Assembly (NCBI GenBank): GCA_001803205.1
Contig: MHBE01000016.1
Location: 1 to 35,153, forward strand
DNA length: 35,153 nucleotides
Direction: 5' to 3'
Source: Lentisphaerae bacterium GWF2_38_69
Lineage (GTDB): Bacteria > Verrucomicrobiota > Lentisphaeria > Victivallales > GWF2-38-69
Below, in pieces: positions 1-35,153 of the stretch. The notes under the pieces are model-generated. The model saw nothing but the letters and a program-made list of their open reading frames with translations, made no database searches and was not told the DNA's origin. Within the stretch, counting starts at the first letter, position 1. Each line of letters begins with the position of its first letter. Position numbers and translations under genes: made by a program.

Positions 1-678
1 AGTGTCTTGGTCCCTCCGTATTTTACTACAAGTGAGCTGTAAGTGTCTGCCAGAATTGTCTGGCTCCCACTTGCACAATACCATACTGCCCCTATCGCAG
101 TGTCTAGACTACCTAGGCTTGTCACTGTACTTCCTGACAGCAACAGTCTTCCTGCTCCGGTAAAGTCTATCGTCCCTCCTGTAGCATTGAATGTGCCTCG
201 AGCTCCAAAATCGCCTGTTCCAATTGTTAGTGTACCGGGGATCGCGGTGGCTCCGCTTACTGTAAGAGTGTTCGCTCCAACCGCCAGCGTTGATCCTGCA
301 TAGACTGTTAGTGCATTGTTTACTGTCACAGTTCCGCCCAGTGTCTTGATCCCTCCGTATTTTACTACAAAAGAGCTGTAAGTGTCTGCCAGAATTGTCT
401 GGCTCCCACTTGCACAATACCATACTGCTCCCATCGCAGTGTCAAGACTACCTAGGCTTGTCACTGTACTTCCTGACAGCAACAGTCTTCCTGCTCCGGT
501 AAAGTCTATCGTCCCTCCTGTAGCGTTGAATGTGCCTCGAGCTCCAAAATCGCCTGTGCCTATTGTCAGTGTGCCTGGAATTGTACATGTACCATTTACT
601 GTTAGCGTATTTGTGCCTATATTGAGCGATGAGCCTGTGTCAACTGTAAGGCCTCCGCTGAGAGTTCTGCTAAATGCA
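1..678 (-). repeat. 339-bp tandem coding repeats (113 residues) in the giant protein
   Basis: Positions 1-339 and 340-678 are two direct copies with a 339-bp period, exactly 113 codons. The first 220 or so bases of each are nearly identical at DNA level, with only about a dozen differences. Similarity fades after about 575 in the second copy. The left copy is cut by the window edge, so more copies may follow. Confidence 0.85.
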
Positions 679-3443
679 AGGGTTAAAGCAGTATTATTAT
701 CTATTAGCAGGTTTGCAGGGCCGTTTGTTGCGCCAAATTCCAATGCTCCTGTAGTTTGGGTAGAGGCTCCTGAATATTCTAGGGTTGATGAGGCTCCACT
801 GTAAGTAAGGGCATTGCCGGTGATAGCAACTGGATCTGCTACTGCCTTGTTCTGAACATATGAACCATTAATAGTAACGCTTCCAGAATTGGTTATTGTT
901 CCAAGGTTATCATTAAGAATAGTACCTCCAGCTGAAACGCTTATACTTCCATTGTTTGCTATAGTCCCGTCATTAACCAGAAGACCTATTATTGATAAAT
1001 CGGTTCCGCTCCCATTGGTTATTTCCAATGTCACTCCGCTTTCTATGTTAAGCTCTCCAGGAGCTAATATCGTCGCCTGATCAATGTAAGTATATTGAGA
1101 TATGGCAACTGTTCCTGAACGAATAGTAATCGTCCCTGCCGCATAGTCTGGAGCATAGTCCGCAGAATCCCAAGTAACACCACCATCAATAGAGACATTC
1201 CAAGTATCAATATTATCCCAATTCCCTGAAGTAAATGCATCAGCAGTTCTGAAGTCTGGAGCAATTCCGTTATACTCGTAGGCACCTATAGTTGGAGTAA
1301 CTGCGCTGCGGGCAAAACTACGCTGGTCTATATTAAGCCCAGAAGTGATTCCATTAGCAATTGCAATGCTGGCAGGATCAGTAAATCTCATAGTCTGAGT
1401 AGGCCCTCCATTCCAATTTCGACTATCCAGGTACAGTTGACCTGTGCCTCCTCCAACTCTAGTAAAGGTTCCGCTATGAGCCTGATCTGTCCAGTCTCCT
1501 GTACCAATCCAGGAATAATTATGTGAATTTTGCACTATATTGTACCCGTTATCTATAACTGTTTCTGACACTGAATCCCTATGAAAGTCGACATTGCCTA
1601 CTTCATCGTTATTTAGTGCAAGTATTGTGTTCTGCATTGTTATTTGAGATTCATCTATTAAAGATACGCCCCCCCAATAACCTGTAAAAGCCTCTGATCC
1701 AGTAGAGCTATTCCCTGAGATGGTGCTAAATTGAATATTCAATTGTGCCCCTGCCGTCGCTTCTATTGCTCCGCCTGATTCTACCGCACTATTGTTAACG
1801 ATTGTGGAGTTTGTCATTGCAAATGTACCGTCAGCTACAGCAACACCTCCGCCTGCAGTAACAGCGGTGTTTAAACTTACTGTGCTATTAGAGAGTGTCA
1901 ATGTCCCTTCATTTATCAAGATTCCTCCTCCTACCCCATTATATTCTCCAGTCAATGTAGCGGAATTAGAATAAATATTGCTATACGAAATGTTTGCAGT
2001 TGCTAAACTATCGATAAGAATTCCACCCCCTGTTCCTGCTTGATTGTTATAAATATCTGTGCCTTCGATATTGATAGACACTCTTCCAAATACGCCACCT
2101 CCAAAATCAACAGCAGTATTTCCGGTAATAGCTGTATTCCAGCGTGTATTCAGAGTTCCTGCATTATTAAATATACCGCCACCTGAACCTCCAGCGTCAT
2201 TATTCAGAACCGTTGAATCGTTAGATATAGTTATTGTTCCCCCTGTGTTATAAACTCCGGCACCATCTACAGCAGTGTTTTCCAAAATAACTGCATTTTC
2301 TAAATCTGTCACTCCTAAATTATAAATTCCGCCGCCATTACCTGTAGCAGTGCTATCTTGAATATAACTATCCTGATTTACTATCAAAGTGCCGGTATTA
2401 TATATTCCGCCGCCATGTAAAGTCGATACCGCATCATGTATTTGTGAATTACTTATAGTAAGAGTAGAAGAAACCGAATTATAGATTGCTCCACCACGAT
2501 ATGCTATAGAATTATCAACACTGACATGGTCGAGTACGAGATTGCCGCTTGCGACATCTATGCTGCCTCCGACTCCGGCGCCTACATCCCCAAAACCGGA
2601 AATATTCCCTCCGCTTATACTCGCCATATATTGTATAGTAACTGTATTTTCAGCACCAGAGTTGATTTCAAAAGCCCTGTAAGCAGAAGCTCCTGGCACA
2701 ACAACGCTCACATCAACACCACTTCCTCCTGTATTCGTCCCATTAATTGTCATTCTGTTGCCGATCGTTAACTGTGAACTTAGTATGATTACTTCGTTGC
2801 CTACGCCCAATGTAAATACAATTTCATCTCCTGGAGTAGCAGAAGCTATGGAATTTCTGAGAGTCCCTGCTCCTGAATCTGCATTGCTTGTAACAGTGAT
2901 AGTCGCCAGATGATTGTCATATAATCCCGGATTTATCGCGTTAGACTCAATATTTCCTAAAACAAATTCCAGGCTGAAATCTCCGTTCAAACCTGTTCCG
3001 TCAACAGAAGCAGCCACATCGGCTCCTGTATATGAAGCAAGGTCTGCAACAAAAGCTTTTCCTGTATCAGTCTGAGCCACATTGCAGCCGTAAAGCAGAA
3101 TATCGGCATTTTCAGAAAGATTGTCCTGCCATGAGGCTAAGTCAGCCTGATGAGCTTCAAGATAATTACTGTCTATCACTTGTCCATTCAATGAAATAAA
3201 TCCATCATTCCCGTGAGAAACGATATGCACCGCGTCAATTCCGTTATGCGAATTAATATATTCGTTGATTTGAGACAGCCCATTTCTTCCGGCTTCAAGC
3301 TGGACAGCCTCGACATTAGCCCCAAGAGAATCTATAATTGTTTGAGCGTCCATTACAGAAGAAGCTATAAACGCTACTTCATTAGTTTCAGGTTGGTGTA
3401 TTCCGACCCCGTCAAACAGGATTCTTTCTTCTAATTGATACAT
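1..3443 (-). CDS. Giant DUF4347 / LEPR-XLL-like surface protein, C-terminus off the left edge
   Basis: The frame is open from ATG at 3443 to the window edge, 1147 codons with no stop. An AAGGAG ribosome site lies 7 bases upstream of the ATG. Residues 4-12 read LEERILFDG, like the LEPR-XLL motif found at the start of giant exported proteins. DUF4347 follows (about 15-165), with a SHG at 76-78 and a YGCNVA block near 120. Residues about 190-720 are Gly/Asn/Thr-rich beta-helix rungs of the type GGGIYN and NTAV, including an NTILALNN segment near 603 typical of choice-of-anchor Q proteins. From about residue 720 the protein is made of autotransporter-like beta-strand repeats, ending in 113-residue units. 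There is no Sec signal peptide, which is usual for DUF4347 proteins and suggests another export route. It diverges from the export-type genes at 4415-9044, so an adhesin or surface-layer role is inferred. Domain calls are firm, function is not. Confidence 0.85.
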   Translation of the reverse strand, partial: MYQLEERILFDGVGIHQPETNEVAFIASSVMDAQTIIDSLGANVEAVQLEAGRNGLSQINEYINSHNGIDAVHIVSHGNDGFISLNGQVIDSNYLEAHQADLASWQDNLSENADILLYGCNVAQTDTGKAFVADLASYTGADVAASVDGTGLNGDFSLEFVLGNIESNAINPGLYDNHLATITVTSNADSGAGTLRNSIASATPGDEIVFTLGVGNEVIILSSQLTIGNRMTINGTNTGGSGVDVSVVVPGASAYRAFEINSGAENTVTIQYMASISGGNISGFGDVGAGVGGSIDVASGNLVLDHVSVDNSIAYRGGAIYNSVSSTLTISNSQIHDAVSTLHGGGIYNTGTLIVNQDSYIQDSTATGNGGGIYNLGVTDLENAVILENTAVDGAGVYNTGGTITISNDSTVLNNDAGGSGGGIFNNAGTLNTRWNTAITGNTAVDFGGGVFGRVSINIEGTDIYNNQAGTGGGILIDSLATANISYSNIYSNSATLTGEYNGVGGGILINEGTLTLSNSTVSLNTAVTAGGGVAVADGTFAMTNSTIVNNSAVESGGAIEATAGAQLNIQFSTISGNSSTGSEAFTGYWGGVSLIDESQITMQNTILALNNDEVGNVDFHRDSVSETVIDNGYNIVQNSHNYSWIGTGDWTDQAHSGTFTRVGGGTGQLYLDSRNWNGGPTQTMRFTDPASIAIANGITSGLNIDQRSFARSAVTPTIGAYEYNGIAPDFRTADAFTSGNWDNIDTWNVSIDGGVTWDSADYAPDYAAGTITIRSGTVAISQYTYIDQATILAPGELNIESGVTLEITNGSGTDLSIIGLLVNDGTIANNGSISVSAGGTILNDNLGTITNSGSVTINGSYVQNKAVADPVAITGNALTYSGASSTLEYSGASTQTTGALEFGATNGPANLLIDNNTALTLAFSRTLSGGLTVDTGSSLNIGTNTLTVNGTCTIPGTLTIGTGDFGARGTFNATGGTIDFTGAGRLLLSGSTVTSLGSLDTAMGAVWYCASGSQTILADTYSSFVVKYGGIKTLGGTVTVNNALTVYAGSTLAVGANTLTVSGATAIPGTLTIGTGDFGARGTFNATGGTIDFTGAGRLLLSGSTVTSLGSLDTAIGAVWYCASGSQTILADTYSSLVVKYGGTKT

Positions 3444-3612
3444 ATTTTATCTCCTTAAATAATTAACTATCATTGCTTTTTCATTTTATCCTACTGCTGA
3501 TATAAATGTCAAGATTTTTAATTTTATTAATTTGAAACTGTTTTTTCTAAAAATAGAGTTATCTTTACTTCCAAGCCTAAATCAATAACCCTAACAAAAA
3601 AAGGAAACAGAC
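3444..3612. promoter_or_regulatory. Divergent intergenic region between the giant protein and the 79-residue gene
   Basis: This is a very AT-rich 169-bp gap between two genes that read away from each other, so promoters for both must lie here or overlap it. I see the AAGGAG ribosome site for the minus-strand gene at 3451-3456 and an AAGGAAAC site for the plus-strand gene near 3601. I could not single out convincing -35/-10 boxes. Confidence 0.4.
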
Positions 3613-3852
3613 ATGTCAGAAAGCAGAGAAGTATTTGTGGACACAATCGGGCAGCTTCATTTCGTAAAAGGGATGGTAAGGTATGACCTCGTAAGCTATC
3701 AGCCAGGGAAAGAAGGCGCCGAACCTACTACAGAAGAAAAGCTCAGAGTAATTATGCCTCCCGATGGATTTCTGGCTACATTCAATACAATGCAGAGGTT
3801 AATTGACCAGCTCGTTGAAAAAGGGATACTTAAAAAAGTAGAAAAGAAGTAA
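3613..3852 (+). CDS. Small conserved-looking protein of unknown function (79 aa)
   Basis: The ATG is preceded by AGGA about nine bases upstream. The product is 79 residues, soluble and charged, with no signal peptide or membrane segment. The pattern is a short beta-rich N-terminal half (VDTIGQLHFVKG, then MVRYDLVSY), a conserved-looking LRVIMPPDGF block at about 50-59 and a C-terminal helix ending in lysines. The layout resembles small DUF3467-type proteins, but I cannot confirm membership and give no function. It sits between the giant surface protein (divergent) and the HlyD-type genes, separated from the latter by a 560-bp repeat block. A role in that locus is possible but only by position. 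Confidence 0.75.
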   Translation: MSESREVFVDTIGQLHFVKGMVRYDLVSYQPGKEGAEPTTEEKLRVIMPPDGFLATFNTMQRLIDQLVEKGILKKVEKK

Positions 3853-3867
3853 GAAAGTTCGTTATCT

Positions 3868-4021
3868 GGTAGGGCGTGTCTCTCCGAGACCGCCGGGTGA
3901 CAGTGGTCACCTCTTATATGCGGACGCTAATGCTTCTGCGTTATAAACTACGGAGCTTGCCACGCTCTGCGTGGAGGCGTCCCAATACCGCCATGGGCGG
4001 GACGCCCATGGCACGAAACCA
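3868..4021. repeat. Multi-hairpin intergenic repeat, copy A
   Basis: This 154-bp unit opens with GGTAGGGCG and contains five successive hairpins: 3873-3894 (GTCTC/GAGAC stem), 3896-3911 (GGTGAC/GTCACC), 3929-3942 (AATGC/GCGTT, one G-T pair), 3960-3974 (CCACGC/GCGTGG) and 3990-4012 (GCCATGGGCG/CGCCCATGGC, a perfect 10-bp stem with a GGA loop). Copy B lies 341 bp downstream with the same order. Confidence 0.85.
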
Positions 4022-4208
4022 TAAAAGAAGTAACAATGGCTTTGCATATGGTATGTATTGAGTAAAGCATCTTCAGTTGAGGGAGACGCAAGATTTTGCG
4101 TCTCTACAAACAGCCTCAACTGGCGAGTGAAATGAGGAACTTTAGTGATTGACGGACGCCTCGGAGATGCGTCCCTACCCTTTGAGGGAAATAATGTATG
4201 CAAAATCC

Positions 4209-4362
4209 GGTAGGGCGAGTCTCTCCGAGACTGCCGGGTGACAGTGGTCACCTCTTATATGCGGACGCTAACGCTTCTGCGTTATAAACTATGGAGCTTG
4301 CCACGCTCTGCGTGGAGGCGTCCCAATACTGCCATGGGCGGGACGCCCATGGTACGAAATCA
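4209..4362. repeat. Multi-hairpin intergenic repeat, copy B
   Basis: This is a direct copy of 3868-4021 with about ten base changes. Several changes keep pairing: the third hairpin is AACGC/GCGTT here (fully Watson-Crick) and AATGC/GCGTT in copy A. The last hairpin is at 4331-4353. It sits about 50 bases upstream of the HlyD-like gene. Confidence 0.85.
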
Positions 4363-4414
4363 TATTGAAAGGGTACGAACAAGAAACACGAAACTTTAAG
4401 TAAACAAAAATAAC

Positions 4415-5224
4415 ATGTTCACTTTAATGAAAAAAAAATCAGTTCTGCCGATAACTTTAATAGCTTTTCTAACTTACAGCATAACTTCCCATGCCGCGCA
4501 GTATGAGATAAACCCGGCCACAGAGCAAATAAAAGTAGTGCTTATGCCAAAGGAAAAAGCTGTTATATCCACGATTATTGACAGTACAGTAAAGGTATAT
4601 AATTTCAAAGAGGGTGAACCTTTTAAAAAAGATGACATAGTACTGCTCCTGGATGACGCTATCTACAACGATCAGTATCTGATAGCAAAAGCACAAAATG
4701 AAAAGGCCAACGCAAGCTATGCCTTTTACGAAAGCACTTTCAACCGTTATAAAGGGCTGAGAGAAAAAGGCTCAATGAGCGTTCAGGAATTTGAGAGCAT
4801 TGAACTCTACAAGACAAACACGAAGTTTGACATGTCCTTAGCCGAAGCTAATCTGAGTCTGGCAAAAGAGAAACTTGACGCATGCACGATAAGAGCTCCA
4901 TTCTCTGGGATAATAACAAAGAAGATTTTACAGGAATACGAGCTTGCAGAAGCAGCAGAACCTATAGTAGAGCTTATAAACGACAATGAGCTTCTGGCGG
5001 TAATGTACTTTCCCTCAAATATGATAGACAAAATAAAAATGGACGAGCCAATGACCTTTCATATAGATGAAATAAATGCTACGGCAACAGGCACAGTCTA
5101 CGAAACCGCGGGATATATTCTCTCAAGCAGCAGATGTTTTGAAGTAAAGGCAATAATTGATAATTCAGACAGAAAGCTTTTTGCAGGAATGTCGGGCACT
5201 CTTCTGCAGGATACCGGGAGGTAA
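4415..5224 (+). CDS. HlyD/RND-type periplasmic adaptor (membrane fusion protein), 269 aa
   Basis: A Sec signal peptide is visible: KKK at 6-8, a hydrophobic stretch, then SHA-AQ near residues 26-29. A lipoyl-like barrel half follows (about 45-75), then a two-helix coiled coil (about 80-155) with the YKGLREKGSMS turn seen in RND adaptors. The second lipoyl half contains CTIRAPFSGII at about 157-167, and a beta-barrel domain runs to the end. At 269 residues it is short for the family and lacks a long C-terminal domain. The start is uncertain: no ribosome site is obvious, and ATG at 4427 is an alternative that also leaves an intact signal peptide. The next gene begins 2 bases after the stop, so the two are co-transcribed. 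No pump gene is adjacent, so its partner is probably one of the next two proteins. Confidence 0.88.
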   Translation: MFTLMKKKSVLPITLIAFLTYSITSHAAQYEINPATEQIKVVLMPKEKAVISTIIDSTVKVYNFKEGEPFKKDDIVLLLDDAIYNDQYLIAKAQNEKANASYAFYESTFNRYKGLREKGSMSVQEFESIELYKTNTKFDMSLAEANLSLAKEKLDACTIRAPFSGIITKKILQEYELAEAAEPIVELINDNELLAVMYFPSNMIDKIKMDEPMTFHIDEINATATGTVYETAGYILSSSRCFEVKAIIDNSDRKLFAGMSGTLLQDTGR

Positions 5225-5226
5225 AA

Positions 5227-6726
5227 TTGGAGAACAATACCCCCCCCCCTAACAGCACTGAACCTAATGTCGATCTTAATGCAAACAGGACAGCGCCCTC
5301 CTCTTCTAAATTCCAATCTGTCAGACCTGCTTCTGAAAACGAGGCAGCGGCTCGGTTAAATCTTATTTCACTGATATTGAACCTGGGGCACGAAGCTTTC
5401 AAAAAGCCGCTGCCCGAAGCTCTCTACGCCCATATCGTAAATAACAGCAGAGTTATATCAGCCTACGATATGTCCTGCTTAATAGATATGCGCCGGGGCA
5501 AGGCTAGAATTATTGAATTAATGGGCAATGACAAAATCAACCGCAACACACAATACGCCAACAGCATTGAGGTCATAGCATCAACATTCAGGAAGCTTGA
5601 AAAAACCACTGAGATTACAAGAGAAAGTTTAATTAATGCCGGAGCCGAAAAAAACATTCTGGATATTTTTGAAGAATTTATTAAAAATCCCCGGGAAAAA
5701 AGAGTTTTCCTGGTTCCAATGCAGCCTCCCGGCAGTTCTAACGCGATTGATGAAAGTTTTGTCTGGTGCGTTGAGTATTATGACGACAAAATTTCTGAAA
5801 CCGTAACGAGGCTAAATTTATTGGCTCTGCATTACAGCCAGGCGATATGGTATTTACTAAAACCAGGCTCCAGGAAGCTTTTCAGGTTATCAAAGAAAAG
5901 CGATATTTTCCACACGAAAATTTTCTGGGCGGCTGCTTTATTTGTAGTCATCCTATCACTATTTCTTATCAGGATCGGGCAGAATATCGCCGGAGATTTT
6001 GAAATAGTCCCAAGAAACAGTGACCGGTACATAGCATACGCGCCATACCAGGGAAAAATAGAGGATGTTTACTTCCGCAATGGCGATAAAATCGAGATAG
6101 GCAGCACAATCCTTTCTTATGATACGCGAGAATTGCAATATGATTTGGAACAGGCTGAAACCGAATATGACGAGGCTTCAGCCAGGCTCGACATGATAAG
6201 ACAGAAGGCCTTTGACGACAATAATGAGCTGCCGAATGTGAAACTGCTCTCCCTGAATCGGGCGATAGCCAAAATATCCATTGAAAAGTACAAATGGCAG
6301 CTTGAGAACAGCGTCTTCAAGGCCAAAGATTCCGGAGTTATAATAATTGATGACGAATACAAACTTAAGGGCAAAGCAGTCAATCCCGGTGAAAAGCTAT
6401 TCGAAATAGTTAAACCCAGCGACAGAGTATATGCTGAAATTTTCCTGAATGAAGCAGATTCATCAGTGATGTCCAATATTTCATCAATTGCATTGTACCT
6501 GCATGCCAAACCGGAAATATCACTTCAAGGAGAAGTAATATATATTAGTCCTGTCCCTGTATTAACGGAAAAGAAACAATTCTGCTATTTAATCAAGCTC
6601 GATCTGAAAAATACAGATGGAAGTTTGATGAACGGAATGCGTGGCGTAGCAAGAATCACGGGAGAAAAAGTTTCGCTGGGATATTATTTATTCAGGAACC
6701 TGATTCTCTGGTGGCGTAAATTCTAA
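5227..6726 (+). CDS. GAF-like domain plus membrane-anchored HlyD adaptor, 499 aa
   Basis: The start is TTG at 5227 with GGGAGG at 5216-5221; no ATG occurs in frame for about 80 codons. Residues 1-40 are a Pro/Asn/Ser-rich tail. Residues about 45-220 look like a cytoplasmic GAF-type domain (SLINAGAEKNIL, then a VFLVPM strand and an ESFVWCVEYY strand). One transmembrane helix is at about 233-253, followed by a periplasmic HlyD half: YIAYAPYQGKIEDVYFRNGD (lipoyl), a coiled coil at about 295-360, KDSGVIII at about 365, and a beta-barrel. It ends with YYLFRNLILWWRKF, like the C-terminus of the M50 protein downstream. A run of ten C at 5240-5249 lies within codons 5-8. The GAF call is by overall pattern and less certain than the HlyD call. 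Confidence 0.85.
   Translation: MENNTPPPNSTEPNVDLNANRTAPSSSKFQSVRPASENEAAARLNLISLILNLGHEAFKKPLPEALYAHIVNNSRVISAYDMSCLIDMRRGKARIIELMGNDKINRNTQYANSIEVIASTFRKLEKTTEITRESLINAGAEKNILDIFEEFIKNPREKRVFLVPMQPPGSSNAIDESFVWCVEYYDDKISETVTRLNLLALHYSQAIWYLLKPGSRKLFRLSKKSDIFHTKIFWAAALFVVILSLFLIRIGQNIAGDFEIVPRNSDRYIAYAPYQGKIEDVYFRNGDKIEIGSTILSYDTRELQYDLEQAETEYDEASARLDMIRQKAFDDNNELPNVKLLSLNRAIAKISIEKYKWQLENSVFKAKDSGVIIIDDEYKLKGKAVNPGEKLFEIVKPSDRVYAEIFLNEADSSVMSNISSIALYLHAKPEISLQGEVIYISPVPVLTEKKQFCYLIKLDLKNTDGSLMNGMRGVARITGEKVSLGYYLFRNLILWWRKF
5240..5249 (+). repeat. Homopolymer tract C10 inside the start of the GAF-HlyD gene
   Basis: Ten consecutive C lie in codons 5-8 of the gene starting at 5227. One extra C would put a TAA stop directly after the tract. 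Loss of one C would shift the frame and reach a stop about 45 codons later. Such tracts are typical slipped-strand sites in phase-variable surface or export genes. Confidence 0.6.
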
Positions 6727-6932
6727 AATCTAAAGATCGAGATTTCATATACTATAGAAATTGCAAATACAAAATACGAAATTCTAAGCCCGAAACTCTA
6801 AACAATATCAAATTCTCTAATGTTTAAATTTTTGAAACCTGGAAAATTCGGATTTGTTTAGGATTTGAATATTAGGATTTCGTGCTTGAATATTGTGATT
6901 TAACTCAATTTTAAACCAGAAACTTTAATAAT
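6727..6932. other. AT-rich intergenic spacer with degenerate ATT-type repeats
   Basis: I see no gene. The 206 bp are rich in near-repeats of AAATTCTAA, GGATTT and GAATATT on the same strand, a low-complexity pattern. It separates the GAF-HlyD gene from the M50-HlyD gene and may hold a promoter for the latter, but no clear -35/-10 pair or terminator hairpin is visible. Confidence 0.5.
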
Positions 6933-9044
6933 ATGGATTCCGGCAAAAAAAATACAGCTTTAGGGATTTTAAGAAAAGATCTGCAGCTAATCCGGTCTGA
7001 CGATCCTTATTCGGGAAAACTGTTCTGGATGATTTTTGATCCCGTAAATGACAAGTATTACAAAATCAATGAACTTGACAAGGAAATCATTTCCGCTCTT
7101 AACAGATCTTTCACACTTGAAGAATATATCTCATACCTGAAAGAAGTCATAAATTTAGATGTTTCACAAGAAAAGCTTTTGTCTGTAATTTCCTTCCTGA
7201 GGAATAACGGGCTTATGCTCCCGGAATATCGACTTGACGAAAAAAGGATTGAAGGGCTGAGAAACCTCCGGAAACGCACATGGTTCGACAGGCTTTTGAA
7301 CGCTTACTTATTCTTTAAAATACCCGTATGGTACCCTGATGATTTTTTAAATAGAACCATAAAAAAAGTTAATTTTATCTTTAATATCTGGACTATATGG
7401 ATAATCGTCTTTATCGCGGTAATTGGTTATCTTCAAGTCCTGATAAACTGGAACAGGTTTATATCAGAAGTAATTTCAACTTTTAATATTAACGGAGCCA
7501 TCCGTTATATCTTTGTCATTGCGGCAGTTAAAATTCTCCATGAGCTTGCGCATTGCTACGCGGCAAAATACCTGGGGTCAAGGGTAAGATGCGTGGGTAT
7601 AGGGATAATATTCCTGATGCCGCGATTATATACAGACATAACGGATTCATGGAGAATAACCAATCCTAAAAAAAGAGCTGTAATAGACTCTGCCGGAATT
7701 CTCGTGGAGTTGATGATAGGAGGAATCGCCGCATATATCTGGGCAAAAATCCCCCCCGGATTGCTCAATTCTCTGGCTTATTATCTTTGTACTGTAAGCA
7801 TTATCAACACCCTTTTCATCAACGGGAACCCCTTTATAAGATTTGACGGGTATTATCTTCTTTCCGATCTAGTCGGAGTAGAGAATCTCATGAAGAAGAC
7901 AGTTGATGCCTGGGATAAAATCTTTGAATTTCTTTTTTTAGGAATAAAATTTTCAAGGAAAAAACTTAAAGCAATAGCCGGGAACAAGTACGCGCTCATA
8001 ATTATCTATGGATTATTTACTTTCGTATACAGAATATTTCTTTATACAGGTTTTGTTCTGATAGTATATTATATGTTTTTCAAGGCTTTGGGCATACTGC
8101 TGGCCATTGCTGAAATACACCTTCTTTTCTATCGTCCGCTGAAAGGACTCATTCTGAAGCTCAGATCAGCAAAAAAGATCAGAAAGGGAAAGACCTCGAG
8201 AACAGCGTTAGCTGTCTTTATAATTATATTCATTCTGATTATAGCTCCTCTGCCATGGAACACCTCCATACCCTGCATTTCAGTATCGACCCAAAAAGAA
8301 TATCTTTATATGCATCAGGACGGCTTTTTTGTTAACTCAATTGATGATTCGGCGACAGTCGCAAAAGATCAGACAATCGCACAATTCTATAATCCGTATA
8401 TACAATGGGAGCTCAATCGCCAGAAACTCCAGCTGGAGATGGCCAAAGTGACACTAGATCAGATATACAGCGATCCCACGAAATTGGAACTTACAAGAAT
8501 ATATGAAGAACGAAAAAGAAGAACAGAATCTACTATCAAAGATTTGGAGAAGCAAATTGCATCCCTCTGCTTTAAAGCAGATTTTCCCGGTAAGTTTATT
8601 ATGTCGGATAAAAATTTACAACAGGGAAAATGGTACAGGAAAGGCGACTTTTTCGGAGAAGTAGCAGATCCTGAAAAACCTGAAATTCTGGCTTATGCCA
8701 GTGAGTCGGCGGCAAAGGATATATCGGTGGGAGATTCAGTAACAATCCATCTGGGCAACGACATTAAGAGCTACTACGGAACTGTAAGCTATATTGACAA
8801 TGTGCCTGCATCGTTATTGAAACAGAGCCCTCTTCTTGATGCTTTCGGAGGACCGATAGAAACAATTCCCCAAGAGAACAATCTATTCAAATTAAAAGAC
8901 AGATGCTATGAAATAACCATTTGCGTTGATACAAAGATCCCTCTTGAGAAGACAGGACTTGTCAATATCAGGATTTATAAATCTATGGCTTATTATTTAT
9001 TTAAAAACATTCTGGCTCCGTTGCAGAAAGAGCTTTCCTTCTGA
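6933..9044 (+). CDS. PqqD-like / M50 site-2-protease-like / HlyD fusion membrane protein, 703 aa
   Basis: Residues about 15-110 resemble a PqqD-type winged-helix module. Membrane segments start near 150. The zinc motif HELAH is at 203-207 in a transmembrane helix, and the second M50 motif NPFIRFDGYYL is at 299-309, where D305 should be the third zinc ligand, so the metalloprotease core looks complete. More helices lie at about 243-275, 278-296, 350-405 and 423-445. Residues about 450-703 form a HlyD-like part: a lipoyl-type segment, a coiled coil at about 490-545 (RIYEERKRRTESTIKDLEK), ADFPGKF and a final barrel. It ends in YYLFKNILAPL, echoing the protein upstream. Known relatives combine M50 and biotinyl-lipoyl domains next to adaptor genes; the substrate is not known. 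I infer it is the inner-membrane component of this locus, either cleaving or exporting the giant protein. No ribosome site is evident. Confidence 0.87.
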   Translation: MDSGKKNTALGILRKDLQLIRSDDPYSGKLFWMIFDPVNDKYYKINELDKEIISALNRSFTLEEYISYLKEVINLDVSQEKLLSVISFLRNNGLMLPEYRLDEKRIEGLRNLRKRTWFDRLLNAYLFFKIPVWYPDDFLNRTIKKVNFIFNIWTIWIIVFIAVIGYLQVLINWNRFISEVISTFNINGAIRYIFVIAAVKILHELAHCYAAKYLGSRVRCVGIGIIFLMPRLYTDITDSWRITNPKKRAVIDSAGILVELMIGGIAAYIWAKIPPGLLNSLAYYLCTVSIINTLFINGNPFIRFDGYYLLSDLVGVENLMKKTVDAWDKIFEFLFLGIKFSRKKLKAIAGNKYALIIIYGLFTFVYRIFLYTGFVLIVYYMFFKALGILLAIAEIHLLFYRPLKGLILKLRSAKKIRKGKTSRTALAVFIIIFILIIAPLPWNTSIPCISVSTQKEYLYMHQDGFFVNSIDDSATVAKDQTIAQFYNPYIQWELNRQKLQLEMAKVTLDQIYSDPTKLELTRIYEERKRRTESTIKDLEKQIASLCFKADFPGKFIMSDKNLQQGKWYRKGDFFGEVADPEKPEILAYASESAAKDISVGDSVTIHLGNDIKSYYGTVSYIDNVPASLLKQSPLLDAFGGPIETIPQENNLFKLKDRCYEITICVDTKIPLEKTGLVNIRIYKSMAYYLFKNILAPLQKELSF

Positions 9045-9054
9045 TAAAATGTAG

Positions 9055-9185
9055 ATATTCAGTAAAGCATGTTCCGTTGAGGGAGTCGGCCAGGGATGCG
9101 TCCCTACCAATACCGCCGAGGACGATTGTCCCTCTTACAAGCGGACGACTGCGGAGAGTCGTCCCTACCTTGGGGACATCCCTAC
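9055..9185. repeat. Composite intergenic repeat between the M50-HlyD gene and the convergent peptide-binding gene
   Basis: It starts with a GTAAAGCAT...GTTGAGGGAG block also present at 4063-4085. It continues with GGGATGCGTCCCTACC, GGACGACTGCGGAGAGTCGTCC (a hairpin) and GGGACATCCC modules of the same family as those at 10851-10926 and 15160-15216. It abuts the stop codon of the minus-strand gene at 9186. No gene is supported here. Confidence 0.75.
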
Positions 9186-10820
9186 CTAACGAATGTTTGC
9201 AGAATCTGACAGGCTCATATATTTATAAGGGTGATGATCCAGGATATTCGGATGCCAGCCCTTCACATCAGGAGATATAAGAGCCATAGAAGTGTAATAG
9301 TACAAGGGCATGACAGGCATCTGATCCATGAGAAGCTTTTCTGCTTCATTAAAGTAATCATATCTGGTAGCCTGATCCGATAAAACTGAAGCATCTTCTA
9401 TGAGTTTATCATACTGTGAATTAGACCATCTTGCTCTATTATTAGTGCTGTCGGAAGTCCACATTCCAAGAAAAGTAAGAGGATCATTATAGTCTCCAAT
9501 CCAGCTTGCCGCGGCAATAGAAAAATCTCTTGTCCTGAAAGAGTCCAGATACATTTTCCACTCTTTATTAACAAGCTCTACTTTGATATTAAGATTGCTC
9601 TGCCACATAGCCTGAATAGCTTCAGCTATCTGCCTGTTTCTTTCTGAAGTATTGTACATAAGTTCAATTGTCGGAAAACCTTTGCCGTCCGGATAACCTG
9701 CGTTTGCCAGGCATTCACGGGCAAATTTGACATCGTAGGGCAGATTTGTTTTAGCCGTATAATCGCCTGTATTTGGGGGAGTAAAACTATTTGCGGGCTG
9801 TTTTCCTCCTTTGACGACATCTTCAGCCAGACTTTTTCTGTCAATTGCCAAAGACAAAGCTTTTCTGACAAGCGCGGAATCAAAAGGATATTTGTTTACA
9901 TTAAAAACCATATAATAGGTTCCCATGTACGGAGAAATATGGATAAGATCGGACTTGTTCTTCTGATAATAATCAATTTTGCTTGAGGGTACCGTATAAG
10001 TAATATGAAGCTGCCCTGCCCTGAAGGTTCTCTCTTCAGCCTGATTATCACTTATAGGGAAAAATTCTATCTGATTGAGTTTTACATTCCTGGCATCCCA
10101 GTAAAGAGGGTTTTTCACTACAGTAATTACCTTATTTACTTCCCAGTTTTTTAAAACAAACGGCCCGTCGCAAACGAGGTTTCCCGGGAGAGTCCATTTA
10201 GTACCTCTCTGATCCATAGTTCCAAACTTCTCTATTGCGTTCTTATCAATCGGAAACCATGCCATATGAGTTACGAGTGATAAAAAATAGGGCGTGGGTC
10301 TGGCAAGTTTAATCTGGAGGGTATTATCATCTAAAGCCTTTACCCCAACTTCAGAAAAATCAGCAATTATTCTCTTATTATATTTCTCAGCATTCTTCAT
10401 GCAATAAAGCATATAGGCATTCTGGCTTCCTAAAGCCGGCGACAAAATCCTTTTATAGGCATAAACAAAGTCATTTGCCGTTATCGGATCACGGTTTGAC
10501 CATTTCAGATTATCCCTGAGCTTAAAAGTATAAGTAAGGCTATCAGGGCTAACGCTCCATGATTCAGCCAAAGCAGGTTCTGGCTCAAGAGTTTCGGGGT
10601 TTTCGGAAAGCAGCCCTTCAAACAGTGCTGAAATAATTCGCTGTTCAGGAACTCCGGTCACAGTCTGTGGATCAATATCCTGAGGTTCCGAACCGTTACC
10701 TACATAGAGTATTCCCTTCTGGCTTGCTTTTTTTAGATTAGCCTCTTTTTTTGAACAGCCAACTGCAGCCAAAGTTACAATTAGCATCACGATTACAGCA
10801 AAGTTATAAAAGTTTTTCAT
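9186..10820 (-). CDS. Peptide ABC transporter substrate-binding lipoprotein (SBP_bac_5 family), 544 aa
   Basis: The N-terminus is a lipoprotein signal: KNFYN, a hydrophobic core, then the lipobox AAVGC with Cys22 as the lipidation site. The mature part has the standard family 5 features: GSEPQDIDPQTV near residue 45, LSENPETLEPEPALAESW near 72-90, FKLRDNLKWSN near 108, and the YYYTSMALISP segment near the end. Length of about 540 fits OppA-type proteins. It binds oligopeptides in the periplasm and hands them to a permease, but no permease or ATPase gene is next to it, so it may serve a transporter encoded elsewhere. No ribosome site stands out upstream of the ATG. The TAG stop directly precedes a GTAGGG repeat module. 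Confidence 0.93.
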   Translation of the reverse strand: MKNFYNFAVIVMLIVTLAAVGCSKKEANLKKASQKGILYVGNGSEPQDIDPQTVTGVPEQRIISALFEGLLSENPETLEPEPALAESWSVSPDSLTYTFKLRDNLKWSNRDPITANDFVYAYKRILSPALGSQNAYMLYCMKNAEKYNKRIIADFSEVGVKALDDNTLQIKLARPTPYFLSLVTHMAWFPIDKNAIEKFGTMDQRGTKWTLPGNLVCDGPFVLKNWEVNKVITVVKNPLYWDARNVKLNQIEFFPISDNQAEERTFRAGQLHITYTVPSSKIDYYQKNKSDLIHISPYMGTYYMVFNVNKYPFDSALVRKALSLAIDRKSLAEDVVKGGKQPANSFTPPNTGDYTAKTNLPYDVKFARECLANAGYPDGKGFPTIELMYNTSERNRQIAEAIQAMWQSNLNIKVELVNKEWKMYLDSFRTRDFSIAAASWIGDYNDPLTFLGMWTSDSTNNRARWSNSQYDKLIEDASVLSDQATRYDYFNEAEKLLMDQMPVMPLYYYTSMALISPDVKGWHPNILDHHPYKYMSLSDSANIR

Positions 10821-10850
10821 ATTTTTTTTATTTTATTTAAGACAGTATCA

Positions 10851-10932
10851 CGGACGCCTCACTAGGGCGACTCTCTCCGAGAGCGCCGATTCCGGACGCC
10901 TCGGAGATGCGTCCCTACCTTGGGCGTCCCTA
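10851..10932. repeat. Intergenic GGACGCCTC / GTAGGG repeat between parC and the peptide-binding gene
   Basis: It contains TAGGGCGACTCTCTCCGAGA (stem CTCTC/GAGAG), CGGACGCCTCGGAGATGCGT and CCCTACC modules shared with the other repeats of the window. Its right end overlaps the TAG stop codon of parC (10930-10932). Confidence 0.75.
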
Positions 10933-13260
10933 CAATCCTAAATTGGGCTGTACAATACCCCAATCATCTTCTTTATTATCCGTAGGTTTTTTCCTGTACG
11001 CAGAAGCTGATTTTGTCTTGTCCTTTTTCTGGTTATTTTTTCTTTCTTTCTTTGTATCATCAGAGATATCATCATCTCCGAAGAGAGAAAGCACATTCTC
11101 GTCATTCTTTGCAGGGGCTAAATCAGTCTCTTCAAGAACTTCATGAATTTCTTCAATAATATTAGGAATAACTGGCTCTTCCTTAATCGCATCTGATTCC
11201 TGCACAGTTTCAGGTGTTTGAACAGTATCTATCTGCCCTTTAAAGACGAATTTTGTAATTTTCCTAGCGGTCAGGAGGAACCCTCTGGCTCCTGGAGCCC
11301 TTAGCTCTACTTTGGAAAAATCTGCTTCGATTGATGAATCCTTATTCTTTCTGGATTTTTCCAAAACACACTCGTAAACAGATTTTTCACGGATAACAAT
11401 AAGCTCAAGCTGGCATCCCTGAGGAATAAGATTGTACTCTTTATCCCTGATATATTTAGATACGACACTTCGTTTGATAAAATACTTGCCTGAACTGCGT
11501 TCCTTATAAATGACTGAATAAACTGTGTTCTTATCATATTTATTGAAATAGAAGAGTTTACCGACATATATCTTCTGAGGGATTGAGATAATTTTATATC
11601 TTCCGCTCTTCTCTATACAAATAAGGTTATCAAACTCATTGCAGAGAATTGATTCTTCACTTTTTACAGATGAGCCAATATAACCGTTGCCCCTGTCCCA
11701 GCCTACTTTTATATTATTCAGAGCCACAGCCTTCTTGTCTATCTCCTCAAATTCTTCTTCAATCTCAGTTCTTCTGGGAAAGTTTCCGGCATATAATTTT
11801 ATGAGGTTTTCCAGGTATGCGATAGTAAATTTCTTAATAGATTTTAGGTTTTTTTCGACAATTTTTATCTGGGCATTGATCTGATCAATTTCTTCAAGGT
11901 TCCTGTTGATATCATATCTGGAAATTTTCCTTATAGGAATAGCAAGGAGTTTCTCAATATCAGTGTCGACAATCTCTCTTCTGAGATCTGAAATATACTT
12001 TTGCAAGCCTGTTCTTACTGCATTTAGTACGAGTTCATAGGTCTCGCATTCTTCTATCTTTTTATAAATTCTGTTTTCAATAAAGATTCTTTCCAGTGTC
12101 TTTTCATGGAATTTGTCATTAAGCCTTCCAAGTTCAATTTCCAGCTCTCTTCTGAGGTAGTTCACGAGAGCATCTGTAGTGTAACGGATAATTTCTGATA
12201 CCGTCATCACCACCGGATGATTATCTTTAATAACAAGTATTGAAGATTTAACCGACATTGAGCAGTCGGTGTACATATATAACGCTTTAAGCGTTTTTTC
12301 AGGGTTATAACCTCTGGCAGGAAGCACTTCAATCTCGATTCTTTCAGCAGTATAATCATTGATTGAGGCTATTTTAATTTTATTTTTATTAGCGGCTTTT
12401 TCTATGGAAGCAATGAGCTTTTCGGTATCTGTCATTGCCGGGATTTCTCGGATTATCAATCTTCTTCCATCTATTTCAACTTTTGCTCTGATAGTTATCT
12501 TTCCATTGCCGTCGCTATATTCTGCGACATTCATCACCCCTCCCTGCAAAAAGTCAGGGAAAAGCTGAAATTTCTCTCCTTTTAGATAGGCTACCTGCGC
12601 CTCAAGAACTTCTCTGAAGTTGTGTGAAAGTATTCTTGTGGTCATCCCGGGCGCAATACCTTCCTGTCCTACAAGAAGAATTACAGGAATCTTAGCCGGC
12701 AAGTAAAGCGGCTCCTTATTCCTTCCGTCATAGGAATCAGTAAATTCGGTTATATCTGAGTTGAATAAAACTTCTTTTGCAAGGGCGTTAAGTCTAGCTT
12801 CAATATATCTTGCCGCAGCTGCCGCGTCTCCTGTGAAAATATTGCCGAAGTTTCCCTGTTTTTCTATAAAAAGTTCCTTGTTGGCCAAACCTACCAAAGC
12901 TTCATAAATAGGCGCATCGCCATGAGGATGATATTGCATGCAGTGTCCTACAATATTGGCCACCTTGTTGAACTTTCCGTCATCCATCTTAAAAAGAGAC
13001 CACAAAATACGCCTCTGAACAGGTTTTAATCCATCTCTGATTTCCGGGATAGCTCTATCTTTGATAACATAGGAGGCGTATTCTATATAATTACTGCTTA
13101 TCAGCCTTCTAAGATGAGTGTTGGTTGTATCATTGGCAGCCAGTTGGTTTTCAGCCGAAATGTGCTCATGGTTGTCTTCTGTTTCAATTTTCTGCGTATC
13201 TTCTTCAGAATAAGCTTCTACCTGAGATTCATCTATTTTTTTATCTTTATCGTAAAACAT
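10930..13260 (-). CDS. parC: DNA topoisomerase IV subunit A
   Basis: The type IIA topoisomerase A-subunit core is clear: an IPEIRDGLKPVQRRIL block near 70, HPHGDAPIYEALV near 105-120, and the catalytic tyrosine in AAARYIEARL (Tyr152 when counted from the ATG). It cuts and passes DNA strands together with the ParE partner encoded directly upstream, and acts in chromosome decatenation. At about 776 residues it is shorter than GyrA: the C-terminal beta-propeller region (about 510-680) looks reduced and is followed by an acidic then lysine-rich tail. The ATG at 13260 is chosen. TTG at 13272 would add four residues and overlap parE by 8 bases. Pairing with ParE, and similarity to the ParC type of Bacteroidota and Chlamydiota, favours topoisomerase IV over gyrase. 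Confidence 0.93.
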   Translation of the reverse strand: MFYDKDKKIDESQVEAYSEEDTQKIETEDNHEHISAENQLAANDTTNTHLRRLISSNYIEYASYVIKDRAIPEIRDGLKPVQRRILWSLFKMDDGKFNKVANIVGHCMQYHPHGDAPIYEALVGLANKELFIEKQGNFGNIFTGDAAAAARYIEARLNALAKEVLFNSDITEFTDSYDGRNKEPLYLPAKIPVILLVGQEGIAPGMTTRILSHNFREVLEAQVAYLKGEKFQLFPDFLQGGVMNVAEYSDGNGKITIRAKVEIDGRRLIIREIPAMTDTEKLIASIEKAANKNKIKIASINDYTAERIEIEVLPARGYNPEKTLKALYMYTDCSMSVKSSILVIKDNHPVVMTVSEIIRYTTDALVNYLRRELEIELGRLNDKFHEKTLERIFIENRIYKKIEECETYELVLNAVRTGLQKYISDLRREIVDTDIEKLLAIPIRKISRYDINRNLEEIDQINAQIKIVEKNLKSIKKFTIAYLENLIKLYAGNFPRRTEIEEEFEEIDKKAVALNNIKVGWDRGNGYIGSSVKSEESILCNEFDNLICIEKSGRYKIISIPQKIYVGKLFYFNKYDKNTVYSVIYKERSSGKYFIKRSVVSKYIRDKEYNLIPQGCQLELIVIREKSVYECVLEKSRKNKDSSIEADFSKVELRAPGARGFLLTARKITKFVFKGQIDTVQTPETVQESDAIKEEPVIPNIIEEIHEVLEETDLAPAKNDENVLSLFGDDDISDDTKKERKNNQKKDKTKSASAYRKKPTDNKEDDWGIVQPNLGL

Positions 13261-13264
13261 TATA

Positions 13265-15064
13265 TCAAACAAGGTTATTCATTATATAGTCTCTTCTTTC
13301 AGGGGTATTTTCACCCATATAGAACTCAAGAATAGCAGGAATATCTCTCATATAGTCCACATTGATATTTATAAGTTTGATATCCTTGCCTATAAACTGA
13401 CCGAATTCGGACGGTGATATCTCTCCAAGGCCTTTAAATCTGGTTACCTCCGCACCTTTCCTGCTCAATTTCTCAACAGCTCTGTTCATCTCTTCCTCAT
13501 CATAGCAGTATATAGTTTCCTTTTTGTTTCTTACTCTGAAGAGTGGCGTTTCAAGGATATAAAGATGGCCTGAGAGTACGAGCTGTTCGAAAAAAGTAAG
13601 AAAGAATGTGATCAGGAGGTTTCTGATATGCAGTCCATCCACATCGGAATCAGTGGCTATGACAACTTTTTCATAACGGAGGTTTTCTATGTCTTCTTCG
13701 ATATTAAGAGCCTGCATAATATAATAAAACTCTTCATTTTTATAGACATTGTCAAAACTCTGTTTAAAGCAATTCAGCGGTTTTCCCCTAAGAGAAAAAA
13801 TGGCCTGTGCCAGGACATCGCGGCAGCTTACCATTGAACCTGCGGCGGATTGACCCTCTGTTAGAAACAACATTGAGTTCTTGCCTTTCAAACTTCCGTC
13901 ATCCAAATGGAATTTACAGTCCTTGAGCTTTGGAATTTTCAAAGACATTCTTTTAGCTTTTTCTTTGGATTCCTTTTTAACAGCCTGTATATCTTTTCTG
14001 ACTTTTTCATTAAGCGTAACTTTTTCAAGAATTATTTCAGATTCCTGAGAATGCTTATGCAAAAAATCGACAAATGCATCTTTTACCGACGCGACTATCC
14101 ATGCCCTGATATCAGCATTGCCCAACTTGTTTTTTGTCTGTGATTCAAATATAGGTTCTTTAAGTTTTACAGCTATGGCTCCTACAATTCCGTCGCGAAC
14201 ATCTGAACCCTGAAAACTCTTGCCGGAAAACTCATTTATACCTTTTAATATCCCTTCTTTGAAGGCAGAAAGGTGAGTGCCTCCGTCGTTGGTGTATTGT
14301 CCGTTTACAAATGAATAATGATTTTCCCCATAGTTAGGAGTGTGGCAGAAAGCAAACTCAAGATTCTGTTCCCGATGGTAGAAAATCTCATACATTTTCT
14401 CTTCTCCCACCTCATTATCAATCAAATCCCTGAGCCCATTTTTAGAGTAGAATTTTTCTTCATTAAAAAACAGGGAAAGTCCGCTATTGAGATATGCATA
14501 CATCCAAAGTCGCTTCTTGATATAATCCGAATCAAAGGAGTACTTATGAAACATCTGCACAGAAGGAATAAAAGTAACTTTAGTCCCGTCTTTATCGTCT
14601 GTCTTTCCTGTCTTTGTTTCAAGCATTCCCCCTTCGGAAAAAAGAGCCTTGAAGAATTTGCCTTCCCTGTGAGAGATTACCTCAAAATGTTCAGAAAGGG
14701 CATTCACTGCCTTTGTCCCTACTCCATTAAGCCCTACTGAAAATTGGAATACATCGTCGTTGAATTTACCTCCGGTATTTATTACAGATACACATTCGAC
14801 TACCTTTCCAAGAGGAATGCCTCTTCCGTAATCCCGTATCGATAGAGAAGCCTCATTAAGTTCAATATCAATCCTTTTCCCAAATCCCATTATGAACTCA
14901 TCCACACTATTGTCAATGATTTCTTTGAACAGGATATAAATGCCATCATCGGGGTGGGAGCCATTCCCCATTCTTCCAATATACATTCCGGGTCTGGCTC
15001 TGATGTGTTCAAGAGAACTGAGAGTCTTTATCTTGTCTTCAGTGTAATTGTGTTCAAGCGCCAT
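13265..15064 (-). CDS. parE: DNA topoisomerase IV subunit B
   Basis: The GHKL ATPase signature is present (EIIDNSVDE near 48-56, DYGRGIP near 77, GLNGVGTKAVNALS near 110). The TOPRIM parts follow: TEGQSAAGSM near 402 and ATDSDVDGLH near 468. At 599 residues it is a compact ParE without the GyrB insertion. It supplies ATP-driven DNA gating for the ParC subunit, whose gene follows with a few bases of overlap or spacing, so the pair is one transcription unit. The phrase GGKFNDDVFQFSVGLNGVG is typical of ParE in Bacteroidota- and Chlamydiota-like lineages. No ribosome site stands out upstream of the ATG. Confidence 0.94.
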   Translation of the reverse strand: MALEHNYTEDKIKTLSSLEHIRARPGMYIGRMGNGSHPDDGIYILFKEIIDNSVDEFIMGFGKRIDIELNEASLSIRDYGRGIPLGKVVECVSVINTGGKFNDDVFQFSVGLNGVGTKAVNALSEHFEVISHREGKFFKALFSEGGMLETKTGKTDDKDGTKVTFIPSVQMFHKYSFDSDYIKKRLWMYAYLNSGLSLFFNEEKFYSKNGLRDLIDNEVGEEKMYEIFYHREQNLEFAFCHTPNYGENHYSFVNGQYTNDGGTHLSAFKEGILKGINEFSGKSFQGSDVRDGIVGAIAVKLKEPIFESQTKNKLGNADIRAWIVASVKDAFVDFLHKHSQESEIILEKVTLNEKVRKDIQAVKKESKEKAKRMSLKIPKLKDCKFHLDDGSLKGKNSMLFLTEGQSAAGSMVSCRDVLAQAIFSLRGKPLNCFKQSFDNVYKNEEFYYIMQALNIEEDIENLRYEKVVIATDSDVDGLHIRNLLITFFLTFFEQLVLSGHLYILETPLFRVRNKKETIYCYDEEEMNRAVEKLSRKGAEVTRFKGLGEISPSEFGQFIGKDIKLININVDYMRDIPAILEFYMGENTPERRDYIMNNLV

Positions 15065-15159
15065 ATATGATCAATTTAAAAGCTAAATTTATCCATGATG
15101 AAGTATAGCCTATTAAAAAGAGAAGTTAAACCAGTTCCGTTTTGTTTTTCGAACTTATA

Positions 15160-15216
15160 GGTAGGGACGGTTCTCCGAGGCGTCCGCCCGGCGGTCTCGG
15201 AGAGACACGCCCTACC
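15160..15216. repeat. Palindromic repeat with GGTAGGG / CCCTACC ends
   Basis: The 57-bp unit begins GGTAGGG and ends CCCTACC. Its arms are related inverted modules: TTCTCCGAGGCGTCC on the left and GGTCTCGGAGAGACACGCC on the right, with CGCCCGGC between. The right arm is the inverted form of the opening of the repeats at 3868 and 4209. The shape is that of a REP- or MITE-like element. Confidence 0.75.
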
Positions 15217-15242
15217 AGATTTTGCATACATTATTTCCCTGG

Positions 15243-15273
15243 TTAGGTAGCTCGGAGTTCTGACCCTACCTAA
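15243..15273. repeat. Short inverted repeat TTAGGTAG...CTACCTAA
   Basis: Perfect 8-bp arms (15243-15250 and 15266-15273) enclose 15 bases. CCTACCTAA also occurs at 9182-9190 at the end of the peptide-binding gene, so this appears to be a minimal member of the same repeat family. Confidence 0.55.
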
Positions 15274-15366
15274 TAAAGCTACATGAATTTCGAAAATCAT
15301 TTCGTGATAGATATAAAAGCCTTTCAAAATAAATAGTTTACAGTAAATGCAGGTTCCGTCTTATTA

Positions 15367-15588
15367 TCATTCATAAATCTTTTCGTCGTCTATCATGTGC
15401 AGGGAATCAAGAAAAAGTTCTGTGCTAATCAATTCTTTTTGTCTGAGTCCAGAGAAGATTTCCATATATTGGATAGGCGTTATAAAAAGTTCTCCGTTAA
15501 TTTCTTTGGCGGTTAGTGTAAATTTCTTTTTAATGTCTTCATTTCCTCTAAGTATCCTGATAAGAATATCTGAGTCGATAATTATCAT
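15367..15588 (-). pseudogene. Truncated PIN-domain toxin (VapC-like), 73 aa left
   Basis: The first half of a PIN nuclease is clear: IIIDSDILIRILRG with the first acidic residue at position 5, and TPIQYMEIFSGLR with the conserved Glu near 43. Intact VapC toxins are about 125-140 residues and carry further acidic residues in the second half (a D-A-hydrophobic-I-A type motif). Here the frame stops after residue 73, and no other frame beyond it continues the domain. The repeats at 15160-15273 lie just downstream, so a deletion or repeat-linked rearrangement may have removed the end. The ATG overlaps the antitoxin stop (ATGA), the normal arrangement of such pairs. It is probably inactive as a nuclease. 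Confidence 0.75.
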
Positions 15589-15818
15589 ATTCTTCTATCT
15601 CTACGAATATTATCTACATACTCCTCTGGAGATTGTGACTCATCATCCCAGACTCCTGATACCTTTTCCATCCTGTTTAATATTGCGGAATATCTATTTT
15701 TTATATTACTCTTAATATTCAAACGGATTATCTCTGAATAAGAAAGGTGGCTTTTTCTTTTCTCCTTTTCCAGGAATTTATATATTTCATCATCAAGATA
15801 TATCTGTGTCCTGTGCAT
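15585..15818 (-). CDS. Ribbon-helix-helix type antitoxin (VapB/CopG-like), 77 aa
   Basis: The start is the ATG at 15818, which has AGGAGG five bases upstream; an earlier in-frame start at 15845 lacks one. The N-terminus HRTQIYLDDEIYKFLEKEKR is a ribbon-helix-helix pattern (short beta strand, then two helices with SYSEIIRLNI). The acidic C-terminal part (WDDESQSPEEYVDNIR) would wrap the toxin. Such proteins neutralise the partner and repress their own promoter. The toxin gene that follows, with a four-base overlap, is truncated. Confidence 0.8.
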   Translation of the reverse strand: MHRTQIYLDDEIYKFLEKEKRKSHLSYSEIIRLNIKSNIKNRYSAILNRMEKVSGVWDDESQSPEEYVDNIRRDRRI

Positions 15819-16064
15819 ATTAACCTCCTGCTCCAATGTACGCATGCATTATGATAGTCATTATGTTTTCTTTTTCAATAGAAATTACAACTCAAATTAC
15901 TCTTACAGTTCTGAGTGAAAAAAATTCGTACCTATGCCGGAGATATATCTGGAAAGCAGCGTTCAAAAAAGTTCTCAGAGACTTCTATTTCATAAATAAG
16001 TAAAAATCTATTCTCTTTAAAGCACAAAATAGCGCAATATCGTGAAGAGAGCTATATAGGCATG
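15819..16064. other. Intergenic spacer, promoter side of the antitoxin gene
   Basis: No gene is visible. It is AT-rich and must carry the promoter for the antitoxin-toxin pair, near 15840-15900, where an autoregulatory operator would be expected. A GCATGCATTATGAT stretch at 15842-15855 is partly palindromic but not convincing on its own. The asparaginase-like gene ends at the right edge without an obvious terminator hairpin. Confidence 0.35.
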
Positions 16065-16568
16065 CTATTTTATTTTCTCAAAGCGGCCTTTTTCAACATT
16101 CTTAACTACAGTATCGGCTTCAAAGACTCTGCCGCTCATGACAATATACACGCCAGAAGGAAGACACTGTACTGCGGCAACGGCTCCGCCGACATTGAAT
16201 TCCGCATCGCTGCTTTTAAAAACAGCCGGAGTCATTGACCCGGTAAAGACAACAGTCTTATCTGATTTTGCATCCAACAGAGTCTTCTTTACCTTTTTGG
16301 CAGTTTTTACCATCGTGTCTGTACCGTGAGTAATAACTATTCGCTTTTCAGTTTGTTCAAGAACTTTTTTAGCAACTACTTTCCTGTCTTCATCAGTCAT
16401 TTCCAGGCTATCTTTGTGCAAAATTGAATCAACTTCAAATTTTATAGTAGCGCCCGCCTGAGCAAGAATATTTGATATTGTAGGCGTTCCTACCTGATAA
16501 AGGCTTTTATCATCAAAGTAAACCTTGTCTATGGTTCCGCCTACTGCTATAATTCTGATCTTTCCCAT
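16065..16568 (-). CDS. Short asparaginase-domain protein, 167 aa
   Basis: The chosen ATG at 16568 has AGAGGA eight bases upstream and gives the family-typical start GKIRIIAVGGTIDK. Upstream in-frame codons would read through the end of the phosphorylase gene and are rejected. Both N-terminal asparaginase signatures are present: GGTID near residues 9-13 (nucleophile Thr) and HGTDTM near 85-90. The C-terminal domain of classic asparaginases is absent. Stand-alone proteins of this length form a recognised group of asparaginase-domain proteins, so this is a complete member and not a fragment. Whether it hydrolyses asparagine is unclear, because the missing domain normally supports the dimer. It follows the phosphorylase gene by 14 bases and is probably co-transcribed. 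Confidence 0.87.
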   Translation of the reverse strand: MGKIRIIAVGGTIDKVYFDDKSLYQVGTPTISNILAQAGATIKFEVDSILHKDSLEMTDEDRKVVAKKVLEQTEKRIVITHGTDTMVKTAKKVKKTLLDAKSDKTVVFTGSMTPAVFKSSDAEFNVGGAVAAVQCLPSGVYIVMSGRVFEADTVVKNVEKGRFEKIK

Positions 16569-16582
16569 ATTTTTCCTCTTAT

Positions 16583-19021
16583 TTAGTTTTTTATTCCCCA
16601 AATATCTCTGGCATATTCCGCGATAGTTCTGTCGCTTGAGAAATAGCCCATATTGGCAACATTGATAATCGACTTCTTTGTCCATTGGGGATGATTCCTA
16701 TAAAGGGCATCGACTCTATCATTGCATTCAATATAGCTGTCAAAATCCGCAAGAAGCATGTACTGATCGCCATGATTAAGCAAAAGATCAAAAAGAGGCT
16801 TGAATCTGTCTTTGTCATCAGGCGAAAAATCCCCTTTAGCCATAGAATCCAGGACATTTTTGAGTTCAGGATTTGCAAAATAATAATCATAAGGATTATA
16901 TCCTGATTCTTTGAGTTTTGATACCTCTTCGGCTGTAAGACCGAATATAAACATGTTCTCCGCGCCTATTTCGTCCTTCATTTCAATATTCGCGCCATCA
17001 AGGGTTCCTATTGTCAGTGCGCCGTTAAGAGCAAACTTCATATTACCTGTTCCTGAGGCTTCTGTTCCAGCTGTTGAAATCTGCTGAGAAAGATCGCTTG
17101 CGGGAAAAATCCTTTCCGCAAGTGATACCCTGTAATTAGGAAGAAAATAAAGCTTTAGATAATCTCTGGTCTGGGGATCGTTATTAATAACATTTGAGAC
17201 ATCTCCGACAAGTTTTATGATAAGCTTGGCCGTGGCGTATCCAGGAGCGGCTTTTCCTCCGATAAATACAGTCCTTGGCACAGCATCCTTTGGAATTCCG
17301 CCTTTAAGTTTGTAATAACTATGAATTACTCTGAGAATATTTAGAAGCTGCCTTTTGTATTCGTGCATACGCTTTACCTGCATATCAAAAAGACTTCCCG
17401 GATCTACTGCGAATCCGAACTCTTTCAGGATATAATTAGAAAAAGCCACTTTGTTTTTCTTCTTGACTTCAGCCCATTTATCACAGAATGTTTTATCTCT
17501 GGATGGTTTTTCAAGTTTCTTTAATTCGTCGAGATTCTTTATCCACTTATCTCCGATAACATCAGTAATCAATTGTGATAGAGCCGGGTTGGATTGTTTA
17601 AGCCAGCGCCTTTGGGTAATTCCGTTTGTTTTGTTATTGAACTTATGAGGATAGAGGGCATAGAAATTGGCAAGAAGAGTCTCCTGCAATAATTTTGTAT
17701 GCAGTTTTGCTACACCGTTGATAGAATGCGATCCGATTATCGCCAAATATGCCATTCTTATCTTTTTCTCCTCACCTTCCTCTATTAAAGACATGTCTCT
17801 TTTCTTTGCGGCATCTCCCGGATACGCAGTTTCGATTTCCTGCAAAAATCTGGCATTTATTTCATATATGATTTCAAGGATTCTTGGAAGCAGTCTTTCA
17901 AAAAGAGAAACTTTCCATTTCTCCAAAGCTTCCGGCATGAGAGTGTGGTTAGTATAAGCAAATGTCTTTGTCACTATATCCCAGGCATGATCCCATTCCA
18001 AACCATGCACATCTATAAAAAGCCTCATAAGTTCAGCTATAGCTATAGATGGGTGCGTATCATTGAGCTGAATGGCAATCTTTTCATAGAATTTGTCAAA
18101 ATTATTATGCTGGGCAAGATAATCTCTTATTATCATCTGCAGAGAGGCAGAAACGAAAAAATACTGCTGTTTTAGTCTCAATTCTTTGCCTGACGCATTG
18201 TTGTCATTAGGATAGAGAACCTTGCTTATCGTCTCTTCGAGAGCTTTGGTCTGAACAGCTTTCTCATAGTCACCGCTATTGAAATAATCCAGATTGAATT
18301 CATCGCTTGATTTTGCAGACCAGAGAATAAGACTGTTAACCGTATTGGTTTTGTAGCCTGGAACATAAACTGTGTAAGGTATAGCTATTATTTCCTCAGC
18401 ATCAACCCATTCCGCACCAAATTGACCGTCTTTATTTACTGTATGCTTTACTGTTCCATAGTATTTGACCCTAACAGCATCTTCAATTCTCTGAACTTCC
18501 CATGGGTTATTTTTAAAAAGCCAATTGTCAGGTCTTTCTACCTGCCATCCATCGATTATAGACTGATTGAACATGCCATATTCATACCTGATACCAAAGC
18601 CGTAACCTGGAATATCCATTGTGGCCATAGAATCAAGAAAACATGCTGCAAGTCTTCCAAGACCTCCATTCCCGAGACCTGCATCGTATTCCTGTTCATA
18701 AAGATCTTCCAGATCAACACAAATCTTTTTTAGAGTATCTTTGGTAATTTCTTCCATATCACTATTATCCACAGCATTACGAAGAAATCTCCCCATTAGA
18801 AATTCGAGCGAAAGGTAATAGACTTTCTTAACATTTCTGGTTTGATACTTCTTTTCAGTATCGATTGATTTTTCAGCAAGAATCGCTTTCTGAGAAAAAG
18901 CTATCATGCGGTATTTGTCGAAATCAGTTGTGCTTGAAAGCCTTTTGCCTATAACATGCTGCAGGACATTTTCACAGAATACTTCAAATTTCTGTTTATC
19001 ATTAAGTTTGTTTGCAAGCAT
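16583..19021 (-). CDS. glgP: Glycogen/starch/alpha-glucan phosphorylase
   Basis: The enzyme releases glucose-1-phosphate from alpha-1,4-glucans using pyridoxal phosphate. Evidence: the N-terminal YYLSLEFLMGR block, GLGNGGLGRLAACFLDSMAT, YEYGMFNQ, the QLNDTHPSIAIAELMR motif, KRMHEYKRQLLN, and the PLP site ASGTGNMKF with its lysine near residue 655. The length of 812 fits the maltodextrin/glycogen phosphorylase family. The ATG at 19021 is preferred because GAGG lies six bases before it; the ATG at 19033 would swallow that site. It is followed closely by the short asparaginase gene and is divergent from two sugar-type MFS transporters, which may fit glucan or sugar use. Confidence 0.96.
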   Translation of the reverse strand: MLANKLNDKQKFEVFCENVLQHVIGKRLSSTTDFDKYRMIAFSQKAILAEKSIDTEKKYQTRNVKKVYYLSLEFLMGRFLRNAVDNSDMEEITKDTLKKICVDLEDLYEQEYDAGLGNGGLGRLAACFLDSMATMDIPGYGFGIRYEYGMFNQSIIDGWQVERPDNWLFKNNPWEVQRIEDAVRVKYYGTVKHTVNKDGQFGAEWVDAEEIIAIPYTVYVPGYKTNTVNSLILWSAKSSDEFNLDYFNSGDYEKAVQTKALEETISKVLYPNDNNASGKELRLKQQYFFVSASLQMIIRDYLAQHNNFDKFYEKIAIQLNDTHPSIAIAELMRLFIDVHGLEWDHAWDIVTKTFAYTNHTLMPEALEKWKVSLFERLLPRILEIIYEINARFLQEIETAYPGDAAKKRDMSLIEEGEEKKIRMAYLAIIGSHSINGVAKLHTKLLQETLLANFYALYPHKFNNKTNGITQRRWLKQSNPALSQLITDVIGDKWIKNLDELKKLEKPSRDKTFCDKWAEVKKKNKVAFSNYILKEFGFAVDPGSLFDMQVKRMHEYKRQLLNILRVIHSYYKLKGGIPKDAVPRTVFIGGKAAPGYATAKLIIKLVGDVSNVINNDPQTRDYLKLYFLPNYRVSLAERIFPASDLSQQISTAGTEASGTGNMKFALNGALTIGTLDGANIEMKDEIGAENMFIFGLTAEEVSKLKESGYNPYDYYFANPELKNVLDSMAKGDFSPDDKDRFKPLFDLLLNHGDQYMLLADFDSYIECNDRVDALYRNHPQWTKKSIINVANMGYFSSDRTIAEYARDIWGIKN

Positions 19022-19252
19022 AAAAAACCTCATAATTTTATTTGTATGATAGTATGAAAATTTAATTGGGATTCTATCATAAAAAAATATTTATTGCAAC
19101 AATGATGGAGTTTTTGCGAGGAATCAAGACCAAATCTAATTCCTTAAAATATCTTAGAAAAAGTATGTCTTTATCCTTCAGCATGAGTTATAATAGGTCT
19201 TTATATTTTTAAGGCAAAATAGACTAAATAACTTTACAGACTATTACTAAAT
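19022..19252. promoter_or_regulatory. Divergent promoter region glgP / MFS transporter 1
   Basis: This 231-bp AT-rich gap separates two genes reading away from each other, so both promoters must lie here. I see no clear operator palindrome and no ribosome site directly before the MFS start at 19253. Confidence 0.35.
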
Positions 19253-20737
19253 ATGTTACAAGACCAAACTACTTCTGTTCCTCCTGAACAATTTCCAGCT
19301 AGTCCTACTGAAACAACCAAACTTCATAGCCCGGGATATGTTATAAATCATAGCGAACTTACACCAAAAATATGGGGATTATGGCTTATTACCGGCGCAG
19401 GGTTTGCGCTTGACGGATTTGACCTTTTTGTAATAGGTATCGCGTTCCCTCTTCTGATGAGATATTTTCCCGAACTTATCGGCAACCCAATGCTACTTGG
19501 TCTTCTTGGGGCTGCCGCGCCAATAGGAGCAGTAGTGGGAGCTTCTGTTTTTGGCCGCCTTACTGATACATTAGGAAGAAAAATAATTTCTGTTATGAAC
19601 ATGGTTTTCTTTATAATATTTGCAACACTTTCAGCTTTATCATGGTCGGTATGGTCTCTAATTATTTTCCGTTTTATGGCAGGGATAGGAATGGGCGGAG
19701 AGTACCCTGTAAACTCAGCATATATAGCTGAAATCATCCCTAAGAAACACAGAAAGAAAATGCAGGTTGGAAACTTCTCTTTTCAAGCTATTGGCGCCGT
19801 GAGCGGAGCGCTTGTTGGCTATATTATTCTGAACGCTATCCCTGAAATGTGGACATGGAGGCTTATGATAGGCTGTCAGGCCGTTTTTTCACTTGTCCTA
19901 TTCTTCTTCAGGCTGAGAATGCCGGAAAGCTCCAAATGGCTCGCATCACAGGGGAGAAAAGATAAAGCCGCAGCTACCCTCACGATAATTACAGGCGATA
20001 AGAGAGAAATCAAAGAGCCTCACAAAAAGAAGAGCAAGTTTACAGACATATTTTCCCAGGAGTATCTCAAAGTTACAATCCTCTCGAGTATTCCATGGTT
20101 TTTAATGGACATAGCTTTTTACGGAATTGGAATATTCACGCCAATAATAATTACCCACCTTTTCAAACATGTCCCGATGGACAATATTATAGAAAGAGAT
20201 ATTTTTTCGATTAAAAGCACAATGCTTGTTGAAAGCTTTCTTCTTGTAGGAATATTGCTGGCGATATTACTCATAAAGAGAGTAGGCATGATGAACTTGC
20301 AGGTAAAGGGGTTCTGGGGAATGGGTATCGGCATGCTAATTTTAATGCTTACGCAGTTTGTGCCAAACCAACTATTATTCAATGTTCTTGCCTTCTGCGG
20401 ATTTATTCTCTTCTACCTTTGCCTGAATGCAGGGCCTAACCCTATGTCATTCCTGATTCCAGCAAGAATTTTTCCTACTAAAATCAGGGCTACAGGACAT
20501 GGTTTTTCGGCAGCATTTGCTAAAGCCGGCGCCACTCTTGGAATTCTTTTTTTCCCATGGATGCAGTTGAAATTTGGAGTAACTTTTACTGTATTTCTTA
20601 TGGCTATGGTTTGTTTTGCAGGCGCAATAATCACTCAGGTTTTTGTTAAACTGATTATCAGGGACAAAAGAGCCGTCAAGCTTTTCGAGAAGGCTATTCA
20701 GGATAAAACTAAATCTAAACATGCAAAAACTGTTTAA
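19253..20737 (+). CDS. MFS transporter, sugar-porter-like, copy 1 (494 aa)
   Basis: Twelve membrane spans are expected. The first has WLITGAGFALDGFDLFVIGIA (shown in part), with the Asp typical of the family. The loop 2-3 signature FGRLTDTLGRK is present, as is the MFS motif RFMAGIGMGGEYPVNSAYI at about 140-158, followed by AEIIPKKHRKKMQ. The central loop at about 235-260 is cytoplasmic and basic. The C-terminal half contains NAGPNPMSFLIPARIFPTKIR, which matches the sugar/metabolite-porter pattern of ExxPTxxR. The substrate cannot be read from sequence; a sugar or organic acid is likely. It is a close paralogue of the next gene, evidently a tandem duplication, though copy 1 starts with a longer Pro/Thr-rich tail. 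The start lacks a recognisable ribosome site. Confidence 0.88.
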   Translation: MLQDQTTSVPPEQFPASPTETTKLHSPGYVINHSELTPKIWGLWLITGAGFALDGFDLFVIGIAFPLLMRYFPELIGNPMLLGLLGAAAPIGAVVGASVFGRLTDTLGRKIISVMNMVFFIIFATLSALSWSVWSLIIFRFMAGIGMGGEYPVNSAYIAEIIPKKHRKKMQVGNFSFQAIGAVSGALVGYIILNAIPEMWTWRLMIGCQAVFSLVLFFFRLRMPESSKWLASQGRKDKAAATLTIITGDKREIKEPHKKKSKFTDIFSQEYLKVTILSSIPWFLMDIAFYGIGIFTPIIITHLFKHVPMDNIIERDIFSIKSTMLVESFLLVGILLAILLIKRVGMMNLQVKGFWGMGIGMLILMLTQFVPNQLLFNVLAFCGFILFYLCLNAGPNPMSFLIPARIFPTKIRATGHGFSAAFAKAGATLGILFFPWMQLKFGVTFTVFLMAMVCFAGAIITQVFVKLIIRDKRAVKLFEKAIQDKTKSKHAKTV

Positions 20738-20845
20738 TGCCTAACTAACAGTAAACTAACATTGATTATTCCCTTTGAATATTGTGTATGTAAACTATTC
20801 TGATAGAGTAAACTGATTGTTAAATCTAACTTTAGGAGCCTACCT

Positions 20846-22321
20846 ATGGCGCATATTAAAGACAATCAAATATATAAAACCCCTCTTCCCAGCGGAAAAA
20901 AGACTGTTACGGCCTCAAAGGTTCTGAATGAGTCACGGTTAACTCCCAAAATATGGGGACTTTGGCTTATCACGGGGGCTGGATTTGCGCTTGATGGTTT
21001 TGATCTTTTTATTATTGGCATAGCAATGCCGCTGCTTATGAAGCAATATACGATTCTTGCCCAGGAACCTCTAATTCTTGGTCTTCTCGCTGCCGCGGCT
21101 CCTATTGGAGCCATTATTGGAGCGGCTGTTTTTGGCAGACTAACAGATACGCTTGGACGAAAATTCATACTGGTTCTTAATATGATATTGTTTATTATTT
21201 TTTCTATTCTTTGCGCAGTCGCGTGGGATGCATGGTCTCTGCTTGTCTTCAGGTTCATTGCAGGAATAGGCATAGGAGGAGAGTACCCTGTTAATTCAGC
21301 ATATATAGCAGAGATAATTCCAAAGAAAAACAGAAAGCAGATGCAAGTCGGTAATTTTTCATTTCAGGCTGTAGGAGCCATACTTGGAGCTCTGACAGGC
21401 GTTATTGTTCTTGAACTATTGCCTCAGATATGGACATGGAGGCTTATGCTTGGAATACCAGCGATAATTGCATTTGTACTATTTTTCTTCAGACTCAGTA
21501 TGCCTGAAAGCTCAAAATGGCTTGCGTCTCAGGGTCAGGCAAAAGAAGCTTCAAGAACCCTATCATCACTTACCGGCGACAAAGTCAAAATCTCTGAACT
21601 TAAAAAGAGAGCTCCAACAAAATTCTCAGATATTTTTTCTAAAGATTACATAAAGCTTACGGTTCTAGCTAGCGTCCCATGGTTCCTAATGGACATAGCC
21701 TTTTACGGCATCGGGATATTTACGCCTATAATTCTTGCCTCTTTATTCAAACATTCCACAGGAGATTTCATAGCTAAAGACATTGTAGCAATCAAAGGGG
21801 CTCTATTTGTAGACACCTTTCTGATTATCGGTATCATAATGGCCATCGTGCTCATTAAAAAACGCGGAATGGTCAGCCTTCAGATAAAAGGTTTCTGGGG
21901 TATGGCAATAGGCATGATTATTCTTATGTGCACAGAATATATTAGCAGTATACCGCTCTATTATCTGGCGATATTTTCAGGTTTCACCATTTTCTACCTG
22001 AGTCTTAATGCAGGACCAAACCCCATGTCTTTCCTTATTCCTACAAAAATTTACCCAACTGAGTTAAGAGCCACCGGACAGGGATTCGCTGCGGCTTTTG
22101 CAAAAGCCGGAGCTACGCTGGGAATAGTATTTCTTCCTTGGATGCAGAATACCGTTGGTGTAGCAAATATGGCATTATTCATGGCTATTATCTGTATAGC
22201 AGGAGCACTGATAACACAGCTCTTTGCCCACTTGATTATCATAGATAAAGAGCTAAAGAAATATCAGAACATCCTTGACGGTGTCTTTACTAAAAAACAA
22301 ATGATAAAACACAAACTGTAA
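20846..22321 (+). CDS. MFS transporter, sugar-porter-like, copy 2 (491 aa)
   Basis: AGGAG sits eight bases before the ATG. All motifs of the upstream copy recur: ITGAGFALDGFDLFIIGIA (shown in part), FGRLTDTLGRK, RFIAGIGIGGEYPVNSAYI, NAGPNPMSFLIPTKIYPTELR. The two proteins are alike over nearly their whole length, more so in the membrane parts than in the central loop and ends. They have therefore diverged after duplication, possibly toward different substrates. A 108-bp gap without a terminator separates them, so they may share a transcript. The divergent neighbour is glycogen phosphorylase, which supports but does not prove a sugar substrate. Confidence 0.88.
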   Translation: MAHIKDNQIYKTPLPSGKKTVTASKVLNESRLTPKIWGLWLITGAGFALDGFDLFIIGIAMPLLMKQYTILAQEPLILGLLAAAAPIGAIIGAAVFGRLTDTLGRKFILVLNMILFIIFSILCAVAWDAWSLLVFRFIAGIGIGGEYPVNSAYIAEIIPKKNRKQMQVGNFSFQAVGAILGALTGVIVLELLPQIWTWRLMLGIPAIIAFVLFFFRLSMPESSKWLASQGQAKEASRTLSSLTGDKVKISELKKRAPTKFSDIFSKDYIKLTVLASVPWFLMDIAFYGIGIFTPIILASLFKHSTGDFIAKDIVAIKGALFVDTFLIIGIIMAIVLIKKRGMVSLQIKGFWGMAIGMIILMCTEYISSIPLYYLAIFSGFTIFYLSLNAGPNPMSFLIPTKIYPTELRATGQGFAAAFAKAGATLGIVFLPWMQNTVGVANMALFMAIICIAGALITQLFAHLIIIDKELKKYQNILDGVFTKKQMIKHKL

Positions 22322-22437
22322 CCTGTTTTTTTTATATGTATTTCCACAATTAATTTCTTTTTAATATATTGAGAATCTCTGTATTCATGGCTAAAATAAA
22401 AGTTGCCATAAATAAAAATTCCAAAAAAGGAAAACCT

Positions 22438-22779
22438 ATGAAAAAACTGACAGCCTTATTATCTTTAAGTGCTATTATTGCCCTGGGCTCCGGCTGCTCT
22501 TACTTCTCATGCGAAAAAGCCTCAAAGGAAACTGCAGCTCCAAAAGTAAGTGATTCTGCAACTAAAATTCCTGCTCCGGCTCAAAATCCTACTGATCAGG
22601 GTCAGGATGTGATTGAAGTACAGGAACTGGAACTTGATGCTGTGGAAGTGCCTGCTTCTATGACAACTGACAATGACACTCAGGTAGTTGTTGAAGGGGT
22701 CGAAGTTGACGCTGTAGGAGTAGTTCCTTCAGAAGACGATTCTGCCCAACCTGCAGATCAATCCCAGACTAGCAAATAA
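22438..22779 (+). CDS. Small acidic lipoprotein of unknown function (113 aa)
   Basis: The ATG at 22438 has AAGGA eight bases upstream and begins a lipoprotein signal: KKLTALLSL, then ALGSGC with Cys20 as the lipidation site. Earlier in-frame starts (TTG 22369, ATG 22387) would bury that signal and are rejected. The mature part is about 93 residues, low in aromatic residues and rich in Glu, Asp, Val, Pro and Ala, with two related segments, QELELDAVEVP (about residues 61-71) and VEGVEVDAVGVVP (about 84-96). It resembles a flexible surface or periplasmic tether. I do not recognise a family. It stands alone, in the same direction as the MFS genes and convergent with ftsZ. Confidence 0.75.
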   Translation: MKKLTALLSLSAIIALGSGCSYFSCEKASKETAAPKVSDSATKIPAPAQNPTDQGQDVIEVQELELDAVEVPASMTTDNDTQVVVEGVEVDAVGVVPSEDDSAQPADQSQTSK

Positions 22780-22784
22780 TTATA

Positions 22785-22825
22785 ATTGACACGGGAAGGA
22801 GAGAGATTCATCTTCCCTTGTCAAT
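22785..22825. terminator. Hairpin between the convergent lipoprotein gene and ftsZ
   Basis: ATTGACA-c-GGGAAG (22785-22798) pairs with CTTCCC-t-TGTCAAT (22812-22825), a 13-bp stem with one mismatch and a 13-base loop. It lies between two converging genes and covers the last codons of ftsZ. No long T run follows on either side, so it may act as a bidirectional terminator or as an mRNA 3' end stabiliser. Confidence 0.55.
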
Positions 22826-24052
22826 GTGAATTTCTTTTCTCTGAAAAGTCGGAATGTCAATATCTTCTCCATTATAAAGAGTTTGGCTTGTAGGAGTAAA
22901 AATTCCTCTGCTTCTTGTTGTAAATGGAAGCTCTGGCTGTTCTTCTTTATGTTTTAGGAGTTTATTGACATTCCTGATGATTGCAGTATGAGTTGTAGTC
23001 TTAATATTAAATAACTCTTTCTCTTCAATCGGGACAGTTGAGATAGCGTTTGACTTATCGTAAGTAATAGGAATTACAGTTAATTGAATCTTTTTTTCGT
23101 ACAGTTCATCAATATTAGCGCCTACAACTATTTCTGTGTGCTCACCAGCAAAGGATTTCAGAGTGTCAAGAGCAAACCTCATCTCTCCTATTGTCAAATC
23201 TGAACCTCCGGTTAGCGATATTATTAGGGCATCAGATATCTTCAGCCTTTGCTTTCCTCCTAGAAGAGGAGAGGAAAGTAAGTTTTTCAGAGCATCATTT
23301 ACCCGATCTTTTGTTTCAACTGAAGAAGCTGTGCCGATACCAATCCCGCAATCGGTCTTACCCTTAGCCAAAACATTCAAAAGGTCACACAAGTCAACGC
23401 TTATAGTGCTGTCGCATCTTAGAAGTTCTGCTATTCCGAGGACAGCTTTTGCTACTTCCTCATTCGCCATGGAAAAAGCCTTATCAAAAGGTGTAGTGTC
23501 TGGCAATACACAATAGAGAAGGTCATTTGGTATCGTAATTACAGTTGATTTTGTTCTTAGAAGATTATTTATCTGCGCTTCAGCCGCATCTCTTTTGCTA
23601 TGCCCCTCAAACGAGAAGGGAAGTGTTACCAGCATCAATACAGGTATATTTCGTTCTCTGGCAAACCTGGCAATAATAGGCATACCTCCTGTAGCAGTAC
23701 CACCGCCAAAACCGCCTACAAGAATGAGTAATGATCCGTTTGATATGAAATTCTTTACAGCAATGTTCGACTTATGCGCAATAGCGCTTTCACCTTTAAG
23801 AACATCTCCTCCGGTTCCTATCCCGTTCGTCCATTCTGCGCCGACAAGATATTTTGCAGTTATAGTTGATTTCATAATTGAAGCGGAATCTGTGTCAACT
23901 CCGGCAATTTCAAGCCCTGATGCCTCTTTAATCATTGAGAGCTTCTCAACTATCTTCAAGCCTGCATTGCCTATTCCTATTACCTTAACTCTATCACTTA
24001 AAGGAGGTTTAGATTTATCTAATGAGGATATATTTATAATTTGAGCTGTCAT
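22808..24052 (-). CDS. ftsZ: Cell division protein FtsZ, divergent
   Basis: This tubulin-like GTPase forms the division ring. The fold is recognisable throughout: VKVIGIGNAG (22-31), VDTDSAS (52-58), the G box as GGGTATG (116-122), PFSFEGHSKRDAA (145-157), TIPNDLL (173-179), the T7 loop VDLCDL with Asp220 and Asp223, and SSPLL in the second domain. Two GTP-contact loops differ from the textbook form: GGGTGTG has become GGGTATG, and the first glycine loop is GIGNAG instead of GVGGGG. The C-terminus carries DIPTFQRK, a version of the conserved tail peptide DIPxFLR that binds FtsA. Its start overlaps the ftsA stop by four bases (ATGA). Confidence 0.9.
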   Translation of the reverse strand: MTAQIINISSLDKSKPPLSDRVKVIGIGNAGLKIVEKLSMIKEASGLEIAGVDTDSASIMKSTITAKYLVGAEWTNGIGTGGDVLKGESAIAHKSNIAVKNFISNGSLLILVGGFGGGTATGGMPIIARFARERNIPVLMLVTLPFSFEGHSKRDAAEAQINNLLRTKSTVITIPNDLLYCVLPDTTPFDKAFSMANEEVAKAVLGIAELLRCDSTISVDLCDLLNVLAKGKTDCGIGIGTASSVETKDRVNDALKNLLSSPLLGGKQRLKISDALIISLTGGSDLTIGEMRFALDTLKSFAGEHTEIVVGANIDELYEKKIQLTVIPITYDKSNAISTVPIEEKELFNIKTTTHTAIIRNVNKLLKHKEEQPELPFTTRSRGIFTPTSQTLYNGEDIDIPTFQRKEIHIDKGR

Positions 24053-25296
24053 TTTTTGAAAACTTTAAAAGTTTTCTTTATCATTGAGGTTAAACCATAA
24101 TCCAGCTTATTAGCAAGGTTTGCAGTTCCAAGCGCTTGACGAATCTTTACATCTTCTTTAGCATAACGAAGAAGACCCAGGGCAGTAATATTTCCAGGAT
24201 TTTTTAGAACATCGTCAGTTCCTGAAAAATCTAGGGGAGCTCCAATCCTTGCAGGAACTTCGAATATCGATCTTGCTAAAACCTGGGCGTAGTTCATAGA
24301 TGCCAGACCTCCGCACAGGATTACTCCGTTTCTTAATTGTTTATGAAGCTTTTTCGCCTTGATTCTGCTATTTACCACTTCAAACATTTCTCTTACTCTT
24401 AGATCTATTATCTTTTCGATTGAAGCAATCGGAATCTTTCTGACACCGTGAGAACTTTGAATATCTATCGTATCGTGTCCTTCAGACATGCGCTTCAAGT
24501 GAAGCTCCTCTCTGATTATTTCTCTTGCTTTGTTAATATGAATGTCCAGCCCGAGATAGAGGTCATTAGCTATGTGTTCACAACCGAAAGTAATAACTCC
24601 CAGATCTCTTACCACATAATCATTAAAAACAATATATTCAGTAATTCCAGCGCCTATATTTAAAGTGATAGTTCCATGGATAAAGTCATCTGAAGTAGTT
24701 ACTGCAAGAGCAGATGCCAAACCATTAAAGACAGGTATTGAATTTTCGAAGCCCTGTTCTCTAACTATGCTCTGAAAATTTTCTATCTTGTTTTTGTTCC
24801 CGTAAATAATATGGGTATGGGATTCAAGCTTATTTGCAATATGCCCTACAGGTTGAGTTTCCTTATGAGTTCCATCCAGATATGAGTAGCCGTCAACAGA
24901 ATTAATCATTATACAATCGGGTGGAAGCAACAAAGATTTCGCGTTGCGCAAAGCTTCTTCAACATGCTGGTATGTGACTTTTTTATCAGCTGAATTAACC
25001 AGAACTGTACCTGAACTGTCCCTGGAAGCAATATGACTTCCGGTAACTCCGACATAAAGAGTGTCAATGTTTATAGGCGTATTTGCCCTATCCTCTGCTT
25101 CCTTGCAAACATCATTAAGAATAACAGTAACCCTGTTGACATCAGATATTTCTCCTTTAATCACACCTTCAGATTGTTTTTCAGCAAATCCAAGCAGATT
25201 AACGGTTTCCTCTCTATCGCCAGTCTCTCCGATAAGTACCCTTATTTTGGAAGTGCCGATGTCGATGGCAGTCAGAACTGTTTTTCCCTTAAACAT
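24049..25296 (-). CDS. ftsA: Cell division protein FtsA
   Basis: FtsA is an actin-like ATPase that tethers FtsZ to the membrane. Visible features: phosphate-1 loop AIDIGTSKIRVLIG (10-23), the SHS2/1C domain (about 80-165, with YVGVTGSHI), phosphate-2 NIGAGITEYIVF near 207-218, the adenosine motif GVILCGGLASMNYAQVLA near 325, and a C-terminal amphipathic helix SMIKKTFKVFKK that would insert in the membrane. The length of 415 is normal. It is 9 bases downstream of tyrS and overlaps ftsZ, so STAS, tyrS, ftsA and ftsZ probably form one unit. No clear ribosome site. Confidence 0.93.
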   Translation of the reverse strand: MFKGKTVLTAIDIGTSKIRVLIGETGDREETVNLLGFAEKQSEGVIKGEISDVNRVTVILNDVCKEAEDRANTPINIDTLYVGVTGSHIASRDSSGTVLVNSADKKVTYQHVEEALRNAKSLLLPPDCIMINSVDGYSYLDGTHKETQPVGHIANKLESHTHIIYGNKNKIENFQSIVREQGFENSIPVFNGLASALAVTTSDDFIHGTITLNIGAGITEYIVFNDYVVRDLGVITFGCEHIANDLYLGLDIHINKAREIIREELHLKRMSEGHDTIDIQSSHGVRKIPIASIEKIIDLRVREMFEVVNSRIKAKKLHKQLRNGVILCGGLASMNYAQVLARSIFEVPARIGAPLDFSGTDDVLKNPGNITALGLLRYAKEDVKIRQALGTANLANKLDYGLTSMIKKTFKVFKK

Positions 25297-25305
25297 ATTT
25301 TAAGG

Positions 25306-26625
25306 CTATTTAATAATGATTCTCTTAATGTTTTTCTTTCCAGCCTTTAGTATAGCTTCGCCATTGGAAAAATCATCAATTGTCAATTGATAATTAACAT
25401 CAGAAATCTTGTTATTATTAAGATACGCTCCTCCACCCTGTATCAGCCTCCTTGCCTCTCCATTGCTTGAGCACAATCCCGACTCAGAAAGAAGTGCTAC
25501 AATCCACTTCCCGCTACTACTGGAAGAACTGCTTTCTTGTTCGCTAGTTGCTTCAGAACTAACTTCATCTTCAGTAATTTCGAATGTCGGAAGATTTTCT
25601 GTACTGTTAGCAGCCCTTATGTCCTTTATTAAACTTGATGTAGATATTGTGTTTTGAGGATCTGCAAAACCGAATTTCGAGCCAGCTGCAATAAAAGCAT
25701 TTTTAGCCTCATCAAACCCATGAGCGAGCATTGTCGCTTCAAATGCAAGAATTTCCTTGGCTCTGTTAATTTGGGGCGCCTGAAGCTTAGTTAAACTTTC
25801 AATTTCTTCAGTAGGTAGATATGTAAAGAAAAATAGCAGTTTAGCTACATCAGCATCATCAGTATTTCTCCAGAATTGATAATAATCAAAAATCGGAGTT
25901 CTGTTCTTATCAAGCCAAACGGCATTTCCAAGGCTCTTCCCGAATTTTTTGCCGCTTGAGTCCATTAACAGAGGCAATGTAGCGCCAAAAAGTTGTTTCC
26001 CATTAACTCTTCTGGCAAGGTCAACACCAGTAACTATATTACCCCACTGATCCTGACCTCCTACCTGAATCTCGCATCCGAATTTTTCATTGAGATACAT
26101 AAAGTCATAAGCCTGCAGGATCATGTAGTTTAACTCAAGAAACGATATTCCCGTTTCCATTCTCATCTTAACAGAGTCCATTGAAAGCATCTTATTGACG
26201 CTAAAATGCGGACCGATATCGCGTAGAAAATCAAGGTAGTACATTTTCGTAAACCAGTCGGCATTATTAACAAATGTAGTCTTGTTGAAATCGACAAATC
26301 TGGATAATTGCTCCTTTATAGCATCCGAATTGCGCCGAACGGTCTCGATAGTAAGCATAGGCCTGGCCTCTTGCCTTCCTGACGGATCACCTACAAGCGC
26401 TGTAGCTCCGCCAACAAGCATTATGGGACGGTGTCCAAACTGTTGGAGTCTTCTTGCGGCCATTACAGGCAGAAGATGACCCACATGAAGGCTGTCTGCC
26501 GTTGGGTCAAAACCCATATAAAATGATGTACTTGTTTCATTAAGCAATTTAACTACTGCTTCTTCGTCAGTAATCTGATAGAAGAAGCCCCTGTTCTGCA
26601 TATCTTCAAAGCATTTTTTTGACAT
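25306..26625 (-). CDS. tyrS: Tyrosine--tRNA ligase
   Basis: This class I synthetase charges tRNA-Tyr. HIGH appears as HVGH at 47-50, after YMGFDPTADSL; the KMSKS-type loop is KKFGKS near 228-233. QVGGQDQWGN in the middle is a family hallmark. The C-terminal S4-like RNA-binding domain (about 380-439) contains EARRLIQGGGAYLN. Between the catalytic part and S4 lies a Glu/Ser-rich linker with a run of seven serines (about 353-375), which is unusual. The length of 439 agrees with the family's long bacterial form. It lies 36 bases downstream of the STAS gene and 9 upstream of ftsA. Confidence 0.95.
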   Translation of the reverse strand: MSKKCFEDMQNRGFFYQITDEEAVVKLLNETSTSFYMGFDPTADSLHVGHLLPVMAARRLQQFGHRPIMLVGGATALVGDPSGRQEARPMLTIETVRRNSDAIKEQLSRFVDFNKTTFVNNADWFTKMYYLDFLRDIGPHFSVNKMLSMDSVKMRMETGISFLELNYMILQAYDFMYLNEKFGCEIQVGGQDQWGNIVTGVDLARRVNGKQLFGATLPLLMDSSGKKFGKSLGNAVWLDKNRTPIFDYYQFWRNTDDADVAKLLFFFTYLPTEEIESLTKLQAPQINRAKEILAFEATMLAHGFDEAKNAFIAAGSKFGFADPQNTISTSSLIKDIRAANSTENLPTFEITEDEVSSEATSEQESSSSSSSGKWIVALLSESGLCSSNGEARRLIQGGGAYLNNNKISDVNYQLTIDDFSNGEAILKAGKKNIKRIIIK

Positions 26626-26661
26626 AGTAATACCAGGAGGAAATATTTGGAATTTAAAAAG

Positions 26662-26964
26662 TTATTCGAAAGAAAAAATCTTGAAAAGTCCGGCGATTCG
26701 AAAGACATCTCTGATGTCTGGAAGGGAATTAATGACTTTTATTTTCATGCCAGGGACAGCTCTTGCAGCCCTGATAGCAACTCTTAGAAAAGCTGAAGAA
26801 ACATAATCAACATTTTTAAAATCAAAAACTACTGCTTCTTTGGCCTGTTGAATATGATCAAAAACATCATCTGAAATTGTTTCAGAAACAACTGTATCCA
26901 ATTTCCCGGAGAAGATACAGGTGAGAATGCCATTCTCTTCCTTGTAGGCTGCTACATCACGCAT
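26662..26964 (-). CDS. STAS-domain protein (anti-sigma factor antagonist-like), 100 aa
   Basis: A single STAS domain fills the protein: GILTCIFSGKLDT at the start, VVFDFKNVDYVSSAFLRVAI in the centre, where one of the paired serines (about 57-58) is the expected phosphorylation site, and MKIKVINSLPDIRDVFRIAGL at the end (shown here as the family's usual helix-strand pattern). Such proteins switch partners by phosphorylation in sigma-factor or kinase cascades. No kinase or anti-sigma gene is nearby, so the pathway is unknown. It opens the probable tyrS-ftsA-ftsZ unit. AAGG lies upstream of the ATG. Confidence 0.88.
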   Translation of the reverse strand: MRDVAAYKEENGILTCIFSGKLDTVVSETISDDVFDHIQQAKEAVVFDFKNVDYVSSAFLRVAIRAARAVPGMKIKVINSLPDIRDVFRIAGLFKIFSFE

Positions 26965-27151
26965 GATTTACCTTAATTTCTTTGTATTAGTTTTATATTA
27001 AATTTTATAATATGATTTCTAATGTATTTTCTTTTTTTATTTAAATATTATATGTTTAGAATTACAACACTTATGTAATCCTATTTTGGATTTTTATTCT
27101 ATTAAATGTGAGCGATGCTGTCAAAAGCATTTTTTTTGAGGTTACCATTTT
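26965..27151. promoter_or_regulatory. Divergent promoter region STAS / HD phosphohydrolase
   Basis: This is a 187-bp, very AT-rich gap between divergent genes and should hold both promoters. TTATAATATG at 27004-27013 resembles a -10 region, but it could belong to either strand and a matching -35 is not clear. Confidence 0.35.
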
Positions 27152-27805
27152 ATGAATTATGAAAAAACTTTCAATAAACTTTCAGAGAGAGTCCGCGATT
27201 TTCTAGCAAAATCGCCCCGCTGCCATGATTGGGATCATACTGTAAGAGTACTCAATAACGCCAGAATGCTTGCTAAAGTGGAAAAGAAAGTAGATATAAG
27301 AGTTATTGAAATAGCCGCACTTTTTCATGATATAGCCAGAGCAGATGAACTTTCCATACAAGGAAAAATCTGTCATGCCAAAAAAGGTGCTGAAATTACC
27401 AGGCAGATACTTTTAGAAGAAGGTCTCAACGAAAATTTCATAGAAAAAGTAGCTAAATGTGTTAAGCGACACAGATTCAGAAGCGGAGCCGCTCCTCAGA
27501 CACTTGAAGACAAAATTGTATATGATGCGGATAAACTCGATTCGCTGGGAGCAGTTGGACTTGGGCGAGCATTCCTCTTTGCCGGCAGAATCGGCGCCAA
27601 AGTACATAATACATCTGTTGAAGCGCTCAACTCAAAGTCCTATTCTGAAAATGATACAGCTTATAGAGAATATTTATTCAAACTCAAAGACTTGCCTAAA
27701 AAAATGCTTACTGAGACAGGGCGCGCGATAGCTGCCAAGCGGGTCGCCTTCATGGATAAATTCTTCAAGAAGCTCGATGAAGAAATCTATGGCAGCGAAT
27801 ATTAA
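27152..27805 (+). CDS. HD-domain phosphohydrolase (YedJ-like), 217 aa
   Basis: The metal-binding pattern of HD hydrolases is complete: CHDWDHTVRV near residues 24-33 (first His), ALFHDIARADE near 51-61 (the HD pair), KRHRF near 107 and VYDADKLDSLG near 126 (final Asp). The length of about 215 and the HDW-DH start match the YedJ group, predicted metal-dependent nucleotide or phosphate-ester hydrolases with no settled substrate. It reads into mnmG after an 18-base gap, so the two are likely co-transcribed. GAGG upstream of the ATG is 12 bases away, somewhat far. Confidence 0.88.
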   Translation: MNYEKTFNKLSERVRDFLAKSPRCHDWDHTVRVLNNARMLAKVEKKVDIRVIEIAALFHDIARADELSIQGKICHAKKGAEITRQILLEEGLNENFIEKVAKCVKRHRFRSGAAPQTLEDKIVYDADKLDSLGAVGLGRAFLFAGRIGAKVHNTSVEALNSKSYSENDTAYREYLFKLKDLPKKMLTETGRAIAAKRVAFMDKFFKKLDEEIYGSEY

Positions 27806-27823
27806 ACATTATTGAAGGTACAA

Positions 27824-29662
27824 ATGTTAGAATCTAAACATATCTATGATGTAATTATAATAGGAGGCGGTCATGCGGGAGCAGAAGCAGCCTGCGCATC
27901 TGCAAGAATAGGTGCTAAAACGCTTCTTATCTCGATTAATCTGGACCACCTCGGACAAATGAGCTGCAATCCGGCAATAGGAGGGATAGCAAAAGGACAT
28001 GTCGTCAGAGAAATAGATGCGCTCGGCGGAATCATGGCAAGAAATACTGAGTCCTCCATGATTCAGTTCCGTATGCTCAATCAGGGAAAAGGACCCGCTG
28101 TATGGTCACCCAGAGCACAGTGTGATAAATATTTCTATCAGCAGGCTGTGAAACATGAACTAGAGAATACTCCTAATCTGGCAACCCATCAGGGCATGGT
28201 CGAATCTTTCCTCATAGAAGATAAAAGAGTCGTCGGAGTAATCACGCAGTTTGATGATAATTTCTATGCAAAAGCTTTTGTTATATGCTCAGGGACTTTT
28301 TTATCCGGCAAACTGCATTACGGGATGAAAACATTTCAGGGAGGAAGAGCCGGAGACCCCGCTTCCTTCGGTTTATCCGCTGCTCTGAAAGAACAATTGA
28401 ATTTAAACCTCGGCAGGCTAAAAACAGGTACGCCTCAGAGAATCCTGGCAAGTTCTATTGACTTCACAAAAATGATTAAACAGGATTCTGAAGATTTCGA
28501 TGAACTTTTTACTTTCTTCAGCGGCAATTCAAATCCCAAAACCACCATAAAGAATTTGCCCTGCTATATGGTTAAAACTACTCTAGAAACAGCAGATATT
28601 GTCAAAAAGAACCTTGACAAAGCTCCTATGTATCAAGGGAAAATCGAAGGAATAGGCACCAGATACTGCCCCTCTTTCGAAGATAAAATAGTAAGATTTC
28701 CTCATCATGAGACTCATAATCTCTACCTTGAACCCGAAGGAGAATTCAATAGTGAATATTACCTCAACGGTTTTTCCACAAGCCTGCCCACAGATATCCA
28801 ATGGCAAATGCTTCGTTCCCTTCCCGGACTGGAAAAAGCAGAAATATCCCGTTACGCCTATGCGATTGAATACGATTTCGTTTTCCCTGATCAAATAACA
28901 AGAACACTAAGTTTGAAAACCCATCCAAACATTTTCCTCGCAGGTCAGATAAACGGTACAAGTGGCTATGAAGAAGCAGCTGGACAAGGGCTTGTAGCTG
29001 GAATGAATGCCGCTAAAACGGCTCAAAATAAAGAAACAATTGAACTCGGCAGAGATGTAAGTTATATAGGAGTTATGATTGACGATCTGGTAAGTAAAAA
29101 TATAACTGAACCCTACAGGCTCTTTACAAGCAGGGCTGAATATCGTTTGCATCTTAGACAGGATTGCGCAGACATACGCTTAGCTCCCCTTGCTTATAAA
29201 CTCGGTATTCTTCCTCGAAATAAATTGGATGAATTCAATCTTTATTATGAGAAACTCAACGAAATAACATCAACCTGGGCGAAACTTAAAATTAATGGAA
29301 TTCCCTTGAAAGAGTATCTGAAAAAGTTCCAGGGTCTGCTAAAAATAGAAGATAGCTTCCCATATGAACTGCTTTCTTTGCATAAATCTGTCAAAACAGA
29401 CAGGAGGGTGGCTAGGCAACTAGTGATACAGTCTCACTATGAAGGATACCTTGAAAGAGAAAAAATGGAGATTGAAAAACTGAAAAATCTCGAAAGCCTC
29501 CGCATCCCTGAAAATTTTGACTACTCCATTGTCAAAGGATTAAAAAACGAAGCTCGAATAAAACTTTCAAAGTTCAAACCCTCTACTTTTGCCCAAGCTT
29601 CAAGAATTGACGGAGTTACTCCCGCAGAACTTACAATTCTGCGTGTAAATTTAAAAAGGTAA
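27824..29662 (+). CDS. mnmG: tRNA U34 carboxymethylaminomethyl modification enzyme MnmG (GidA)
   Basis: MnmG works with MnmE to modify the wobble uridine of certain tRNAs. The FAD-binding loop IIIGGGHAGAEAACASAR is at the N-terminus. Signature MSCNPAIGGIAKGHVVREIDALGG follows (given in part), with CNPAIGG near 47. FQGGRAGDPAS near 171 and FLAGQINGTSGYEEAAGQG near 365-385 (in part) are further hallmarks, as is the C-terminal GLKNEARIKLSKFKP. The length of 612 is typical. The ATG at 27824 is chosen because GAAGG lies six bases upstream; TTG at 27812 would overlap that site. Confidence 0.95.
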   Translation: MLESKHIYDVIIIGGGHAGAEAACASARIGAKTLLISINLDHLGQMSCNPAIGGIAKGHVVREIDALGGIMARNTESSMIQFRMLNQGKGPAVWSPRAQCDKYFYQQAVKHELENTPNLATHQGMVESFLIEDKRVVGVITQFDDNFYAKAFVICSGTFLSGKLHYGMKTFQGGRAGDPASFGLSAALKEQLNLNLGRLKTGTPQRILASSIDFTKMIKQDSEDFDELFTFFSGNSNPKTTIKNLPCYMVKTTLETADIVKKNLDKAPMYQGKIEGIGTRYCPSFEDKIVRFPHHETHNLYLEPEGEFNSEYYLNGFSTSLPTDIQWQMLRSLPGLEKAEISRYAYAIEYDFVFPDQITRTLSLKTHPNIFLAGQINGTSGYEEAAGQGLVAGMNAAKTAQNKETIELGRDVSYIGVMIDDLVSKNITEPYRLFTSRAEYRLHLRQDCADIRLAPLAYKLGILPRNKLDEFNLYYEKLNEITSTWAKLKINGIPLKEYLKKFQGLLKIEDSFPYELLSLHKSVKTDRRVARQLVIQSHYEGYLEREKMEIEKLKNLESLRIPENFDYSIVKGLKNEARIKLSKFKPSTFAQASRIDGVTPAELTILRVNLKR

Positions 29663-29683
29663 TAGTCTCTATAATCATTTTCA

Positions 29684-31360
29684 TTAACCGAGAATTCCGC
29701 CGCCTATAAATTCTCTCAATATAGATCTCCGCGGCACATCTTCAGACGGTGCTGGAACAAATGCTGACAGAAATTCCTGAATTCTTCTGGCATCCTGATA
29801 TGATTCATCCCACTGTTTAACTTCTGCAAAAAGAGGTTCGACCAAAGGCTTCAACACAAATAATTCATAATTCAGAGCTGAACTAAATACTGTGTCTGCG
29901 TAGTCCTGGAACGGGAATATCCATTTTTTTTCTCCTTCTCTTACGCTATGCCACATTTTCATGGTATCCAGTGCCCTAAAACCTCTTGTCCTGTGATCTC
30001 TTATGACTCTTCTGATAAGCCTGCAGTCTGTAGTTGAGATGCGGTTATTAAAGTCAAGATTAAGCTGGGTCAATGCATTGATATAAATCTTGTATTTTCT
30101 TTCTTTCGCAAGAGGCTCAGTCATTGCCGGATTAAGAGAATGTATCCCTTCGATAACAGCCATTTCATTCTCTTTAAGGGACACTTTTTTCCCAAGCCAT
30201 TTTTTCTTTCCTTCTATAAAATCATAAGTAGGAATTTCGATTTCTTCTCCCTTATCTAGTTTCTCGAGATCTCTGTATAATAGGGGCAGATCAATTGCTT
30301 CAAGATGTTCATAATCATAGTTCCCTTTTTCATCCTTGGGGGTAAATACTCTGTCGACAAAATAGTTATCTCCTGAAATGATTACCGGTTTAATCCCGTT
30401 TACTTTCATCTGAGTTGATAATCTGTGGGAAAATGTAGTTTTCCCTGAAGAGGAAGGACCGGCTATCAAAACCCACTTAACATGTTCCTTCCGGCTGTAA
30501 ATCTCATCAGCTATTTCTGCAAGCTTCTTTTCCTGAAAGGCTTCTTCAATATCTATAATTTCTTTTAAATCGTCACGCAAAATAAGCTCATTTAAATCAC
30601 CGGCTGTTTTTATTCCTATGGTTTGTCCCCATTTTTTATAAGATTTGAATATATTAAAAAGTGATTTCTGCTTTTTAAATTTAGAAAATCTTACAGGAAG
30701 TTCTTTCTCCGGAAACTGTAATACAAAACCATCTTCATAAGGTATTAAATTAAAGTGTTTCAAAACCCCGCTATTATCAGCAAGAACTCCATGCGCTAGA
30801 TCAATAAAAGAATTGCATTCATATACTGATATCTTAGGGTCATTTTTAAACTTTAATAAATTTAACTTGTCATTTCTTTCTTTTGATGAAAAATAATCAA
30901 GCGCATCTTTAAATCGTATTTTATTCCTGACAATAGGAATTTTAGAGTCAATATCTCTTCTCATATGCGATTCGATCCTTGCTAAAACAGCAGGAAGTTC
31001 CTCTTTAAAAATCCCGTCAAATGAACAATAAAAACCTGATCCTAAAGAATGATTTATACCTAAAGCGTTGTCCGGATAGCATTCATAAGAAGCTTTTGAA
31101 AGCAAAAAGGCTAGAGAATCCCGATATACTCTCCACCCATGAGAGCCTGATATCGTCAATAAACTGATCTCTGAATCTGTTTCAAGAGGATAATCTAATG
31201 TTTCTACTCTGTTATTGACTAATGCAGCTACAGGTACAACTTCAGGATTATAAACACCTGCCTGGGACATTATATTTTTTACACTAGTTCCCAACGGACA
31301 AATAATTTCATCATTGTTGTCAAAAACAATCTTCAGCTGTCTAGTTTCAGTAGAATTCAT
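29684..31360 (-). CDS. TGS-type nucleoside (uridine-like) kinase, 558 aa
   Basis: Residues about 8-70 form a TGS-like domain (IVFDNNDEIICPLGTSV). Residues about 85-200 resemble the second additional domain of threonyl-tRNA synthetase. The C-terminal half is a P-loop kinase of the phosphoribulokinase/uridine kinase family, with Walker A GPSSSGKTTFS near 300-310, IISGDNYFVDR and the YDFIEGKKKW lid region. This fusion is known in bacteria and annotated as nucleoside kinase; the true substrate is not established. The ATG at 31360 has AGAGGAG ten bases upstream; GTG at 31369 is too close to that site. It is directly downstream of the tRNA-Leu remnant, with a terminator hairpin between. Confidence 0.9.
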   Translation of the reverse strand: MNSTETRQLKIVFDNNDEIICPLGTSVKNIMSQAGVYNPEVVPVAALVNNRVETLDYPLETDSEISLLTISGSHGWRVYRDSLAFLLSKASYECYPDNALGINHSLGSGFYCSFDGIFKEELPAVLARIESHMRRDIDSKIPIVRNKIRFKDALDYFSSKERNDKLNLLKFKNDPKISVYECNSFIDLAHGVLADNSGVLKHFNLIPYEDGFVLQFPEKELPVRFSKFKKQKSLFNIFKSYKKWGQTIGIKTAGDLNELILRDDLKEIIDIEEAFQEKKLAEIADEIYSRKEHVKWVLIAGPSSSGKTTFSHRLSTQMKVNGIKPVIISGDNYFVDRVFTPKDEKGNYDYEHLEAIDLPLLYRDLEKLDKGEEIEIPTYDFIEGKKKWLGKKVSLKENEMAVIEGIHSLNPAMTEPLAKERKYKIYINALTQLNLDFNNRISTTDCRLIRRVIRDHRTRGFRALDTMKMWHSVREGEKKWIFPFQDYADTVFSSALNYELFVLKPLVEPLFAEVKQWDESYQDARRIQEFLSAFVPAPSEDVPRRSILREFIGGGILG

Positions 31361-31401
31361 TAAATTCACACTCCTCTTCTTAAAATCATCTCTTATCCAA
31401 G

Positions 31402-31438
31402 ATAAAGCCTCTGAGGATTTTTACTTCCTTCAGAGGCT
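31402..31438 (-). terminator. Rho-independent-like terminator after the tRNA-Leu remnant
   Basis: On the minus strand AGCCTCTG (31438-31431) pairs with CAGAGGCT (31413-31406), and AGGA/TCCT extends the stem to 12 bp around a bulged A; TTTATC follows. It lies just downstream of the tRNA 3' end and upstream of the kinase gene. Confidence 0.7.
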
Positions 31439-31467
31439 CTAACTTGCTTATTATCAGCTTATTTAAG

Positions 31468-31537
31468 TGGTGCCCGGGGGGGGACTCGAACCCCCACATC
31501 CGTATAAGGGATAACGGATTTTAAGTCCGTTACTCTA
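31468..31537 (-). tRNA. 3' part of tRNA-Leu(UAA), 5' half missing at an integration junction
   Basis: Reading the minus strand, the anticodon arm ACGGA-CTTAAAA-TCCGT gives anticodon UAA (Leu). A long variable arm (ATCC/GGAT stem), the T arm GGGGG-TTCGAGT-CCCCC, the acceptor strand CCCGGGC, discriminator A and an encoded CCA (31468-31470) follow, all intact. Upstream of the anticodon arm no matching GCCCGGG acceptor strand or normal D arm exists. The sequence GGCTAGAGTA there only partly resembles a D loop. An integrase gene starts about 100 bases away, so this is read as the element's attachment junction with the tRNA 3' half left on the chromosome side. It cannot form a functional tRNA here. 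Confidence 0.85.
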
Positions 31538-31640
31538 GCCTCACTTTACTCTTTTATTCTGCTTTATGTATGCTTTAACTTGAATTTGCCTCTTCTTAGG
31601 CTATCCTTAATTAACACAACTTAACAGAGGATAACTTTGT

Positions 31641-32993
31641 ATGAAGATACCGGGGAAAGGGTACTTGTTCAAGAGAGGTAAATATTTTTATCTCCAGTAT
31701 GATATTAACGGCGAAAGAAAGAGTATAGCTCTAAAGGACAAAACCGGAAAACCTATCACAATTGAAAAGGACGCAGCTGAAGCTAAAGAAGAAATTCTAG
31801 CTCCATACAGAGCCGGGAATAAAACTAAACTGAGGAAGTCGGCAGTAGACGCCCTTAAAACAGAAGAAGAAACCCTCCAAGAGGCTGTTCAAAAAGCTGA
31901 TAATATCCTAAACCCTTCCCTGCCCTTTACAAAAGCGTGGGATGCTTACTTAAATAATCAGGAACGGCCGCAATCAGGTGAAAGAACCCTGAAGGACTAT
32001 GAAGGCTACTTCAATAAGTTCTATACTTGGATGAAAGGACAAAAGCCAGAAGCACAGCGCCTAAAAGATGTTTCCAAGGATATAGCCGGCGAGTATGCCC
32101 TATTTCTGAAGAAGTCAAATCTTAGCGCAGGAAGTTTTAATAAGCACAGAGACTTTCTAAAAATATTCTTTCATTATCTCAGAGAGCCTGCAAAACTTGA
32201 GGTCAACCCATTTGAGAATATAAAACGCCTTGACGACAAGCCTGACACCCGCCGTGAGCTCACTGAAAATGAGATTAAGGTTATTCTTGATAAAGCAAAA
32301 GGCGATCTGAAACTATTATTAGGGCTTGGAGTCTTTACCGGCCTAAGGTTTGGTGACTGCTGTACTCTTCAATGGCATGAAATAGCCCTTGATTCAAAGA
32401 CAATAAAGAGAATTCCGAACAAAACTTCATCAAACAAGAAAGCTGTTACAGTAGGAATACCAGATATTTTGTATTTTAAGCTTACAGAAACACTGGCAGA
32501 AGAGAGAAAAGGCTACCTATTCCCTGCATTGGCTGAAAAATATAACGATGTTAAAAAACGCCCGATGATCACAAGAGTCATTCAGGAACACTTCAAAGCT
32601 TGTGGAATTCGTACACAAAAAGAAGGCACTGGCGAAGGAACAAAGAAACGGGCAGTAGTAGAAGTAGGATTTCATGCGCTCAGGCACTCGTACATTTCGA
32701 TAATGGCAAAACAAGGCATATCTCAGAATGTACTTGTCAAACTTGCCGGTCACTCTTCCAAGATGTCCGAACATTACACACACATTCAGCCGGAAGAAGC
32801 CCACTCTATAGCACAAAACGCTTTTAAGAACATTCTTAGCTCTTCTCCTGAGACAATCACTATAGAACCACTAAAGGAATCTTCAGGCATACAAGACCGC
32901 ATTAAGGCGGCTTTGGATTACCTTAGAACTGCTTCGCTCCCTGAAGACGCTAAAAATAAACTTCTAAATATATTGGAGCCTCAACATGAATAG
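31641..32993 (+). CDS. Tyrosine recombinase / phage-type integrase, 450 aa
   Basis: The catalytic set is visible: Arg236 in GLRFGD, His345 and Arg348 in HALRHSY, His371 in AGHSS and the nucleophile Tyr379 in EHYTH. An N-terminal arm-binding region (about 1-80, basic) and a SAM-like core-binding domain (about 95-190) precede the catalytic domain. A tail of about 60 residues follows the catalytic tyrosine, which is longer than usual. AGAGGA is ten bases before the ATG. It lies beside the broken tRNA-Leu and most likely catalyses integration into that gene. The next gene starts inside its last codons. Confidence 0.94.
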   Translation: MKIPGKGYLFKRGKYFYLQYDINGERKSIALKDKTGKPITIEKDAAEAKEEILAPYRAGNKTKLRKSAVDALKTEEETLQEAVQKADNILNPSLPFTKAWDAYLNNQERPQSGERTLKDYEGYFNKFYTWMKGQKPEAQRLKDVSKDIAGEYALFLKKSNLSAGSFNKHRDFLKIFFHYLREPAKLEVNPFENIKRLDDKPDTRRELTENEIKVILDKAKGDLKLLLGLGVFTGLRFGDCCTLQWHEIALDSKTIKRIPNKTSSNKKAVTVGIPDILYFKLTETLAEERKGYLFPALAEKYNDVKKRPMITRVIQEHFKACGIRTQKEGTGEGTKKRAVVEVGFHALRHSYISIMAKQGISQNVLVKLAGHSSKMSEHYTHIQPEEAHSIAQNAFKNILSSSPETITIEPLKESSGIQDRIKAALDYLRTASLPEDAKNKLLNILEPQHE

Positions 32994-33711
32994 AGTATCT
33001 CTTTTAGTTATGGAAGAAAAAGGAAAAATTTATCGGGCAGCTAAAAATATTGGATTCAGTATATGTGAACACCAAAGTCCAGTACACTCAGATGACGAGA
33101 TTGAATTAGCCAAAAAAGCAGGACTTACAATTCCTGATAGTGTTTCTACAAATGAAATACATTGCACTAAAACAGCAATTTACGACATATCTACACATAT
33201 TTCAGATAAAAAACTAAAGACAGATCGAGCTACTGTTAGCAAAAAATATTACGATACAAAGCCTAAAGATGTATTGAAATACTTCCGAGACATCAAAAAA
33301 AAGAAAATAAACAAAGTAGCAGATGAACTCTTCGAACTATATAAAACTTTCTGTAAAGCTGAATTAGACTTAGACTTTAATAAAGGTAATTGTGAAGAAG
33401 CATTTTTGGAGTTTGTTAATGCTAAGGACAAGAGTTTGAAAATAATCAAAAAAGCTGACAATCTCTATAAAAAAATCTCAGCCGGAGTTAATAAAAAAGG
33501 AAAAACAATACTATCTCCAGATAAACAGGAAAAAGCACGAATCTATTTAAAGTCTTTGCGTGATAAAGGAATCGATTACACAAGAACAGATGATAAAAAT
33601 CTAAAAAGGGATATAAACCTTAAAAGCGCTACTGCTCAGACAGCAAATAAATTCAAAGTATGCAAAAAAACAATCCAAACCTACTTTCCTAAAAAAAACT
33701 TCAAGAAATAG
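32986..33711 (+). CDS. Unknown element-encoded protein, 241 aa
   Basis: The ATG at 32986 overlaps the integrase stop by 8 bases and has GGAG about nine bases upstream, so it is translated with the integrase. The product is strongly basic and lysine-rich, without signal peptide or membrane segment. Residues about 1-70 contain two CxxH-like spots (SICEHQ, then EIHC) but no clear zinc site. The middle is helical. The last 45 residues, including TANKFKVCKKTIQTYF, look like a helix-turn-helix. I do not recognise a family. A DNA-binding or integration-helper role fits its position and charge but is inferred. Confidence 0.75.
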   Translation: MNRVSLLVMEEKGKIYRAAKNIGFSICEHQSPVHSDDEIELAKKAGLTIPDSVSTNEIHCTKTAIYDISTHISDKKLKTDRATVSKKYYDTKPKDVLKYFRDIKKKKINKVADELFELYKTFCKAELDLDFNKGNCEEAFLEFVNAKDKSLKIIKKADNLYKKISAGVNKKGKTILSPDKQEKARIYLKSLRDKGIDYTRTDDKNLKRDINLKSATAQTANKFKVCKKTIQTYFPKKNFKK

Positions 33712-33901
33712 CATCGTTTAAACTATAATTCCATGCTGATGCAAAAAGCGAAATATATTTTGCTTTCTACATCGCTATCTATTTTATATTCTTACTGTTA
33801 CATCTTGATTGCTTCTGCATTGGTGTTATCCTAGGGGGTAGAAAACAGCGCGCCGTTTTCCAAAAACTAAATAACAATTTTTAGCAAAGGAAAACAACTC
33901 T
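33712..33901. promoter_or_regulatory. Element intergenic region with a 20-bp palindrome
   Basis: GAAAACAGCGCGCCGTTTTC at 33841-33860 is a palindrome with one mismatched pair, and CCTAGG sits just before it (33831-33836). It lies about 40 bases upstream of the excisionase-like gene, where a promoter and operator are expected. An AAAGGA ribosome site is near 33888. It is a plausible operator, with no direct evidence. Confidence 0.45.
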
Positions 33902-34201
33902 ATGCAAAAACAAACAATTAGCCCGGAACTATTAGCCGGAGCAGTAGGACTTTTACGCCCTTATTTCCAGAATCTAACCGCTGAAACCCTTATTCAGGGC
34001 ATTCAGTCAGCAACAGTTCAACAACAGCCGGAAAAAACAGAACTTCTCTCAAAAAGGGAATTTGGAAAACGCCGTGGCTGTTCCGAAATGACCATCCACC
34101 GACTTATAAAAAACGGAAAACTTCCATTTCTTAGGATTTCAAAACGGCTTGTTAAAATCCCTTCAACAGCTCTAAATATCGACTTCACGAGGGGAAAATA
34201 A
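33902..34201 (+). CDS. Excisionase-type helix-turn-helix protein, 99 aa
   Basis: The second half is a MerR/excisionase-like HTH: LLSKREFGKRRGCSEMTIHR (about 46-65), then LIKNGKLPFLRISKRLVKIP with the wing strand. The first 40 residues (SPELLAGAVGLLRPYFQNL) form a helical part that may make dimers. Such proteins bend DNA at attachment sites for excision or regulate early genes of elements. Its TAA stop shares a base with the next ATG, indicating coupled translation. Confidence 0.82.
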   Translation: MQKQTISPELLAGAVGLLRPYFQNLTAETLIQGIQSATVQQQPEKTELLSKREFGKRRGCSEMTIHRLIKNGKLPFLRISKRLVKIPSTALNIDFTRGK

Positions 34202-34509
34202 TGATAACTAAACCAGCTGATATCCAACACCTTGTTAATCAATTCCAACGCAGTTTAATAATTGAAGCATATAACTTATTATTAAAAAGTTCTGAAGATT
34301 TGAATAATGTCGGAATTTTTAATAAAAATCTTGAAATTGCAGAAGACCGTTTGGTCGAACTAATTTGGCTAACTTATGACTTCGCGAGTAAGGAAGAGTT
34401 GAAAGCTTTTTTTAAAGAGCGCAAGGAGTCAAACTCTGGTCGAGACTTAATGAAACTTCTCGATGCAATGTTCCATTCCACTGCTAATCAGGAGGTAAAA
34501 CATGACTGA
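34201..34509 (+). CDS. Small helical unknown protein of the element, 102 aa
   Basis: It starts on the last base of the previous stop codon and ends 8 bases inside the next gene, so it sits in a tightly coupled operon. The sequence is predicted to be nearly all helical, with mixed charge, a WLTYDFASKEELKAFFKE central helix and no cysteine, signal or membrane segment. I do not recognise the family. Its position between the HTH gene and the primase zinc-finger gene suggests a regulatory or replication accessory, inferred only. Confidence 0.7.
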   Translation: MITKPADIQHLVNQFQRSLIIEAYNLLLKSSEDLNNVGIFNKNLEIAEDRLVELIWLTYDFASKEELKAFFKERKESNSGRDLMKLLDAMFHSTANQEVKHD

Positions 34510-34771
34510 TTTATCAGCACTCAAGGCCAGAATCTCCTGCAGGGATGTTTTAACGCATAAAGGTATTCATCACCCTGCCAAAGGCAATGCTCCTTGCCCT
34601 ATTTGCGGTCATGGCACAAGTACACCTTGTTTTGGGATATACGGCAACGGGCAGCGTTATAAGTGCTTTTCATGTAATTCTGTCGGTGATCCGATAAGTC
34701 TTTACCAGGCGTTATTCAAATGCGATTTTAAGCAGGCTCTTGCAGCCCTGAAAGTGAGGGCTGGACTATGA
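34502..34771 (+). CDS. CHC2-type zinc-finger primase N-terminal protein, 89 aa
   Basis: AGGAGG lies six bases before the ATG. Residues about 32-60 contain the zinc ribbon of DnaG-type primases: CPICGH, then YKCFSCNSVGDPISLYQ, which matches CxxCxH and CxxC. The start MTDLSALKARISCRDVL is also DnaG-like. The protein stops after the zinc domain at 89 residues, where a primase would continue. The following gene encodes the TOPRIM part and overlaps by ATGA. Together they would recognise template DNA and start replication of the element. Confidence 0.87.
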   Translation: MTDLSALKARISCRDVLTHKGIHHPAKGNAPCPICGHGTSTPCFGIYGNGQRYKCFSCNSVGDPISLYQALFKCDFKQALAALKVRAGL

Positions 34772-35153
34772 AGTTTGAAGCAGAATATATTTATCGGAAT
34801 ACTGACGGTACACCACACGAAAAAGTTAAAAGAATTGCAGGAAAACAAGGCTTTCCGGTATTTCATTGGAAAAATGGGAAATGGGAGCCAGGAAAGGCAG
34901 AAAAAGCTCTTCCTTATCTGATAGGTTTATGGTTTAGAGAGATAAGAGCTCTTTTTGATGTTGAAGGTGAAAAAGATGCTGACATCCTTATAAAATTAGG
35001 CTTTCTTGCAACCTGTAACAGAGGCGGCGCCGGTAACTTTCAGCCTGAAATAGTGCAATATTACAAAGGCAGAACTGTCTATATCCTCAATGACAACGAT
35101 GTAAAAGGATTTTTTCATAGATACGATAGAATCAGGAAATTATATGGAACCGC
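34768..35153 (+). CDS. TOPRIM-domain primase-like protein, cut by the window edge
   Basis: ATG at 34768 overlaps the zinc-finger gene's TGA by four bases. The 128 visible residues have a short beta-rich start (YRNTDGTPHEKVKRIAG, then PVFHWKNGKWEPG) seen in element-borne primase-helicase proteins. A TOPRIM core follows: LFDVEGEKDADILIKLGF, TCNRGGAGNF and VYILNDNDVKG, giving the Glu (about 74) and Asp-x-Asp (about 113-115) metal ligands. A helicase or polymerase part may follow beyond the edge. It is probably the second half of a split primase. Confidence 0.85.
   Translation, partial: MKFEAEYIYRNTDGTPHEKVKRIAGKQGFPVFHWKNGKWEPGKAEKALPYLIGLWFREIRALFDVEGEKDADILIKLGFLATCNRGGAGNFQPEIVQYYKGRTVYILNDNDVKGFFHRYDRIRKLYGT

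Follow-up and report, generated by a model that had tools for sequence, protein, structure and literature searches.

A gene cluster in Lentisphaerae bacterium GWF2_38_69 probably encodes an exporter's inner-membrane and periplasmic components, the cargo being giant surface proteins that carry an N-terminal LExR tag and the receiver a PqqD-like/M50/HlyD protein. The window analysed here, a stretch of 35,153 nucleotides, is the entire contig C16 of this 3.1-Mb genome. It was compared with relatives, those of the same order including Victivallis vadensis and other Lentisphaerota.

The adaptor trio and the neighbouring giant protein

Three real open reading frames at 4415–5224, 5227–6726 and 6933–9044 all run in one direction on the forward strand and encode proteins of 269, 499 and 703 residues. 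The first, HlyD1 (4415–5224), is a periplasmic adaptor with a Sec-type N-terminus (about residues 1–27) and an RND_mfp/HlyD fold (Pfam HlyD_3, E = 4e-11). The second, HlyD2 (5227–6726), starts with a TTG codon three bases past the preceding stop and matches HlyD_D23 (Pfam, E = 1e-10). No Pfam match to GAF was obtained for the window HlyD2 itself; 6 of 37 members of its family match GAF (best E = 3e-11), and its AlphaFold model (mean pLDDT 88) has a separate α/β domain at about residues 35–212, followed by a transmembrane helix (about residues 228–250) and the HlyD fold. HlyD2 is thus described as a GAF protein fused to HlyD, the GAF part through the six homologues and the N-terminal domain of the model and the HlyD part through Pfam, with a cytoplasmic GAF-like domain at about 5329–5862 and a periplasmic HlyD domain at about 6040–6639.

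The M50 protein (6933–9044) matches Peptidase_M50 (E = 1.5e-7) and HlyD_3 (E = 3e-4) in Pfam, and its AlphaFold model has a mean pLDDT of 86. Its PqqD/RRE-like N-terminus (about 6957–7217) matches the NCBIfam model WgkC at residues 31–92 (E = 8e-5) and gives weak PDB profile matches to TfuB1 (E = 0.09) and PqqD (E = 0.75), while the periplasmic HlyD domain occupies about 8250–9032. The HELAH zinc site (residues 203–207; 7539–7553) and the second M50 motif, NPFIRFDG (residues 299–306; 7827–7850), conform to HExxH and NPxxxxDG and lie in transmembrane helices, so that the protein is predicted to be an M50 or site-2 protease with an intramembrane core. His203, Glu204 and His207 are invariant in 37 diverse relatives from several phyla, as are Asn299, Asp305 and Gly306, and Pro300 is nearly so. 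A PDB fold search matched the HlyD parts of the M50 and GAF/HlyD models to MacA/AcrA adaptors; for both models MacA/AcrA-type adaptors stood alone among the matches listed, and the GAF and PqqD domains were not resolved. The original prediction of a cluster of Sec-type HlyD, GAF-like/TM/HlyD and PqqD-like/M50/HlyD proteins is borne out by the reading frames, Pfam, the homologues and the AlphaFold model, and the intact HELAH and NPxxRxDG core that it described is confirmed by the invariant residues.

Between the giant gene and HlyD1 lies a gene for a conserved 79-residue protein (3613–3852, forward strand) without a Pfam match, which had been overlooked in the original prediction. It adjoins the module in several relatives. 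As a part of the system it was set aside, being present in 31 of 41 same-order genomes, many of them without the M50 gene, and hence not specific.

The divergent gene at 3–3443 on the reverse strand encodes a protein that begins MYQLEERILFDG; the contig ends within the gene, leaving its 5′ part with 1147 residues visible. DUF4347 is matched at residues 23–169 (Pfam, E = 6e-44), the sequence beyond it is repeat-like with a choice-of-anchor Q domain at 677–725, and no Sec-like hydrophobic stretch was found in this protein. A divergent giant DUF4347 protein without a signal peptide had been predicted; the domain and the missing Sec-like stretch hold, while the giant size is taken from relatives, because only 1147 residues are visible here. 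In those relatives, the giants reach an open frame of 16,206 residues. The proposed export tag is the N-terminal LExR motif (MYQ-LEERILFDG; 3409–3434, reverse strand), which is recognised by a DNA pattern and through LEPR-XLL relatives. The window protein does not match the LEPR-XLL model NF012209 at its cut-off of 17 bits, and two relatives (L183 and L207) score 21.1 and 19.4.

As the feature linking the giants, DUF4347 was replaced by the LExR motif, which is also present on giants for which no DUF4347 match was obtained, in Dyella and at several Verrucomicrobiota loci. LExR proteins adjoin the locus in other Verrucomicrobiota (LEQRILLSA, LETRMLLSA and LEPRIMLSA), and LEPR-XLL giants of 11,500 to 12,900 residues stand beside it in Dyella (12,776 residues) and Acinetobacter (up to 12,901 residues). 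A short tail, FKxDhExxLDExh, often ends complete Lentisphaerota giants. A regular expression for this tail, composed after the sequences had been viewed and therefore giving a descriptive count, matched 10 of 17 distinct giant C-termini and 1 of 1,223 other open reading frames. The sole non-giant match (L107) is apparently itself a giant fragment that ends at HlyD1. The C-terminus of the window giant lies off the contig, and the tail is known from relatives. No RTX repeats were found in the giants.

Co-occurrence of the M50 gene with tagged giants

Co-occurrence with DUF4347/LEPR-XLL giants, which the original prediction had set as its test, is far above chance, and the genes are usually adjacent. 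Among 41 genomes of the same order, 19 carry the M50 gene, 18 carry DUF4347 and 17 carry both (P = 1.9e-8, Fisher test, which ignores shared ancestry). The corresponding numbers for 195 genomes of the phylum are 40, 25 (DUF4347 over the cut-off) and 20 (P = 4e-12, by the same test and likewise ignoring shared ancestry). Switches within families and an independent lineage, the Moraxellaceae, served as safeguards against shared ancestry. In the six families that have both positive and negative genomes, M50 and LExR switch together with the exception of one genome (G036). Among 99 Moraxellaceae genomes, all five with LEPR-XLL fall within the seven that are M50-positive (P = 2.9e-7, Fisher test, ignoring shared ancestry), and giants of 2414 to 11,506 residues adjoin the locus in three of the LEPR-XLL genomes.

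At the DNA level, the pattern LE[ED]R[IVM]LF[DE][AG] gave 28 matches in 18 of the 41 same-order genomes, 17 of which are M50-positive, and a reversed control pattern gave no match in the same 41 genomes. The exceptions to the M50/LExR association look technical, G036 being 77% complete, G010 80% complete and G009 carrying the tag LEERIYFDG. In a further genome apparently without DUF4347 (G002), an LExR motif lies at base 44 of the M50 contig, and the giant is therefore cut off by the contig end. Five LExR starts accompany a single M50 locus in G006, as would be expected for one machine with several substrates.

Outer-membrane channel, SecA and the search for a pump

At least 539 relatives were found among 84,980 species genomes scanned, and the best 80 of these come from Lentisphaerota, Thermodesulfobacteriota, Planctomycetota, Nitrospirota, Acinetobacter, Dyella and others. 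The loci of relatives were read up to about 20 kb around each M50 gene. Within this distance, a set consisting of an OEP lipoprotein, an LExR/DUF4347 giant, a small protein, HlyD1, HlyD2 and M50 recurs in varying order, and the order OEP, LExR-DUF4347 giant, HlyD1, HlyD2, M50 is conserved in same-order genomes and across phyla. The OEP lipoprotein of these loci is TolC-like (PF02321, E down to 4e-30 in relatives). That the window lacks an outer-membrane channel could plausibly be put down to the end of the contig. As candidates for this channel, the two OEPs encoded elsewhere in the genome (contigs C5 and C54) are only weakly similar to the locus type.

A short SecA (~670 residues, mostly 595–726) is encoded at the locus in a sister lineage, usually directly after M50. 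Such SecA-linked loci occur in Acinetobacter, Dyella, Desulfuromonas, Nitrospirota, one Lentisphaerae genome and most of the sampled non-Victivallales Verrucomicrobiota, with the Dyella protein matching SecA_DEAD at E = 7e-98. The M50 tree splits, at an SH-aLRT of 100, into a clade with all 27 SecA-linked loci and a clade with all 22 DUF4347-linked loci, the tree being a quick, midpoint-rooted one of 112 rows with several long branches that include the window's own. The window M50 falls in the DUF4347-linked, SecA-less clade. No secondary SecA_DEAD was found at the window locus or in the SecA-less clade, and the window locus itself carries no gene for an energy source. An unlinked second SecA was sought in the window's order and rejected, since a single SecA, of about 1000 residues and away from the locus, was found in 40 of 41 genomes; the window's genome has one, in a 1033-residue frame on contig C5.

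A pump of the ABC or RND type is not a consistent neighbour: a motif and size scan of the SecA-less loci gave scattered ABC genes only, and no ABC exporter was found at the window locus. Thirty of the 73 SecA-less loci, those flanked on either side by 6.9 kb or more of sequence, formed the subset for this test. Two or more further HlyD genes are present at 27 of these 30, OEP at 15 and DUF4347 at 14, and any ABC-motif reading frame lies within 12 kb at 8. A type I secretion (T1SS)-type ABC protein (ABC_membrane/ABC_tran) with its own HlyD was found just upstream of OEP at three of the 73 loci only (L092, L099 and L102). An ABC or RND pump regularly present at such loci, which the original prediction had named as its refutation, was therefore not found. 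The locus had also been predicted to be without a pump. This needs correcting, as it rests on a truncated contig and looks to the wrong types of pump: the loci of relatives include an OEP outer-membrane channel, and in the sister lineage a short SecA ATPase follows M50. SecA is the plausible motor type, rather than ABC or RND.

Proposed mechanism, alternatives and known systems

In the mechanism that we propose, the cargo would be surface proteins of very large size that have no Sec signal peptide and bear a short LExR tag at their start, LEERILFDG in the window. Leader binding is the role of PqqD/RRE domains in peptide maturation. By analogy, and given the weak PqqD similarity described above, the cytoplasmic PqqD-like domain of the M50 protein may bind the LExR tag, after which the M50 core, with its zinc site intact, could process the N-terminus with its tag, or gate it, within the inner membrane. 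A periplasmic conduit would be built from three HlyD parts, namely the free adaptor and those fused to the GAF protein and to the M50 protein, and the TolC-like OEP lipoprotein, which lies beside the giant gene in many relatives and is absent from the window contig, would form the outer-membrane exit. ATP would be used through SecA: the sister lineage has a short, dedicated one, and the window's lineage would presumably rely on its single housekeeping SecA. We advance a broader formulation more tentatively. A multi-phylum, envelope-spanning system may exist in which the PqqD-like/M50/HlyD protein reads an N-terminal LExR leader, along with a conserved C-terminal tail, on giants of ~1,000 to 16,000 residues and hands these over to a conduit of HlyD and OEP. 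One lineage would have a dedicated SecA to drive this, whereas the other would lack an ATPase of its own.

An ABC pump acting in trans is possible, because a T1SS ABC/HlyD pair occurs at a few SecA-less loci and the giants have a C-terminal tail. The likeliest alternative, although we regard it as unlikely, is that the giants are moved through this tail by a classical type I exporter whose genes lie elsewhere in the genome, with the trio in an accessory role of processing, gating or anchoring. The tail is conserved and amphipathic-looking, and at the three loci with the pair, ABC and T1SS-type HlyD lie directly upstream of OEP and a DUF4347 giant. All three belong to one part of the tree, however, the sister lineage has SecA rather than ABC in its operon, and the giants lack the RTX repeats. 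It is less probable still that LExR serves for sorting or anchoring and that M50 is a dedicated sorting protease, which cleaves and hands over Sec-translocated proteins without forming part of a conduit. Both the intact protease core and a short N-terminal tag common to otherwise unrelated giants would suit that role, but three HlyD adaptors and an OEP would be superfluous for plain sorting, and the giants have no Sec-like signal.

Two further readings are more remote. A signalling role, in which the GAF protein senses a ligand, M50 cleaves a regulator as RseP does and the giant is a regulated neighbour, draws on the GAF domain of HlyD2 and on the regulatory role of the GAF protein proposed in the text of PMC4452313. 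We consider it very improbable, as all three proteins have periplasmic adaptor domains, the module includes OEP and SecA, and the linkage is to giants with one tag rather than to regulators. That the cluster serves RiPP-type maturation and export, of a daptide or YydH/LiaK-like kind, with the giant nearby by coincidence, seems scarcely credible: every one of the 37 M50 members has a match to the daptide model NF041824 (E ≤ 0.01, with 3e-35 for the window protein) and 27 match LiaK, yet the window protein is far under the daptide cut-off, no precursor peptide or modification enzyme was noticed at the loci, and the co-occurrence with giants is near-complete.

A secondary SecA_DEAD together with HlyD, GAF/HlyD, Peptidase_M50 and sometimes OEP was described in 2015 (Kamneva, Poudel and Ward, PMC4452313), with SecA proposed as the ATPase and M50 as possibly occupying the pore or pump position, the same place that the original prediction gave it. 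The main text of that account terms the biological role completely unknown, names no substrate and makes no mention of DUF4347, LEPR or Victivallis. Among the papers searched, one other contains the phrase 'secondary SecA', LEPR-XLL and DUF4347 receive passing mentions only, and no experimental work on any module member was found. A little-described, protease-linked secretion system for giant proteins had been suggested for the window; the linkage to giants supports this, whereas the module as such was already reported in PMC4452313. Since the 2015 study started from SecA, a SecA-less lineage would presumably lie beyond its route, and relative to its account this lineage appears to be new. The window locus shares with the 2015 module the M50-HlyD, GAF-HlyD and free HlyD proteins and the lack of an ABC transporter; an OEP is sometimes near the 2015 module and is present at the loci of many relatives of the window. 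The window locus differs in belonging to a separate clade, in having no secondary SecA nearby or elsewhere in its genome, and in being tied to LExR/DUF4347 giants as candidate substrates.

For proteins that run to several thousand residues and have no Sec signal, the means of export in bacteria is a genuine gap in knowledge. The link to LExR/LEPR-XLL/DUF4347 giants gives the known module a likely cargo and a testable tag and offers a reason for the missing signal peptides, and a lineage without a dedicated SecA makes the question of transport energy directly testable. T1SS (HlyB/HlyD/TolC) shares HlyD adaptors and a TolC-family channel with the window-type loci, and the tail of the giants lies where T1SS signals sit; unlike T1SS, these loci have no ABC exporter (three relatives excepted) and combine an N-terminal tag, three adaptors and an intramembrane protease. 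The M50 proteins of peptide maturation (daptide NF041824 and YydH/LiaK) share the PqqD-like and M50 layout and sequence similarity, but the window protein scores 122 bits against an equivalog cut-off of 300 and has a HlyD domain and giant partners. LEPR-XLL giants (NF012209) are likewise very large surface proteins that carry LExR N-terminally and lie next to the same module, and the window protein differs in reading LEERILFDG, with DUF4347 directly after the motif. In the Gram-positive accessory Sec system (SecA2/SecY2), a second SecA serves very large serine-rich repeat adhesins. This likeness holds for the sister lineage, whereas the window branch has no second SecA; no SecY2 or glycosylation genes were noticed, and the module has envelope-spanning HlyD/OEP parts instead. 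Overall, the window locus is a SecA-less variant of a computationally known module, now with a likely cargo.

Termini of the giant proteins

Besides the N-terminal LExR motif, the giant surface proteins of Lentisphaerota share a short C-terminal tail, FKxDhExxLDExh, which was noted at the C-terminus of giants at the M50 loci L025, L028, L043, L051, L091, L099, L102, L107 and L211 and is a candidate second export signal of these proteins. In the related genome G006 (contigs C15, C18, C22 and C23), five LExR starts accompany a single M50 locus; the open frame that holds one of the five is 16,206 aa long. At locus L052, a 203-aa LEDRVLFDAA remnant (15346-15957, minus strand) is flanked by the genes for the TolC-like outer-membrane channel lipoprotein (OEP) and HlyD1, and is apparently a decayed giant gene.

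Surroundings of the trio in the window

The gap upstream of HlyD1 contains a 160-nt direct repeat (3864-4023 and 4205-4364; copies 95% identical) that looks like a dispersed repeat element. A conserved 79-aa protein without a Pfam match is encoded at 3613-3852; it is present in 31 of the 41 genomes sampled from the order, and its gene occurs in tandem copies in some genomes, including four on contig C10 of G006. The right contig end (31641-35153), with a phage integrase and small Cox/HTH-like genes, is the edge of an integrated element.

Unusual loci and type I secretion genes

Loci L178-L181 of Verrucomicrobiota, all in one genus with genomes of 2.2-2.5 Mb, encode M50 and two HlyD proteins, with no SecA and no LExR giant visible within about 8 kb. 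L207, on contig C64 of G100 (a Moraxellaceae-sample genome), is a SecA-less-type M50 locus whose giant bears LEPRVLLDA and DUF4347 together; the M50 loci otherwise found in its family are of the SecA type, and L207 looks like a horizontal acquisition. In one Lentisphaerota subgroup, the cluster of OEP, DUF4347 giant and trio is joined by a type I secretion system-type ABC exporter with its own HlyD (L092:5-3189, L099:2-2253 and L102:2-2991).
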